The notes below the pieces were generated by a model that was given only the letters and a program-made list of their open reading frames with translations, did no database searches and had not been told where the DNA came from. Of a stretch of DNA of 64,000 bases, positions 1-64,000 are shown one piece after another; the first letter of the stretch is position 1; every line of letters begins with the position of its first letter. A program made the position numbers and the translations under genes. Source of the stretch: Halorientalis litorea (GTDB lineage: Archaea; Halobacteriota; Halobacteria; Halobacteriales; Haloarculaceae); contig NZ_CP095482.1 in assembly GCF_023028225.1 (NCBI RefSeq), positions 1 through 64,000 of the forward strand. Direction: 5' to 3'.

Positions 1-40
1 CGGGGAAACCTCAAAGCACGTGGGGCGACTACGAACGGAC

Positions 41-2155
41 ATGAGTCAGCAGGGGAGCGAGGGCATCGAACTCACCGTCGAGGGCGCGGACAAACGCGAC
101 GCCGGGCGCGGCATCGCACGGCTCCCCGACGACGCGCGGCGACGGTTGGGTGTCCTCAGCGGCGACGTGGTCGTCGTGGCCGGCGAGGAGGAGACCGTAG
201 CGAAAGTCTGGCCGGTCGACGACGGCCGGGGCGACGTGGTTCGCATCGACGCGGACACCCGCGCCAACGCAGGCGTGACCGTCGGCGACACGGTTAGGGT
301 CAAGACCACGTCCATCGAACCGGCCACGCTCGTCTCGGTCCGCCCGACGGGCGACGTGCCCGGGGACGCCGACGACGCGCTCACGCGGCACTTGCTCGAC
401 CGCCCGGTCAGAGAGGGTGAGCGGGTCAACGTCGACGGACTCGGCACGTTCGTCGTGTCGCTGACGGACCCGGACGGACCGGTCCGGGTCACCGACGACA
501 CCGACCTCTCCGTCCTTCCCCCCGTCGAGGACGACGCGGACGTGGACGAAGCGGCACCCGACGATGCCGCGCCGACCGACGCCGAGTCCGTGACCCTCGG
601 GTCGACGTACGAGGACATCGGCGGCCTCGACGACGAACTCGACCGGGTGCGGGAGATGGTCGAACTTCCGCTGTCGGACCCGGACCTGTTCCGCCGCCTG
701 AACGTCGACCCGCCGCGGGGCGTCCTGCTGTACGGGCCGCCCGGCACCGGCAAGACGCTCATCGCGCGGGCCGTGGCCAACGAGGTGGACGCCCACTTCC
801 AGACGATTCACGGGCCGGAAATCGTCTCGAAGTACAAAGGTGAGAGCGAGGAGCGACTCCGCGAAGCCTTCGAGGAGGCGGAGGCGAACGCGCCAGCCAT
901 CCTCTTCGTGGACGAACTCGACTCCATCGCGGGCACCCGCGACGACGACGCCGACATGGAGAACCGCGTCGTCGCCCAACTCCTCACCCTGTTGGACGGC
1001 CTCGAAGACCGGGGGCAGGTCGTCGTCATCGGGGCGACAAACCGCGTCGACGCCATCGACCCGGCACTGCGCCGCGGCGGTCGCTTCGACCGCGAAATCG
1101 AAATCGGCGTTCCCGACGAGAGCGGCCGGCGCGAAGTCCTCGACGTACACACCCGCGGGATGCCGCTGGGCGAAGACGTCGACCTCGACCGGTTGGCGGC
1201 CCGCACCCACGGGTTCGTCGGTGCCGACGTGCAGTCGCTCGTGACCGAGGCGGCGATGGAGGCACTCCGGCGGACCCGCGACGACCCGGTCGTCTCCCGC
1301 GAGGACTTCGAGCGCGCGCTGGCGGCCGTCGACCCGTCGGCGATGCGCGAGTACGTCGCCGAGTCGCCGGACGTGTCCTTCGCGGACGTGGGCGGTCTGG
1401 ATGGGGTGAAACGTCGCCTCCGCGAGGCGGTCCAGTGGCCCCTCTCCTATGCCGACCTGTTCGAGGCGACGAACACGGACCCGCCCTCGGGCGTGTTGCT
1501 GTACGGGCCGCCCGGTACCGGCAAGACGCTGCTCGCGCGGGCCTTGGCGGGCGAGAGCGAGGTGAACTTCGTCCACGTCGCCGGGCCGGAACTGCTCGAC
1601 AAGTACGTCGGGGAGAGCGAGAAGGCGGTTCGAGAGGTGTTCGACCGCGCCCGGCAGGCCGCCCCGTCCATCGTCTTCTTCGACGAGATCGACGCCATCG
1701 CCGGGACGCGCGGCGAGGCGAGCGAAACCTCCGAGCGCGTCGTCTCGCAGTTGCTCACCGAACTCGACGGGTTGGCCGACAACCCCACGATGGTCGTGCT
1801 GGCCGCGACGAACCGCCGGGACGCGCTGGACCCGGCACTCCTGCGACCCGGCCGTCTCGAAGAACACGTCGAAGTCCCCAACCCGGACAGGGAGGCTCGG
1901 ACGGAGATTCTGGCCGTCCACGCCCGTGGGAAGCCACTGGGCGAGGACGTGGACCTCGACCACGTCGCCGCCGAGACGGCGGGCTACTCCGGCGCGGACC
2001 TCGCGGCACTGGTCCGGGGTGCGTCGATGCGCGCCATCCGGGAGGTCGCGGACGAATACGACCCCGACGTGGCCAGCGAGCGGGTCGACGAGGTGGAACT
2101 CACGGCCGACCACTTCGAGCAAGCGATGGCCGACATCGACCGCCAGCGCGCGTGA
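41..2155 (+). CDS. Cdc48/VCP/VAT-family AAA+ ATPase
   Basis: Double-ring AAA+ unfoldase expected to remodel or unfold proteins in the cytoplasm, in archaea often feeding the proteasome. The 704-residue protein has an N-terminal Cdc48 N-type barrel (about residues 5-90), then two AAA modules with P-loops GPPGTGKT at about 232-239 and 489-496. Walker B is DELD in the first module and DEID in the second, and arginine-rich sensor stretches follow each. Start: an in-frame GTG lies at 20, but the ATG at 41 begins the conserved N-domain directly. It is slightly shorter than typical VAT (about 740 aa), mostly through a short acidic linker. Large ORFs on the opposite strand are shadows. Confidence 0.95.
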   Translation: MSQQGSEGIELTVEGADKRDAGRGIARLPDDARRRLGVLSGDVVVVAGEEETVAKVWPVDDGRGDVVRIDADTRANAGVTVGDTVRVKTTSIEPATLVSVRPTGDVPGDADDALTRHLLDRPVREGERVNVDGLGTFVVSLTDPDGPVRVTDDTDLSVLPPVEDDADVDEAAPDDAAPTDAESVTLGSTYEDIGGLDDELDRVREMVELPLSDPDLFRRLNVDPPRGVLLYGPPGTGKTLIARAVANEVDAHFQTIHGPEIVSKYKGESEERLREAFEEAEANAPAILFVDELDSIAGTRDDDADMENRVVAQLLTLLDGLEDRGQVVVIGATNRVDAIDPALRRGGRFDREIEIGVPDESGRREVLDVHTRGMPLGEDVDLDRLAARTHGFVGADVQSLVTEAAMEALRRTRDDPVVSREDFERALAAVDPSAMREYVAESPDVSFADVGGLDGVKRRLREAVQWPLSYADLFEATNTDPPSGVLLYGPPGTGKTLLARALAGESEVNFVHVAGPELLDKYVGESEKAVREVFDRARQAAPSIVFFDEIDAIAGTRGEASETSERVVSQLLTELDGLADNPTMVVLAATNRRDALDPALLRPGRLEEHVEVPNPDREARTEILAVHARGKPLGEDVDLDHVAAETAGYSGADLAALVRGASMRAIREVADEYDPDVASERVDEVELTADHFEQAMADIDRQRA

Positions 2156-2171
2156 CCACCGTCGAACAGGA

Positions 2172-2185
2172 ACATTTATTAAAGA
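2172..2185 (+). promoter_or_regulatory. TATA-like promoter
   Basis: AT-rich stretch (catttattaaag) in otherwise GC-rich DNA, just after the Cdc48 stop. It is placed to drive the short ORF at 2211 and the small gene at 2297. Confidence 0.4.
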
Positions 2186-2210
2186 TAATGGTCTATCATC
2201 GAGTATCCCG

Positions 2211-2252
2211 ATGATGCACCCTGTACGCGTACCCGAATTCCTTCTCGACTGA
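2211..2252 (+). CDS. possible 13-codon short ORF
   Basis: A 13-residue ORF (MMHPVRVPEFLLD) begins 30-35 nt after a TATA-like stretch at 2172-2185 (catttattaaag), which is the spacing expected for a leaderless haloarchaeal start. It ends 44 nt before the 50-residue ORF at 2297. It could be a leader peptide or chance. No function is recognised. Confidence 0.2.
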   Translation: MMHPVRVPEFLLD

Positions 2253-2296
2253 CGCGTACCGGCACCGCTATCGACTGCCCGCGACCTATCCAACCA

Positions 2297-2449
2297 ATGA
2301 GCACACAACCGACACAGACCGACCCCGAGACCCGACCCACGACGACACCGCAGGAGACGACCTATGGCGCGCAGATGATGTTCGCCACCGACAACCACGT
2401 TCCCATTCAGGGCCTGTTCGACACCGAGCGTAGCGACACGCCGTACTGA
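2297..2449 (+). CDS. small hypothetical protein (50 aa)
   Basis: ATG at 2297 opens a 50-residue ORF. The N-terminal third is low-complexity Thr/Pro/Gln (MSTQPTQTDPETRPTTTPQE) and the rest is more ordered, ending in NHVPIQGLFDTERSDTPY. It has no Cys motif, membrane segment or signal peptide. It occupies most of the 318-bp gap between the Cdc48 gene and the convergent ccdA-like gene, downstream of a TATA-like box. Codon use (C/G third positions) matches real genes here. Family unknown. Confidence 0.45.
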   Translation: MSTQPTQTDPETRPTTTPQETTYGAQMMFATDNHVPIQGLFDTERSDTPY

Positions 2450-2473
2450 CCGCGCCGTTTCTACCCGCCCGTC

Positions 2474-3187
2474 TCACGCCAGTCCAAGCGTCTCGAGTCC
2501 GCCGAACACGAACAGGTAGTAGTAGAGTTGGACGAGACCAGCGACGACCATCACGACGCCGGCGACCCGTGTTATCCGTCCCGTGTTCGCCGCGAGCCGG
2601 CGCAATACGGTGTCCCGGCCGAGCGCGGAGAGCGTCGTGACGCCCACCATCAGGACGCTCATGCCCGCTGCGTACGCGCCCAGCGTGGCGAGGGTGGCCG
2701 TCGGCCCGCCCGAGACGGCGACACCGGCCACCGCGACGAACAGGGGAGCCGTACAGCCCGCGGCCGCCGCGGCGTAGACCACACCGAACAGGAGATAGCC
2801 GACGGCCGACCGGCGGCGTTCGGGGAGGGGCAGGTGGAGGGAGTTCGCTTGCAGTCGCCCCACGGCAAAGCCCGCACCCAGTGCCACGAGAAGGACGCCG
2901 ACAACGAGTTCGAGGACGGCGACGTTCTGGAGTGCCTGCTGTCCCACGAGGAGCGCGACACCGGCCAACGCCCCGTAGACGAGGAAGAAGCCGAGACTCG
3001 TCACGAGGCCGACGACGGCGGCGCGGCCGAGGCGGGACGGTGTCGTTCCCGACGACGACTCCGCGCCGCTCTGTCCGAGGTAGAACGCGACGTAGCCGGG
3101 GAGGAGTGGGAACGCACAGGGGGCGAAGAAGGTGGCCGTCCCGAGCGAGAACGCGAACCCGAGGCGGAGCGACGCCAGGTCGGTCAC
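2474..3187 (-). CDS. ccdA: CcdA/DsbD-type thiol-disulfide transmembrane protein
   Basis: Polytopic membrane protein (237 aa, about six hydrophobic segments) of the CcdA family, which carries electrons from cytoplasmic thioredoxin across the membrane to extracytoplasmic thiol proteins. The two redox cysteines expected of the family are visible: Cys24 in FFAPCAFP within the first segment and Cys145 in AAGCTAPL within the fourth. The start is GTG at 3187; its GTGA overlaps the stop of the upstream thioredoxin-like lipoprotein, so the pair is translationally coupled. The lipoprotein is the probable partner. Confidence 0.9.
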   Translation of the reverse strand: MTDLASLRLGFAFSLGTATFFAPCAFPLLPGYVAFYLGQSGAESSSGTTPSRLGRAAVVGLVTSLGFFLVYGALAGVALLVGQQALQNVAVLELVVGVLLVALGAGFAVGRLQANSLHLPLPERRRSAVGYLLFGVVYAAAAAGCTAPLFVAVAGVAVSGGPTATLATLGAYAAGMSVLMVGVTTLSALGRDTVLRRLAANTGRITRVAGVVMVVAGLVQLYYYLFVFGGLETLGLA

Positions 3188-3723
3188 TCCCGGGCGGCCT
3201 CCAGTTGCGCTGTGATGTCTTCAGTCGACGACAAGCCCACGTCGCGCCACACCTCGGTCCCCTCGGCGTCGAAGACGATGAGCGTCGGGAGTCGCTCCAC
3301 GTCGTACGCCGGCCCCGTCGCGATATCGGGGTCGGTCGCCACCGGCCACGTCCCCTCGTACTCGCGCCAGAACTCGGCGACTGCGTCCTCGTCTTCCTCC
3401 CACGTCACCGAGAGCATGTGTACGTCGGGGAACGACTCGCGGACTTCGCGCAGGTGGTCCATCTGTGGCTTACACGGGGCACACCACGTCGCGAAGAAAT
3501 CGAGGAGGACGGTGTCGCCGGGCGGCTGAACGCGTACCTCGCCGCCGGGTGACCCGCCGACCGAGAGCGTCTGCAGTCGGAGGGCGTCGTCGATGGTCGT
3601 CGTGTCCTCGGTCGGCGCGTCGGCCGTCGAGCCGTCGCCCCCGAGGGCGTCGCTACACCCGGCGAGTCCGACCGTCACACCGGCACACGCCGTCAGAAAC
3701 GCTCGCCGTCTCCGGTGGTCCAT
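3184..3723 (-). CDS. TlpA/ResA-like thioredoxin lipoprotein
   Basis: Extracytoplasmic thioredoxin-fold protein (179 aa). The N-terminus has a twin-arginine-like RRRR stretch, a hydrophobic segment and a lipobox ending at Cys23 (GLAGC), suggesting Tat export and lipid anchoring. The catalytic motif is WCAPC with Cys81 and Cys84. It ends in a GTGA overlap with the CcdA-like gene, the expected electron donor. It likely keeps exported haem or copper proteins reduced. An upstream in-frame ATG at 3810 would put 29 extra residues before the signal peptide, so the ATG at 3723 is preferred. Confidence 0.9.
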   Translation of the reverse strand: MDHRRRRAFLTACAGVTVGLAGCSDALGGDGSTADAPTEDTTTIDDALRLQTLSVGGSPGGEVRVQPPGDTVLLDFFATWCAPCKPQMDHLREVRESFPDVHMLSVTWEEDEDAVAEFWREYEGTWPVATDPDIATGPAYDVERLPTLIVFDAEGTEVWRDVGLSSTEDITAQLEAARE

Positions 3724-3856
3724 ATCCGAACGTGGGGAAGGCTGGTAGAAAAGCCGCTCGCACTCGTGTTCGGTCCGGACACAACCCTCGACTCGTCCGG
3801 GGACCGTCACATACGAGGCTCAATCTATTTGAACCGATACTCAGAAACGCCGTGAC

Positions 3857-4630
3857 ATGGAGGGGACTGTCACGCGGTTACTCGACAGCGAGGGGGAGAA
3901 CACACCACTGGAACGACGGCTCGAAATCGCGAGTTGTTGGTTGGGGCTCGCCGCCCCGCTCGTGACGATAGGGGCGATTTTCGCGGCCGTCCTGCTGTCG
4001 CCGTCGTTCGACTGGGGCATCAACGCGCTGTCTGACCTCGGGCGTGCGGACGTGGTCGTCGCGGAGACGCCCAGCGCGCTCGCGGACCCACGGCCGGCGG
4101 GCGTCTCGGCGGCGGCCGCCACCGAGACGACGCGACTGGTGTTCAACACCGGCCTCATCCTCGGGGCGGTACTCGGCCTCGGGTTCGGGTTCGCCCTCTT
4201 CCGGGCGGCCGACCACGTCGTCGAACTGCTCGGCATCGGACTGCTCGGCCTGACGCTGATACTGATGGGACTCGTCGGCATCTTCTCGTGGCCCTACGCC
4301 CTGCACCTGCCCGTCGCCGCCGGGTTCTTCACCGTCCTCTCGGGCGCGCTGATGGTCTACGGGGTGGGCAACTACCTCGCGGGCCATCGCACCCGCGGCA
4401 CGCTCACAGCGGTGGCCGGCGGCGCGCACGGGCTGATGTGGCTCGGCTGGATACTGGCCGGCGGCGTCCTGAGCGGCGGCGTCACCCTCTCGACGCTCGC
4501 CGATGTCGTCATGCGGCCGGGGCTGGCGTACCCTGAGATAGTCGGTGCCGGACTGTTGGCGGTGTGGGCGGTCTGGACCGCGTTCACCGTCCGCCGTGAC
4601 CTCGGACACGGCGGGTTCGGTCCCGCCTGA
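3857..4630 (+). CDS. DUF998-like membrane protein
   Basis: A 257-residue protein with about seven hydrophobic segments. After an amphipathic N-terminus comes a first membrane segment and an extracellular stretch FDWGINALSDLGRADV, which resembles the W-x-x-N-x-x-S-x-LG signature of DUF998 proteins. These are integral membrane proteins of unknown function. It is divergent from the thioredoxin gene (134 bp apart) and convergent with the ion-channel gene, so probably monocistronic. Confidence 0.7.
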   Translation: MEGTVTRLLDSEGENTPLERRLEIASCWLGLAAPLVTIGAIFAAVLLSPSFDWGINALSDLGRADVVVAETPSALADPRPAGVSAAAATETTRLVFNTGLILGAVLGLGFGFALFRAADHVVELLGIGLLGLTLILMGLVGIFSWPYALHLPVAAGFFTVLSGALMVYGVGNYLAGHRTRGTLTAVAGGAHGLMWLGWILAGGVLSGGVTLSTLADVVMRPGLAYPEIVGAGLLAVWAVWTAFTVRRDLGHGGFGPA

Positions 4631-4638
4631 GCGCGCCG

Positions 4639-6270
4639 TCACTCGCTGTATCGCGTCGTGAACGCGGTCGTACTCTCGTCGGGGCCGGCGACGATGAGGT
4701 CGTCGCCCTCGCGGAACCGGAAATCCGGGTCGATGTCGGTGAACACGTCACCGTCACGCTCGACGGCGATGACGGTACAGCCGGTTTCGGCCCGGATGTC
4801 CGCCTCGGCAGGCGTTCGTCCGACGAGGCGTCCGGCGTCGAACCGGACGATTTCGACCTGCTGGTCGAGCGAGATGATGTCCTCGTCCAGAATCGTCGAG
4901 GCGAGCATCCGGCCGCTGACCGTCGCCAGTGCCAGCACGTAGTCGGCACCCGCCCGGTAGAGTTTGCGCACGCTCTCTGTTTCGTCGGCACGGGCGATTA
5001 TCTCCACGTCGGGGGCCACGTCTCGCACGGCGAGCGTGGCGAAGACGGTGTTCGTGTCGTCCGAGAGTGCGAGGATGACCGTGCTGGCGGCGTCGATACC
5101 GGCCGTTTCCAGCACCTCCGTGTCGGTGATGTCACCGACGATGTCGACGCCGTCCATCTCGGTGTGGTCGACGACGACGCTCGGGATATCGTCCTCTCGG
5201 AGGCGTTTCTCGACGGTGGAGCCGACCTCACCGTGTCCCGCGACGATGACCCGGTCCCGGCGGTGTGCCCGGTCTTTGGAGAGCGTCATCTCCCTGAGTC
5301 GTTCCAGTTGTGCTTCCTGTCCCGCGACCAGCAGGACGCTGTGTTCGTCGAGTACGGCGTCGGGGTTCGGTGGCGTGACGAACTCGCCCTCGAACCACGC
5401 GCCGATGACGTTCGCGCCGGTGCGTTCGCGGATGTTGCTCTCGTCGACGCGGCGGCCGTGAATCTTGCTGCCGGGTTGGACGGTGAGTTCTACGATTTCG
5501 AAGTCCTCCCCGATTTCGACGGCGTCGCCGACTTCGGCGGTGACGCCCGTCGTCACCTTGTTCGCTATCGACTCGCCGATGAGTTGCCGGGGCGAGAACA
5601 CCGTGTCGGCCCCCGCGTAGCGGTGATAGGAGGCGATGTCGGGGTCCTCGACGAAGGTGACGAGTGGCACGTCCGGCGCGATGCTCCCCGCGGTGAGGAC
5701 GACGCTCGCGTTCGCCGAGTCGTCCACGTCAGCGACGAGTGCCCGCGCATCGGACAGGCACGCGCCCCTGAGTGCTGCCTCCGACTCCGGGTCACCGTGG
5801 ATGACTGGCACGTCGTCCTCGAAGAGTTCGACGGCCCTGTCCCGGTCAGGTTCGACGACGACGAAGGGCACGTCGAGTGCGGTGAGTTCGTCGATGAGTT
5901 GCCCCACGCGCGCCGTGTACGCGCAGATGATGACGTGGTCAGAGACATCCTCGACGCGCTCGGGTGGCGTCGTGGTGATGATTTCTTCGAACATCGGAAA
6001 CAGCAGGACGGGGAGCGCGAGGAAGATGAGCGCGACACCGGTGAGGTCCATCGCGATGACGAGCAGGTTCGTCTGCGGCGTCTCCCACGGGGCGTCTGAC
6101 CCGAACCCCGTCGTAGTGAACGTCTCGACGACGATTTGGAGGGAATGCAGGAACGATTGTGACGCCCCTTCCCACGTCGTCATCGCGTAGTGGTATGCGA
6201 GTGCGTACGCGAGGATGACGGCCGCGAGGCCGAGCATGTAGTAAGCGGTCCGGCGTTGCCACGTGTCCAT
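4639..6270 (-). CDS. TrkA-N/RCK ion channel (K+ channel family)
   Basis: A 543-residue protein with two N-terminal membrane helices flanking a pore-like stretch TTTGFGSD (residues 52-59), corresponding to the TVGYG selectivity filter of K+ channels, followed by two tandem TrkA-N/TrkA-C (RCK) modules. The second module has an intact nucleotide-binding glycine motif (GHGEVG); the first has a degenerate CAYTARVG in the same place. Likely a ligand-gated K+ or cation channel important for potassium balance in a salt-in halophile. The ATG at 6270 is preferred over 6336 because it immediately precedes the first membrane helix. Confidence 0.85.
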   Translation of the reverse strand: MDTWQRRTAYYMLGLAAVILAYALAYHYAMTTWEGASQSFLHSLQIVVETFTTTGFGSDAPWETPQTNLLVIAMDLTGVALIFLALPVLLFPMFEEIITTTPPERVEDVSDHVIICAYTARVGQLIDELTALDVPFVVVEPDRDRAVELFEDDVPVIHGDPESEAALRGACLSDARALVADVDDSANASVVLTAGSIAPDVPLVTFVEDPDIASYHRYAGADTVFSPRQLIGESIANKVTTGVTAEVGDAVEIGEDFEIVELTVQPGSKIHGRRVDESNIRERTGANVIGAWFEGEFVTPPNPDAVLDEHSVLLVAGQEAQLERLREMTLSKDRAHRRDRVIVAGHGEVGSTVEKRLREDDIPSVVVDHTEMDGVDIVGDITDTEVLETAGIDAASTVILALSDDTNTVFATLAVRDVAPDVEIIARADETESVRKLYRAGADYVLALATVSGRMLASTILDEDIISLDQQVEIVRFDAGRLVGRTPAEADIRAETGCTVIAVERDGDVFTDIDPDFRFREGDDLIVAGPDESTTAFTTRYSE

Positions 6271-6365
6271 CGCTGTCGGACCAACGGACACCGTGATGTT
6301 ACCCTTTCGGGACGGCCGTCGCCCCGCTCGGGTCACAGGTGCCGTTCGTCCACCCCGCCCGCACG

Positions 6366-6378
6366 CTTTAGTTTATCA
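6366..6378 (+). promoter_or_regulatory. TATA-like promoter of CDGSH gene
   Basis: AT-rich stretch ctttagtttatca lies about 20-28 nt upstream of the GTG at 6395. This fits a leaderless transcript and supports that start. Confidence 0.45.
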
Positions 6379-6394
6379 TGAGCAATGTGGACGT

Positions 6395-6637
6395 GTGTCA
6401 CGAGAGATTACCCACGACGCACGCGGTCCACGCAAAATAGACGAGTCGGACATCGACGAGCAGAAGGGCGACATCGCCATCTGTATGTGCGGCCTCTCCG
6501 CCGAGTACCCCTTCTGTGACGGGTCACACCGAGCGACGGAAGACGAGGCGGAGGGCACCCGCTACAAGTACGAGGACGACGACGCGGAGAACCCGCGTCA
6601 TGCCATCGAAGAAATCGTCTTCGCCGACGGGGAGTGA
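6395..6637 (+). CDS. CDGSH-type 2Fe-2S protein
   Basis: Small (80 aa) soluble iron-sulfur protein. The CDGSH ligand set is complete: Cys30, Cys32, Cys41 and His45 in ICMCGLSAEYPFCDGSH. Family members bind a labile [2Fe-2S] cluster and act in redox or cluster transfer. Start: no in-frame ATG precedes the domain closely, and the GTG at 6395 (VSREITHD) sits at leaderless distance from the TATA-like box. The acidic tail is typical of halophiles. It is convergent with the enoyl-CoA hydratase gene 12 bp away. Confidence 0.9.
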   Translation: MSREITHDARGPRKIDESDIDEQKGDIAICMCGLSAEYPFCDGSHRATEDEAEGTRYKYEDDDAENPRHAIEEIVFADGE

Positions 6638-6649
6638 CGCGTCGGGGCG

Positions 6650-7447
6650 TTACTCGCCCTCGAATTCGGGCTCTTGGTCGGTGACGAAGGCGGTGATGCC
6701 CTCCGAGAGGTCGTCGGTGTCGAGTAGGTGCCCGAAGGCACTCGCTTCGAGTTCGAGGCCGGCCTCCATGCTGTCCCACCCTTCACGCATCGCGCGTTTC
6801 GTGTACTTCTGGGCGATGGGCGGGCCGCGAGCGACGTTCTCGGCGAACGCGAGGGCCTTCTCCTCGAACTCGTCGTCTTCGTACACCTCGTGGAGGAAGC
6901 CGAGTTCGTGCATCCGCTCGGCGTCGATGCGCTCGGCGGTGAACACGACGTACTTGGCGGCACTCTCACCGATGAGTCGCTGGAGTCGCTGGGTGCCGCC
7001 CCATCCCGGCAGGAGACCGAGGTTGTGCTCGGGGAGGCCGAGTTTCGAGGATTCACTGGCGACGCGGAGGTCCGCACACATCGACAGCTCCAGCCCACCG
7101 CCGAGGGCGTAGCCGTTGATGCCCGCTACGACGGGCAGGTCCGTCTCGCGGAACCGACCGAACACGCGCTGGCCGTACCGCGAGTGTTCGACACCCTCGC
7201 GGTTGCCCATGGCACCGTTCGAGGACACGTCCGCGCCGGCCGAGAACGCCTTCTCGCCCTCGCCGGTGATGTAAATCGCGCGGACTTCCTCGTGGTCTTC
7301 GAGTACGTCGACTGCTTCGTCGAGTTCTTCCAGCATCTGCGCGCTGACGGTGTTCATGTCCTCCGGTCGGTCCAGCACGAGGTTCCCGATGTACTCGGCC
7401 GGTGTCTCGATGCGAAGCGTCTCGAACTCCGTGTCGATGTCTGTCAT
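6650..7447 (-). CDS. enoyl-CoA hydratase
   Basis: Crotonase-fold enzyme (265 aa) expected to hydrate 2-enoyl-CoA in fatty-acid beta-oxidation. Both catalytic glutamates are present at the standard 20-residue spacing: Glu120 in ALGGGLELS and Glu140 in LGLPEHNLG. The oxyanion-hole stretches (FSAGADV and NGYALGGG) are also intact. It is the only one of the four crotonase-fold proteins here with both Glu residues. The start is either of two adjacent ATGs (7447 or 7450). Monocistronic, divergent from the ABC transporter operon. Confidence 0.93.
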   Translation of the reverse strand: MTDIDTEFETLRIETPAEYIGNLVLDRPEDMNTVSAQMLEELDEAVDVLEDHEEVRAIYITGEGEKAFSAGADVSSNGAMGNREGVEHSRYGQRVFGRFRETDLPVVAGINGYALGGGLELSMCADLRVASESSKLGLPEHNLGLLPGWGGTQRLQRLIGESAAKYVVFTAERIDAERMHELGFLHEVYEDDEFEEKALAFAENVARGPPIAQKYTKRAMREGWDSMEAGLELEASAFGHLLDTDDLSEGITAFVTDQEPEFEGE

Positions 7448-7565
7448 CATTTTTGCGTCGAACAGGAGTGTGAAAAACGTTGCACGCGTCATGTGAGGTG
7501 GTCCTATTTACGCCGCTCGCGAAACCCGGGGAACGCTTTTTTCCTCACCCCTCTACGAACCGACA

Positions 7566-8306
7566 ATGACCGCCGTCGAGACTGTCGGCCTGACCAGACG
7601 CTTCGGCGACGTAGTGGCCCTCTCGGACCTCTCGCTGTCGGTCCCCGAGGGCGAGTTGTTCGCACTGCTCGGACCGAACGGGTCCGGCAAGACCACGACC
7701 ATCGAGATACTCACCGGGCAACTCGACCCCACGGAGGGGACGGCATCGGTACTGGGCCACGACCCGGTGACCGACCCGCTCGCGGTGCGTCGCGCCGTGG
7801 GCATCCTCCCTGAACGCGAGGACCCGCCGAGTTTCCTGACGCCCCGGGAGTATCTGGAGTTCGTCGGTACCGTCCGCGAACTGGACGACGTGGACGGGCG
7901 CGTCGACGAGTGGGCCGACCGCTTCGAGTTCCGCGAGAAACTCGACACGCTCGCGACGGACCTCTCGGAGGGCGAACGCCAGCGCGTGATGCTCGCGGCG
8001 GCGTTCGTCCACGAACCCGACCTCGTTTTCATCGACGAACCGCTCGTGAATCTGGACCCGCTGATGCAGGAGCAGATCAAGGGCCACTTCCGGGACTACG
8101 TCGACCGCGGCAACACTGTCTTCCTCTCGACGCACTTCATCGAGGTGGCAGAGGAGTTGTGTACCGGCGTCGCCATCGTCAGCGACGGGGAACTGGTCGC
8201 CGACATCGACCCGCGCGAACTCCCGGAGGGGCGTCACCTGCTCGACGAGTTCCGCGACGAGGTGGGACAGGCGGCGACGACGCCGCGGGGGACCCCCGGG
8301 GCATGA
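7566..8306 (+). CDS. ABC transporter ATP-binding protein
   Basis: Nucleotide-binding subunit (246 aa) of an ABC-2-type exporter. Visible are Walker A GPNGSGKTT (about residue 39), signature LSEGERQ, Walker B LVFIDEP and an H-loop STHFIE. Its ATGA stop overlaps the start of the membrane subunit, so the two are translationally coupled. It is homologous to multidrug, sodium or polymer exporters; the substrate cannot be told from sequence. A T-rich tract just upstream (about 7538) may be the promoter. Confidence 0.93.
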   Translation: MTAVETVGLTRRFGDVVALSDLSLSVPEGELFALLGPNGSGKTTTIEILTGQLDPTEGTASVLGHDPVTDPLAVRRAVGILPEREDPPSFLTPREYLEFVGTVRELDDVDGRVDEWADRFEFREKLDTLATDLSEGERQRVMLAAAFVHEPDLVFIDEPLVNLDPLMQEQIKGHFRDYVDRGNTVFLSTHFIEVAEELCTGVAIVSDGELVADIDPRELPEGRHLLDEFRDEVGQAATTPRGTPGA

Positions 8307-9715
8307 CGCTGACGACAGAACTGTTCCGGCGGATGCTCCGCGAGGAGTACCGCCTCCACGAGGACCTGTTCGGCGGGCGGCGGTTCGTCTCGTTCCCCCT
8401 CGCCGTCTTCGCCATCTCGCTCGGTGGTTTCCAACTGCTCGGGGTCACGGGCACGTCCTACGACGCCGTGACCGCCGGCCTCCACGGCCTCGTGTTCTTC
8501 TTCGGGCTACAGGTCGGGACCATCGGACTGGTCGGCCGCGACGCCCTCCGTGACGTACTCGGTGACGTGACCTTGCTCGTCTTTTCGGCCCGGACGCTCC
8601 CCGTCTCGTGGAACCGCCTGCTCGCCGTGTTCCTCCTCAAAGACCTCGTCTACTACGCCGCCTTCTTCCTCGCACCCATCGGCCTCGCGGCGATACCGAG
8701 TGCCGTCACGGCGGGCGTCGGCACGAGTCGCGTCCTCCTGTTGTGGTTCACGCTCGTCGGCGCGTTCGCCCTCGGCGTGACCCTCAGCCTGACGCTCGCC
8801 GCCGTCGCCACCCGGAGCAGACTCGCCGTCGTCGGGGCCGTCGCCGTCCTCGCGGCGGCCGTCGTGGGCCTCGACATCGACCCGCTCACGTACACGCCCT
8901 ACGCACTGTATCGCACCCCGTCCGCCTCCGCCGCCGTCACCGGGTTCGCGCCCGTCGTCGTCTTCGGCGTCCTCGGACCGGTGCTGTTCAGTCCGGTGGG
9001 GAGTCGGGGACAGCGAACCTCCTCGGCACGGTTCGGCCGACTCCGCGGGTTGGTGGCCGACGACGACGGCATCGCCACCCGCGCGCTTCTGGAGGTGGCT
9101 CGCTCCAGCGGGTCCGTCTGGAAGGTGCTGTTCTCGATGGGCGTCCTCTTCGCCGTGACTGCCCTCCTCCTCGGGGAGATAACTGCCGCCACCGGCCTGA
9201 CGCCCTCGCCGGGCATCGCCTTCGGTACCCTGCTCGGCCTCGGCGCGTTCACGACGTACTCGTGGGTCACGCAGTTCGACGGCCCGGCCGAGTACGGCCG
9301 CTATCCGGTCTCCCTGTCGGCCGTCTTCGCCGGGAAACGCCGGGCGTACCTCCTGCTCTCGATACCGGCGGGCGTCGTCTATCTCGCCGTCGCCGCCGTC
9401 TGGTACCCCGTCGCGTCGCTGGTCGTCGGCCTGCTCGTGCTCCCGCTGGTCGCGGTGTACGTCTTCGGCGTGACCGCCTACGTCGCCGGGCTGTCGGCGA
9501 CGGAACTGCTGTTCGACACCGCGGAGTTCCTCCGCTTCGGCGTCGCACTGGCTGTACTCGCGGTGCCCCTGTTGGTCGCCGCGCTGGTCCACCCCGTCGC
9601 GCCGACGGCCACCACCGCGGGGACGCTCCTGCTCTCTCTGGCCGCCGCCGGCGTGGGCGTGGTCCTCGCGTCGCGCGCCGGGCCGCGCTGGGAACGCCGG
9701 CTCCGGGCCGAGTGA
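8303..9715 (+). CDS. ABC-2 type transporter permease
   Basis: Membrane subunit (470 aa, about ten or more hydrophobic segments) paired with the upstream ATPase through an ATGA overlap. The soluble stretch in the middle (about residues 235-265) separates two membrane blocks, as in large haloarchaeal ABC-2 permeases. The start is ATG at 8303 (MTLTTELFRR); the longer open frame upstream overlaps the ATPase and is not coding. Substrate unknown. Confidence 0.88.
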   Translation: MTLTTELFRRMLREEYRLHEDLFGGRRFVSFPLAVFAISLGGFQLLGVTGTSYDAVTAGLHGLVFFFGLQVGTIGLVGRDALRDVLGDVTLLVFSARTLPVSWNRLLAVFLLKDLVYYAAFFLAPIGLAAIPSAVTAGVGTSRVLLLWFTLVGAFALGVTLSLTLAAVATRSRLAVVGAVAVLAAAVVGLDIDPLTYTPYALYRTPSASAAVTGFAPVVVFGVLGPVLFSPVGSRGQRTSSARFGRLRGLVADDDGIATRALLEVARSSGSVWKVLFSMGVLFAVTALLLGEITAATGLTPSPGIAFGTLLGLGAFTTYSWVTQFDGPAEYGRYPVSLSAVFAGKRRAYLLLSIPAGVVYLAVAAVWYPVASLVVGLLVLPLVAVYVFGVTAYVAGLSATELLFDTAEFLRFGVALAVLAVPLLVAALVHPVAPTATTAGTLLLSLAAAGVGVVLASRAGPRWERRLRAE

Positions 9716-9752
9716 GACGCCGCCGACTGTGACGCGGACCGTCCCGCCGCAG

Positions 9753-10109
9753 TCACTCGCTTCGTTCGTACGACTCCAACAGCGTCCGCAGTTGTCGCTC
9801 CCGTGGACTGTCGACTCTCGTCACCGTCATCGCGTCGGTGTCGTAGACCACGAGCCCACTCGCCGCGAGTTTCGGGAGGTGTGTGTGGTGGAGCGTGGCG
9901 TGAACGCGCTGGCGGTGGTCGGCTCCCGGTTCATCGTCGCCGTCGCTGACGAGTTCGACGACGCGGTCGCTGAGTGTATCGAACGGGATAGCCTCTTCGT
10001 CGGTGCGGTCCAGTACGTCGAGTACCGCTCGCCGCCGCTCGTCGGCGACGGCCGAGAGGATATCAGCCAGCGAGGAGGCCGTCCCACGCTGTGGTGGTCC
10101 CCTACTCAT
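9753..10109 (-). CDS. DUF7344-type winged-helix regulator
   Basis: A 118-residue protein resembling haloarchaeal DUF7344 (formerly ArsR-like) proteins: an N-terminal helix-turn-helix stretch (LADILSAVADERRRAVLDVL), an acidic middle, and the signature H-x-THLPKLAASGLVVYD about residues 70-95. Predicted to bind DNA; no metal or ligand site is visible. It heads a run of regulatory genes and is convergent with the ABC operon. A dyad at 10182-10198 lies 73 nt upstream of its start. Confidence 0.75.
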   Translation of the reverse strand: MSRGPPQRGTASSLADILSAVADERRRAVLDVLDRTDEEAIPFDTLSDRVVELVSDGDDEPGADHRQRVHATLHHTHLPKLAASGLVVYDTDAMTVTRVDSPRERQLRTLLESYERSE

Positions 10110-10181
10110 CTACACACCCCAACCAGTATCGTCCGCTCTTCTGCACATGCATGCTACGCCAACGGAGCGATACATGATAGT

Positions 10182-10198
10182 TTGGCATTGTGTGCCAA
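10182..10198. promoter_or_regulatory. inverted repeat TTGGCA-N5-TGCCAA
   Basis: A perfect 6+6 bp dyad with a 5-bp spacer lies between the stop of the HTH-10 gene (10212) and the start of the DUF7344 gene (10109). It could be an operator for the DUF7344 gene or a terminator-like hairpin of the HTH-10 gene. It has no T-tract, which favours an operator. Confidence 0.35.
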
Positions 10199-10211
10199 GC
10201 CCGCTCGTGTT

Positions 10212-10865
10212 TCACGTCGACTCTGCGAGGGCGAGCGTGTGCGAGACGAGCGTCACGATGGCGCGGCGGAGCCGTTCGGTCACGGCTTGGTCGGAGATGC
10301 CGAGTTCGTCCGCGAGTTCTTGAGTCGTACAGCCTCGGGGGATGTCGTAGTACCCCCGCTCGACGGCCATCTGGATGGCTTCGCGCTGGGGGTCTGTCAG
10401 CCCGTACCACGGGCCGATGTCCGGGTCCGTCGGGTTGTAGACCCGGGACACCTCGATGGAGGTCTGTGCGGCCTCACAGTGTGCGGTGAACGCGCTGAGT
10501 TCCTCGTTGCTGGGGAACCGTAACTCGAAGTCCCACGTGTCGGCCGTGCCGGTAGCACTCAGGAGGTACCCGTCGTGTCGACTGATGCCCGCGAAGACGT
10601 GGTCGTGGTTCGCGTCCCAGTCGAGGGTGAACAGGGTCCGGTCGGCGAACACGTCGACTGCTACCGCATCGTTGGCTGCAGGGTGGTGCTTGACCGTATC
10701 GACGAACGAGTCCCGGGTCGCGTCGTGTATCCAGAAGAGCGGGACCGTCGACTCGCCGGTCGGAACGAGACTCTCCAGTTCGACGGTCGAGAGCCCATTG
10801 ACGGCGAGAATCCGACCGAGTTCGAAGTCGGCAGACGGAACTTGGAGTTCTACGATTACGCTCAT
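10212..10865 (-). CDS. HTH-10 (Bat-like) transcriptional regulator
   Basis: A 217-residue regulator with an N-terminal beta-rich sensor-like domain and a C-terminal HTH-10 domain of the bacterio-opsin-activator type. The latter is recognised from LTDPQREAIQMAVERGYYDIPRG followed by ELADELGISDQAVTERLRRA, the recognition helix. The ATG at 10865 (MSVIVELQVP) matches the start of its divergent paralogue. Haloarchaeal Bat-like proteins respond to oxygen, light or metabolites, but the signal here is unknown. Confidence 0.88.
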   Translation of the reverse strand: MSVIVELQVPSADFELGRILAVNGLSTVELESLVPTGESTVPLFWIHDATRDSFVDTVKHHPAANDAVAVDVFADRTLFTLDWDANHDHVFAGISRHDGYLLSATGTADTWDFELRFPSNEELSAFTAHCEAAQTSIEVSRVYNPTDPDIGPWYGLTDPQREAIQMAVERGYYDIPRGCTTQELADELGISDQAVTERLRRAIVTLVSHTLALAEST

Positions 10866-11049
10866 CTGGTCCGTATCACCGTTGTCACTCGCCCCGCACA
10901 AAACGGGGTGGCTTGGTCTACCAAGGCGGCGGTACGACTCAAGCGTTCACTCCGTTTCGTTGCTTCGTGGCTTCGTGGTACGTTCGGCCTGTTTCGGACT
11001 TGGTGGACCACCCCCGTTGATTATCCGACTCGGTACCGAACCGGTCGGT

Positions 11050-11691
11050 ATGGCGACCGTGATGAAGTTCACGAGTCCGGCGGCCGAGTTCCCGCTGGGG
11101 ACCGTCTTCGAGAACCTGCCCGGGGTGACGGTCGAACTGGAGCGTCTCATTCCTCACGACACGCTGATAATCCCGTACTTCTGGGTCCGGGGTGCGGGAG
11201 ACGAGGACGTCGAGGCGGCCTTCGAGTCACACGCCGGTGTGACGGAGATTCGCCTCGTCGACAGCGTCGACGGCGAGTACCTCATGCGCGCCGGGTGGGA
11301 CCGGGAGTACGTCGGCGTCTTGAGTGCCCTCGTCGCGACGAATCTCGTCCTCCTCTCCGGCGTCGGGACGAGCGACGGGTGGCAGTTCGAGGTCCGGGGG
11401 GAGAGCCGGGAGGAAATAAGCGAGTTCCGCGCGTACTGTCAAGACAAGGACATCCCTATCGACATCACCGCCGTCCACGCGTTGCTCCCGGTTCGGGGAG
11501 AGGGGTACGAACTGACCGACTCCCAGCGGGAGGCACTGCTCGCCGCGTACGAACGGGGGTATTTCGACTCGCCCCGCGAGGCGTCACTGGAAGAGGTCGC
11601 CGCCGACCTCGGAATCACGCAACAATCCCTCTCGTCTCGTCTCCGGCGGGGGCACCGACGACTCATTGCCGCGACGCTCGCCGGGTCGTGA
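11050..11691 (+). CDS. HTH-10 (Bat-like) transcriptional regulator, paralogue
   Basis: A 213-residue homologue of the divergent gene at 10212-10865, aligning along its whole length (for example FPLGTVFENLPGVTVELERL against FELGRILAVNGLSTVELESL). The HTH-10 domain is at the C-terminus (ELTDSQREALLAAYERGYFD, then LEEVAADLGITQQSLSSRLR). The 184-bp intergenic region between the two probably holds both promoters. The pair looks like a local duplication with inversion. Start is the ATG at 11050, aligned with the paralogue start. Confidence 0.88.
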   Translation: MATVMKFTSPAAEFPLGTVFENLPGVTVELERLIPHDTLIIPYFWVRGAGDEDVEAAFESHAGVTEIRLVDSVDGEYLMRAGWDREYVGVLSALVATNLVLLSGVGTSDGWQFEVRGESREEISEFRAYCQDKDIPIDITAVHALLPVRGEGYELTDSQREALLAAYERGYFDSPREASLEEVAADLGITQQSLSSRLRRGHRRLIAATLAGS

Positions 11692-11730
11692 GTCGTCCAT
11701 TGGCGGGCGTGCGGACCAATTCCCGTATAA

Positions 11731-11752
11731 ATGTACTGTATTATAAGTACAT
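11731..11752. promoter_or_regulatory. 22-bp dyad upstream of HalOD1 gene
   Basis: ATGTACT-N8-AGTACAT inverted repeat immediately after a TATA-like cgtataaatg (11724-11733). A second perfect palindrome, GTTATATAAC, lies at 11773-11782 just before the ATG at 11791. Their placement on the promoter suggests regulator binding, plausibly by the adjacent HTH-10 protein (inference). Confidence 0.4.
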
Positions 11753-11790
11753 CATTTGAACCCGCTGCAGACGTTATATAACTATGAGTT

Positions 11791-12129
11791 ATGTCGGTCA
11801 CAAATAGCGGGTTCAACTTGGAGTGCGTGGGGCACGACGCCGTGTCGGGGACGTATCGGTTCGAGTACAACCACGACGTGACCCCACCGAGCATGGCCGT
11901 CGTCCAAGCCCTCGCCGAGGTGATGGACGTGGACCCGACGCAAGTCCGTCCGCTCGCTTCGTCGGTGGATGCCGACGCGCTCGACAGCGTAATCGTCCCC
12001 CCGACGGGCGTGGATGCCGCCGTCGAGGTTACCGTAACACACGAGGGATACGACGTGACCGTCGACAGTCACGAAACGCTCACGGTCGTATCGCCCGGTC
12101 GGAGTCAGACAGAGAACACGGATGACTGA
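11791..12129 (+). CDS. HalOD1 output-domain protein
   Basis: A 112-residue protein made of a single HalOD1 domain, recognised from YRFEYNHDVTPPSMAVVQAL, then DVDPTQVRPLASSVDADALD and a GYDVTVDS strand. In haloarchaea HalOD1 domains stand alone or at the C-terminus of response-regulator-like proteins and are thought to be signalling outputs. It overlaps the next small gene by 8 nt (ATGACTGA), implying co-translation. Preceded by AT-rich DNA with two dyads. Confidence 0.8.
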   Translation: MSVTNSGFNLECVGHDAVSGTYRFEYNHDVTPPSMAVVQALAEVMDVDPTQVRPLASSVDADALDSVIVPPTGVDAAVEVTVTHEGYDVTVDSHETLTVVSPGRSQTENTDD

Positions 12130-12307
12130 CGGCGGACAGTCACCTGCCACCGAGGGACAACTGCACGAAGCGTTGCAGACGCTCGTCCGTGAGGCACACG
12201 CCAACGGCGTCGACGTGGCCGGCGGGTGGGAGTGTCGCAACGGGGCAGAGTACCCCGACTTCGATGTTCTCATCACCGAAGTCACGAAGAACGTAGGGTC
12301 CGACTGA
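12122..12307 (+). CDS. small hypothetical protein coupled to HalOD1
   Basis: A 61-residue protein starting within the end of the HalOD1 gene. A helical N-terminus (EGQLHEALQTLVREAHANGV) is followed by a short motif GGWECRNGAEYPDFDVLITEV. Small partners of this kind often follow HalOD1 genes in haloarchaea, from my knowledge of these genomes. Function unknown; the overlap suggests it works with the HalOD1 protein. Confidence 0.7.
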   Translation: MTDGGQSPATEGQLHEALQTLVREAHANGVDVAGGWECRNGAEYPDFDVLITEVTKNVGSD

Positions 12308-12388
12308 CGGCGAACACCCTCGGAACCAACTCGACTGAGACACCCGTACCGACGCCGTTTTGCCCGTTCCGCCCTCCGTGTGGTGTAG

Positions 12389-13171
12389 ATGAGTTACCGC
12401 GGTGTTGTCCTCGACCTCGACGGAACCGTCTACCGCGGCGGCGACCCGCTCCCGGGTGCGGTCGATGCTATCGAGCAGTTCCGAGCGGCGGGCTTGGACC
12501 TGCTCTTTTTCTCGAACAACCCGACGAAGACTCGGGCGGCCTACGTCGACCGACTCGACGGGATGGGCATCGACGCATCGGAAACCGAGGTGCTCTCCGC
12601 GGGGACGGTGACGACCGAGTACGTCCGCGACGAACACGGCGACGACGACGTGTTTCTCGTCGGCGCGCCGGGCCTGCGCGAGCAACTGACCGACGCCGAC
12701 TGTCGGTTGACCGACGACCCGGAACGAGCCGACGTGGTAGTTGCCTCCTGGACGCGCGAGTTCGACTACGACGTGCTGACTGACGCCCTCCGCGCGCTGG
12801 ACGACTCCGTCACGTTCCTCGGGTCGGACCCCGACCGCACCGTCCCGGCCAGCGACGGGCGGATGGTCCCCGGGTCGGGGGCGATTATCGGGGCCGTCGG
12901 TGCCGTGGCGGACAGAACGCCGGACCGTGTGATGGGCAAACCGTCATCCGAGGCCGTCGCGGCGGCCCGTGGGGCACTCTCGGTCCCACTCTCCGACTGC
13001 GTGCTGGTCGGGGACCGACTCGACACCGACATCGCACTCGGCGAGCGTGCGGGAATGACCACCGTCCTCGTGCTGACCGGCGTGGCCGAGCGTGCGGACG
13101 TGGCAGACAGCGACGTGTCGCCCGACCACGTCGTCGGGTCGCTCGCGGACGTGCCACACCTGCTCGATTGA
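12389..13171 (+). CDS. HAD-superfamily (NagD-type) phosphatase
   Basis: A 260-residue HAD subfamily IIA hydrolase. Motif I is VLDLDGTVYRG (nucleophile Asp in DLDGT), motif II FFSNNPTKT, motif III lysine in VMGKPSS and motif IV GDRLDTDI. It has a C2-type cap between motifs II and III. Relatives dephosphorylate p-nitrophenyl phosphate, glycerol-phosphate or nucleotides; the natural substrate here is unknown. Start ATG at 12389. Probably monocistronic. Confidence 0.9.
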   Translation: MSYRGVVLDLDGTVYRGGDPLPGAVDAIEQFRAAGLDLLFFSNNPTKTRAAYVDRLDGMGIDASETEVLSAGTVTTEYVRDEHGDDDVFLVGAPGLREQLTDADCRLTDDPERADVVVASWTREFDYDVLTDALRALDDSVTFLGSDPDRTVPASDGRMVPGSGAIIGAVGAVADRTPDRVMGKPSSEAVAAARGALSVPLSDCVLVGDRLDTDIALGERAGMTTVLVLTGVAERADVADSDVSPDHVVGSLADVPHLLD

Positions 13172-13240
13172 GGTGGCTTCGGTGACCAACTCTTGGCTGC
13201 ATGCGCGGGGTTTATTCACCGCCCTGTCGTGGTCCCCGGT

Positions 13241-14425
13241 ATGCAGCCGTTCACGGACATCGAAGTGTTGGACCTGACACAGTCGATAGCTGGCCCAGTG
13301 TGTACGAGCATGCTCTCCTCCCTCGGCGCGCACGTCGTGAAAGTCGAACCGCCGAACGGGGACGCCTTCCGGGAGCAACTCGAAGGCTCGATGTTCGCCT
13401 TCGCGAACCAAGGCGAGAAGGAGTCTATCGCGGTGGACTTCAAGACCGACGAAGGCCAAGAAATCGCCGCCGACCTCGCCGAGCGGGCCGACGTGGTGGT
13501 CGAGTCGTTCCGTCCCGGCGTCTTGGAGAAGTTCGACCTCGACTACGAGTCGGTGCGCGAGACCAACGAGGACGTGATTTACTGCTCCATCAGCGGGTTC
13601 GGGCAGGGCGGCCCGTACCGGGACTGGCCAGCCTACGACCCGGTGGTGCAGGCGGTCAGCGGCCTCATGTCGACTATCGGCTACCCCGACCGCCCGCCGG
13701 TCCGTATCGGTGCCAGCACCATCGACTGCGGGACCGGAGCCAACGCCGCGTTCATGGTCGCCAGCGCGCTCTTCCAGCGCGGGCAGACAGGCGAGGGCGA
13801 ACACATCGACATCGCGCTGTTCGACGTGGCCCTCTCTTGGACCGGCTACTGGATTACATACTACGAGTCGACGGGCAAGACGCCGACGCGTGCCGGTGCG
13901 GGCCTCCACGGATTCGCTCCCAACGACATCTACGAGGGGAGCGACGACGAGCAGTTCTACGTGAGTGCCTTCTCGGACGCGCTGTACGAGCGCGTCTGTT
14001 CGGCACTGGGCCGGGAGGATTTGGCCGATGACGAGCGATTCGTGACCCAAGACAAGCGGTGGGAGAACCGCCACGAACTCGACGAGATACTCGACGACGC
14101 CTTCGCCGAGTACGAGCGCGAGGAAATCGTCGAACGACTCGCCGAGGCGGGCGTCCCGACCGGCCCGGTCCGGACCATCGACGAGGTCGCCGACGACGAA
14201 CACGTCCACGACCGTGACATGATATCCGAAACCCGCAACGTCGAACTCGAAGACGACTCCGTGACCGCCCGCCTGCCGCTTCGGACGAGCGATGGCCCGG
14301 TCGCCGACGTGTCCGAACCGCCGGAACTCGGCGAACACGCCCGCGAAGTCCTCGCGGGGCTGGGCTACGACGAGACCGAAATCGAGGCTGTCCTCGACTC
14401 CGGAGCCGTCAACACGCCCGAGTAG
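13241..14425 (+). CDS. CaiB/BaiF family CoA-transferase
   Basis: Class III CoA-transferase (394 aa), which moves CoA between carboxylic acids through an aspartyl-CoA intermediate. The catalytic aspartate matches Asp162 in TIDCGTGAN (compare D-x-GTG around Asp169 of formyl-CoA transferase). The N-terminal stretch EVLDLTQSIAGPVCTSML is also characteristic. A TATA-like ggtttattcac at 13208-13218 lies about 25-30 nt before the ATG at 13241. It is convergent with two crotonase-fold genes, suggesting acyl-CoA or carnitine-type metabolism; substrate not determinable. Confidence 0.9.
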   Translation: MQPFTDIEVLDLTQSIAGPVCTSMLSSLGAHVVKVEPPNGDAFREQLEGSMFAFANQGEKESIAVDFKTDEGQEIAADLAERADVVVESFRPGVLEKFDLDYESVRETNEDVIYCSISGFGQGGPYRDWPAYDPVVQAVSGLMSTIGYPDRPPVRIGASTIDCGTGANAAFMVASALFQRGQTGEGEHIDIALFDVALSWTGYWITYYESTGKTPTRAGAGLHGFAPNDIYEGSDDEQFYVSAFSDALYERVCSALGREDLADDERFVTQDKRWENRHELDEILDDAFAEYEREEIVERLAEAGVPTGPVRTIDEVADDEHVHDRDMISETRNVELEDDSVTARLPLRTSDGPVADVSEPPELGEHAREVLAGLGYDETEIEAVLDSGAVNTPE

Positions 14426-14439
14426 CGTCGCCGCGGAAC

Positions 14440-15099
14440 CTACGGTTTCCCGTCGTTGAGCAGGTCGATGACCTCGGCCACCGTCCCGGCGTCGTGGTCG
14501 CCGACGGTCGCCAACAGCTCCCGCGCCCGGTCCTCGACCTCGTTTTCGGGAACCACATCCGTCGCGAGGCCCACCGCCTTCGCTCGCGCCGGGGTGATGG
14601 GCTCGCCGGTCAACAGCAGTTCCGTCGCCACGCGACGACCCACGAGGTCCGGGAGTCGGGCGGCGGTCCGCGTGGAGGCGATGCCGTACTGCACCTCGGC
14701 CACCTGCCACGTCGTCTCCTCGCCGAGGACGAGGAACTCGCAGTTGAGCGAGATGACCGCACCGGCACCGACGAGCGCGCCGAACCCGGCCATGGCGACG
14801 GGTGCCGGACAGGACTCGATGTCGCGGTACAACTGCTCCATGTTCTCGTGCATCTCCGGGTGGTCGCCCTTGTAGTCGCCCTCGGCGATGTCCGTGTCGA
14901 GGCCGGCACACGTCGCCCGGCCCTGTCCGGTCAGGAGGATGCCCGGGCCGGGGTCGTCCCGAAACGCCGCGAACGCCTCGGCGAGTCCGGCCACCAGCTC
15001 CGGCGTCAGCGCGTTCAGCTTGTCCGGCCGCGCCAGTTCGACGGTTCTGCGGTCGGCCGTCTCGGTAACTTCGACGAGTGGTGTGTCCACTGAGACCAT
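14440..15099 (-). CDS. crotonase-fold (enoyl-CoA hydratase/isomerase) protein
   Basis: Short crotonase-fold protein (219 aa, about 40 shorter than usual at the C-terminus). The oxyanion-hole regions are present (CAGLDTD and GALVGAGA). Of the two hydratase glutamates only the second is kept (Glu135 in WQVAEVQYG); the first is replaced by Val115. This fits an isomerase, thioesterase or dehalogenase-type crotonase better than a true hydratase. ATG at 15099; divergence from the upstream crotonase gene in the same direction (61 bp) suggests an operon with 15160-15918. Confidence 0.85.
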   Translation of the reverse strand: MVSVDTPLVEVTETADRRTVELARPDKLNALTPELVAGLAEAFAAFRDDPGPGILLTGQGRATCAGLDTDIAEGDYKGDHPEMHENMEQLYRDIESCPAPVAMAGFGALVGAGAVISLNCEFLVLGEETTWQVAEVQYGIASTRTAARLPDLVGRRVATELLLTGEPITPARAKAVGLATDVVPENEVEDRARELLATVGDHDAGTVAEVIDLLNDGKP

Positions 15100-15159
15100 A
15101 TACCACCTCTCAGGTCCCCGGGGCTTACGTCTACCCCAAAACTGGCCGGCCGTGGTCGG

Positions 15160-15918
15160 TCACTCCTCGAACTCCGGGTCGCGGTCCTCGAGGAACGCCG
15201 CGGCGGCCTCGTCGGCGTTGTCGTCCGCGCGTATCTCCTCGATGTAGTCCCGCTCGCGGCGGTACTCTTCGAGCGGCCAGTCCGGTTGCCCCTCGATGGC
15301 GGACGCCTTCGCCGCCCGCACCGCGTCGGGGTTATTCTCGGCGATGGTCTCGGCGACCCCGCGGGCCGCCGCCTGCGGGTCGTCCGTCAGTTCCGACGCC
15401 AAGCCGAGTTCGTAAGCGCGCTCCGCCGAGAGTGCCTCTCCCGTGTAGGCCATCCGGCGGGCCACGCCGTCCGGAAGGACGCGTTTCAGCGGGCCGAGAC
15501 CGCCGATGATACCGACGTTGATTTCGGTGATGGCGAACTCGGCGTCCGGGCCGACGATGCGGTCGTCGCACAGGGACGCGAGGATGGCTCCCGCGCCGAC
15601 AGCAGGACCGTCCACCGCGGCGACGAGCGGGAGCGGGAACTCGTAGACGGTTCGGAGTGCCCGCATGTACGTCTTCGTCGCCGCGGCCGCGTCTCGCGCG
15701 TCGTCGCTCCCGAACTCGCTCACGTCGTGCCCCGCCGAGAACGTCCGGTCACCGCCGGTCTGGAAGACGACAGCCAACTCGTCGGCGGCCGGAATGTCCG
15801 CGAGTGCGTCCGCGAGCGCGTCGAGGTCGGCGTACCGGACGGCGTTGACCGGCGGGCGGTCGTACGTGAGGACGCCCACGCGGCCGGTTCGCTCGTAGGT
15901 CAGGTTCGCGTCCGACAT
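15160..15918 (-). CDS. crotonase-fold (enoyl-CoA hydratase/isomerase) protein
   Basis: A 252-residue crotonase-fold enzyme with oxyanion stretches FSAGHDV and GPAVGAGA. The first catalytic Glu position is Ile112, and the second Glu is retained (Glu132 in FAITEINVG). Single-Glu crotonases include enoyl-CoA isomerases. It lies 60 bp upstream of a second single-Glu homologue on the same strand, and both converge on a CaiB-type CoA-transferase, suggesting one catabolic unit. Start ATG at 15918. Confidence 0.87.
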   Translation of the reverse strand: MSDANLTYERTGRVGVLTYDRPPVNAVRYADLDALADALADIPAADELAVVFQTGGDRTFSAGHDVSEFGSDDARDAAAATKTYMRALRTVYEFPLPLVAAVDGPAVGAGAILASLCDDRIVGPDAEFAITEINVGIIGGLGPLKRVLPDGVARRMAYTGEALSAERAYELGLASELTDDPQAAARGVAETIAENNPDAVRAAKASAIEGQPDWPLEEYRRERDYIEEIRADDNADEAAAAFLEDRDPEFEE

Positions 15919-16052
15919 GGGCTAGACCCCGCGCCGCCGGCTATTAAACGCTCGCCAGCCCGATGCGGCCACACCGCGAGAGTTCGCAGGCTAGGTTTAT
16001 TCCCGTGGCTATCGTTACCGTACGTGCGTTCCACTGGGACGCGGAGACACCT

Positions 16053-16649
16053 ATGACCGGAAAACGGATACTCATGATAGTCGGCGATTTCGGGGAGGAC
16101 TACGAGACGATGGTGCCCTATCAGGCACTGGAGATGGTCGGCCACGAGGTGGACACGGTGTGCCCCGAGAAAGAGGCGGGCGAGACAGTCAAGACGGCGA
16201 TACACGACTTCCGAGGCGACCAGACGTATCTGGAGGAGCGCGGGCACGACTTCGAGGTGAACGCGACGATGGCCGACATCGACCCGGCCGACTACGACGC
16301 CCTCGTCGTCCCCGGCGGACGGGCACCCGAGTACCTCCGGACGTACGACGCGGTACTGGACGCCGTTCGCCACTTCTTCGAGGCGGACAAGCCCGTCGCG
16401 TCGCTGTGTCACGGGCCACAGATTCTGGCGGCCGCCGGCGTGTTGGACGGCTACGAGATGACCGCGTACCCGGCCGTCCGCGCCGAAGTCGAAGCCGCAG
16501 GGTGTTCGTGGGTGGACGAGGTGACCCGGGACCGGAATCTCGTCACCGGACAGGCGTGGCCGGACCATCAGGAGTGGCTCGCCGAGTTCCTCGACATGCT
16601 GGGTACCGACATCGAACACGGCGAGACGGCCGCCGTCGCGGACGACTGA
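16053..16649 (+). CDS. DJ-1/PfpI family protein
   Basis: A 198-residue class I glutamine amidotransferase-like protein. The nucleophilic-elbow cysteine is in VASLCHGPQIL (about residue 117) and the conserved acidic residue is in MIVGDFGEDYET near the N-terminus. Family members act as glyoxalases/deglycases, chaperones or proteases; DNA alone does not separate these. The frame is open upstream to 15963, but ATG 16053 (MTGKRILMIVG) begins at the first beta strand. Divergent from the crotonase operon. Confidence 0.88.
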   Translation: MTGKRILMIVGDFGEDYETMVPYQALEMVGHEVDTVCPEKEAGETVKTAIHDFRGDQTYLEERGHDFEVNATMADIDPADYDALVVPGGRAPEYLRTYDAVLDAVRHFFEADKPVASLCHGPQILAAAGVLDGYEMTAYPAVRAEVEAAGCSWVDEVTRDRNLVTGQAWPDHQEWLAEFLDMLGTDIEHGETAAVADD

Positions 16650-16699
16650 GGGCGGCCGTTTCCACGGACCGACGGGAGGACGGCAGAGACAGAGTACAG

Positions 16700-16930
16700 T
16701 CAGCCAGCGTCCTCGAACTGGAGCGTCCCACCGCTCTGAGAAATCAGGTCTGCCCGATTTCGGCGGGAGTCGATGGTCGTCCCGCACTCGGGGCACTCGT
16801 AGCCCACGTAGTCGGCGTGAACTTCGATAATCCAGTTGCCGTTGATACGGCTCGTGTGGTCACAGTCAGTACAGTACAGCGTCGCCTCGTAAGGCGGCCG
16901 CTGCTCGGTGGGGCTCTTGGAGGGAACCAT
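16700..16930 (-). CDS. small zinc-ribbon-like protein
   Basis: A 76-residue protein with two CxxC pairs (YCTDCDH and YECPECGT) about 32 residues apart, suggesting a zinc ribbon. Between them is a conserved-looking strand NGNWIIEVHADYVGYECP. Start ATG at 16930 follows the AT-rich stretch 16938-16950 on the same strand (revcomp of gtatttatcat), which is a good TATA candidate. Function unknown; such zinc-ribbon microproteins are abundant in haloarchaea. Confidence 0.75.
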   Translation of the reverse strand: MVPSKSPTEQRPPYEATLYCTDCDHTSRINGNWIIEVHADYVGYECPECGTTIDSRRNRADLISQSGGTLQFEDAG

Positions 16931-17000
16931 TCTCGTATTTATCATCTGTGTGAGGATAAGGGTGTTGTTTCCCACGTCGGATGCGGCGTGGTGTCGCCAG

Positions 17001-17792
17001 TCACCCGTCGAGCATCGCCACCGGACGGACCCAGCCGGCACTCGCGTCCGCGATTGTCACCGGGAAGGTGACGACGGGTACCTCCGTCCGGCGCGGCAGT
17101 TCGTCCAAGTTCGCCATCTTCTCTATCTGACAGTATTCGACCTCCCGCCCGGCGAGGTGGGCGGGCCACAGCTCCCCGTCGTCACCCGTCTCGACGTACC
17201 GCCGCCCCATCTCGGTGAACGGTTTGTCGAACCCGTAGGCGTCAGTCCCGATTACCTTCACGCCCTGCTCGACGAGGTGTTTCGTCGCCGCCGCGCCCAT
17301 CCCCGGGAACTCGGTGAGGTACGCCTCGGTGCCCCACAACTCGTCCGCCCCGGTCTGGACGAAGACGAGTTCGCCGGCCGTCAGGTCGTGGTCAAGCGCG
17401 TCGAGACGGGCGTCGATGCCGTCGGGCGTGATTTCGGCACCGGCGTCGAGGTCGGTGAAATCGAGGACGACGGCGTTCCCACAGCACCACTCCAGCGGAA
17501 CGTCCTCGATTGTCTTGGCCGACTCGCCGTCGCACTCGGGACCGTAGTGCCACGGCGCGTCGAGGTGTGTCCCCGCGTGGGGAATCGCCGTCACTTCCTC
17601 CCACGCGAGTGCCGACCCGTCGGGGAAATCCTCGGCACTCACGTCGTAGCCTTGACCTTGGAGGTTCGCCGCGAGCAGTGCCGCGCCCTGCTCGTGGTCG
17701 TAGTACTCCACCGACGGTGGGAACGGTTCGCTGTCGACACCGGGTTCGAGGCCGATGCTCAGGTCCACGAGGGACACGTCACCGAAGTCCAT
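17001..17792 (-). CDS. cyclase-family protein (kynurenine formamidase-like)
   Basis: A 263-residue metal-dependent hydrolase with the cyclase-family metal motif HAGTHLDAPWHYG (H-x-GTH-x-D-x-P-x-H) near residue 73. The family includes bacterial kynurenine formamidases and polyketide cyclases. No other tryptophan-degradation gene is nearby, so the substrate is unknown. Third in a minus-strand run after arginase and sulfurtransferase, 76 bp from the latter. Confidence 0.85.
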   Translation of the reverse strand: MDFGDVSLVDLSIGLEPGVDSEPFPPSVEYYDHEQGAALLAANLQGQGYDVSAEDFPDGSALAWEEVTAIPHAGTHLDAPWHYGPECDGESAKTIEDVPLEWCCGNAVVLDFTDLDAGAEITPDGIDARLDALDHDLTAGELVFVQTGADELWGTEAYLTEFPGMGAAATKHLVEQGVKVIGTDAYGFDKPFTEMGRRYVETGDDGELWPAHLAGREVEYCQIEKMANLDELPRRTEVPVVTFPVTIADASAGWVRPVAMLDG

Positions 17793-17868
17793 GCGGAGCG
17801 GTCACGCGCGAGGTGCAAGACGTTTTCTGCGGTGGGGGTACCGAGTCGACCAGTGGGCGGGACGGTGG

Positions 17869-18738
17869 TCAGTCAGTCTCAATCGGCAAGTCCGTCCGCC
17901 CCCACTCGGCCATCGACCCGTCGTAGACTGCCACGTTCTCGACACCGAGGAGGTGGAGGGCGAACGCCGCGCTGCTGGCCGCGATACCGCCGCCGCAGTA
18001 GGTGATAACGCGCTCGCTCTCAGTCACGCCGGCGTCGGCGAACCGCGCCCGGAGCGCGTCCCGCGGCAGGTACGTCTGGTCCGCCGCGTCCACGATGGCC
18101 GACTCGCCGACGGCCGGGACGTTGACGCTCCCCGGAACGTGGCCCGGACGGCCGTACTTCACGACGTTGCTCCCGTCGAAGTCCGCGGGCCGGAGCGCGT
18201 TGACCAGACTGCACGCCTCGTCCTCGATTGCCGCCTGCACCTGTTCTTTGTCCGCGACCAGTTCCGGGTGCGGGTCCGGTGTGAACGTCGCGTCTCGCTC
18301 TTCGGGTCGGTCGGTCGACGTAGGTCGTCCGTCCGCAGTCCACCGCTCCCAGCCACCGTTCAGGATTCCCGCCCGGTCGAACCCGAACGAGCGCAGGAGC
18401 CACCAGACACGTGCGGCCCACGAGTTCCGCGCCCTGTCGTAGAGGACGACACGCGTGTCGTCGCTGATACCGAGCGACGCCATCGCGTCGGCGAACCGCG
18501 CCGGGGACGGGCGTTGATACGGGAAGTCCGGGTCGGCCGCCGTCAGGTCCTCCTGGACGTTCACGTAGACGCTCCCCGGGATGTGGGACGCGTCCCAGTC
18601 TGCACGGCCGGATTCCGTGTGTCGGGCACCCGTCTCCGGGTCGAAGCTGAGATGCAGCGTACAGTCCACGACACGCAGGTCCGACTCGTGGAGGCGCGGT
18701 TCGAGCCAGTCCGGATCCACCAGCGACGGGACCGTCAC
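17869..18738 (-). CDS. sulfurtransferase (double rhodanese)
   Basis: A 289-residue protein with two rhodanese domains: an inactive N-terminal one and a C-terminal one carrying the catalytic cysteine in ITYCGGGIAASS. The CG-x-G-hydrophobic loop resembles mercaptopyruvate sulfurtransferase (CGSGVT) more than thiosulfate sulfurtransferase (CRKGVT). Start is GTG at 18738, whose GTGA overlaps the arginase stop, so the two are translationally coupled. It likely supplies sulfane sulfur from 3-mercaptopyruvate or thiosulfate. Confidence 0.9.
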   Translation of the reverse strand: MTVPSLVDPDWLEPRLHESDLRVVDCTLHLSFDPETGARHTESGRADWDASHIPGSVYVNVQEDLTAADPDFPYQRPSPARFADAMASLGISDDTRVVLYDRARNSWAARVWWLLRSFGFDRAGILNGGWERWTADGRPTSTDRPEERDATFTPDPHPELVADKEQVQAAIEDEACSLVNALRPADFDGSNVVKYGRPGHVPGSVNVPAVGESAIVDAADQTYLPRDALRARFADAGVTESERVITYCGGGIAASSAAFALHLLGVENVAVYDGSMAEWGRTDLPIETD

Positions 18739-19655
18739 AGTACCACTTCCCCGAACGCGCTGGCGACCAACTCCACGGCGAGTTCCGCCGTCCGGTTGTG
18801 CTGGTCGAGGATGGGATTGACCTCCACCGTCTCGAACCCGCGGAGCAGCCCCGGGGCGGCGACCCGTTCCCAGATTAGTTCCATCGCGGCGTGGGCCTCA
18901 CGGTAGGAGACGCCGCCGCGTTCGGGCGTCCCGACGCCGGGGGCTTCGGTCGGGTCCAGCCAGTCCAAGTCGAGGCTGACGTGGACGCCGTCGGTGCCGT
19001 TGGTGGCGATGTCGAGTGCCTCCGAGACGACTTCGGTCACGCCACGGGTGTCGATGTCTGTCATCGTGTAGGCCGTCACGTCGCTCTCGCGGATGTTCTC
19101 GCGTTCGCCCTCGTCCACGGACCGCAGGCCCGCGAGGGCGACGTTCTCCTCGGGGACGTTCGGTGCGGGTGCCCAGTCCGTGTCTGTGAACGACCCCTTG
19201 CCGAGGATGGCCGCCAGCGACATGCCGTGGACGTTTCCGCTGGGCGTCGTTGTCGGCGTGTTGAAGTCGCCGTGGGCGTCGAACCAGACGAGTCCCGTCT
19301 CGCCGCCGCGGGAGACACCGCGCATCGTCCCGATAGCGATGGAGTGGTCCCCACCCAACACAAGCGGGAACTCCCCTGCGGACACGGCGTCGGCGACTTC
19401 GTGCGCGAGACGTGTACAGACAGTCTCCGTCTCGGCGATGAACTTCGCCCGGCCGTCGAACGGGTCGGCCGCGTCTGGGTCCGTCTCCTCCGGTCGCGGG
19501 ACGTGTACGTCGCCCCAGTCGACGCAGGTGGTGCCCATCCGGTCGAGTTGGTCGGCGAGGCCGGCGTAGCGAATCGCCGACGGCCCCATGTCGACACCGC
19601 GTCGATCCGCGCCGAGGTCCATCGGGACGCCGATGATACGCACGTCTTTGTCCAT
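18735..19655 (-). CDS. rocF: arginase/agmatinase family ureohydrolase
   Basis: A 306-residue binuclear manganese ureohydrolase. All metal-ligand motifs are visible: GGDHSIAIG, WFDAHGDFNTP, NVHGMSLA and SLDLDWLDPTEAPG. Arginase converts arginine to ornithine and urea; agmatinase is a possible alternative, but the motif spacing and the N-terminus (IIGVPMDLGADRRGVDMGP) match arginases. ATG 19655 chosen; an ATG 12 nt upstream is also possible. It ends in GTGA overlap with the sulfurtransferase. Confidence 0.9.
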   Translation of the reverse strand: MDKDVRIIGVPMDLGADRRGVDMGPSAIRYAGLADQLDRMGTTCVDWGDVHVPRPEETDPDAADPFDGRAKFIAETETVCTRLAHEVADAVSAGEFPLVLGGDHSIAIGTMRGVSRGGETGLVWFDAHGDFNTPTTTPSGNVHGMSLAAILGKGSFTDTDWAPAPNVPEENVALAGLRSVDEGERENIRESDVTAYTMTDIDTRGVTEVVSEALDIATNGTDGVHVSLDLDWLDPTEAPGVGTPERGGVSYREAHAAMELIWERVAAPGLLRGFETVEVNPILDQHNRTAELAVELVASAFGEVVL

Positions 19656-19706
19656 CACCACAACCACACCCCGGCAGGTACAAAAATCGACGGCCTCACC
19701 CGGCCG

Positions 19707-20624
19707 TCACTGGTACTGTTCGCACACGCGTCGGATGCCTTCCTCGAAGTCGATTTCGGGTTCCCACCCCGTGGCCTCGCGCATCTTCGAGGCGTCCGCG
19801 CAGGTGTCGTGAACGTACACGTCCTCGGGAATCGGGTTCTCGACGTACTCCGGTTCGATGGCCGTCTCTAGTTCGTCGTTCAGCATCTCGACCACGGTGT
19901 TGAACGAGTAGGCGTCGCCGGTCCCGAGGTTGTAGACACCCGTGAGTTCGTGGTCGGCCGCCGCCTCGATGCCGCGCACGATGTCCTGGACGTGCGTGAA
20001 GTCACGCGTCTGCTCGCCGTCGCCGTACAGCACCGGCGGGTCTCCGTTGGCCATGTCGTCGGCGAACTGTGCGATGACGTTCGCGTACTCGCCTTTGTGC
20101 TCCTCGGCCCCGCCGTAGCCCTGATAGACGGAGAAAAACCGCAGTCCGGCCACGTCCATGTCGTGGTAGTTCGCGAAGTACTCGCCGTACCGTTCGCGGG
20201 CGAGTTTCGACGCCTCGTAGCCCGTGTTCACCGCGACAGGCATGTCTTCCGGCGAGGGTTCGGTCCGACTGCCGTAGATAGACGACGTGGAGGCGTAGAC
20301 GACAGTCTCACAGCCCTCCTGGCGCGCTTGCTCGACGGTGTTGACGAACCCTTCGACGTTGACGCGTGCCCCACGCTGTGGGTCGTCCTCGTGCATCTGT
20401 AGCGAGGAGAGCGCCGCGAGGTGGAACACCACGTCGACATCTACCGGGAGGTCGTCGTCGAGGACACTCGCCTCGACGAACTCCACGTCGTCGTCGAGGT
20501 TCGTTGGCGTCCCGAGGTAGCCGTCGTCGAGTGCGACGACGTCGTTGTCCGCCGCGAGGTGGTTCGCGAGGTTCGAGCCGATGAACCCCGCACCCCCAGT
20601 CACCAACACGCGCTTTCCTTGCAT
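19707..20624 (-). CDS. NAD-dependent epimerase/dehydratase (UDP-sugar epimerase-like)
   Basis: Extended short-chain dehydrogenase (305 aa). The Rossmann motif is TGGAGFIGSN (residues 9-18), with catalytic Ser in STSSIYGS and YxxxK in GYEASKL. Resembles UDP-glucose 4-epimerases, so it likely makes nucleotide sugars for glycan or S-layer glycoprotein synthesis. The frame extends upstream to 20768, but ATG 20624 starts right at the first beta strand. It lies 51 bp upstream of arginase; a shared transcript is possible but not functionally obvious. Confidence 0.9.
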   Translation of the reverse strand: MQGKRVLVTGGAGFIGSNLANHLAADNDVVALDDGYLGTPTNLDDDVEFVEASVLDDDLPVDVDVVFHLAALSSLQMHEDDPQRGARVNVEGFVNTVEQARQEGCETVVYASTSSIYGSRTEPSPEDMPVAVNTGYEASKLARERYGEYFANYHDMDVAGLRFFSVYQGYGGAEEHKGEYANVIAQFADDMANGDPPVLYGDGEQTRDFTHVQDIVRGIEAAADHELTGVYNLGTGDAYSFNTVVEMLNDELETAIEPEYVENPIPEDVYVHDTCADASKMREATGWEPEIDFEEGIRRVCEQYQ

Positions 20625-20768
20625 ACTGGCTACACCTCCACGGACAATCAAATGGGTGTCGCTTCGACCCAAGACAGACACCTGTCTTTCCACAGTCTGA
20701 ACGCCGACATATGGTCCGGCATACACGTATCCCCCGGGTTTAAGGACACAAACGACGAACCTTCGCAC

Positions 20769-21302
20769 ATGTCATCTATCGAACTCACACCGAGTCAGAA
20801 GAACATTCTTCAAGAACTCGTCAACCTCTTCCGGCAGTCCGAGTCCGCGGTCAAGGGCGAGGACATCGCCGAACAGGTCGACCGGAACCCCGGAACCATC
20901 CGCAACCAGATGCAGAGTCTGAAGGCCCTCCAGTTGGTCGAGGGTGTACCCGGGCCGAAAGGTGGCTACAAGCCGACCTCCAACGCGTACGACGCCCTGC
21001 AGGTCCAAGACATGGACGAGGCCGCCGACGTACCGCTCGAACACAACGGCGAACCCGTCGAGACGGCGAACGTCGAGGAGATAGACCTCACGAGCGTCCA
21101 CCACCCCGAGGAGTGCCGCGCCGAAATCAAACTGCAGGGCTCGCTCTCTGATTTCCACGAAGGGGACACCATCACCGTCGGTCCGACGCCGCTGTCGAAA
21201 CTCCGCATCATCGGCAGCGTCGAAGGGAAAGACGACACGAGCAACATCCTCATCCTCACTATCGACGACATGCGCGCCCCCGTCGGCGACGTGGAGAAGT
21301 AA
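20769..21302 (+). CDS. winged-helix transcriptional regulator (Rrf2/TrmB-like)
   Basis: A 177-residue protein with an N-terminal winged helix (TPSQKNILQELVNLF, then VKGEDIAEQVDRNPGTIRNQ, VEGVPGPKGGYKPT) and a C-terminal beta-rich domain (about 95-177) that may bind a ligand. The start at ATG 20769 follows a TATA-like gggtttaagg about 30 nt upstream. No Fe-S cysteine cluster of the IscR/NsrR type is present. Target genes unknown. Confidence 0.8.
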   Translation: MSSIELTPSQKNILQELVNLFRQSESAVKGEDIAEQVDRNPGTIRNQMQSLKALQLVEGVPGPKGGYKPTSNAYDALQVQDMDEAADVPLEHNGEPVETANVEEIDLTSVHHPEECRAEIKLQGSLSDFHEGDTITVGPTPLSKLRIIGSVEGKDDTSNILILTIDDMRAPVGDVEK

Positions 21303-21452
21303 GCGCGGACGCTGTGCGACACCGTTCGGATGCTATTCCCGCACACGCCTGTATTTTCGGCCGTCTTATCTGAGTGTCGCCACTGATAAAACTCGCTGCA
21401 GGTCCGTGGCGATTTCAAAGCCTTTGTATCGGGTGCCTCCCGAGTCGGAGTC

Positions 21453-22628
21453 ATGACAGACGACGTTGTCGTGCTCGGCTCCGGCTACGCCGGGGCGGGT
21501 GCGATAAAGAGTCTCGAATCGGAACTCGGCCGCGACACTGACATCACGTGGATTTCTGACGTGGACTACCATCTCGTTCTCCACGAGTCCCACCGCTGCA
21601 TCCGCGACCCGGCCATTCAGGACAAGGTCACCATCCCTGTCGAAGACATCAAATCACCCAGCACCCGCTTCGTGCAGGGGGAAGTGGTCGACATCGACGC
21701 CGATGACCGCGTCGTTACCCTCGCCGACGAGTCCACCGTCGACTTCGACTACCTCCTCGTCGCAATCGGCTCGCGGACGGCCTTCTTCGGTATCGACGGC
21801 CTGCAAGAACACGCGCACACGCTCAAGAGCCTCGACGACGCGCTGGGCATCCACGAAGACGTCAAGGAGGCCGCCCGCGAGGCGTCCCAGTCCGACCCCG
21901 CACAGGTCGTCATCGGCGGCGCGGGTCTCTCGGGCATCCAGTCGGCGGGTGAAGTGGCCGAGTTCCGTGACGACCACCGTGCCCCCATCGACATCCACCT
22001 CGTCGAGGGCCTCGACGAAATCTTCCCGGGCAACGACCCCGAGGTGCAGGGCGCGCTCCGCACGCGACTGGAGGACCGCGACGTGAACATCATGACCGGC
22101 GAGTTCATCGGCGAAGTCGACGAGGAGACGGTGTACATCGGCGACGACATCGAACTCGACTACGACGTGTTGCTCTGGACCGGCGGCATCACCGGCCGTG
22201 AGTGCGTCGAGGACCTCGACGTGGAGAAAGACGAGCGCAACAAACGCATCCACACCGGGATGAACTTCCAGACGGAGAACGACCGCATCTTCGCCGTCGG
22301 CGACTGCGCACTCATCGACCAACCCGGCGAGAACCCCGCGCCGCCGACGGCAGAGGCCGCGTGGGAGGCCGCCGACCACATCGGCAAGAACATGGCCCGG
22401 GCCATGCGCGGCCAACCGCTGGACGACTGGACGTTCGAGAGCAAGGGCACCGCCATCTCCGTCGGCGAGGACGCCGTCGCCCACGACGTGTCCTACGCCG
22501 GCATCGGGTTCCCCATCGACACCTTCGGCGGGTTCATGGCACGGAACCTGAAGAAAGCCATCGCCGCCCGCTGGATAAACTCGGTTACCGGCCCCGGCCG
22601 CGCGCTGAAGGCCTGGCCGGATATGTAG
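21453..22628 (+). CDS. type II NADH dehydrogenase-like FAD oxidoreductase
   Basis: A 391-residue pyridine-nucleotide disulfide oxidoreductase-fold enzyme. It has an FAD-binding GSGYAGAGA motif at the N-terminus, an NAD-binding GGAGLSGIQSAGE motif near residue 152, and an FAD-contacting IFAVGDCALID near residue 283. The C-terminal amphipathic stretch (MARNLKKAIAARWINSV) fits peripheral membrane binding as in NDH-2, which passes NADH electrons to quinone without pumping. Sulfide:quinone reductase is less likely because the key cysteines are absent. Start ATG 21453. Confidence 0.85.
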   Translation: MTDDVVVLGSGYAGAGAIKSLESELGRDTDITWISDVDYHLVLHESHRCIRDPAIQDKVTIPVEDIKSPSTRFVQGEVVDIDADDRVVTLADESTVDFDYLLVAIGSRTAFFGIDGLQEHAHTLKSLDDALGIHEDVKEAAREASQSDPAQVVIGGAGLSGIQSAGEVAEFRDDHRAPIDIHLVEGLDEIFPGNDPEVQGALRTRLEDRDVNIMTGEFIGEVDEETVYIGDDIELDYDVLLWTGGITGRECVEDLDVEKDERNKRIHTGMNFQTENDRIFAVGDCALIDQPGENPAPPTAEAAWEAADHIGKNMARAMRGQPLDDWTFESKGTAISVGEDAVAHDVSYAGIGFPIDTFGGFMARNLKKAIAARWINSVTGPGRALKAWPDM

Positions 22629-22632
22629 TACC

Positions 22633-22771
22633 TTTTTACTGCGTCGGGTGTCCTCGGGCGGCTTCGCCGCCCTGCGGGCACCCCTCCTCGTAAAAAGCTA
22701 CGCTAAAAACTCCTCGACGCTCCCTCCGGTCGCGTCGAGTGAACCGCGCTCGCCTTGCTCGCGCGGATGCT
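22633..22771 (+). repeat. three-hairpin intergenic repeat, copy A
   Basis: Starts with a T5 tract right after the NDH-2 stop. Linker ctgcgtcgggt is followed by hairpin 1 (22646-22683; inner stem GGGCGGC/GCCGCCC), an A-rich box (22691-22709), hairpin 2 (22713-22739; CTCGACGC/GCGTCGAG), tgaa, hairpin 3 (22744-22766; CCGCGC/GCGCGG) and atgct. Copy B lies at 37658-37771. Linkers are shared, while stems 1 and 2 differ in sequence but still pair. The stop codon of the convergent small membrane protein overlaps its end. Confidence 0.7.
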
Positions 22772-22956
22772 CACTCTCCTTCCAATATCCTGCCTTCGAA
22801 GTAGAGGTACGCACCGCCGATAAGCGCGTAGAGGAGACCGTAGCCGGCGAACAACAGGTCGTCCTGCGTCGCGCCGAGTGCGGCCTGCAGGAGGCCGAGG
22901 CCGACCATCGCGGTCCCGACCAACCGCCGCAGTCGCTGTTTCTCCACGAGTCTCAC
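22771..22956 (-). CDS. small membrane protein (61 aa)
   Basis: About 61 residues with two hydrophobic segments (LVGTAMVGLGLLQAALG and LLFAGYGLLYALIGGAYLYF). No ATG fits without deep overlap with the upstream gene; the GTG at 22956 lies 10 nt after the nucleoside phosphorylase stop, so it is taken as start (GTG 22947 is an alternative). Last gene of the nucleoside operon. Function unknown. Confidence 0.65.
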   Translation of the reverse strand: MRLVEKQRLRRLVGTAMVGLGLLQAALGATQDDLLFAGYGLLYALIGGAYLYFEGRILEGE

Positions 22957-22966
22957 CCTGTGCCGG

Positions 22967-23812
22967 TCATTCGATGCTGAGTCCCGCGTGCCACGCTCCG
23001 GCACCCGATTCCTCGACGCGTTCGTCCATCTTTGCCAAGAGGTGGGTGGCGAGGCTCGCGGTCTCGGCGGCCCGCCGTTCGCCCTCGGTCCGGAACTCGC
23101 CGGTGACGCGGTTGGCGTAGACGGTACAGACGGCGCCGGCCCGCAGGCCGTAGACGTTCGCGAGCGTCAGGATGGCGCTGGCCTCCATCTCGAAGTTGAT
23201 GACGTTCGCCGCGCGCAACTCCTCGACCAACTCTTCGCTCCCGCGGGCCTCGAAGTCCTCGAAGCCGGGACGGCCCTGCCCGGCGTAGAACGAGTCCGTC
23301 GAACAGGTCAGGCCGACGTGGTAGTCGTAGTCTAGGCGCTCGGCGGCGGCCACGAGGGCGGCGACGACGGCGTGGTCCGCGACCGCGGGGTAGTCCTCGC
23401 GGACGTACTCCTCGCTGGTCCCCTCCTGTCGGACCGCACCGCGCGTGATGACTAGGTCGCCGACGCTCGCCTCCTCGCGGATAGCCCCACAGGACCCGAC
23501 CCGTATCAGCGTGTCCGTACCCACTCGGGCGAGTTCCTCGACGGCGATTGCCGCGGACGGACTCCCGATGCCGGTCGACGTGACCGAGATGGGTGTGCCC
23601 TCGTAGGAACCGGTCGCGGTGCGGTACTCGCGGTGGCTCGCCACCACGTCGCTGTCGTCCCACTCGGCGGTGATTTTCCCGACTCGTTCCGGGTTGCCCG
23701 GGAGGAGGGCGGTGTCGGCCACGTCGCCCGATTGGACTTCGAGATGGTACTGTTGGTCGTCGTTCGGGTTCTCGCTCGCCGCGTCGTCGGCGGCGGTACT
23801 GTCGTCGGTCAT
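22967..23812 (-). CDS. nucleoside phosphorylase (uridine/purine type)
   Basis: A 281-residue NP-I family phosphorylase that splits nucleosides with phosphate into base and ribose-1-phosphate. The N-terminal phosphate-binding region ALLPGNPERVGKI and the central GSCGAIREE and ADHAVVAALVAAA regions match uridine phosphorylases; the base-binding part (INFEMEASAILTLA) carries the family's conserved EMEA ribose site. Its ATGA overlaps the end of the cytidine deaminase gene. Uridine as substrate is the simplest reading given that neighbour. Confidence 0.88.
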   Translation of the reverse strand: MTDDSTAADDAASENPNDDQQYHLEVQSGDVADTALLPGNPERVGKITAEWDDSDVVASHREYRTATGSYEGTPISVTSTGIGSPSAAIAVEELARVGTDTLIRVGSCGAIREEASVGDLVITRGAVRQEGTSEEYVREDYPAVADHAVVAALVAAAERLDYDYHVGLTCSTDSFYAGQGRPGFEDFEARGSEELVEELRAANVINFEMEASAILTLANVYGLRAGAVCTVYANRVTGEFRTEGERRAAETASLATHLLAKMDERVEESGAGAWHAGLSIE

Positions 23813-24198
23813 TTTCCGAGTGTCTCCGCGTCGATGGCGTTCGGGAGCAAGTCGCCGAGTCGGTACTCCGTGGTCGTCTCGCCTTCGTCACAGACCACGG
23901 GGAAGTCCGGGCCACAGAACTCGGAGAGGGTCTGTCGACACATCCCGCAGGGGGTCACGCCGTCGCGCTCGCTGGAGGTGACGGCCAGCCGTTCGAACGA
24001 CCGAACGCCGCGTTTGACGGCCGCGGCGACGGCCACCTCTTCGGCGTGCAGGCTGTTGCTGTAGTTCGCGTTCTCGATGTTACAGCCCGTGTACACCGTG
24101 CCGTCTCCCGCACGGAGTGCGGCCCCGACCCGATACTCCGAGTACGGGGCGTGTGCGGCGTCGAGCGCGTCACGCGCCCCCTCGACCAGTTCGTCCAT
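23809..24198 (-). CDS. cdd: cytidine deaminase
   Basis: Zinc deaminase (129 aa) converting cytidine to uridine. The substrate stretch GCNIENANYSNS, the zinc-ligand plus proton-shuttle motif HAE (about residue 55) and the second zinc motif PCGMCRQ are present. The first zinc ligand is His (HAE) although the length is that of the tetrameric class, where Cys (CAE) is usual. Overlaps the phosphorylase gene by 4 nt and follows the phosphomutase by 41 nt, forming a salvage operon. Start ATG 24198. Confidence 0.93.
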   Translation of the reverse strand: MDELVEGARDALDAAHAPYSEYRVGAALRAGDGTVYTGCNIENANYSNSLHAEEVAVAAAVKRGVRSFERLAVTSSERDGVTPCGMCRQTLSEFCGPDFPVVCDEGETTTEYRLGDLLPNAIDAETLGK

Positions 24199-24239
24199 AC
24201 GCTCCGGGACGGCGGCCGCTGTAAAATAGCCTCGCCACC

Positions 24240-25592
24240 TCAGACCGCGTCGATTGCCCGCTCGACGGCCCCCGTCGCCTCGGCGACGAGCGCGTCCACG
24301 TCGTCGCTCTCGGCGTAGAGACGGAGGTACGGCTCGGTTCCGCTCGGCCGGACGAGGACCCACGACGCGTCCGGAAACGTCAGCCTGACGCCGTACTCCG
24401 TCGAGACGGACGTGTCGGGGAACTGCTCGGGGAGGGTCGTCTCCAACCGGTCCATCGCGGCGGCCTTCGACGCGTCGGGACAAGCGAGACTCGTCTTTCG
24501 GTACGGTCGCTCCGTCACCGCCGCGCGGAGGCCGTCGATACCCGCCTCGGCGACGAGTCGGGCGATAACGGCGGCACTCACCACGCCGTCTATCCACTCG
24601 CCGAAACGGGTGTGGAGGTGTTTCCACGGTTCGGCGGCGAACACCACGTCGGTCCCGCCGTCGCCGCGCTCGCGGGCCGACGCGACACCCTCGTGAAGCG
24701 CGCCGAGGCGGACGCGTTCGGTCCGGCCACCGGCCGCCCCGACCCGCTCGTCGATTCTGCCGGAGGCGTTCGGCGTCGTCACCACCACGGGGTCGGCGGC
24801 GTCGCTCGCCCGGACGTACCGCTCGGCGAGGATTGCCAGCACGGTGTCTTCGTGGACGACTGCCCCGTCGCCGTCGACGACGACGATGCGGTCGGCGTCG
24901 CCGTCGTGGCCGATACCCAGTGCGGCGTCACTGTCGGCGACGAACGCCCGCAGGTCGGCGAGCGTCTCGGCCGTCGGTTTGCTCCCGCGGCCGGGGAAGT
25001 GCCCGTCGACGTTGGCGTTCAGTGCCGTCACGTCGCCGCCGAGTTCCCGGAGGACCTGCGGCGTCGCCAGCCCCGCCATCCCGTTGCCACAGTCGACCGC
25101 GACGGGGAGGCCGTCGAGTGGTGCCCCGAACGTCCCTGCGTACTCGACGACAGTCTCACGGTAGTCGGCCAGCACGTCGAGGTCCGTCACACTGCCCCAC
25201 TCGTCCCACGCCACGGGCGAAGTGTCCGCGTCGACGCGCTCCTCGATGGCTCGTTCCGCGTCGCTGTCGTACTCTTGGCCGTCGACGAAGAGTTTGAGGC
25301 CGTTGTCGGCGGCCGGGTTGTGACTCGCCGTGACCATCACGCCGCGACGGCCCTGCGAAGCGTACGCGAGTGCGGGCGTGGGCAATTGCCCGGTGCGGCG
25401 AACCGTCGCACCGCCACTCTCCAATCCGGCCTCCACGGCCGCCGCCAGGGCCGTCCCCGTCTCCCGGCCGTCGCGGCCGACCACGAACTCCTCGCCGTCC
25501 ACGGCGGCCGCCCGGCCGACAGCGAGCGCGAGGGCTGGCGTCACGTCCTCGCGGGCCGAACCCCGGATGCCGGCGGTCCCGAATAGCTCCAT
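24240..25592 (-). CDS. phosphohexomutase-family enzyme, likely phosphopentomutase
   Basis: Alpha-D-phosphohexomutase superfamily protein (450 aa). It has the catalytic phosphoserine Ser90 in TASHNP, a metal loop DGDADR and the phosphate-binding loop RPSGTEP. The sugar-binding loop, normally GE-x-SGH in phosphomannomutase/phosphoglucosamine mutase, reads AEPWKH here. Being first gene of an operon with cytidine deaminase and nucleoside phosphorylase, it probably turns ribose-1-phosphate into ribose-5-phosphate (inference). Annotation as GlmM or ManB by similarity alone would be risky. Start ATG 25592. Confidence 0.85.
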   Translation of the reverse strand: MELFGTAGIRGSAREDVTPALALAVGRAAAVDGEEFVVGRDGRETGTALAAAVEAGLESGGATVRRTGQLPTPALAYASQGRRGVMVTASHNPAADNGLKLFVDGQEYDSDAERAIEERVDADTSPVAWDEWGSVTDLDVLADYRETVVEYAGTFGAPLDGLPVAVDCGNGMAGLATPQVLRELGGDVTALNANVDGHFPGRGSKPTAETLADLRAFVADSDAALGIGHDGDADRIVVVDGDGAVVHEDTVLAILAERYVRASDAADPVVVTTPNASGRIDERVGAAGGRTERVRLGALHEGVASARERGDGGTDVVFAAEPWKHLHTRFGEWIDGVVSAAVIARLVAEAGIDGLRAAVTERPYRKTSLACPDASKAAAMDRLETTLPEQFPDTSVSTEYGVRLTFPDASWVLVRPSGTEPYLRLYAESDDVDALVAEATGAVERAIDAV

Positions 25593-25646
25593 GCGTGTCA
25601 CTCCGGGGGCTGTCACTTAGATGCTGCCGGTCGAGACGTGACCGAC

Positions 25647-26081
25647 CTACAGTTCGACGCCGGAGGGTATCAAGGAGTGTTGGCGGAGCAGGCTTCCCTC
25701 GTTGTCGTAGACCAGAAGCGTCCGTTTCTCCGTCTCGAAGGCCGTCTCGCCGTCCCGGGTGAGGACGACCCTGTAGCACCCTTCCGCGTCGCTCGTCGCC
25801 TGTCCGTACTCGCGTGCGGCGTCGACGAGGTCAGCGACGGTCGTCGCGTCGGCGTTGGCTTCGAGGACGAAGTCGCCGGTCATCCGGTCTGTAACGCTGA
25901 ACACGCCTGTCGCCTCGTCCGCTTCGACGCGGGTCTGATAGCGGAAGGCGACATCGACGTCCTCGTCGGGTGTGAGGCGCTGTGTGAGGACATCGCTCGG
26001 CCCGTCGAACTCGATGTGTGCCACCGGCTGGTCGTCGTCCCCGTGTGTCTCGACTGTGAGGGTGAAGTAGTCGCGCCTCAT
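25647..26081 (-). CDS. DUF5793-like hypothetical protein
   Basis: A 144-residue acidic soluble protein beginning MRRDYFTLTVE, which I associate with the haloarchaeal DUF5793 family (moderate certainty). Alternating beta-strand-like segments and no Cys motifs, signal peptide or membrane segment. Function unknown. It lies 54 bp upstream of the nucleoside operon on the same strand and might share its transcript. Confidence 0.7.
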   Translation of the reverse strand: MRRDYFTLTVETHGDDDQPVAHIEFDGPSDVLTQRLTPDEDVDVAFRYQTRVEADEATGVFSVTDRMTGDFVLEANADATTVADLVDAAREYGQATSDAEGCYRVVLTRDGETAFETEKRTLLVYDNEGSLLRQHSLIPSGVEL

Positions 26082-26190
26082 TCGGTACGTCTATCTACGG
26101 CTTCGGTAGCAATGAACGTAACGCCCGTGTGAGTAATTTCCACGGGTCGGGTGCGTGGGTTTTTACCGCCACCGTTCGTGACCGTGGCGT

Positions 26191-26733
26191 ATGAGCCTGA
26201 TTAAGTCGGAGTACGCCGAGGAGTTCGCCGTCGTGTTCGCGTGGGTGAGCGCGCTGGTCCCGTGGTCGGTGACGGCGGCCATCGGCAGCATCCAAGGCGG
26301 CAGTCTCGTCCAGATACACGCCCCCTTCGTGGTCGTCCGCTTTCTCTTCGACATCGACGTGCCGGGGCCGAACCCGCTGGTGATGCTCCCGTGGGAGTCT
26401 ATCTCGTTCTACGCCGGGGCACCGGGACCGATACCCTTCGTCCTCTACACCGCCTCGACGTGCGTCATCGCGCTCGCGCTCCTGCTGACGCTCGCCATGT
26501 GGGGACTCGAAGACCAAGTCGCGGCGGCACGGTTCGACGAAGTCCGAGCCGTCGGTGGCCTGCTCCTCGTCTCGGCAGTCCTGCTCACGCTCTCGGCGGC
26601 CGTTCTCACCCTCGGTGTGCCCGTCGACGCCGTCGTCAGCACGTCGTTCGTCGGCGTCGTGATTCCAGTCGGTCTCCTGTTGCAGTACGTCTTCGCCTAC
26701 GTCCTCCTCACCGTCGACCGCGCCCCCGCGTGA
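26191..26733 (+). CDS. membrane protein of unknown function
   Basis: A 180-residue protein with four hydrophobic segments (about residues 12-33, 78-103, 115-140, 148-172). An extracellular-looking loop between the first two contains conserved-looking QIHAPFVVVRFLFDIDVPG. It resembles a haloarchaea-specific family of small four-helix membrane proteins. TATA-like gtttttaccg lies 28-35 nt before ATG 26191. Function unknown. Confidence 0.75.
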   Translation: MSLIKSEYAEEFAVVFAWVSALVPWSVTAAIGSIQGGSLVQIHAPFVVVRFLFDIDVPGPNPLVMLPWESISFYAGAPGPIPFVLYTASTCVIALALLLTLAMWGLEDQVAAARFDEVRAVGGLLLVSAVLLTLSAAVLTLGVPVDAVVSTSFVGVVIPVGLLLQYVFAYVLLTVDRAPA

Positions 26734-26783
26734 CCGGCGAGAACGACAAGACCTAACGGTCGGACCGTCCCCCCAACGAACAG

Positions 26784-27209
26784 ATGCGAGACCCGACCCC
26801 GACGCTCCGGCGAATCAAACGACCACTACTGTACGTCATGTCTGCAGTCTACGTCGTCGCAGGAATCCTGCACTTCGTCGTTCCCGGACTGTACGCACAG
26901 ATAGTCCCGCCGTGGCTCCCGTGGCCCGTCGGCCTCGTCTACCTCTCGGGCCTCGCGGAAATCCTCGTCGGCGTCGGACTCCTGATACCCCGCACGCGTA
27001 CCATCGCGGCGTGGGGCCTCGTCGCGCTGTTGGTCGCCGTCTTCCCGGCAAACGTCTACATGGCGACCAGCGGCGTGGTCATTCAGGGCGCGCCCGGCCC
27101 GATTGCCGACCCGTCACCGGTCGGCCGCTGGGCACGCCTCCCGTTGCAGGCCGTCCTCGTCGCGGTGGCGTGGTGGTACACGCGACCGCTGCCGACCGAG
27201 CGCGAGTGA
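26784..27209 (+). CDS. DoxX-like membrane protein
   Basis: A 141-residue protein with four hydrophobic segments typical of DoxX/SURF4-like proteins. The first helix contains YVVAGILHFVVPGLYAQIVPPWLP, a common DoxX pattern, followed by a conserved GLAEILVGVGLL. Family members take part in thiosulfate:quinone oxidation or redox stress, but many are uncharacterised. Start ATG 26784; 50 bp after the previous membrane protein, so possibly co-transcribed. Confidence 0.8.
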   Translation: MRDPTPTLRRIKRPLLYVMSAVYVVAGILHFVVPGLYAQIVPPWLPWPVGLVYLSGLAEILVGVGLLIPRTRTIAAWGLVALLVAVFPANVYMATSGVVIQGAPGPIADPSPVGRWARLPLQAVLVAVAWWYTRPLPTERE

Positions 27210-27306
27210 GCCGCCGGACTCGCCCACCCTAAACGACTGCCGACTTTAAGTACGAGCGGTTGCTACCCAAGACAAGTGCGGTTAGTCGAGCGGCCCGCCG
27301 GAGAGC

Positions 27307-28938
27307 ATGTCACGACAAGACACCACAGGCGACGACGTGACGCCATCGAGTCGCGCCGGGAGCATCGGTACGTGGCTTTCGAGAGCGGCCGAACTGCTCT
27401 CCGGGTCGACCGTTCCCGTCCAGAACTACGACCCGGACAGGCACGAGCGACTGCTCTCGTTCGGCGGCCTTCCGGGATTCGACGAGGTGGACCGCTACTG
27501 GCTGAACGCGCCCTTCGCGTTCGTCTCCATCAACTACAGCCACGAGGACGACAAGTACCGCTACCACGTCGTCGAACCCGGCTTGGACGAACTGGAGGCG
27601 GAACTGCTCGACCGGTTGCTCGAAGACATCCGCGAGCCACTCCTCTACCGCTCGGAAGTGGCCGCGGACCCCGAGCAGGCACTCATGGAGGAGTTGCAGA
27701 CGCGGTTGGAGGAGTACGGCGTCGAAATCACGCTCGAAACGTACTACCGCCTCTACTACTACCTCTACCGCCGGTTCCACGGGTACGCGAAGATAGACCC
27801 TATCATGCACGACCCACACGTCGAGGACATCTCCTGTGACGGGCCGGGGTTGCGCATCTTCGTCTACCACGACGACTACACCGACGTCGAGACGAACGTC
27901 GTCTTCGAGCAACAGACGCTGAACGACTTCGTCATCCAACTCGCACAGCGGTCCGGCCAGCACATCAGCGTCTCCGACCCCGTCGTCTCCGCGACGCTCC
28001 CGACCGGGTCGCGTATCGAACTCGCCCTCGGCGAGGAGGTGACGCCCCGTGGCTCGGCGTTCACCATTCGGAAGTACGCCGACGAGCCGTTCACCCCCAT
28101 CGACCTGCTCGAATACGGGACGGCCAGTCTAGACATGCTCGTCTACCTCTGGCTGTGTATCGAGAACAACCGGTCGCTCATCTTCGCGGGCGGGACGGCG
28201 GCGGGCAAGACCACCTCGATGAACGCCGTCTCGATGTTCATCCCGCCGCGCTCGAAGGTCCTGACCATCGAGGACACCCGCGAACTCTCCCTGTATCACG
28301 ACAACTGGCTCTCGTCGGTGACGCGCGACAGACTGGACGACGACAGCATCACGATGTACGACCTCCTGCGGTCGGCACTGCGGCACCGCCCGGAGTACAT
28401 CGTCGTCGGTGAAGTCCGTGGCGAGGAGGCAATCACCCTCTTTCAGGCGATGAACACCGGGCACACGACGTTCTCGACGATGCACGCCGACAGCGTTCAG
28501 ACGGTCATCAACCGACTGGAGAACGAACCCATCAACGTCCCGCGGCCGATGGTCCAGTCGCTGGACGTTCTCGCCGTACAGGTCCTCACGCAGAGCGAGG
28601 GCGAGCGCGTTCGGCGGATGCGGACGCTGGCCGAAATCGAGGGCATCGACCAACGGACGGGAGAACTTGACTACGCGAACACGTACCGGTGGACGGCCAC
28701 GGGCGACCAGTTCACCCAGAACCAGAGCGGACTCCTCCAAGAGATACGCGAGGACAGAGGGTGGAGCGAGTCCGACCTCCGCCGAGAGATTCGCGACCGC
28801 AAACGGTTCCTGCAGTACCTCAAACAGGAAGGTATCGGCGATTACCGGCGGTTCACGGCGATGGTCAACAAGTACTACGCAGACCCCGGAGAGGTCATGG
28901 ACCGCATCGACGACGCGGACGTGACGGTCACGGAGTAG
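27307..28938 (+). CDS. type II/IV secretion (pilus) ATPase, PilB/TadA-like
   Basis: A 543-residue secretion ATPase that powers assembly of type IV pilus-like filaments on the cytoplasmic side of the membrane. It has an N-terminal domain, a linker rich in Tyr (TYYRLYYYLYRRF), Walker A AGGTAAGKTTS near residue 300, an Asp box RSALRHRPEYIVVGEVRGEEA, and the His box MNTGHTTFSTMHAD. It is followed 1 nt later by the membrane platform gene. No pilin gene or prepilin peptidase is adjacent, so pilins must be encoded elsewhere. Confidence 0.93.
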   Translation: MSRQDTTGDDVTPSSRAGSIGTWLSRAAELLSGSTVPVQNYDPDRHERLLSFGGLPGFDEVDRYWLNAPFAFVSINYSHEDDKYRYHVVEPGLDELEAELLDRLLEDIREPLLYRSEVAADPEQALMEELQTRLEEYGVEITLETYYRLYYYLYRRFHGYAKIDPIMHDPHVEDISCDGPGLRIFVYHDDYTDVETNVVFEQQTLNDFVIQLAQRSGQHISVSDPVVSATLPTGSRIELALGEEVTPRGSAFTIRKYADEPFTPIDLLEYGTASLDMLVYLWLCIENNRSLIFAGGTAAGKTTSMNAVSMFIPPRSKVLTIEDTRELSLYHDNWLSSVTRDRLDDDSITMYDLLRSALRHRPEYIVVGEVRGEEAITLFQAMNTGHTTFSTMHADSVQTVINRLENEPINVPRPMVQSLDVLAVQVLTQSEGERVRRMRTLAEIEGIDQRTGELDYANTYRWTATGDQFTQNQSGLLQEIREDRGWSESDLRREIRDRKRFLQYLKQEGIGDYRRFTAMVNKYYADPGEVMDRIDDADVTVTE

Positions 28939-28939
28939 T

Positions 28940-31384
28940 ATGGCGTCGCCGCTCGTCTTCCTCCCGTTTCTCGTCGCGCTCGGCCTCGTCGGCGTCCTCC
29001 TCGCCGCCAAGACGACTGCCCGCGTCGGGACGGTGTTCACCCGCATCGCACTGATACTGTTCAACCGGTTCGTCTCCGGGGACCGGCCGGAGCGCGAGCG
29101 ACTGCTCGAAGCCGCGTACATCCCGGAGACGTACCGTGCATACGCGGCCAAGAGCTACCTCCACGCCGTCGTCCTCAGCGTCATCGGGGGGATTCTTGGC
29201 GGGTACGCCATCGCCGGGTTCATCGTCGTGATTCCGGCAGTCGGCGACTTCCTCGCTGGCCTCCCCCGAGCGATGACGGCCGCGCTCGGGAACCCGCGGA
29301 CGTGGCGACTCGACTTGCCGACGCCGGTGTTCTACACCGTCGCAATCGTCGGCGGCCTCGTGGCCAGCGCGCTCACGGGTGTCGTGGCGTACGTCCTCCG
29401 CTGGCAACGGCTTGAGGGGAAAGCAGAGGTGCGTCGCCGCCACATCAACGAGAGTCTCGCACGGACTGTCGCGTTCCTGTATGCCCTCTCGCGGGGTGGG
29501 ATGCCGTTCCCGAACGCGATGCGGACGCTGGCGGACAACCGCCGGGTCTACGGGGAGACGGCCGCGGAGGTATCGGTCGCAGTCAGGGAGATAGACCTGT
29601 TCGGGACGGACGTCATCAACGCGGTGCGGCGGATGTCACAGCGGACGCCGAGCGAGGAGCTGAAGACGTTCGGCGAGAACCTCGCCAGCGTCCTCCAGAG
29701 CGGGCAGAACCTCCCGAACTTCCTCAGTCAGCAGTACGAACGCTACCGGGAGGAATCCCGCGAGCGACAGGAGGAGGTCCTCGAACTCTTGGCGACCATC
29801 GCCGAAGCGTACGTGACCCTGTTCGTCGCCGGCGTCCTCTTTCTCATCACCGTGTTGCTCGTGTTCGGCCTGACGACCACCGACACACTGTGGATAATCC
29901 AACTGCTCGCGTACCTCGTCATCCCGCTCGGCAACATCGGGTTCATCGTCTTTCTCGACCAGCGACTCTCACTGCTTGGCATCGGGGCCGAGGACGGGAT
30001 GGAACCCGCCACGTCGTTGCAGTCGACTGGTGGCACGTCACCGACGGCCGACGTACAGACGCCCGACGGTGGGCACGCCCCGGGACTCACAGCGAACCTC
30101 GAGCGACTCGCGATGTACGACCGCCTCGAACGGCTCCGGCGTGTCGTGGGTCGACCGCTACAGACCGTTCTCCGGAACCCCACCACGCTCCTCTACGTGA
30201 CCGTCCCCCTCGCTCTCCTCGTGACCGCACTCAGACTCCCGGGTGCCCTGACTACCGTCGGCCCTAACATCCGGGTCCTCGACGACTACCTGCTTCAGGC
30301 GGGGCTGGTCGTCATGGGGTCGTACGCAGTCGTCAGGTACGTCCACAAACAACGGCTCCAGCGTATCGAGGAGGCGACGCCCGAGTTCCTCGAACGGTTG
30401 GCGAGCCTCAACGAAGCCGGGATGTCCGTGGTCGAAAGTTTCGAGCGCGTGCGTGGAAGTGACCTCGGTGCCCTCTCGGCGGAAGTCGACCGGATTTGGG
30501 CGGACATCTCGTTGGGAGCGAACATCGAGGCGGCACTGTCCCGGTTCGGCCGACGAGTCCGAACGACGCCCATCACTCGCTCGGTGACGCTCCTGACGAA
30601 CGCGATGCGTGCGAGCGGTGACATCGGGAGCGTGCTGCGTATCGCGGCCGACGAGGCCCGGTCCGACTTGCGGATGAAGCGACAGCGGCGGCGAGAGATG
30701 TTCACCTACCTCGTCGTCATCTACATCTCGTTTTTCGTGTTCTTGGTCATCATCGTGGCCGTGCAGGAGGTGCTGGTTCCCAGCCTCCCGAACAACGTTC
30801 CGACGCCGCCGAGCAACAACCGCCTCGGCGTGAACGCTGGGCAGTTCACTCGTCTCGGCGACGTGAACAAGGCAGCGTACACGCTCGTCTTCTTCCACAC
30901 CGCACTCCTACAAGCCGTCCTCTCCGGCCTCATCGCCGGGCAAATCGGTGAGGGTCGGCTTCGGGACGGTGCCAAGCACGCCGCAATCATGCTCTCGATT
31001 GCGTACGTGGCGTTCCTGATTCTCTCGGGACCGGTCGCCTCCATCGAGATGGGGTCACAGTACCAGAACGACCAGTTGACCATCGAGGCCGCCGAACTCT
31101 CACAGGGCGGCTTCATCGTCGTCCACGCGTACACGGCCGACGGCAGGGTACTGGGTCGAACGGGGTATCTCCCTGCCGGCCAGTCCACCGACATCACCGT
31201 CCAGTTCAACGAGGAGATACCAGACGATGCGACGGTTGTAGCCGTCCCACACAGAGACACTAACGGCAACCGCGAGTTCGACTACGACGGCGGCGAGGTG
31301 GACGGCTACTATCCGCCGGGTCTCGAAAGCGTCCGCGCCGAGGAGCGTATCCAACCCGGCCCCGCACCGCTCGACTCCTCGTAA
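28940..31384 (+). CDS. PilC/TadC-like membrane platform protein with C-terminal DUF7282-like domain
   Basis: An 814-residue protein with two tandem T2SS-F/TadC modules (roughly 150-340 and 450-640, each with a cytoplasmic helical domain followed by membrane helices), as usual for haloarchaeal pilus platforms. After the last membrane helix (about residues 683-700) comes a roughly 100-residue tail with GGFIVVHAYTADGRVLGR, YLPAG and DTNGNREFDYDGGEVDGYY. I read this as a DUF7282-like beta-sandwich exposed outside. It follows the ATPase by 1 nt and must be its partner. Confidence 0.9.
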   Translation: MASPLVFLPFLVALGLVGVLLAAKTTARVGTVFTRIALILFNRFVSGDRPERERLLEAAYIPETYRAYAAKSYLHAVVLSVIGGILGGYAIAGFIVVIPAVGDFLAGLPRAMTAALGNPRTWRLDLPTPVFYTVAIVGGLVASALTGVVAYVLRWQRLEGKAEVRRRHINESLARTVAFLYALSRGGMPFPNAMRTLADNRRVYGETAAEVSVAVREIDLFGTDVINAVRRMSQRTPSEELKTFGENLASVLQSGQNLPNFLSQQYERYREESRERQEEVLELLATIAEAYVTLFVAGVLFLITVLLVFGLTTTDTLWIIQLLAYLVIPLGNIGFIVFLDQRLSLLGIGAEDGMEPATSLQSTGGTSPTADVQTPDGGHAPGLTANLERLAMYDRLERLRRVVGRPLQTVLRNPTTLLYVTVPLALLVTALRLPGALTTVGPNIRVLDDYLLQAGLVVMGSYAVVRYVHKQRLQRIEEATPEFLERLASLNEAGMSVVESFERVRGSDLGALSAEVDRIWADISLGANIEAALSRFGRRVRTTPITRSVTLLTNAMRASGDIGSVLRIAADEARSDLRMKRQRRREMFTYLVVIYISFFVFLVIIVAVQEVLVPSLPNNVPTPPSNNRLGVNAGQFTRLGDVNKAAYTLVFFHTALLQAVLSGLIAGQIGEGRLRDGAKHAAIMLSIAYVAFLILSGPVASIEMGSQYQNDQLTIEAAELSQGGFIVVHAYTADGRVLGRTGYLPAGQSTDITVQFNEEIPDDATVVAVPHRDTNGNREFDYDGGEVDGYYPPGLESVRAEERIQPGPAPLDSS

Positions 31385-31415
31385 CCCACTTGTCTGCCCG
31401 GGCTGAACCGCCGGT

Positions 31416-32066
31416 ATGGACGACGACCCGACGGGTGCCGGGGTCCGCAGGACTTACGAGCGCATCGCCGACCACTTCTCGGCGACCCGCGAGTATCCGT
31501 GGCCGGAAATCGAGTCCTTCCTCGACGGGCGGGACACCGGCGGCGTCGGCCTCGATTTGGGGTGTGGGAACGGCCGCCACGTTCCGCCGCTCGGGATAGT
31601 GACCGACCGCGTTCTCGCCGCGGACGTGAGCCACGGTCTCTTGGATGCGGCCCGCGAACGACTGCGGGACGAGCCGACGCCCGTCGACCTCCTCCAGGCC
31701 GACGCGGCGACGGTTCCGGTGCGGTCGGACGCAATCGCCGTCGCCATCTACGTCGCCACGCTTCACCATCTTCCGAGCCGTGACGCCCGAGTCGGGAGCC
31801 TCGACGAACTCGCCCGTGTCCTCGCGCCAGACGGCCGCGCGCTCGTCAGCGCGTGGAGTACCGAACACGACCGCTTCGACGCGACTGTGGGCTTCGACAC
31901 CACCGTCGACTGGACGCTCCCCGACGGGGAGACGGTGCCGCGGTACTACCACATCTACGACCCCGACGAGTTCCGTACCGATATCGCCGAGAGCAACCTC
32001 CAAGCCGTCGAGACGTTCGTTTCAAGCGGGAACTGCTACGCCGTCGCCCGTCCCGCCGAACAATAA
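31416..32066 (+). CDS. class I SAM-dependent methyltransferase
   Basis: A 216-residue methyltransferase with the SAM-binding motif GLDLGCGNGRHV near residue 47, followed by an acidic loop VLAADVSHGLL and motif IV-like AIAVAIYVATLHHLPS. Resembles tRNA (uridine) carboxymethyl-methyltransferase Trm9/ALKBH8-like proteins as well as small-molecule methyltransferases; the sequence does not settle which. Start ATG 31416, 31 bp after the pilus platform gene. Just upstream of the tRNA-Gly scar. Confidence 0.85.
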   Translation: MDDDPTGAGVRRTYERIADHFSATREYPWPEIESFLDGRDTGGVGLDLGCGNGRHVPPLGIVTDRVLAADVSHGLLDAARERLRDEPTPVDLLQADAATVPVRSDAIAVAIYVATLHHLPSRDARVGSLDELARVLAPDGRALVSAWSTEHDRFDATVGFDTTVDWTLPDGETVPRYYHIYDPDEFRTDIAESNLQAVETFVSSGNCYAVARPAEQ

Positions 32067-32100
32067 GACCCATTAATCGGGGCAGGGTAGTGCCGGGCGC

Positions 32101-32117
32101 GAACGAGCGCGCCGATG
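32101..32117 (+). repeat. partial copy of tRNA-Gly 5' end
   Basis: gaacgagcgcgccgatg at 32101-32117 is identical to 32161-32177, which spans the 5' flank plus the first 9 nt of the tRNA-Gly gene. The copies are exactly 60 bp apart. Confidence 0.6.
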
Positions 32118-32168
32118 TCTCACGGAGCGACGTGAGTCACGGGGCGCGACTGAGCGAAGCGAACGAGC

Positions 32169-32239
32169 GCGCCGATGGTCTAGTGGTAGGACCTGAGCCT
32201 TCCAAGCTCATGGCCCGGGTTCAAATCCCGGTCGGCGCA
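32169..32239 (+). tRNA. tRNA-Gly (anticodon TCC)
   Basis: 71-nt tRNA. The acceptor stem GCGCCGA (32169-32175) pairs with TCGGCGC (32232-32238), with discriminator A at 32239. The anticodon arm is CTGAGC...GCTCA type with loop cTTCCAA giving anticodon TCC, and the T arm contains GGGTTCAAATCCC. CCA is not encoded. It decodes GGA/GGG glycine codons. Partial copies of its 5' and 3' ends flank it. Confidence 0.95.
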
Positions 32240-32329
32240 TTTCTGCGGCGAACACACCGTGAGCCGTGAATGCAACTCGGAGGGATTGGAAGTACGCTAC
32301 GAGCGAGTGGCGCGAGCGACGTGGAGGTA

Positions 32330-32374
32330 GTTCAAATCCTTGTCGGCGCGTTATGCGGCGAGCATACCGCGAGC
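32330..32374 (+). repeat. degenerate copy of tRNA-Gly 3' end (attachment-site-like)
   Basis: gttcaaatcc, then gtcggcgc and tgcggcgagcataccgcgagc, match 32219-32264 (the tRNA T-arm, 3' acceptor and 25 nt of flank) with a few substitutions and one gap, 111 bp downstream. This is the pattern left by integration into a tRNA 3' end followed by loss of the element, or by local duplication. No integrase is found nearby. Confidence 0.55.
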
Positions 32375-32413
32375 GACAGGACCGAAAACTGCGGAGCAGT
32401 GCTGCGGGCATCG

Positions 32414-32425
32414 GGGATTTAATTG
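32414..32425 (+). promoter_or_regulatory. TATA-like promoter of LURP-one-like gene
   Basis: ggggatttaatt lies about 25-33 nt before the GTG at 32448, a leaderless spacing that supports this start. Confidence 0.4.
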
Positions 32426-32447
32426 GACGCCGTTCGGTAGTTCGACA

Positions 32448-33032
32448 GTGATAGGTCCCTCCAGCGAGTACGACATCGACGGCGTCGACTTCACGGACAC
32501 GAGGTACACCGTCGAGCAGAGTCTGGTTCGGAACAAGTACAAGGCGATGGACAGCGACGGCAACACGGTCCTCCGCGGGAAGCAGAAGCTGTTCAAAGCG
32601 AAAGAGGAGTTCCCGTTCACTGACGGTGACGGGACGGACGTGTTCACGGTGAGAGCCGGTGGCGTCGTCGACGTCGCTGGGTCCTACGCGCTCTCGGATG
32701 CACAGACTGGCGAGGACGTGGTCGTCCTCGACAACGACTTCAGCATCTTTCAGGACACGTGGAAGATACGGGACGCGGACACCGATGCAGTGCTCGCCGA
32801 AATCAGCTCCCGGGGTGCCTTGGTCACGCTGGCGCGCAACAACCTCCCGTTCGGCCAATTCATCCCGCACAAGTACGAAATCACCGACGGCGACGGGAGA
32901 CACGTCGGCACAATCGACGGACAGTTCTCGATGCGGGACCGCTACGAAATCGAACTCGACGACACGAGTACCGTCCCGAAAGAGCCGATTCTCGCGGCGG
33001 CGATGGTCATCGACGCGATTCAGAACCACTAG
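32448..33032 (+). CDS. LURP-one-related (Tubby-like fold) protein
   Basis: A 194-residue protein of the LURP-one-related/Tubby C-terminal-like fold. It shows repeating beta-strand motifs such as YTVEQSLVRNKYKAMDSDGN, DVFTVRAGGV, YALSDAQTGEDVVVLDN and KYEITDGDGRHVGTIDG. The family is membrane- or phosphoinositide-associated in eukaryotes; its prokaryotic role is unknown. Start GTG 32448 fits a TATA-like box, whereas the upstream ATG 32340 lies within the tRNA-derived repeat. It sits directly next to the tRNA-Gly scar. Confidence 0.8.
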   Translation: MIGPSSEYDIDGVDFTDTRYTVEQSLVRNKYKAMDSDGNTVLRGKQKLFKAKEEFPFTDGDGTDVFTVRAGGVVDVAGSYALSDAQTGEDVVVLDNDFSIFQDTWKIRDADTDAVLAEISSRGALVTLARNNLPFGQFIPHKYEITDGDGRHVGTIDGQFSMRDRYEIELDDTSTVPKEPILAAAMVIDAIQNH

Positions 33033-33076
33033 TTGCGGGCCGCCCGTCGTCGCTTTCGTGAGCGAGCGGCGGCCGG

Positions 33077-33496
33077 TTACCGTTTGACGCGCTCGTAGGT
33101 ATCGGAGGTGATTTTGGCCCCGTCACGGCCGGGATAGTATACAGAGAGCCGGCCGTCTCGCTCTGTCGCGGACAGGTCGGGCGGGTTCGTGGTACCCTCG
33201 CGGGACGGAGACGTAAACGGTCGGTCACGCGCGGGTAGTGCGGACTCCGACGTGGCTGGTAACTTCGCTTCGGTGTCTCGTTGTGCGGTCCCCGCTAGCG
33301 GACGGCGCGGCATGTCTCGCTCGTCGTTCAGCCGGAACGCGGTGGTCAAGTCGAGGTCCGGGAGAATCGACAGCCGACGGCTGACGGCGGCCACCAGTGA
33401 GCGGGCACCGCGGGCCACCCGACCGAACACGCCCGTTCCGGCGTCCGGCGCGTCCCCCTCCGACTCCGTCCCCTCGGGAGGTCGCTGACTGGGCAT
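33077..33496 (-). CDS. hypothetical protein
   Basis: A 139-residue ORF with a disordered-looking Pro/Glu/Asp-rich N-terminus, a basic amphipathic stretch (GRVARGARSLVAAVSRRL) and a more conserved-looking C-terminus ending SVYYPGRDGAKITSDTYERV. The start could be ATG 33496, 33505 or 33511. No recognised domain. Less acidic than its neighbours, so translation is not certain, but the convergent/divergent spacing leaves room for a real gene here. Confidence 0.5.
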   Translation of the reverse strand: MPSQRPPEGTESEGDAPDAGTGVFGRVARGARSLVAAVSRRLSILPDLDLTTAFRLNDERDMPRRPLAGTAQRDTEAKLPATSESALPARDRPFTSPSREGTTNPPDLSATERDGRLSVYYPGRDGAKITSDTYERVKR

Positions 33497-33559
33497 GTTA
33501 CCCATACGCATAGATGGTCGTGGCGGTACAAAACCGTTGTGACGGGGTGGGGAAACGTT

Positions 33560-34705
33560 ATGTCCCGTCTGTCCGTGTGCCGGGGTAACGTGACGACCGA
33601 CCACTCGATACTCGGGCGACCGCCGGACGACCGAGTGCAAGTTCTCGACGCCGACGGCCGTGTCAGAGACGGCGCGACGGTGCCCGACATCCCGGACGAG
33701 CAACTGGTCGAGATGTACCGCCAGATGTGGCTCGCGCGCCACTTCGACGAGCGGGCCATCAGCCTCCAGCGGCAGGGGCGCATGGGGACGTACCCGTCGT
33801 TGGCCGGGCAGGAAGCCGCACAGGTCGCCTCGACGCACGCGCTCAACGACGCCGACTGGCTCCTCTTCCAGTACCGCGAACACGGTGCAGTCGTCGCGCG
33901 CGGCCTCGAACCGGAGTACCTCCTCTACTGGATGGGCCACGAGCGCGGCAACGAGTGGCTCGCCGAGAAGAACGTCTTTCCCATCAACATCTCCATCGGG
34001 AGCCACATCCCCCACGCGACCGGACTAGCGTGGGCCTCGAAACTGAAAGGCGACGGTCGGGTGTTCGTCTGCCACTTCGGCGACGGGTCGACCAGCGAGG
34101 GCGACTTCCACGAGGGGCTGAACTTCGCGGGCGTGTTCGACGTGCCAGCCATCTTCTTCTGTAACAACAACCAATACGCTATCTCCATCCACCGGGACGA
34201 ACAGACGGCCAGCGACACCATCGCACAGAAGGCGACGGCATACGGCTTCGACGGCGTCCAGGTCGACGGGATGGACCCCCTCGCCGTGTATCAGGTGACG
34301 AAAGCCGCCGTGGAGAAGGCCCGTGACCCCGACCCGGACGAGGCTCGGCCGACGCTCGTCGAGGCAGTCATGTACCGCTTCGGCGCGCACACCACCGCCG
34401 ACGACCCATCCGTCTATCGGGAGGACGAGGAAGTCGAGGAGTGGCGCGAGCGTGACCCGCTCCCCCGGTTCGAGACGTTCCTCCGCGAGCGTGACCTGTT
34501 GGACGACGACCGCATCGACGCTATCGAGGCGGACGCCAAGGAGACGGTGGCAGCGTGCATCGACGCGGCGGAGGCCTACGAGCCGGACCCCGACTCGATA
34601 TTCGAACACGCATACGAGACACCGACACCCCGAGTTCGGGACCAGCGCGAGCACCTCCGCCGCCTCCGCGAGCGACACGGCGACGACGCGCTGACGGAGG
34701 AGTGA
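33560..34705 (+). CDS. 2-oxoacid dehydrogenase E1 alpha subunit
   Basis: A 381-residue thiamine-diphosphate-dependent E1 alpha subunit (pyruvate or branched-chain 2-oxoacid dehydrogenase). The ThDP/Mg motif GDGSTSEGDFHEGLNFA...FFCNNNQYAIS is intact, and the phosphorylation-loop-like RFGAHTTADDPSVYR follows. ATG 33560 sits at leaderless distance from gtacaaaacc (33525-33534); GTG 33590 is an alternative. No E1 beta, E2 or E3 gene is nearby; the next gene, 3 nt downstream, encodes an unrelated 92-aa protein. Confidence 0.88.
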   Translation: MSRLSVCRGNVTTDHSILGRPPDDRVQVLDADGRVRDGATVPDIPDEQLVEMYRQMWLARHFDERAISLQRQGRMGTYPSLAGQEAAQVASTHALNDADWLLFQYREHGAVVARGLEPEYLLYWMGHERGNEWLAEKNVFPINISIGSHIPHATGLAWASKLKGDGRVFVCHFGDGSTSEGDFHEGLNFAGVFDVPAIFFCNNNQYAISIHRDEQTASDTIAQKATAYGFDGVQVDGMDPLAVYQVTKAAVEKARDPDPDEARPTLVEAVMYRFGAHTTADDPSVYREDEEVEEWRERDPLPRFETFLRERDLLDDDRIDAIEADAKETVAACIDAAEAYEPDPDSIFEHAYETPTPRVRDQREHLRRLRERHGDDALTEE

Positions 34706-34708
34706 CCG

Positions 34709-34987
34709 ATGCCCGACGCGCCTGCCCCGTACGACCACTTCCGTACGATGGCGACGGCCGACGCTGACCCCGGAATCTACCGTGTCGTCGGGACGAGCGA
34801 GACGGCCGTCACGCTGCTGCGAGTCGCCGACGACGACGGGACGCGGCGCGCCACCGGCGACCTGTGCCGGGTTCCCCTGACGACGCTACGAAGGGACTTC
34901 GAACCGGCGGCGAATCCGGGTGATGGCGGTCTCGGGAGTTTCGTCCGGGCGATAACGGCCGCGGTCAAATCCGCGTTCGAGCGGTAG
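34709..34987 (+). CDS. small hypothetical protein downstream of E1 alpha
   Basis: A 92-residue soluble protein starting 3 nt after the E1 alpha stop, so certainly co-transcribed if real. Visible features are YRVVGTSETAVTLLRVADDDG and a basic amphipathic C-terminus (FVRAITAAVKSAFER). No known domain recognised. Codon use is like that of its neighbours. Confidence 0.7.
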   Translation: MPDAPAPYDHFRTMATADADPGIYRVVGTSETAVTLLRVADDDGTRRATGDLCRVPLTTLRRDFEPAANPGDGGLGSFVRAITAAVKSAFER

Positions 34988-35006
34988 CCGCGGCAGCGAC
35001 CGCCCG

Positions 35007-35825
35007 TCAGAGTTCGATGCGTTCGACGATTTGGTCTGCGTCCTCTCTGCTGTTGATAGCGACGGTGCGCACGTGGTCGCCGAGTCCCGACCCGCGGAGT
35101 TTGGCTTTCAGGAGGTTGTCGACCTGATAGACGCCGGCGGCGTTGTCCATCCGAATCTCGACGAGGACGTCGTTCTCCTCGCCGGGGCGGAGCGATACGT
35201 CCCGGATGGCGCGACTGGAGACGGTGTTGATGCCGCGTCCACCGCTCTCGTACGGGATGCGTGAGCGGCCCCGCTCCATGTCGAGTGCGTCGGCGACGCG
35301 GACGACACCCGCCTCCAAGGTGAGCGGTTCCTCCTCGACGTGGTGACAGATTATCGCGTGGAGCGTCTCGCCTTTGACCCGGACCTGTTCGCCGATGTCG
35401 TAGAACGGGAGGTCCGGGAGGATTCGGTCGAGCAGGTCGGCGGCCAGCGGGATGGAGTAGTACGGGTGGTCGTCGCGGTGGACGACGTGCCCGATGTCGT
35501 GGAGTGTCGCGGCCAGTGCGACGATGACAGCCTCGTCCGCCTCGTCGAGTCCCTGTTCGCGCGCGCCGTTGAACTCGACGCCGGCACCCTTGAGCAAGTC
35601 GTAGAGACAGAGCGCGCGGTTGCGGACGATTTCGATGTGTTTGCTCCCGTGGTCGTTGTACCGCTTCCGGGTGACGGGGTTGACGTTCTGTGCGTCGAGG
35701 TACGCCTGGACCTCCTGGTCCTCGGCCAGGTACGAGAGGACCGTCGCCACCCGCTCGTCCGGGAAGGCGTGGTCGGCGTCCGGGTCGTACACGCGCCCGT
35801 CCCCGCCGTCGTCTGCGTCGGTCAT
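35007..35825 (-). CDS. HD-domain metal-dependent phosphohydrolase
   Basis: A 272-residue HD-superfamily protein. Metal-binding residues are visible as H in NDHGSKHIEIVRN (about residue 57), the HD doublet in AATLHDIGHVVHRDDHP, and later HAIICHHVEEE and DALDMERG. Relatives are phosphodiesterases or nucleotidases; the substrate is unknown. The C-terminal portion resembles a small ligand-binding domain. Start ATG 35825; the longer upstream frame is not coding. Confidence 0.87.
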   Translation of the reverse strand: MTDADDGGDGRVYDPDADHAFPDERVATVLSYLAEDQEVQAYLDAQNVNPVTRKRYNDHGSKHIEIVRNRALCLYDLLKGAGVEFNGAREQGLDEADEAVIVALAATLHDIGHVVHRDDHPYYSIPLAADLLDRILPDLPFYDIGEQVRVKGETLHAIICHHVEEEPLTLEAGVVRVADALDMERGRSRIPYESGGRGINTVSSRAIRDVSLRPGEENDVLVEIRMDNAAGVYQVDNLLKAKLRGSGLGDHVRTVAINSREDADQIVERIEL

Positions 35826-36001
35826 ACTGGTGAGTGACTCCCAGCAGAAAAAAGACTGCCGGGGAAACTGACACTGGGCGCGGCGACTGCCTTCCGGACT
35901 CCACCCCGATATCGAAAATCCGCAACCCTCGTCGGTGACGGGGAGTGCCACACTGCGGTAACCGCCACACGAGCGTGGGGCGTTGCCGGCGAGAACACGG
36001 C

Positions 36002-36493
36002 TCACGTTCTGAAGAGCGACACGATGAGACCGTACACGGTTATTAGCTTGTCCATCACCTGCTCGAAGCGGAGCTTTCGCTTTTCCCACGTTAGCCCATC
36101 GAAATCGTCCGCGTCCAGCGTTCGGTAGATTCGCCGTAGCACTTCCCCGACTTTGGCCGGGTCCTCCAAGCCACCCAACTCGAACGTTACGAACGTCCCG
36201 ACGTCCCCGTCGGGTGTCGTGTCGAGGACGACCCACGCGGGATTGTGCTCGAACCGCTCGATACCCAACGTCTCGTACACTAATTGCTCTGCGTCCCCTT
36301 CCGGGCGGATGTAGTTCACGCCCTCCGGGAACGACGCCGGTTTCTCCGGCCGAATCATGCGGTCCACCGCCTCGGTGTAGACGGTCGGAAACTCCCTGAT
36401 TTCGACGATATGGTAGTCGTACAGGTCCGACACCGGCAACTGCTCGCCGTCGTCGCTCTCCATCGTCTCGTTCGTGGAGATGTAGAACAGCAT
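36002..36493 (-). CDS. hypothetical protein
   Basis: A 163-residue protein, MLFYISTNETMESDDG at its start, with no signal peptide. It has mixed alpha/beta character (VYTEAVDRMIRPEKPASFPEG, then AWVVLDTTPDGDVGTFVTFELGGLEDPAKVGEVLRRI) and a hydrophobic C-terminus LITVYGLIVSLF that could contact the membrane. An AT-rich stretch (caataagt on the minus strand, about 36520) at leaderless distance supports ATG 36493. No family recognised. Confidence 0.7.
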   Translation of the reverse strand: MLFYISTNETMESDDGEQLPVSDLYDYHIVEIREFPTVYTEAVDRMIRPEKPASFPEGVNYIRPEGDAEQLVYETLGIERFEHNPAWVVLDTTPDGDVGTFVTFELGGLEDPAKVGEVLRRIYRTLDADDFDGLTWEKRKLRFEQVMDKLITVYGLIVSLFRT

Positions 36494-36635
36494 CCGGCAG
36501 TTGGTAGCTCCGCCGCGCACTTATTGATTCTCCAATATGTGGGAGCGCGGGAGAGAGTCCCCGCCGTCGGTCGTCAAATACCGCCGGACGGGACCGCCGG
36601 GTCCGGGTTCTCCGTCGATTGAGCGGAGCAAAAGG

Positions 36636-36644
36636 CCTATATTA
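36636..36644 (+). promoter_or_regulatory. TATA box of tatA
   Basis: cctatatta lies 26-34 nt before the ATG at 36670, as expected for a leaderless transcript, and argues against the longer upstream frame. Confidence 0.5.
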
Positions 36645-36669
36645 CGTCTCGGGCTACGGTGAGGTAGAG

Positions 36670-36990
36670 ATGCTTGGTGCGTACATTCCGCTGTTCCCGG
36701 GGATGCCGGGACCGCCAGAACTCCTCGTCATCCTGCTCATCGCCATCCTGCTGTTCGGTGCGAACAAAATCCCGGAACTCGCTCGGTCCTCCGGTGAGGC
36801 TATCGGCGAGTTCCAGAAGGGACGGCAGGAAGTCGAAGAAGAACTCGAACAGATGAAAGACGGCGACATCGAGGCCGAGGGCGAAGTCGATGCCGACACT
36901 ACCGCCGAAGGTGAGGTCGGTGCGGACACGTCCAGCACGGCCGAGATGGAGAGTGAAGCCGACGAGACGAGTTCCACGGCACAGGAGTAG
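36670..36990 (+). CDS. tatA: twin-arginine translocase subunit TatA
   Basis: A 106-residue TatA/Hcf106-type protein: a short N-terminus, one membrane helix (PELLVILLIAILLFGANKIP), the FG hinge, then the conserved amphipathic helix LARSSGEAIGEFQKGRQEVE and a very acidic, Ser/Thr-rich tail. It forms the Tat pore for folded proteins, the main export route in haloarchaea; two Tat lipoproteins are encoded in this window. Unusually for TatA, about 14 residues containing FPGMPGP precede the membrane helix. tatC is not here. Confidence 0.93.
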   Translation: MLGAYIPLFPGMPGPPELLVILLIAILLFGANKIPELARSSGEAIGEFQKGRQEVEEELEQMKDGDIEAEGEVDADTTAEGEVGADTSSTAEMESEADETSSTAQE

Positions 36991-37024
36991 CAACCCGCTG
37001 TTTTCGTTTTCGACACCCCGAACA

Positions 37025-37498
37025 CTACGATAGCGAGTTGCCACACTCACGGCAGGTGAACGCGAACCGACCGTCGTCGGTGAACGCCATCTCGTGGTCC
37101 GTCTCCTCGCCACACGCCGGACAGTCCAGCAGTGCGTCGATTTCCTCCCAGTCGTGACGTGACCCGGGCGCGCCGATTGCGAACCCTCGGACGAGGGCGT
37201 CACTCTGATTCCCGCCGGTCTGGTACTCGCCGGGTGCGAACCGGATACACCCGTGTTCTTCGACCGTCACCGTCTCGTCGGGCGTCTCGAACGTGGCCGT
37301 TCCCTCGAGGATGTAGAACAGTTCCTCTTGGTCGTGGTGGCGGTGCATGCCGCCGGAGAAGGACTCCCCGGGTTCGAGTTCGAAGTAGTTGAACGCGAAC
37401 TCCTCCGTCCCGAGGGCGTCGGAGACGGGTTTGCGGACCGAGTGGACTTTCAGCGGGTTGTTCTCGATTCGGACTTCCGACAGCGACACCTTCTCCAT
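37025..37498 (-). CDS. cupin-domain protein with C-terminal zinc motif
   Basis: A 157-residue protein. The first 100 residues form a cupin barrel with metal ligands in GGMHRHHDQEELFYILEG (His-x-His...Glu) and a later CIRFAPGEYQ stretch. The last 45 residues carry two CxxC pairs (CPACGEE and CRECGNS), a small zinc ribbon. This fusion suggests a metal-dependent enzyme or a sensor; no substrate can be assigned. Monocistronic, convergent with tatA. Confidence 0.8.
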   Translation of the reverse strand: MEKVSLSEVRIENNPLKVHSVRKPVSDALGTEEFAFNYFELEPGESFSGGMHRHHDQEELFYILEGTATFETPDETVTVEEHGCIRFAPGEYQTGGNQSDALVRGFAIGAPGSRHDWEEIDALLDCPACGEETDHEMAFTDDGRFAFTCRECGNSLS

Positions 37499-37578
37499 AG
37501 CCTGTTCTCTCGTGCCGCCGGTATAACGGTTTTCGGGCGAACGGAACCGTTTTTTCCCGCCTTGCCGAACGTCCGACA

Positions 37579-37651
37579 GGGCGTGTGGCCTAGCGGACAG
37601 GGCGAGGGGTTCCTAACCCCTCGATCCCGGGTTCGAATCCCGGCACGCCCG
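37579..37651 (+). tRNA. tRNA-Arg (anticodon CCT)
   Basis: 73-nt tRNA. The acceptor stem GGGCGTG (37579-37585) pairs with CACGCCC (37644-37650), discriminator G. The anticodon arm is AGGGG-TTCCTAA-CCCCT, giving anticodon CCT for AGG codons, and the T arm contains GGTTCGAATCC. CCA not encoded. A 22-bp near-copy of its 3' end lies at 37775-37796. Confidence 0.95.
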
Positions 37652-37657
37652 TCCACC

Positions 37658-37771
37658 TTTTTCTGCGTCGGGTTCGCGCGGAGCGCGAACCTCTCCTTGA
37701 AAAACGTGGGCGAAAAAGTGGAACTCGCTCCGCGAGTTCCGTGAACCGCGCGCTGGTAGCGTGCGGATGCT
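37658..37771 (+). repeat. three-hairpin intergenic repeat, copy B
   Basis: Begins 7 nt after tRNA-Arg with T5 and ctgcgtcgggt. Hairpin 1 is GGTTCGCGC-gga-GCGCGAACC (37671-37691), then an A-rich box (37699-37717), hairpin 2 GGAACTCGC-tcc-GCGAGTTCC (37720-37740), gtgaa, hairpin 3 CCGCGCGCT-ggt-AGCGTGCGG (37746-37766) and atgct. Same order of linkers as copy A at 22633-22771. Stems differ but keep pairing. Confidence 0.7.
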
Positions 37772-37774
37772 TGT

Positions 37775-37796
37775 GGTTCGAATCCCGGAACGCCCG
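37775..37796 (+). repeat. copy of tRNA-Arg 3' end (attachment-site-like)
   Basis: 22-bp sequence matching 37630-37651 (T-arm through discriminator of tRNA-Arg) with one mismatch. It directly follows repeat copy B, so the repeat is bracketed by the tRNA 3' end and its copy. No integrase within reach. Confidence 0.6.
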
Positions 37797-37953
37797 CTCA
37801 CTACGTTCGTGGCCGGGCCGTAGTCCCACTCGCTCACTCGCCGGACTCCCAACACGCCCGCTACCCACTTACCACTTCGTCGCGCCTCGCTCCGCTCGCC
37901 AGCAGTGAACCACGTCGGCTCGGAAGTTGTTTCCAAAAGTTTGCACCGGGAGC

Positions 37954-37967
37954 AAAGTATATATTGG
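37954..37967 (+). promoter_or_regulatory. strong TATA-box promoter
   Basis: aaagtatatattgg is among the clearest TATA boxes of the window, placed 27-39 nt before ATG 37993. Confidence 0.6.
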
Positions 37968-37992
37968 ATACTGTGGGACCTTCGAACGTCCC

Positions 37993-38097
37993 ATGTCCGA
38001 ACAGCGGGGAGAATCGGACGGGAAATCACTGTCGGAGAGCGACGAAGAGCGCGAACAGCGGATGCCGACACCGGGCGGATTGCGTGCCATGGTGTAG
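37993..38097 (+). CDS. small acidic protein (34 aa)
   Basis: 34-residue ORF with an N-terminus rich in Ser, Glu and Asp and a C-terminus ending REQRMPTPGGLRAMV. It follows a strong TATA box at leaderless spacing, stops cleanly with TAG and has halophile-like composition. It lacks membrane segments and Cys. No family recognised; could be a regulatory or stress microprotein. A run of T (about 38155) downstream could end the transcript. Confidence 0.5.
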   Translation: MSEQRGESDGKSLSESDEEREQRMPTPGGLRAMV

Positions 38098-38233
38098 GTA
38101 GTCGCGGTATCGCTCGCCCGGGTGACCGGGCCGAATCGCCCCAACCACTGGTGCCTTTTTGAACTGTCGCGGTACCCGCCGGACCGCCGTTCGCCGGAGT
38201 GCCGACACGGGGCAGTCGTGACTTTCGTACTCG

Positions 38234-38521
38234 TCACACACTGCCGCCCGCGATGCCCGGCGCGAGGGTGACGGTATCGCCGTCCGAGAGGCCCGTTTTG
38301 GTTCCCGCTCCGGCCCGCACGTTCTCGTCGTTGTGGAGCACGTTGACGTTCGGCCGGATCTCGCCGTCGCCGTCGAACACGAGCGGGGCAACGCCGTCGT
38401 GGTCGTCGGCGAACGCCCGTAAGGCCTCGCCCAGCGTCGCGTCCTCGGGGAATTCCATTCGGACCGTCCCCTGCCCGACGGCGTCCCGAATCGTCGCGTA
38501 CGCCTCGAACTCGATTCGCAT
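38234..38521 (-). CDS. MoaD/ThiS-family ubiquitin-like protein (SAMP-like)
   Basis: A 95-residue beta-grasp protein of the MoaD family, as shown by the C-terminal LSDGDTVTLAPGIAGG. MoaD-like proteins carry sulfur in molybdopterin or thiolation pathways, and in haloarchaea some (SAMPs) are conjugated to proteins through a terminal Gly-Gly. Here the Gly-Gly is followed by Ser-Val before the TGA, so it would need trimming to be activated by the E1-like UbaA enzyme. Start ATG 38521. Confidence 0.88.
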   Translation of the reverse strand: MRIEFEAYATIRDAVGQGTVRMEFPEDATLGEALRAFADDHDGVAPLVFDGDGEIRPNVNVLHNDENVRAGAGTKTGLSDGDTVTLAPGIAGGSV

Positions 38522-38622
38522 GGTCGAACCCCGTGGCGGCCACCGCTTAATCCCACCGGCGATGCCACGAGGGCTGTCGAGATGAGCACAATCACTAAGC
38601 GGATGGCAGCAGTCCGTCGGCT

Positions 38623-39510
38623 ATGGGATTGGTTCGTACATCCGACGAGCGGTTCGAAGACGTGCCGGGCTACGACTACGACGCGAACTACGTCGACGTG
38701 GGCGGTCCGGAGATGGCCTACGTCGACGTGGCGGGAGACGGTGACGAGACGTTCCTCTGTCTCCACGGCGAACCGACGTGGTCGTATCTCTACCGGAAGA
38801 TGATACCCACGCTGTCCGAAGCGGGTCGGGTCGTCGTCCCCGACCTCGTGGGGTTCGGTCGCTCGGACAAGTGGACCGACCGGGAGGCGTACACCTACGA
38901 CGCGATGTACGAGACGGTTGAGACCTTCCTCACGGAACTGGACCTGCAAAACGTCACGCTGGTCTGTCAGGACTGGGGTGGCTTGCTGGGCCTCCCCGTC
39001 GCGGCCAACAACCCCGAGCGGTTCGCCCGGCTCGTCCCGATGAACACCGGGCTTCCCGACGGGAGCCAGACGATGCCGGACATCTGGCACCAGTTCAAAG
39101 ACATGATGTCCGACGCGCCGGAGTTGGACATCGGGCAACTCGTCGAGGGGGGTTGTGCCGAGGAGTTGGACGAGGCGGTTCGGGCTGCCTACGCCGCACC
39201 CTTTCCCGACGAGGACCATATGGCCGGTGCCCGTGAACTCCCGTCGCGGGTCCCTACCGACCCCGAGATGCGCGGTGCGACGGTCATCGGTGACGCCCGC
39301 GAGACGTTCGCCGACTGGGAGAAGCCGGTGTTCGTCCTCTTCTCGGACTCGGACCCCATCACCCGCGGGTCTCGCGACGACTTGCGGGAGCTGTTCCCGA
39401 CGGCCGCAGAGCAACCGGACACGTGGATAGTGGGCGGTGCGCACTTCCTCCAAGAGGATAAGGGTGAGACGATAGCGGAGGAAATCGTCGCGTTCGTCGA
39501 GCGGACCTAA
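38623..39510 (+). CDS. haloalkane dehalogenase (DhlA-like alpha/beta hydrolase)
   Basis: A 295-residue alpha/beta hydrolase very close to subfamily I haloalkane dehalogenases. The region HGEPTWSYLYRKMIP matches DhlA of Xanthobacter. Nucleophile Asp117 and halide-binding Trp118 lie in CQDWGG; a second Trp155 sits in the cap (PDIWHQF); the acid is Asp244 in SDSDPITRG and the base His274 in GGAHFLQED. It would hydrolyse carbon-halogen bonds to alcohol and halide. Start ATG 38623. Convergent with the halocyanin gene, 4-nt overlap. Confidence 0.88.
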   Translation: MGLVRTSDERFEDVPGYDYDANYVDVGGPEMAYVDVAGDGDETFLCLHGEPTWSYLYRKMIPTLSEAGRVVVPDLVGFGRSDKWTDREAYTYDAMYETVETFLTELDLQNVTLVCQDWGGLLGLPVAANNPERFARLVPMNTGLPDGSQTMPDIWHQFKDMMSDAPELDIGQLVEGGCAEELDEAVRAAYAAPFPDEDHMAGARELPSRVPTDPEMRGATVIGDARETFADWEKPVFVLFSDSDPITRGSRDDLRELFPTAAEQPDTWIVGGAHFLQEDKGETIAEEIVAFVERT

Positions 39511-40448
39511 GCGACGACGATGGCACCGCGACCGCCCGTGGTTCTATGATTATCACAGCGGTAGAGGTAGACGCCGGACTCATCCAGCGTCACGCTGAAC
39601 GTGTTGTCGTACGAACTCGTCGTGTCGCTGTCCGGGAGGTCGACGTTCTCCCACGTCACGTCGTGGCCGCCGCCTCGCCCCGTCCAGCGGAACGTTATGT
39701 CGGTCCCCTGCGAGACGAGTGGTGCGATGGGGCGGTACGCGAAGTTGCCGCCATTGCCCTCCGCACCGACCGTGACTTCGAGCGACGCCTCGCCGCGGCG
39801 GTCGGCAAGGCGGCCGTCGTACTCGTAATCTTCGAGCCAGTCGTCGACCGCTGGATAGCCACTGAGCGTGTCCCGTTCGCGGACGATAACGGCTCCGCGC
39901 ATCCCCACTGCGCCCCCGTGATTCCGGCAGCGATACAAGTAGACGCCAGTCTCCTCGAACTCGTGTGTGAGCGTTTTGCCAGAACTGGACCGGGGACTCC
40001 CGCTGTCGAACGCCCCGTTTCGCTCGGTGACGCTGTGCGCGCCGCCTTGGCCCGTCCACTGCCACTGCACTTCCGTCCCCACGGTGACTTCGAGGGCTGG
40101 CGGGGAGTACGCGAAGTAGTCGTTGTTCGGTGTCCGTGCTCCGACGTCGACTGTCGTCGTCCCCGTCTCGGATTCGATATGGCCGTCGAAATTGGGCGTC
40201 CCCGAGAGCCAATCTTCGACCGCTCGCTCCGGGTTCGCGATGGGTGTCGACTCGTCGCCCGATTCGGTCAGGTCGACTTCCTCAGTCTCGGGTGCTGCCG
40301 TCTCAGTCTCTGTCTGTTCGGGTGTGTCGCTGGTCGTCGCCCCACCGTCGTCGTCAGAGTCGGACCCCCCCGAACACCCAGCGAGGCCCGCAGTCGTTGC
40401 CAGTGCGGTGTACCTGATGAACCGCCGTCGCCGCGTCTCCCGTGTCAT
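39507..40448 (-). CDS. double-domain halocyanin-like copper lipoprotein
   Basis: A 313-residue exported protein: Tat-like RRRRFIR, hydrophobic segment and lipobox Cys25 (GLAGC), a Ser/Asp/Thr-rich linker, then two tandem type 1 copper (halocyanin) domains. Domain 1 (about 105-189) has all ligands: His138, Cys174, His177 and Met183. Domain 2 (about 222-313) has His262, Cys298 and His301 but no axial Met. Halocyanins are membrane-tethered electron carriers. Start ATG 40448. Confidence 0.9.
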   Translation of the reverse strand: MTRETRRRRFIRYTALATTAGLAGCSGGSDSDDDGGATTSDTPEQTETETAAPETEEVDLTESGDESTPIANPERAVEDWLSGTPNFDGHIESETGTTTVDVGARTPNNDYFAYSPPALEVTVGTEVQWQWTGQGGAHSVTERNGAFDSGSPRSSSGKTLTHEFEETGVYLYRCRNHGGAVGMRGAVIVRERDTLSGYPAVDDWLEDYEYDGRLADRRGEASLEVTVGAEGNGGNFAYRPIAPLVSQGTDITFRWTGRGGGHDVTWENVDLPDSDTTSSYDNTFSVTLDESGVYLYRCDNHRTTGGRGAIVVA

Positions 40449-40533
40449 AACTGTAGTCGTTTACGCCCAGAAATATAAAATCCTTGACTACGGCGACACT
40501 GGGTATTAGGGGCTCGCGCCCCTGTACGCGTGT

Positions 40534-42090
40534 GTGACTACCGACGGTGCACAGTCGGCAGATGCGGCGACGGTCTGGGTTCTGGGTGACCAGCTGACTC
40601 GGTGCGTCGGCCCGCTGTCCGACCACCACGGACGAGTGCTGTTGATAGAGGCGACGGCGTTCGCCCGTCGTCTCCCGTACCACCCGCACAAACTCGCCGC
40701 CGTGTTCAGCGCGATGCGACACTTCCGCGACGAGTTGCGTGCCGACGGGTACGACGTGTCCTACCGGCAAGCGGAGACGTTCGCCGACGGACTGGCCGCC
40801 CACTTCGAGGAGTACCCCGACGACCACCTCCGCGTCATGCGACCGGCCACTCACGGGACCGCCGACCGCCTCCGCTCGCTCGTGGCGGACGCGGGCGGGT
40901 CGGTCTCCGTCGTGGAGAACGAGACGTTCCTCTGCTCGCCCGAGCAGTTCGACGAGTTCGCCGGCGACTCGACGCCCAAACACGAGTCGTTCTATCGGTT
41001 CATGCGCCGGGAGACGGGCTACCTGATGGACGACGGCGACCCAGTCGGCGGGGAGTGGAACTACGACGACCAGAACCGCGAGACGCCGCCGGACGACTGG
41101 ACGCCGCCCGAGCCACCCACGTTCGACCACGACGACGTGACCGCGGACGTGTTGTCGTGGGTCCACGAGGTGTTCGCGGGCGGATACGAGGACGCCCCGT
41201 ACGGCGGAGACTGGGCCGACCCCGGCCCGTTCGAGTGGCCGGTGACCCGCGAGCAGGCCCGTCGCGCACTCGACGCGTTCGTCGCCGACCGCCTCCCCGA
41301 GTTCGGGCCGTACCAAGACGCGATGCGCGAAGCCGAGTGGGCGATGCACCACAGTCTCCTGTCTGTCGCTATCAATCTCGGTCTCCTCACTCCTCGCGAA
41401 GTCATCGAGCGCGTGCTGGCCGAACACGAGGCGCGTGACCTCCCGCTGAACAGCGTCGAGGGGTTCGTCCGCCAACTCCTCGGCTGGCGGGAGTTCGTCC
41501 GCCACGTCTACCGCCGTGAGATGCCCGAACTGGCCGAGGCCAACCAGTTGGACGAACGGGAACCCCTGCCCGAGTTCTACTGGACCGGCGAGACGGACAT
41601 GGCCTGTGTCTCGGATGTCGTCGACGGCGTCCGCGAGCGGGGGTACTCCCACCACATCGAGCGGCTGATGATACTCTCGAACTTCGCCTTGGTCTACGGC
41701 GTCGAACCGGCCGCACTCAACCGCTGGTTCCACGCCGCCTACGTCGACGCGTACCACTGGGTGACGACGCCCAACGTCGTCGAGATGGGGATGTACGGGG
41801 CGGACGCCTTCGCCACGAAGCCGTACGCCGCCTCCGCGAACTACATCGACGGGATGAGCGACTACTGTTCGGGGTGTCCCTACTACAAGACGAAAACGAC
41901 CGGCGACGGGGCCTGTCCGTTCAACGCCCTCTACTGGGACTTCTTGGACCGCAACGAAGACGAACTCCGGAGCAACCACCGCATGGGGCTGATGTACAGC
42001 CACGTCGACGACAAAGACGCCGACGAACTCGAAGCCATCCGCGAACGGGCCGCGGAGGTCCGCGCGATGGCCGAGCGCGGTGACCTCTGA
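40534..42090 (+). CDS. FeS-type photolyase/cryptochrome (PhrB/CryB-like)
   Basis: A 518-residue deoxyribodipyrimidine photolyase-related protein. It has an N-terminal antenna-type alpha/beta domain (VWVLGDQLTRCVGPL) and a C-terminal helical FAD domain. The four cysteines of an FeS-BCP [4Fe-4S] cluster fit PhrB spacing: Cys358, Cys445, Cys448 and Cys461 (CSGCP...GACPFN). Such enzymes repair (6-4) UV photoproducts. Start GTG 40534; no ATG precedes the domain. It abuts the convergent copA stop with no gap. Confidence 0.92.
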   Translation: MTTDGAQSADAATVWVLGDQLTRCVGPLSDHHGRVLLIEATAFARRLPYHPHKLAAVFSAMRHFRDELRADGYDVSYRQAETFADGLAAHFEEYPDDHLRVMRPATHGTADRLRSLVADAGGSVSVVENETFLCSPEQFDEFAGDSTPKHESFYRFMRRETGYLMDDGDPVGGEWNYDDQNRETPPDDWTPPEPPTFDHDDVTADVLSWVHEVFAGGYEDAPYGGDWADPGPFEWPVTREQARRALDAFVADRLPEFGPYQDAMREAEWAMHHSLLSVAINLGLLTPREVIERVLAEHEARDLPLNSVEGFVRQLLGWREFVRHVYRREMPELAEANQLDEREPLPEFYWTGETDMACVSDVVDGVRERGYSHHIERLMILSNFALVYGVEPAALNRWFHAAYVDAYHWVTTPNVVEMGMYGADAFATKPYAASANYIDGMSDYCSGCPYYKTKTTGDGACPFNALYWDFLDRNEDELRSNHRMGLMYSHVDDKDADELEAIRERAAEVRAMAERGDL

Positions 42091-44688
42091 CTACCGGAAC
42101 CGGCCCAGTAGTCGGTAGTCTTCCTCTGGCGTGTACCGCCGGAACCCGAGGCTGTTGGCCAGCACCGAGACGCTTGAGAGGGCCATCGCGCCGGCCGCCA
42201 GCACTGGCTGGAGCAAGCCGAGCGAGGCCAGCGGAATCATCGCCGTGTTGTACCCGAGTGCCCAGAACAGGTTCTGTTTCACCTTCGAGAGGGTCCCCTC
42301 GGAGACGCGGATGGCCTTCAGCACGTCCAGCGGGTCCGAGCGCATCAGCGTCACGTCCGCCGCCTCGATGGCCACGTCCGTCCCGCTCCCGATTGCACAC
42401 CCGACGAACGCCGCCGCCAGCGCGGGCGCGTCGTTCACGCCGTCGCCGACCATCATCGCCCGGCGGCCGTCGGACTGGATGGCCTCGATGGCGTCTGCCT
42501 TGTCCTCGGGCAGGACTTCCGCGCGGACGTTCTCGGCAGGAATCCCGACCTGTTCGGCGACGGCGCGGGCCGTCCGCTCGTTGTCGCCGGTAATCATCTG
42601 GACGGTGATGCCCCGGTCGTCGAGTGCCGCGACTGCCTCGCGGGCCGACTCCTTGACCGTGTCCGCGTCAGCGACGACGCCGATGACGGCCCCGTCGAGT
42701 GCGACCAACATCGCCGTCTTCCCCTCCGATTCGAGTCGTTCCATCGCGTCGGCGGCGGGCGAGGGGTCGACGCCCGCGTCTTCGAGTAACCGGCGGTTGC
42801 CGACCAGTACCTCGCCGTGGCTCGTCGTCGCGCGGACGCCCTGCCCGGGGACGTTCTCGAACGACTCGGGTTCTTCCGGGTCGATGCCGCGTTCGCGCGC
42901 CCCATCGACGACGGCCTCGGCGAGCGGGTGTTCGCTCCCACGTTCGGCACTCGCGGCGACTTCGAGGACGAACGATTCGTCCGCTTCGGGCCGCAACTCC
43001 CCGCCGTCCGCAGCAGTCACGCTGTCGTCCACCGGACCGATGGCTTCCACGTCGGTCAACTGCATCTCGCCCTCGGTGAGCGTCCCCGTCTTGTCGAACA
43101 CCACGGTGTCGACGTCACGGACGCGCTCGAGGATGTCGCCGCCCTCGAACAGCACGCCGTTGCGCGCGCCGATGGACGTGCCGACCATCGTCGCTGCGGG
43201 CGTCGCCAGCCCCAGCGCGCAGGGACAGGCGATGAGTACCGCGCTGGCGAACACGACGACGGCGAACTCGAAGACCGATACCGTCCCGCCGGCGACGGCA
43301 GGGCCTCCCGCGACCAGCCCCCACAGCGGGAGCGCGCCGACGAACCCCGCGAGGGCCTCGGGGAACAGGGACCAGACGACAGCCCAGATGACGGCGTTGG
43401 CGATGACCACCGGCACGAAGTACGCGCTGATGCGGTCGGCGACGTTCTGGATGTCCGGCTGCCGGCTCTGAGCGTCCCGGACCATCGAGACGATTTGCTG
43501 GATGGCCGTCTCGGACCGGACTTTCGTGGCCTCCACGACGAGCACGCCGTTCTGGTTGACCGTCGACCCGACCACCTCGTCGCCCGCACCCTTCTCGACA
43601 GGGACGGACTCGCCGGTGACCATCGACTCGTCGACGGCACTCTCGCCGTCGACGACGACGCCATCCGTGGGGACTTTCTCGCCGGGCCGGACTTTCATCC
43701 GGTCGCCAACCTCGATGTCCTCGACGGGAACCTCGCGTTCGGTTCCGTCCTCGTCGACGAGCGTCGCGGTGTCGGCCTGCATCTCCAGCAGTTCGCGGAT
43801 GGCTTCGCCGGCTTGCCCCTTCGAGCGGGCTTCGAGGTAGTTTCCGAGCGTGATGAACGTCAGGATGAGTGCCGCGCTGTCGAAGTACAGCCCCTCGGTG
43901 GCGATGAGACCGAGCAGGGCCGCGACGGAGTAGAGGTACGCCGTCGAGGACCCGAGCGCGATGAGTACGTCCATGTTGGCCCGCCCGTTCTTGACTAGTG
44001 CAGTGTAGGAGTTCTCGTAGAAAGGACGGCCGAGTATCACCTGCACGGGCGTCGCGAGCAGGAAGCCGACCCAGCCGATGGCCACGCCGAACAGCGTCTC
44101 GGGGAGGACGCCGGGCGCGAGCAGTTCCGCCAGCATCATCCCGACGAGCGGCACCGAGAGTGTCGCCCCGAACAGCGTGAGACGCTTCTGCCGCCGTATC
44201 TCCTCTTCGCGTGCGAGGTCGGCACCGCTTTGCCCGTCGGTGTCACCGTGCCCCTCATCGCCATCTTCCTCTCGGACGGGCGTATAGCCCGCGCGCTCGA
44301 TGGCCGCGTAGAGGTCCGTGCGGTCCACGTCCGCCGGGTTGTACGTGACGCGGGCCTCGTCGGTGGCGTAGTTGACCGTCGCGTCGACGACGCCGGGCGT
44401 CTCGCGAAGTGCCGATTCGTTCGTCTCCGCGCAGTTCGCACACGACATGTCCGTGATAGGTATCGTCACCGCCTCCGTGACGATACCGTACCCTGCGTCC
44501 TCGACGGCCGCGAAGATGTCCGCGAGGGAGACTCTGTCCGGGTCGTACTCGACGCTCCCCTCGTCGGTGGCGTAGTTGGCGTTCACCGTCGATACGCCGT
44601 CGAGTTCGCCGACGGACTCCTCGATGGTTCCCGCGCAGTTCGCGCAACTCATCCCCGTCAAGTCGAGTCGCGCCCGTCTCGTTGTCAT
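42091..44688 (-). CDS. copA: copper-translocating P-type ATPase
   Basis: An 865-residue P1B-type ATPase that exports Cu(I). Two N-terminal heavy-metal-binding domains each carry SCANC (Cys15/Cys18 and Cys83/Cys86). A His-rich linker ([10 protein letters not shown]) precedes eight membrane helices, with the metal-selectivity motif CPC in [12 protein letters not shown], the phosphorylated Asp in DKTGT, and the hinge GDGVNDAP. The ATG 44688 directly begins the first metal domain. Probably controlled by the TRASH-domain regulator encoded 155 bp upstream. Confidence 0.95.
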
Positions 44689-44730
44689 GCGTGTACCTAC
44701 GTCACCCTCGTTCAAGCGACTTCCCCCTTC

Positions 44731-44752
44731 GAATGTAAAGCGTCGAATCGAC
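44731..44752 (-). promoter_or_regulatory. copA promoter and palindromic operator
   Basis: On the minus strand a TATA-like ctttacattc (44731-44740) is immediately preceded by the palindrome GTCGA-A-TCGAC (44742-44752), placed at a BRE/upstream position. A likely binding site for the adjacent TRASH-domain regulator (inference). Confidence 0.4.
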
Positions 44753-44843
44753 AGAATTTGGGGAACAAAAGGCGAGACGCCGATGCACTTCTCTCGGTTG
44801 CAAACTCGGTCGGGGCGCGGCGTCTACCTACGACGTGAACGCG

Positions 44844-45440
44844 TCAGGACTCGATACCGTCGCGCATCTCCTCGAACCGCTCCGTGAACCGGGAGCGACA
44901 GGACGAACAGCAGAAGTGATACCGGGTGCCGTCCAACTCGGCGGCCTCCCCCTCCGTCGTGACGGTGTTCCCACACTCGGCGCACTCTGGGGCGAGTTCA
45001 GCGTCGGCCAGTGACGGCGACCACGTGGTGTCGGCGAGCAAGTCGACGTCGTAGCGGTCGATTCTCTCCATCGGCACCGCGTCGGACAGGACGGCCCCGA
45101 CGTTCCCGTCCGGCACTATCGCCGTACAGACGATTCGCTCGTCGGCGGTCCTGAACACGTTGTCGACCGGTTCGGCGGCGTCGAGTGCCTGCTGCACTTC
45201 CCCGGCGTGGCCCGGTTCGACCCGTACGTCGACGAGGACGGGGACGCCCTCGCGGAGCATCGACCGGTCGATGTCGGCCGTAAACCGTCGGACGAGGCCG
45301 ATGTCCTGGAGGCGGTCCACTCTGTCGGAGACAGCCGGCGGGGAGAGGTCTACCCGTTCGGCGATGTCGCTGTACGGTCTGCGTGCGTCTTCGAGGAGGA
45401 GGCGTAGAATCGCTCTGTCAGTATCGTCGAGCCCTCGCAT
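44844..45440 (-). CDS. Lrp/AsnC-type regulator with C-terminal TRASH domain
   Basis: A 198-residue regulator. The N-terminal HTH is AsnC-like (LDDTDRAILRLLLEDARRP, then DIAERVDLSPPAVSDRVDRL), followed by an Lrp-type ligand region (about 60-140). A C-terminal TRASH metal-binding domain has CAECGN and HFCCSSCRSRF cysteines. TRASH domains sense copper in archaeal regulators. Its position just upstream of copA, on the same strand, indicates control of copper export. Start ATG 45440. Confidence 0.9.
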   Translation of the reverse strand: MRGLDDTDRAILRLLLEDARRPYSDIAERVDLSPPAVSDRVDRLQDIGLVRRFTADIDRSMLREGVPVLVDVRVEPGHAGEVQQALDAAEPVDNVFRTADERIVCTAIVPDGNVGAVLSDAVPMERIDRYDVDLLADTTWSPSLADAELAPECAECGNTVTTEGEAAELDGTRYHFCCSSCRSRFTERFEEMRDGIES

Positions 45441-45519
45441 TGTCCCGGTCGAATCCGGGCACGGGCAAAACGCTTGTGGGCGCCGTCCGGGTCGAACGCC
45501 CTCCGGCCGGTGGACTGCC

Positions 45520-46572
45520 TCAGAGGTCGACGGTAAACTCGTCTTCGGCCCGCGTCGCGAAGGCCGCGAGCAGGTCGGCCGTCCGTTCGAGGTCCGCGAG
45601 GTCGAGTACCTCGACCGGGGTGTGCATGTAGCGGTTCGGGACACCGAGGTTCAGCGACGGGACGCCGCCGCGGGACGTGTAGAACGCATCGGCGTCGGTC
45701 CCGGTTCGTGACCCCGTCGCGGCTAATTGGACCTCGATATCGGCGTCATCGGCCGCCGCTCGCACTGCGTCGACCACCGCAGGGTGGTTCGCGGCCCCAC
45801 GGCTGACGACCGGCCCGCCGCCGAGTTCGACGCCGCTACCCGCGTCTCCGGGCGCGTCCGGCCCGTCTGTCGCGTGTGTCACGTCGGTCGCGACGACAGC
45901 GTCCGGTGCCAAGTCGAACCCGACCATCTTGGCACCCTGAAGCCCGAGTTCCTCTTGGACGGTGGAGACGGCGTACACCGTCGCGTCGGGGTCACGCTCG
46001 GCGGCCCGACGCAGTCCCTCGGCGGCCGCCCAGATACCGATGCGGTTGTCCAGTCCACGGGCCGCGACGCGACCGTTTTCGAGGTCGGCGACAGTCTGCC
46101 GGAACGTAACCGGGTCGCCGCGCTCGACGAGGGATTCGGCCTCGTCGGCGTCTGTCGCGCCGATATCGACCGACTGCTCGCTGATGTCGTCGACCCCGGT
46201 GTCCTCACGGTCTCGGAGGTGAATCGCCGTCTGACCGATGACCCCCGAGACTGGTCCCTCGTCAGTGTGGACCTGTACGTGCTGGCCCTTCGAGACTGTC
46301 CGGTCGGACCCACCGACTGCGGTCAGCTTGAGCGTCCCGTCCTCCCCGATGTCCCGGACGAGAAATCCGATTTCGTCCCCGTGCCCCGCGAGCGCGACTT
46401 CCGGTGTGCCACCTTCCAGTACCGCAATGGCGTTTCCGTACTCGTCAGTCCGGACCGTGTCGGCGAACTCTGACACGTAGTCGACCCAGACCCGTTGCCC
46501 AGCCGTCTCGAACCCCGAGGGGGTCGCCGTCTCGAGCAGGTCATCGAGAAACGCGCGCTGTCGTTCGTCCAT
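45520..46572 (-). CDS. M42-family metallo-aminopeptidase
   Basis: A 350-residue M42 peptidase, the TET-type family of dodecameric aminopeptidases. Metal ligands are visible in LAGHGDEIG, GLDNRIG, QEELGLQG (catalytic Glu pair), VATDVTHA and YMHTPVE. These enzymes trim peptides downstream of the proteasome. The TTG/ATG choice is ATG 46572 (MDERQRAFLDD) or ATG 46581; the former begins at the first helix. Monocistronic. Confidence 0.92.
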   Translation of the reverse strand: MDERQRAFLDDLLETATPSGFETAGQRVWVDYVSEFADTVRTDEYGNAIAVLEGGTPEVALAGHGDEIGFLVRDIGEDGTLKLTAVGGSDRTVSKGQHVQVHTDEGPVSGVIGQTAIHLRDREDTGVDDISEQSVDIGATDADEAESLVERGDPVTFRQTVADLENGRVAARGLDNRIGIWAAAEGLRRAAERDPDATVYAVSTVQEELGLQGAKMVGFDLAPDAVVATDVTHATDGPDAPGDAGSGVELGGGPVVSRGAANHPAVVDAVRAAADDADIEVQLAATGSRTGTDADAFYTSRGGVPSLNLGVPNRYMHTPVEVLDLADLERTADLLAAFATRAEDEFTVDL

Positions 46573-46686
46573 ACGTCCCATCCGGTGCCGCACGGTGTTA
46601 ATCGCCCGGATTCGTCCGGTGCACAGCTCACACCTCGACCGGTGCGACGAGCCGTCGGACTGCCCCGTTCGCCTCGCCTCCCGCAC

Positions 46687-47262
46687 TCAGTCGCGTCCCA
46701 AGGTGTAGAACTCCTCGTTCGGGCGCATGTCTGCGAGGTGGGCCATGCGGTTCGACAGGTTGTAGAAGGCGGTGACGTTCCCGATGTCCCAAATCGCCTT
46801 CCGGCTGAACCCGTGGTCCATCACGCGCTCGATGTCCTCGTCCTCGACGGCGGCGGGGTCCTCGGTCAGTTTCACCGCGAAGTCGAGCATCGCACGGTGG
46901 GCGTCGTTGATCTCCGCGGTGCGGTGGTTCGAGGCAACCTGCTCGGCCAACATCGGGTCCTCGGCGTAGATACGCAGAAGCGCGCCGTGGGCGACGATGC
47001 AGTAGAGGCAGTCGTTGACTCCGCTGACGGCGACGATTATCATCTCTATCTCCTCGCGTTCGAGGTCCGTCTCCTCCAACAGGGCGTCGTGGTAGTCGAT
47101 GAACGCGCGGGCCTGCTGTGGCCGGTACCCGATGGCGGGGAAGACGTTCGGGGTGAACCCGGCGCGCTCTGACTCCTCCTCGATGCGGTCTTGGATGTCC
47201 TCGGGCAACTCCTCGATGTCCGGGACGGGAAACCGCGTCATCGGCTCGGTATCGTCTGCCAT
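46687..47262 (-). CDS. AhpD-like/peroxidase-related carboxymuconolactone decarboxylase-family protein
   Basis: A 191-residue all-helical protein of the AhpD-like/CMD superfamily. The redox motif CLYCIVAHG (C-x-x-C with downstream His) sits near residue 85-93. Resembles uncharacterised peroxidase-related enzymes (alkylhydroperoxidase AhpD core). It probably detoxifies hydroperoxides, using a thiol partner. Start ATG 47262; 25 nt downstream of it on the transcript's upstream side lies a small membrane gene. Confidence 0.87.
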   Translation of the reverse strand: MADDTEPMTRFPVPDIEELPEDIQDRIEEESERAGFTPNVFPAIGYRPQQARAFIDYHDALLEETDLEREEIEMIIVAVSGVNDCLYCIVAHGALLRIYAEDPMLAEQVASNHRTAEINDAHRAMLDFAVKLTEDPAAVEDEDIERVMDHGFSRKAIWDIGNVTAFYNLSNRMAHLADMRPNEEFYTLGRD

Positions 47263-47286
47263 ACCACTCGGTCGGGCGACGACGAC

Positions 47287-47430
47287 TTAATCCTTGGCCG
47301 CGTCGCGGTCACTCCGCCAGCGCGTGTACCACAGGAGGACCCCGTAGCCGACGACGCCCAGCGCGAAGACGACGACGGGGATGACGAACGGGCCGACCTG
47401 TCGGAAGGCGTCGGAGACGAGCGCGACCAT
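47287..47430 (-). CDS. small single-pass membrane protein (47 aa)
   Basis: 47 residues with one hydrophobic helix (VGPFVIPVVVFALGVVGYGVLLWYT) followed by a basic-acidic tail RWRSDRDAAKD. It lies immediately upstream of the AhpD-like gene on the same strand (24 bp). The ATG 47430 follows typical composition; the longer frame (to 47514) has a Cys/Arg-rich, non-halophilic N-terminus and is unlikely. Function unknown. Confidence 0.6.
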   Translation of the reverse strand: MVALVSDAFRQVGPFVIPVVVFALGVVGYGVLLWYTRWRSDRDAAKD

Positions 47431-47539
47431 CGTCCACACTCGGGACCGCTGGGCGAAAAGTCCCACCCTTCGAACCGTGCGGCGGCACCACGCGGCCCCG
47501 CCCGCAACGTTCATTGGGTGTCCGTGCCGACGCGGTGAC

Positions 47540-48031
47540 GTGTATCGCGCAGGTCACTTCGGCGTCGCGCTCATCGTCTACGCGCCCGTGGGAACCGCGC
47601 TCCTGTTCGCCGGGCGGGCGGACCTCGCGATTCTCGGGGAAGTGGCGATGCTCGCGCTGGCGATGGTCCCCGACTACGACTTGCGCGTCCCGTTCGTGAA
47701 ACACCGGGGCATCACACACACCGTCTGGTTCGCGCTCCTCGTCGGCGTTGTCGGCAGTGGGGCAGGGTGGCTGCTGGGCGGCCGCCCGGAGGTACCCACG
47801 TCGAACGAACTCGTGGTCTTCGGGTTCGCCATCGGCACGCTCGCCGTCGGTGCCCACCTCCTCGCGGACGCCTTGACGCCGATGGGCATTACGCCGTTCT
47901 GGCCCCTCTCCTCGCGGAACTACACGCTCGCAGTGGCGCGAGCCAGCAACACCGTGGCGAACTACGGGTTGCTCGGTATCGGCGCGCTCGTCACCGCACT
48001 CGTGTTGGCCGTGGCCGGACAGCCACCCTGA
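47540..48031 (+). CDS. YdjM/DUF457-type membrane-bound metal-dependent hydrolase
   Basis: A 163-residue membrane protein with four hydrophobic segments and the family's metal-binding motifs: HFGVAL at the N-terminus, DYDLRVPFVKHRGITHT, and AHLLADALTPMG. Homologous to YdjM and phospholipase-C-like hydrolases of unknown substrate. The GTG at 47540 (VYRAGHFG) is the only start close before the first conserved His. Divergent from the small membrane gene (110 bp). Confidence 0.8.
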   Translation: MYRAGHFGVALIVYAPVGTALLFAGRADLAILGEVAMLALAMVPDYDLRVPFVKHRGITHTVWFALLVGVVGSGAGWLLGGRPEVPTSNELVVFGFAIGTLAVGAHLLADALTPMGITPFWPLSSRNYTLAVARASNTVANYGLLGIGALVTALVLAVAGQPP

Positions 48032-48097
48032 AACCCCCCGACTCCGGGCAGGTTAGCAGGCGTACACTTTTGGTACCCGAGTCTGATGATAACTATC

Positions 48098-49744
48098 ATG
48101 GAGTATTACGACGGCGAACCACTCCGACACATGGGGGACCTGCCAGCGATGGCGGCCCATCGGTACGGCCCGAAAACCGCATTCGAGGGGTTCGGACAGG
48201 AACGGACGTATGGGGAAGTCGACGAACGCGCCAACAAGGTGGCCAACGTACTGGTAGACGAGGGGGTCGAACCCGGTGATAGGGTGGGGCTGTTCATCCC
48301 GAACACGCTCCAGTTCCCGGAGTCGTACTTTGGAGCGATTCGGGCCGGGGCCGTCCCGGTGCCGCTGAACCTGCGGATGGACCCCAACACGCTGGTGTAC
48401 GTCGTTCAGAACGCGGAGGCCGACCACATCATCGGGTCGCCACTCCTGCCAGAGGAAGTGCAGAACCTCGCGTCGGCGGCCGAAGTCGGGACGCTCCTCC
48501 TCCCGGGCGTCAGCGACGACGGCGTGGTCAACTACTCACACGCCGTCGAGGAGGCCAGCACCGAGTTCGACCGGCCGGAGCGAGACTACGACGACGTTGC
48601 TTGCCAGCCCTACACTTCCGGGACAACGGGCGACCCGAAGGGCGTTCTGCTGACCCACGAGAACCTGCTCTCGACCATCGAGTCCTACGACGCCGGCGGA
48701 TTGGCCGTCGACCCCGACGACAGCATCCTGCTCGTCCTCCCGCTGTTCCACATCTACGCCCTCAACGCCATCATGGGGAGTTACCTGTACAACGGGGGGA
48801 CGATGCATCTCCAGCCACGGCCGGAGGCGGTGCCGATGCTCGACGCCTTGGAACAACACGAGATAACGCAGTTCGCTGGCGTCCCGGCGATGTACACGAT
48901 GATGTGGCGGGAGTACCGCGAGAACCCCGAGGAGTACGACCTCTCCTCGCTCCAGCAGGTGACGTGTGCGGCCGCACCGCTTGCCGACGAGGTGCGCCGG
49001 ACCATCGAGGACGCGTGGGACATCCCGATGGGCGAAGGCTGGGGGATGACCGAGACAGCCCCCGCGGGGACGCTCGAACCGCTCCGGGGCGTCCGCAAAG
49101 AGGCCGGGTGTATCGGGACGGTACTCGACAACATCGACATCAAACTCGTCGACCCGGAGACCCGAGAGACGAAAGTCTCGACCGACCAACTCGAACCGCG
49201 CGTCGACCCGGACATCGACTTCGAGGACGAGGACGCCGTCACCGGCGAAATCGCCATCCGCGGTCCCAACGTCTTCGAGGGGTACTTCAAACTCCCCGAG
49301 AAGACCGAACAGGTGTTCGACGACGAGGGGTTCTTCTACACGGAGGACATCGCCCGTGTCGACGAGGACGGCTACTTCTGGATGGTCGACCGCGCCGACG
49401 ACATGATAATCGCCGGCGGCGAGAACATCTATCCCGCGGAGGTCGAGGACGCACTCTACGAACACCCGGACGTGGAGGAGGCCGCCGTCGTCGGCGCGCC
49501 TCACGAAATCAAGGGCGAGGCACCCGTTGCTTTCGTCGTCGTTCAGGAGGGAAGCGACCTGACCGAAGGGGACCTCCGGGAGTTCTCGCTCGAACACGTC
49601 GCGACGTACGCGCACCCGCGCCGCATCTTCGTCGTGGACGAACTGCCACGAAGTGCGACCCAGAAGGTCCAGCGGTACAAACTGGAGGAGGCGGCCGACG
49701 AACGACTCGACGGGCCGCTACAGCCCTCGGACGAGGAGCTATAG
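48098..49744 (+). CDS. AMP-forming acyl-CoA synthetase (long-chain type)
   Basis: A 548-residue ANL-superfamily ligase activating a carboxylic acid with ATP and CoA. The phosphate loop is YTSGTTGDPKGVLLTHEN, motif A5 is GWGMTETAPAG, the adenylate motif is EGYFKLPEKTEQVFDDEGFFYTED, and the catalytic-Lys region is SATQKVQRYKLE near the end. It probably supplies acyl-CoA to the nearby dehydrogenase/hydratase enzymes. ATG 48098 or, 12 nt upstream, 48086; both fit. Confidence 0.92.
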   Translation: MEYYDGEPLRHMGDLPAMAAHRYGPKTAFEGFGQERTYGEVDERANKVANVLVDEGVEPGDRVGLFIPNTLQFPESYFGAIRAGAVPVPLNLRMDPNTLVYVVQNAEADHIIGSPLLPEEVQNLASAAEVGTLLLPGVSDDGVVNYSHAVEEASTEFDRPERDYDDVACQPYTSGTTGDPKGVLLTHENLLSTIESYDAGGLAVDPDDSILLVLPLFHIYALNAIMGSYLYNGGTMHLQPRPEAVPMLDALEQHEITQFAGVPAMYTMMWREYRENPEEYDLSSLQQVTCAAAPLADEVRRTIEDAWDIPMGEGWGMTETAPAGTLEPLRGVRKEAGCIGTVLDNIDIKLVDPETRETKVSTDQLEPRVDPDIDFEDEDAVTGEIAIRGPNVFEGYFKLPEKTEQVFDDEGFFYTEDIARVDEDGYFWMVDRADDMIIAGGENIYPAEVEDALYEHPDVEEAAVVGAPHEIKGEAPVAFVVVQEGSDLTEGDLREFSLEHVATYAHPRRIFVVDELPRSATQKVQRYKLEEAADERLDGPLQPSDEEL

Positions 49745-49809
49745 GCACGTCCGTGTCGTCCGGCGCAAAAATCTAGTCCGTTCTGGCGGCGTGCGGTTCC
49801 CGGCGGACT

Positions 49810-50061
49810 TCAGACGAGGTCCTGGTCTTCGAGTTCTTCCATGATGTCGTCCACGAAGTCTTCCGCGCTGTCGTAGGGGAACTCGCCGCCGCCCAACTTC
49901 GTGTTCAGTTCCATCGCAGTCATCGAGAAGTCGCCGGACTCGAACGTCGTGGAGGGACCGTCCGGAAGTGCCGGAACGAGGTCCATCGGACTCGAAATCG
50001 GGTAGTCGGCACCCTCGAACGCGTCGACCATCTGTTGACGGAGGTCGTCTTTGTCAACCAT
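49810..50061 (-). CDS. MTH865-family protein
   Basis: An 83-residue small helical protein of the MTH865 family, known from methanogens and haloarchaea, structure solved but function unknown. Conserved-looking VDKDDLRQQMVDAFEGADYPI and NTKLGGGEFPYDSAEDFVD. An ATG 6 nt further upstream (50067) is also possible. Divergent from the carboxyltransferase gene with 208 bp between. Confidence 0.8.
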   Translation of the reverse strand: MVDKDDLRQQMVDAFEGADYPISSPMDLVPALPDGPSTTFESGDFSMTAMELNTKLGGGEFPYDSAEDFVDDIMEELEDQDLV

Positions 50062-50192
50062 ATGCATTACAGTACTCGTACCAAGGAGGTAAAATCATTA
50101 GGGACTCGGGAGTCAGCAGGCCCGTGCTGTTCGGTGAGTGAACGAGGCGCAAACCATACCTATTTGAGTGTGGGATAATTTACCACTGCCAT

Positions 50193-50264
50193 ATGCGCCG
50201 AATCAGCAACTTTCAACGCGTAGTTAGTTTCAATCAGTGGTGTCGAGCGGTCGGAGGGCGGTGA
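50193..50264 (+). CDS. possible 23-codon upstream ORF
   Basis: MRRISNFQRVVSFNQWCRAVGGR, ending (TGA 50262-50264) 5 nt before the carboxyltransferase ATG at 50270. Its ATG sits about 25-35 nt after AT-rich tacctatttg (50156-50165). Basic composition is unlike halophile proteins, so it may act as a translational leader rather than a protein. Confidence 0.25.
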   Translation: MRRISNFQRVVSFNQWCRAVGGR

Positions 50265-50269
50265 CACCG

Positions 50270-51970
50270 ATGGACATCCACGTCGACACCGACGCGGACG
50301 AGGAGACGGCCCGCGTCATCGCCACGGCCGTCGCCGAACACCTCGGCCGACCGGTCGAAATCGTCGACGAGAGCGGCGGCCGGGTCGCCGCCGACGAGGA
50401 CGAGTGGACTGAAAGCGGAGCCTTGGTCACGGAGCGAGAGGAGCAAATCCGCGAGGAGATTCAGGAAATCATGGAGGGTGGTCCCGAGCGGGGCCACGAC
50501 AAAATCGAGGACCTCGGGAAGATGTTCGTCCGGGACCGCCTCGACATGCTCTTCGACGAGGTGGCCTACGAGGACGGAACCTTCGCCCGACACACCGACG
50601 ACGATACCCTCTCGGCGGACGGCCTGCTCACGGGTGTCGGCCGCATCGACGGCCGCGACGTGTTCTTCACCGCCAACGACTACACGGTCAAGGCAGGGTC
50701 ACTCGGCCAGATGGGTGTCGAAAAAGAGATACGCCTCTCCGAACGCGCCGCCGAAGCGGGCGCACCCATCGTCCGCCTCATCGACTCGACGGGGGCACGG
50801 CTGAGTGCCGACGAACGGGAGGAGGGCGACACGCACATGGACCGCTATCGGGGCGGGAAGATGTTCTACAACCAGTGTCTCCACTCGGGACAGATTCCCC
50901 AAATCGGGGTCCTCTACGGCCCCGACATCGCCGGGTCTGCCTACACGCCCGTCTTCTGTGACTTCCTCATCATGGTGGACGACATCTCGGGGATGGCTAT
51001 CGCCTCGCCGCGCATCGTCGAGGCGATGACCGGGGAGAGTACCGACATGGACGGCCTCGGTGGGCCGGAGGTCCACGCCAAACACTCCGGGAGTGCCGAC
51101 TTGGTGGTGCCCGACGAGGAGACGGCCGTCGAGGCAGTCAAACAACTGCTCTCCTATCTCCCGCAGAAGTACGACGAGCCGAACCCTCGACAGGAACCAC
51201 AGCCACCCATAAAGAACCCCAAGGGCCTCGACCAGGTCATCCCCGACGACCCGAACGTGGCCTACGACGTGCACGAGGTCATCGACCGCGTGGTCGACCG
51301 GGAGTCCTTCTTCGAGACGAAAGCGGAGTTCGCGCCCGAAATCGTCACCGGGTTCGCCCGGATGGGCGGCCGGCCGGTCGGCATCGTCGCCAACCAACCG
51401 GAACACGTCTCGGGTGCCATCTTCCCGGACTCGGCCGAGAAGGCCGCCGAGTTCATCTGGACCTGTGACGCCTACGAGATTCCGCTCGTCTACCTCTGTG
51501 ACACGCCCGGCTTCATGGTCGGGTCGAAAGTCGAGAAGGAGGGCATCCTCCAGCGTGGCCGGAAGTTCATCTACGCCACCTCGAACGCACAGGTGCCGAA
51601 GTTCTGTGTCATCACGCGCAAGGCCTACGGTGCGGGTATCTACGCGATGTGTGGCCCCTCGTTCGGCCCGGACGCGACGCTCGCCCTCCCCAGTGCGGAA
51701 ATCTCCGTGATGGGGCCCGACGCCGCCGTCCACGCGCTCTTCGGCGGTCAGTTAGAGGAGATGGAAGGCGAAGCCCGCGAGGCGTTCATCGAGTCCGCGA
51801 AACAGGAGTTCGAGAAGTACGTCGACGTTCGCAAGCAGGCCTCGAAGATGCAAGTCGACGAACTCCTGCCCGCGGGTGACCTCCGCGAGCAACTCCTCGC
51901 CCGTCTCTCGGCCTTCGAGAACAAACGCCGCCGCGACCCGGACCGCCACCACGGGACGATTCTGTTCTGA
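50270..51970 (+). CDS. acyl-CoA carboxylase carboxyltransferase subunit (PccB/MmdA-like)
   Basis: A 566-residue carboxyltransferase that moves CO2 from carboxybiotin to acetyl- or propionyl-CoA. It has the two crotonase-like halves, with the acyl-CoA-binding GSLGQMGVEKEIRL in the first and FMVGSKVEKEGILQRGRKF plus GAGIYAMCGP in the second. About 45 residues at the N-terminus (DADEETARVIATAVAEHLGRPVEIVDE) are additional to the usual 515-520 aa. No biotin carboxylase or carrier gene is nearby. ATG 50270; a 23-codon ORF ends just upstream. Confidence 0.9.
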   Translation: MDIHVDTDADEETARVIATAVAEHLGRPVEIVDESGGRVAADEDEWTESGALVTEREEQIREEIQEIMEGGPERGHDKIEDLGKMFVRDRLDMLFDEVAYEDGTFARHTDDDTLSADGLLTGVGRIDGRDVFFTANDYTVKAGSLGQMGVEKEIRLSERAAEAGAPIVRLIDSTGARLSADEREEGDTHMDRYRGGKMFYNQCLHSGQIPQIGVLYGPDIAGSAYTPVFCDFLIMVDDISGMAIASPRIVEAMTGESTDMDGLGGPEVHAKHSGSADLVVPDEETAVEAVKQLLSYLPQKYDEPNPRQEPQPPIKNPKGLDQVIPDDPNVAYDVHEVIDRVVDRESFFETKAEFAPEIVTGFARMGGRPVGIVANQPEHVSGAIFPDSAEKAAEFIWTCDAYEIPLVYLCDTPGFMVGSKVEKEGILQRGRKFIYATSNAQVPKFCVITRKAYGAGIYAMCGPSFGPDATLALPSAEISVMGPDAAVHALFGGQLEEMEGEAREAFIESAKQEFEKYVDVRKQASKMQVDELLPAGDLREQLLARLSAFENKRRRDPDRHHGTILF

Positions 51971-52148
51971 GGCGGCCCTCCCTGCCGGGAGTCATCGGTG
52001 CCCTCCCGTGTCCGAGAACCCAAACAGCAGGGTGTCCCGTCAGCGTTGGCGGTGGTTACCAATACCCCCCATATTAGGGGCTCTAGGGTGTGTAAGAGGT
52101 TAAACGAAAAACTTGATGTACGGTAATATATTTCTTTCAGACACACTC

Positions 52149-52343
52149 ATGGGGGAGCAAACAACTGCTGCCGTGCCGACGACGTGGAGTGACCCGAACG
52201 TCTGCCCGTTCTGTGAGATGCACCTCGACTCGCCGGGTGCCGGTTTCATGGACCACCTGAAGTCCAACCCCACGTGTGAGGCTGGCTTCGAACAGTGGCG
52301 TGGTAACATCAACAGCGACATCCGTGGCGGCTGGTCAGGCTAG
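52149..52343 (+). CDS. small haloarchaeal zinc-binding-like protein (DUF7501-type)
   Basis: 64-residue protein with VCPFCEMHLDSPGAGFMDHLKSN, a CPxC pair followed by a His and a further Cys (NPTCEAGFEQWR), suggesting a small zinc site. I associate the conserved TWSDPNVCPFC...GFMDH...WRGNINSDIRGGWSG pattern with the haloarchaeal DUF7501 family. Preceded by AT-rich ggtaatatat (52120-52129) at leaderless distance from ATG 52149. Function unknown. Confidence 0.8.
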   Translation: MGEQTTAAVPTTWSDPNVCPFCEMHLDSPGAGFMDHLKSNPTCEAGFEQWRGNINSDIRGGWSG

Positions 52344-52430
52344 CCGCTTCCGCACTCCGCTTCGCGAATCTGTTCGTCCCTCCGGCGTGGCAAAACAGTC
52401 GGTAGCCGTGGTGATGGGCCGTACTGTCGC

Positions 52431-53315
52431 TCAGTCCAGTTGCATTATCTCGCGGGCTTCGTCCGGCGTCGCGGGTTCCCGGCCCACGTTGTGGACCATC
52501 TCGGCGGCCTTCTCGACGAGTTCGGCGTTGCCCTCGGCCATCTCGCCGTTCGGGAGGTAGAAGTTGTCTTCGAGGCCGACGCGGATGTTCCCTCCCATCG
52601 CCAGCGAGGCGGCGGTCAGCGGCCACTGGTCCTCCTGAATCGGCGTCGTCTGCCAGTTCGTGTCCTCGGGGAGTTGCCGCACTTGGTGTGCGAGGTTGTC
52701 GACCGTGGCCGGAATCCCGCCCAGCACACCCATCACGAGGTTGATGTCCATCGGGCGGTTCAGCTCTCCCTTCTTGAGGATGGGCTGTGCGTTGTTGATG
52801 TGGCCGGTGTCGAAACACTCCATCTCGGGTTTGACGCCCGCGTCCTGCATCGTCCGCAGGAGTTCCCGTATCTCGTCGAAAGAGTTCTCGAACACCATGT
52901 CGAACACGAAGTCGTCCCGCGATTCGGAGTACTTCGCGTAGTTCATCGACCCCATGTTCAGCGCGGCGATGTCCGGCTGAATCTCCTCGATGTAGGTGAG
53001 TCGCTTTTCGAGGTTGTCGAACGTCGACCCCGTCGAGAAGTTGATGAGGATGTCCGTCCGGTCGCGCACCTCGTCGTATATCTCCCCGTACACTTCGGGT
53101 TCGAAGCTCGGGGTGCCGTTCTCGGTGCGCGCGTGGATGTGCGCGATGGCCGCACCCGCTTCTCGTGCGGCGGCGGCGTCCTCTGCGATTTCCTCGGGCG
53201 TGTACGGAATCGACTCACACTGGTCACGGGTCGTCAGCGCGCCCGTCAGGGCCGCAGAGATAATTGCTCTGTCGGGGTCGTTGCCTTTGATGGAATCCTG
53301 TGTTTCGTAGGTCAT
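52431..53315 (-). CDS. BKACE-family beta-keto acid cleavage enzyme
   Basis: A 294-residue TIM-barrel enzyme of the BKACE family (DUF849; includes 3-keto-5-aminohexanoate cleavage enzyme), which cleaves a beta-keto acid with acetyl-CoA to acetoacetate and a new acyl-CoA. Zinc ligands fit the HIHARTENG motif near residue 50 and the later FDTGHINNAQPIL. Located 30 bp downstream of a crotonase-fold gene on the same strand, suggesting a catabolic operon with an unknown keto acid. Start ATG 53315. Confidence 0.87.
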   Translation of the reverse strand: MTYETQDSIKGNDPDRAIISAALTGALTTRDQCESIPYTPEEIAEDAAAAREAGAAIAHIHARTENGTPSFEPEVYGEIYDEVRDRTDILINFSTGSTFDNLEKRLTYIEEIQPDIAALNMGSMNYAKYSESRDDFVFDMVFENSFDEIRELLRTMQDAGVKPEMECFDTGHINNAQPILKKGELNRPMDINLVMGVLGGIPATVDNLAHQVRQLPEDTNWQTTPIQEDQWPLTAASLAMGGNIRVGLEDNFYLPNGEMAEGNAELVEKAAEMVHNVGREPATPDEAREIMQLD

Positions 53316-53345
53316 GATTGTAGTGTCGTGGTAGTCGGTGGTCGG

Positions 53346-54167
53346 TTACTCTTCGTCGTCCGGTCGTCCCTTCCAGTCCGGTTGCGAGTCGGTGAGGTAG
53401 GCGTTGAACCCCGCCTCGGCATCGTCGCTCATCGCCAGCAGCGTCACCATCTCGCGCATGTAGTCGAGCGACTCCGAGAAGTTCATCTCACGCTGGTTGT
53501 AGAACGCTTCCTTCCCCATCTCTATCATGAACGCGGAGGGCGTCACGAGGTCGTCGACGATCCCGTCGAGTTCGTCCTCGAACTCGTCGGCGGGCACGAT
53601 GTCCGTCGTGAACCCGATTTCGTGGGCTTTCTCGGCGTCGATGTGTTCGCCGGTGAACAGCAACTTCAGTGCCTGCTTCTCGTTGACCGTCCGCATGATG
53701 GGGACGAGTGCCTGCGCGGGGAAGATGCCGATATCGACCTCCGGCGTGCCGAATGTGGCTTCCTCGGAGGCGACCACCACGTCACACGCCCCGGCGAGCC
53801 CCATACCCCCGGCCAGACAGTAGCCCTCGACGGCGGCGACGGTCAGTGCCGCCGTGTCGACGGCTGTCTCGATGAGGTCCTTCATGCCCGCGAACCCCTC
53901 CCGGTAGGCTTGGGACCCTTGGCCGATGGCTCCCGCCATCGACTTGATGTCGCCCCCCGCACAGAACGTGCCGCCAGCACCGCGGACGACGACAACACGC
54001 GTCTCCCCCTCGTCGGCGCGCTCGAAGGTGTCGAGCAAGCCACCGATGACGTTTTGATTCAGTGCGTTGCGTTCCTCGGGGCGGTCTATCGTCGCCCTGA
54101 GGACGAGGCCGTCCTCGCTCTCCGAGACGGTGAGGTCCTCATTTGATAGGTCTGTGACTGGTTCCAT
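53346..54167 (-). CDS. crotonase-fold (enoyl-CoA hydratase/isomerase) protein
   Basis: A 273-residue crotonase-fold enzyme with FCAGGDIKSM and GYCLAGGMG oxyanion stretches. The first hydratase Glu is replaced by Gly123, while the second is retained as Glu143 in FGTPEVDIG. This pattern occurs in enoyl-CoA isomerases and other non-hydratase members. It precedes the BKACE gene in a likely operon; its leader extends about 50 nt from a TATA-like tttattg (about 54220, minus strand). Confidence 0.88.
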   Translation of the reverse strand: MEPVTDLSNEDLTVSESEDGLVLRATIDRPEERNALNQNVIGGLLDTFERADEGETRVVVVRGAGGTFCAGGDIKSMAGAIGQGSQAYREGFAGMKDLIETAVDTAALTVAAVEGYCLAGGMGLAGACDVVVASEEATFGTPEVDIGIFPAQALVPIMRTVNEKQALKLLFTGEHIDAEKAHEIGFTTDIVPADEFEDELDGIVDDLVTPSAFMIEMGKEAFYNQREMNFSESLDYMREMVTLLAMSDDAEAGFNAYLTDSQPDWKGRPDDEE

Positions 54168-54473
54168 GCAATGTCACCCCATGCTCCCGCCGTGGGGATG
54201 AGTATTTCGGACAACAATAAATCCGTTAGTAGTTTTATCGGCGAAGGCGGCCCACAGCACCGCGGTTTCGTCACGGCAGTGGACCCAGCGTGACCCGCAT
54301 CCGCGGCTACAGAACGGCTGTTTCGGCCCCCAGTCGGGACAACGGCCGTGGGGCTATCGTCGTTCCACCACTGCCACGCGCCGTCGAGTTGCAGGAGGTT
54401 CCGGCACGCACTGGTATTAATAACCGAATATCTGAGGGTCAACAGGCACCCCGGAGGGCGTGTACCGTCTACC
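54168..54473. other. intergenic region, no gene seen
   Basis: 306 bp between divergent genes. The left part holds AT-rich acaataaatc and agttttatcgg, promoter-like for the minus-strand crotonase gene. The right part holds ggtattaataacc (54411-54423), a candidate TATA for the cupin gene. The middle (about 54245-54400) shows no supportable ORF or structure. Confidence 0.5.
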
Positions 54474-54884
54474 ATGGACGGCTACGAAGTCGTCGACACG
54501 GCAGACGTACCGCGCATGGACATGGGGGACTTGCTCGACGGGATGCTCGATTTGGACGCTCGGCGGGTCCAAGCCGCGCTGGGGACGGACGAGTCCGTCG
54601 TGAGCGTCTGGTATTTCGAACCCGGCGACGAGATGCCCCACCACATCCACACGGACCAGGAAGAGGTGTTCTACGTCCTCGACGGCGAGTTCGAGGTTGC
54701 ACTCGGCGAGGCAGGCGACGTGGAGCGACGGACGATCGACGAAGGAACGTTCTACGCCGCCGGCCCGGAGGTGGGCCACGGGCACAAGTACGTCGGCGAC
54801 GACGAGGGCCGAATCCTCGCCATCGGCGCGCCCAACGTCCCCGACATCAACACCGACTCGTGGACGCCGGTGGACGAGGCCTGA
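54474..54884 (+). CDS. cupin-domain protein
   Basis: A 136-residue single-domain cupin. The metal motif MPHHIHTDQEEVFYVLDGEFEV (His-x-His...Glu) and a later His in GPEVGHGHKYVG are visible. Likely a small dioxygenase, isomerase or ligand-binding protein; substrate unknown. Start ATG 54474. It precedes the acyl-CoA dehydrogenase gene by 61 bp on the same strand and may share its transcript, although a second TATA lies between. Confidence 0.83.
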   Translation: MDGYEVVDTADVPRMDMGDLLDGMLDLDARRVQAALGTDESVVSVWYFEPGDEMPHHIHTDQEEVFYVLDGEFEVALGEAGDVERRTIDEGTFYAAGPEVGHGHKYVGDDEGRILAIGAPNVPDINTDSWTPVDEA

Positions 54885-54945
54885 ACGGGTCCGAGACGGT
54901 GAGTCGTGAGCCGCGTTTTTATCCACCGGGGTACAACAGCAAGTC

Positions 54946-56772
54946 ATGGCAACGTCTGACGACCCAATCGACTACAGTCAGTTCGAGGCGGGACGGGACC
55001 TCAACTACTGGGACCTCGACCCGACACTCAGAGCCGAGGCAGAGCGTGTCTATCCCGACGCGGAGTTCGCGTGGGCGGAGCCGGAACTCGCCGACCTCGG
55101 CGAACTCGCGGGCCACACCATCGACGAGAATGCCGAGATAATCGACCGGGAGGGGCACGAACTCCGCACGTACGACCGCGACGGTGAGATACAGAACGAG
55201 GTGCAGTACCACCCGCTCCAGCACGAGAACGACGAACTCGTCTACGAACGCGGTGTCACGCACGATATCTTCCACGCGCCGCCGGACCGGGACGACCCGC
55301 TCGGCTTTCAGCACGTCCTCACCCAGCAGACCATCCTCTCGTACGTCGACGGCGGGTTCGTCTGTCCCGTCTCGATGACGACGGGCGCGGCCATCGTCCT
55401 CGACAAGTACGTCGACGAGGACCACCCGAACGCCGAGATTCTCGACGACTACTTCCGGCGGTTGACCTCGCGTGACTACGAGGACCACATCGAGGGAGCC
55501 ATGTTCCTCACCGAGAAGCAGGGCGGCTCCGACGTGGGCGCGAACGAGACGACGGCCGAACCCACCGACGAGGAGGGCGTCTACGAACTGTACGGCGAGA
55601 AGTGGTTCTGCTCGAACATCGACGCCGAGGGGACGCTGGCACTCGCCCGCCGCCCGGATGCCCCCGACGGCACCGCGGGACTCTCGCTGTTTCTCGTCCC
55701 CCACACCAAGCGCGACGGAAGCCTGAACGACCAACTCTACCGCCGCCTGAAGGACAAACTCGGGACCATCTCCGTGCCGACCGGCGAAGTCGAGTTCCGC
55801 GGCGCGGAGGCGTTCGTCGTCGGCCAACCCGAAAACGGGTTCAAGTTGATGGCCGAGATGATGAACTTCGAGCGACTCACGAACGCCTGTGGGTCCGTCG
55901 CCGGGATGGGGCGGTCCCTGCTGGAGTCGAAGATTCAGGCTGCCGACCGCGAGGCGTTCGGCGAGACGATTCAGGACTACCCGCTGATGCGCCGTGACCT
56001 CGTGGACATGCAGACCGACTACGAGGCGGCGGCCGCCTTCACGTTCGAGGCGACCCGCCACTACGCCGACTACATGGAGAGCGAGGCGGCCCTCGCCGAG
56101 GACGCCGAACGGTCGCCCGAAGAAGAGCGCGCGTTCAAACTGATGCGGTTGCTCGTCCCCATCGCGAAGTACAAGACGGCCCGGATGGCCGTCGACACGG
56201 CCTCGTACGCGTGTGAGATACAGGGCGGGAACGGGTACGTCAACGGCTTCCACACCGAGCGGATGCTCCGGGATACGCAGGTCCTCCCAATCTGGGAGGG
56301 GACCTCCAACATCCTCTCGCTCGACGTGTTGCGCGTGCTGAACCGCGAGGCCGCCCACGAAGCCCTGTTCCCGTTCGTGCGGGAACGACTCGCCGCTACG
56401 GAGCACCCCCACTTGACCGACCTCGCGGCGACCGTCGAATCCGAGTTCGAGGCCCTGCAGGAGGCGATGGTTTCGCTGGCGACGGCCGACCCCGAGTACG
56501 CCCAACACGAGGCCAAGAAACTCGCCGACTACATCTTCGAGGTCGTGACGGCCGCACTCCTCCTCGAACGCGCACAGGACGAAATCGACGCCGAGGACGA
56601 CGCCCGCCGCGCCCTCGTCGCCGAGTGGTTCGTCGAGACGCGGTTCGCCGACCGAGCCGCCCGCGGAATCACGAACGGTGAGAAGATGCCCGACGACTGC
56701 TTCGACGAGGTGGTCCGATACGCGCGACTCGACCCCGACGCGTTGGCCGAAGCGGCCCCGGCCGACGACTGA
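54946..56772 (+). CDS. acyl-CoA dehydrogenase (AidB/FadE-like, 608 aa)
   Basis: Flavoprotein oxidising acyl-CoA to enoyl-CoA, or of the AidB type. Relevant stretches are MFLTEKQGGSDVGANET (flavin/substrate binding), RMAVDTASYACEIQGGNGYVNG and QVLPIWEGTSNILSLDVLR, the last matching AidB more than short-chain dehydrogenases. It is 608 aa because of an N-terminal (about 150 residues) and a C-terminal extension, as in AidB-like proteins. TATA-like cgtttttatcc at 54914-54924 precedes ATG 54946. Converges with gyrA with no gap. Confidence 0.9.
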   Translation: MATSDDPIDYSQFEAGRDLNYWDLDPTLRAEAERVYPDAEFAWAEPELADLGELAGHTIDENAEIIDREGHELRTYDRDGEIQNEVQYHPLQHENDELVYERGVTHDIFHAPPDRDDPLGFQHVLTQQTILSYVDGGFVCPVSMTTGAAIVLDKYVDEDHPNAEILDDYFRRLTSRDYEDHIEGAMFLTEKQGGSDVGANETTAEPTDEEGVYELYGEKWFCSNIDAEGTLALARRPDAPDGTAGLSLFLVPHTKRDGSLNDQLYRRLKDKLGTISVPTGEVEFRGAEAFVVGQPENGFKLMAEMMNFERLTNACGSVAGMGRSLLESKIQAADREAFGETIQDYPLMRRDLVDMQTDYEAAAAFTFEATRHYADYMESEAALAEDAERSPEEERAFKLMRLLVPIAKYKTARMAVDTASYACEIQGGNGYVNGFHTERMLRDTQVLPIWEGTSNILSLDVLRVLNREAAHEALFPFVRERLAATEHPHLTDLAATVESEFEALQEAMVSLATADPEYAQHEAKKLADYIFEVVTAALLLERAQDEIDAEDDARRALVAEWFVETRFADRAARGITNGEKMPDDCFDEVVRYARLDPDALAEAAPADD

Positions 56773-63711
<6,939 letters not shown>

Positions 63712-63715
<4 letters not shown>

Positions 63716-64000
63716 GTACCGACAGCGACACCACGGCGGCCGAGGGCGACGCGCGGGAGCGACTCGTCGACCTCGCGGCACAGTTCTACGACCAGTTCGC
63801 ACAGGGCGACGTGCCCACGATGTCGATTCCGACGCGGACCAAGGCCAACATCGAGTACGACGAGGACAAGGACGTGTGGGTGTACGGCGACCGGCAGAGC
63901 ACCCGGACGGCCAAAACCGTCAGCGGCGCGCAGAAACTGCTGAAGGCCATCTACGTCATCGACTTCCTCGCCCAACAACTCGAAGAAGACCGCTCGTCGA
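63712..64000 (+). CDS. top6A: DNA topoisomerase VI subunit A (partial, continues past window)
   Basis: First 96 codons of the Spo11-like DNA-cleaving subunit, overlapping top6B by ATGA. An acidic N-terminal extension ([20 protein letters not shown]) precedes the expected [20 protein letters not shown] region, which matches the archaeal Top6A start of the winged-helix domain. The catalytic tyrosine and TOPRIM domain lie beyond the window edge. Confidence 0.93.

Follow-up and report, generated by a model that had tools for sequence, protein, structure and literature searches.

The two intergenic hairpin elements designated copy A and copy B, which are located in the analysed window (the whole stretch of 64,000 nucleotides of the Halorientalis litorea genome, here termed G000), belong to one large and apparently undescribed family. 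By analogy with known systems, the element can be viewed as a short interspersed hairpin element that seems to act like a bidirectional terminator and to spread like a small non-autonomous mobile element. Its most favoured reading is that of a mobile two-way terminator or insulator lying flush with gene ends, and this reading is probably correct. In the proposed model the element would comprise about 100-150 bp of interspersed DNA with a P1 stem bearing hairpin 1, a hairpin 2, usually a hairpin 3, and conserved linkers. One T5 tract per strand should stop transcription arriving from both sides, and the element may insulate neighbouring transcription units as well as both edges of low-GC cassettes.

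Re-reading of the window sequence confirmed the positions of both copies and the occurrence of the shared linkers in the same order. It also bore out the statement of the earlier note that the hairpin stems of copies A and B are unrelated in sequence yet fully paired. Of the three-hairpin anatomy proposed there, hairpins 1, 2 and 3 are real, but the outermost stem, P1, was overlooked, and hairpin 1 is its tip. The parts are arranged in the order P1, A-box, hairpin 2, TGAA, hairpin 3 and ATGCT. In P1, the T5 tract together with the sequence preceding it pairs with the first A-tract and the nucleotides that follow, and the second A-tract usually lies 8 nt beyond the first. The features at copy A are as follows.

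22626-22628, plus strand: stop codon TAG ending the upstream gene (21453-22628, Pyr_redox_2 family); the P1 foot of copy A begins with the final base of this codon
22628-22771, plus strand: copy A, entire element (covariance-model match 22620-22771, E 7.7e-20)
22628-22639, plus strand: P1 5′ arm GTAcCTTTTTAC with the forward T5 tract at 22633-22637, paired with 22690-22701 GTAAAAAGcTAC; the foot covaries across the family
22646-22684, plus strand: hairpin 1, the apical part of the P1 stem
22690-22701, plus strand: P1 3′ arm with the first A-tract at 22692-22696, a T5 tract when read on the minus strand
22705-22709, minus strand: second A-tract, the second T5 on the minus strand, 8 nt from the first
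22713-22739, plus strand: hairpin 2 (CTCGACGC/GCGTCGAG)
22740-22771, plus strand: TGAA linker, hairpin 3 (CCGCGC/GCGCGG) and ATGCT end
22771-23004, minus strand: convergent 77-aa ORF, its stop codon (22771-22773) adjoining copy A

Copy A exactly fills the gap that separates the stop codons of the two convergent genes (TAG, 22626-22628, plus strand; TCA, 22771-22773, minus strand). The final T of the element doubles as first base of TCA. Copy B follows a tRNA gene and is composed of the same parts.

37579-37651, plus strand: tRNA-Arg(CCT), directly upstream of copy B
37653-37771, plus strand: copy B, entire element (covariance-model match 37646-37771, E 3.0e-22)
37653-37663, plus strand: P1 5′ arm CCACcTTTTTC with the forward T5C, paired with 37699-37709 GAAAAAcGTGG
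37671-37691, plus strand: hairpin 1 (GGTTCGCGC/GCGCGAACC)
37699-37718, minus strand: A-box GAAAAACGTGGGCGAAAAAG, which reads CTTTTTCGCCCACGTTTTTC on the minus strand and gives two T5C sites
37720-37740, plus strand: hairpin 2 (GGAACTCGC/GCGAGTTCC)
37742-37771, plus strand: TGAA, hairpin 3 (CCGCGCGCT/AGCGTGCGG) and ATGCT
37775-37796, plus strand: second copy of the tRNA-Arg 3′ end (22 bp, 95%), after copy B

Due to the fact that congeners carry the same tRNA-end repeat with an unrelated module in between, the direct repeat round copy B was dropped as proof of insertion and left out of the evidence for mobility. Downstream of tRNA-Arg(CCT) (L211, L213, L215-L218; window positions 37652-37900) short modules form a mosaic in which every module ends in a copy of the tRNA 3′ end, and a second module, TGCAGCGACC..GGGATTCGAAGTAGACC..GGGCGTG, alternates there with the hairpin element in different congeners.

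The motif TGAACCGCGC..GCGGATGCT was found twice in the window compared to 0.00 occurrences expected from shuffled sequences. The 11-mer CTGCGTCGGGT alone is weak (6 matches versus 4.7 expected with one mismatch allowed); the significance rests on the ordered whole and not on the 11-mer by itself. A single sequence pattern revealed a third canonical copy in another part of the genome, and a looser pattern detected copies in 22 of 40 relatives. For the search of haloarchaeal genomes that had been proposed as a check on the family, a covariance model was built from ten copies, its E-values being derived from a short calibration. Many matches with covarying stems were obtained: at least 46 at E ≤ 0.01 in the own genome, a few weak ones of which are reverse-strand overlaps of strong ones, and at least 36-73 per genome, or at least about 490 in total, in nine congeners. 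With stricter filters, matches were present in at least 245 of 294 genomes and at least 71 of 78 genera of the Halobacteria. Relatives with copies include Halorientalis, Haloarcula, Salinibaculum, Halomicrobium, Haloferax and Natrinema, and in other genera copies are located on plasmids. No copy was found in phage records by one blastn query or in viral contigs by one exact 19-mer. The earlier note recognised no described family, in agreement with Rfam, which gave no match at gathering score over the window except tRNAs and none for copy A up to E=5, and with a literature search, omitting most subscription papers, in which no description of the hairpin element was found.

Among the loci, the P1 foot occurs as CCAC/GTGG, CTAAA/TTTAG, GTA/TAC, TGGA/TCCA, CGA/TCG, GCACATTTTT/AAAAATGTGC and CTAAATTT/AAATTTAG, the last of which takes in the stop codon of the upstream gene. 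Longer copies contain extra hairpin modules within hairpin 1 or between hairpins 2 and 3. Several of these modules recur with conserved linkers of their own, e.g. GTTCCCGTGAGTGACCGCAGGGAAC, CGAGAGAGcgaaGCTCTCTCGTGATnaCGAAAG.., CACCAGAAATC..GATTTCTGGTTTGCTCACGAGACG.. and TTTGCTCACGGGCAC.. (loci L009, L013, L028, L030; L017, L018, L033, L080; L015, L032, L081, L103; L026, L090, L099, L158), and they have the appearance of additional families nested within the element. At G000 loci (L070-L073, L077, L085, L095, L100 and others) a loose ACCGC(N)CCGC-rich tract is often present just beyond GCGGATGCT; after hairpin 3, other genomes have low-GC DNA in the place of this tract.

The position of the copies relative to genes was analysed for those with a same-strand gene ending within 120 nt. 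In 62 of these 75 cases the T-run starts 1-11 nt past the stop codon, mostly at 4-7 nt. Other copies of the family are located after tRNAs or point towards the start of a gene on the opposite strand. The preference for sites 3′ of genes and tRNAs predicted in the earlier note is confirmed, and its guess of a terminator family is supported. T5 tracts are present on both strands (in the P1 arm on the plus strand and in the A-boxes on the minus strand). The combination of T5, A5 and second A-tract was present in 102 of 134 copies. Haloarcula orthologues of the Pyr_redox_2 gene upstream of copy A (assigned as best matches, 70-74% protein identity) have the element at the same 3′ end with different stems; the foot at this gene is GTA/TAC in the window and L160 and CCAC/GTGG in L135 and L139. 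In Haloferax volcanii, T5C located directly after genes serves as intrinsic terminator and terminates transcription with 95% efficiency in vivo (PMC7237163), and the element has the same tract in its P1 arm and A-box. Since T5C is a proven terminator of Haloferax, copies of the element can be expected to terminate transcription as well. Known archaeal terminators are a bare T stretch, whereas the T tracts of the element are built into a conserved, repeated and mobile multi-hairpin structure. Some observations argue against the terminator reading. T tracts alone would need neither hairpins 2 and 3 nor the conserved TGAACCGC..GCGGATGCT. Moreover, about a third of the copies lie with the 5′ end of a gene of opposite orientation before them, a place at which this gene requires no terminator, and the P3 side in G000 itself is not GC-poorer.

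The element is mobile, new copies arising between direct repeats of the adjacent gene end. The clearest case is the filled site L157 in G108 and its empty counterpart L169 in G130, which have nearly identical flanks: L157 contains an element of 106 bp and, in addition, a second copy of CTACTGCCCGTACGTTTCTTCGAGATATTCGAC (33 bp, 97%), which is the 3′ end of the adjacent gene beginning at its stop codon. Further sites are empty in a relative (L149/L180, L156/L175, L152/L177 and L147/L176), orthologous sites being assigned as best matches. The guess of a transposable-like element made in the earlier note is thus supported by filled and empty sites and by the direct repeats. Direct repeats of varying length (22-84 bp) flank 28 of 151 copies, and 14 of these allowed a long convergent ORF to be positioned; in all 14 the repeat starts within -7 to +1 of the stop codon of this ORF. 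The insertion ends are imprecise and the right ends variable; imprecise ends are unusual for a transposase and count against the reading as a mobile terminator. A reverse transcriptase acting by target-primed insertion was rejected as mobiliser because RVT_1 was found in 0 of 8 genomes while the controls were positive. Simple tandem duplication as the sole cause of the repeats was dismissed on the grounds of the L157/L169 pair, in which the empty site lacks both the element and the repeat. Separately, tandem arrays of gene 3′ end plus element were observed at L093 (G000 1685298-1685600), L075 (2268559-2268846), L023, L015, L120 and L152, with units of about 150-265 bp, one of them exact; elements are hot spots for tandem duplication.

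How insertions come to lie at gene ends can be explained in more than one way. It is possible, although somewhat doubtful, that the family represents a new kind of mobile element with one junction placed directly at a stop codon or at the 3′ end of a tRNA, the insertion of which duplicates the last 22-84 bases of the gene on the opposite side. Such an element would operate without known transposase, integrase or reverse transcriptase and would spread two-way transcription barriers, its stems being kept paired by hairpin exchange at the DNA level and not by selection on RNA. Homology-facilitated illegitimate recombination with a donor already carrying the element flush with a stop codon would also give the same layout. 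Alternatively, the copies might be purely selfish non-autonomous elements (PATE-, REP- or MITE-like) that are moved in trans by a transposase recognising folded single-stranded DNA, gene ends being merely sites where insertion is harmless. Filled and empty sites, direct repeats, the high copy number, and hairpins with conserved flanking linkers resembling REP and IS200/IS605 ends are all compatible with this explanation. It is nevertheless unlikely, as Y1_Tnp was absent from G108 and G005 and found only as a fragment in G130 (it is present in G000), and G108 and G130 are the pair with recent insertions; for the same reason the Y1 transposase was rejected as mobiliser. In addition, copies persist at the same gene across genera, and harmlessness explains neither the start 1-11 nt from stop codons nor repeats beginning at the stop codon.

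As tested, features that define PATEs, MITEs, REPs and RNA families are lacking in the element. The PATEs and SMRs of Haloquadratum are likewise short transposase-free haloarchaeal repeats with palindromes, and PATEs can be heterogeneous. However, IS605 elements, PATEs and SMRs insert without target duplication (PMC3119063), in contrast to the repeats found here, including that of about 33 bp at the filled site. SMRs differ by a highly conserved sequence and terminal inverted repeats, and for neither PATEs nor SMRs has a position flush with stop codons or the presence of paired T5 tracts been described. MITEs share terminal inverted repeats and have a target duplication of fixed length, whereas P1 is internal to the left part of the element and the repeat length varies. 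The likeness to the REP/BIME and RAYT system lies in short intergenic hairpins with conserved flanking bases and many copies. REPs sometimes supply a stop codon to their neighbours (PMC3733652), and the element offers one as well (TAA inside the CTAAATTT foot). A REP (20-40 bp) is a single short palindrome that is tagged GTAG or CGTC and conserved in its stem sequence, whereas the element has three or four stems of freely changing sequence; it also differs in its direct repeats and in its occurrence in G108, which lacks the Y1 transposase. SPRITE of Streptococcus pneumoniae, a repeated mobile element resembling a transcription terminator (review PMC10969869), is bacterial and Rho-independent terminator-like, and the element is likened to it by description and not by sequence.

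Pairing in the family is very strong. In 101 distinct rows, 95.1% of the cells are paired, double changes occur in 24 of 29 pairs, and the covariation score is 0.401 versus 0.02-0.04 with slid partners; the alignment was fitted to the structure, the margin over the slid partners being nevertheless very large. Free of this structure-fitted alignment, the P1 foot of copies without CCACC has 3.84 of 5 positions paired compared to 2.13 after shuffling (maximum 2.58). Together with the folding energies of copies A and B (MFE z-scores of -6.4 and -5.3, in each case with 0 shuffles folding as well) and the location after genes and tRNAs, this would be expected from a structured non-coding RNA or a 3′-UTR RNA element working through its RNA fold. 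Several observations render such an RNA quite improbable. The covarying stem changes are almost all Watson-Crick. Single stem mismatches are strand-symmetric, with 14 G-U and 23 A-C compared to 7 and 0 in the tRNA control, the numbers being small. G-U pairs amount to 4.0% on the plus and 5.0% on the minus strand, versus 10.1% on the sense and 5.3% on the antisense strand of the tRNA control. In the comparison of G108 with G130, which are closely related (about 88-93% identity), whole hairpins were often replaced while the flanks still aligned (L141/L140, L159/L144, L161/L174), and L141 and L151, two different G108 loci, have a nearly identical hairpin 1. Transcription from either side would reach a T5 tract before the RNA could complete the P1 stem, and Rfam is without a match. 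In view of the symmetric mismatches, few G-U pairs and swapped hairpins, the claim of the earlier note that maintained pairing marks a selected structure, perhaps a structured RNA, is not supported. Inverted repeats at the DNA level appear to fit the stems better than a conserved RNA does. The stems may be kept paired by correction of imperfect palindromes or by exchange of hairpins between copies; as either process would explain the stem changes, covariation in the element is by itself no proof of selected RNA.

In several genomes two elements face each other, with P1 outward, round low-GC DNA (GC 0.47-0.54 in the bracketed insert versus 0.58-0.70 in the flanks). One junction varies among three species: in G000 it has a single element without cargo, in G006 the cargo measures 529 bp and in G003 1447 bp. 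The G003 cargo (L121:3003-4449) is of low GC content and has a NikR-like regulator and a NicO-like nickel transporter between facing elements, the NicO match being just below the Pfam cut-off. G000 is also empty where G004 has two elements separated by 590 bp between divergent genes, and a further empty G000 site lies opposite L061. Many low-GC cassettes begin, beyond ATGCT, with a GGTGGTCAGTACAGG-like stretch; at the insert ends of L037, L052, L061 and L109 such a further similar stretch was observed past ATGCT. Since the stems within a facing pair are unrelated, such pairs were rejected as the terminal inverted repeats of a single transposon. It is very improbable that the element is an att-like boundary or recombination site of small gene cassettes, with facing pairs bracketing the cassettes and allowing their exchange and single copies as remnants. 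This explanation would account for the unique low-GC inserts, the different cargo at one junction, the empty G000 sites and the tRNA-end repeats, which resemble those at integrase sites, and also for the excess of inward over outward pairs (10 versus 2 within 2 kb, compared to 14 versus 18 beyond 10 kb). However, convergent genes account for part of this excess, most copies are single, stems differ without relation between paired elements, and no recombinase was found in the inserts whose ORFs were examined.

The family is present in most salt-loving archaea with dozens of copies per genome. If the reading as a mobile two-way terminator or insulator is true, much of the seemingly empty intergenic space of haloarchaea would, class-wide, consist of one unrecognised mobile family, which would set transcript ends and bracket newly acquired genes. 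A caution would follow as well: intergenic repeats can owe strong covariation to processes acting on DNA, and a structured RNA need not be implied. Gene-end-directed insertion, if confirmed, would be of a new kind, and the repeats starting at stop codons pose the testable question of how insertion finds the gene end.
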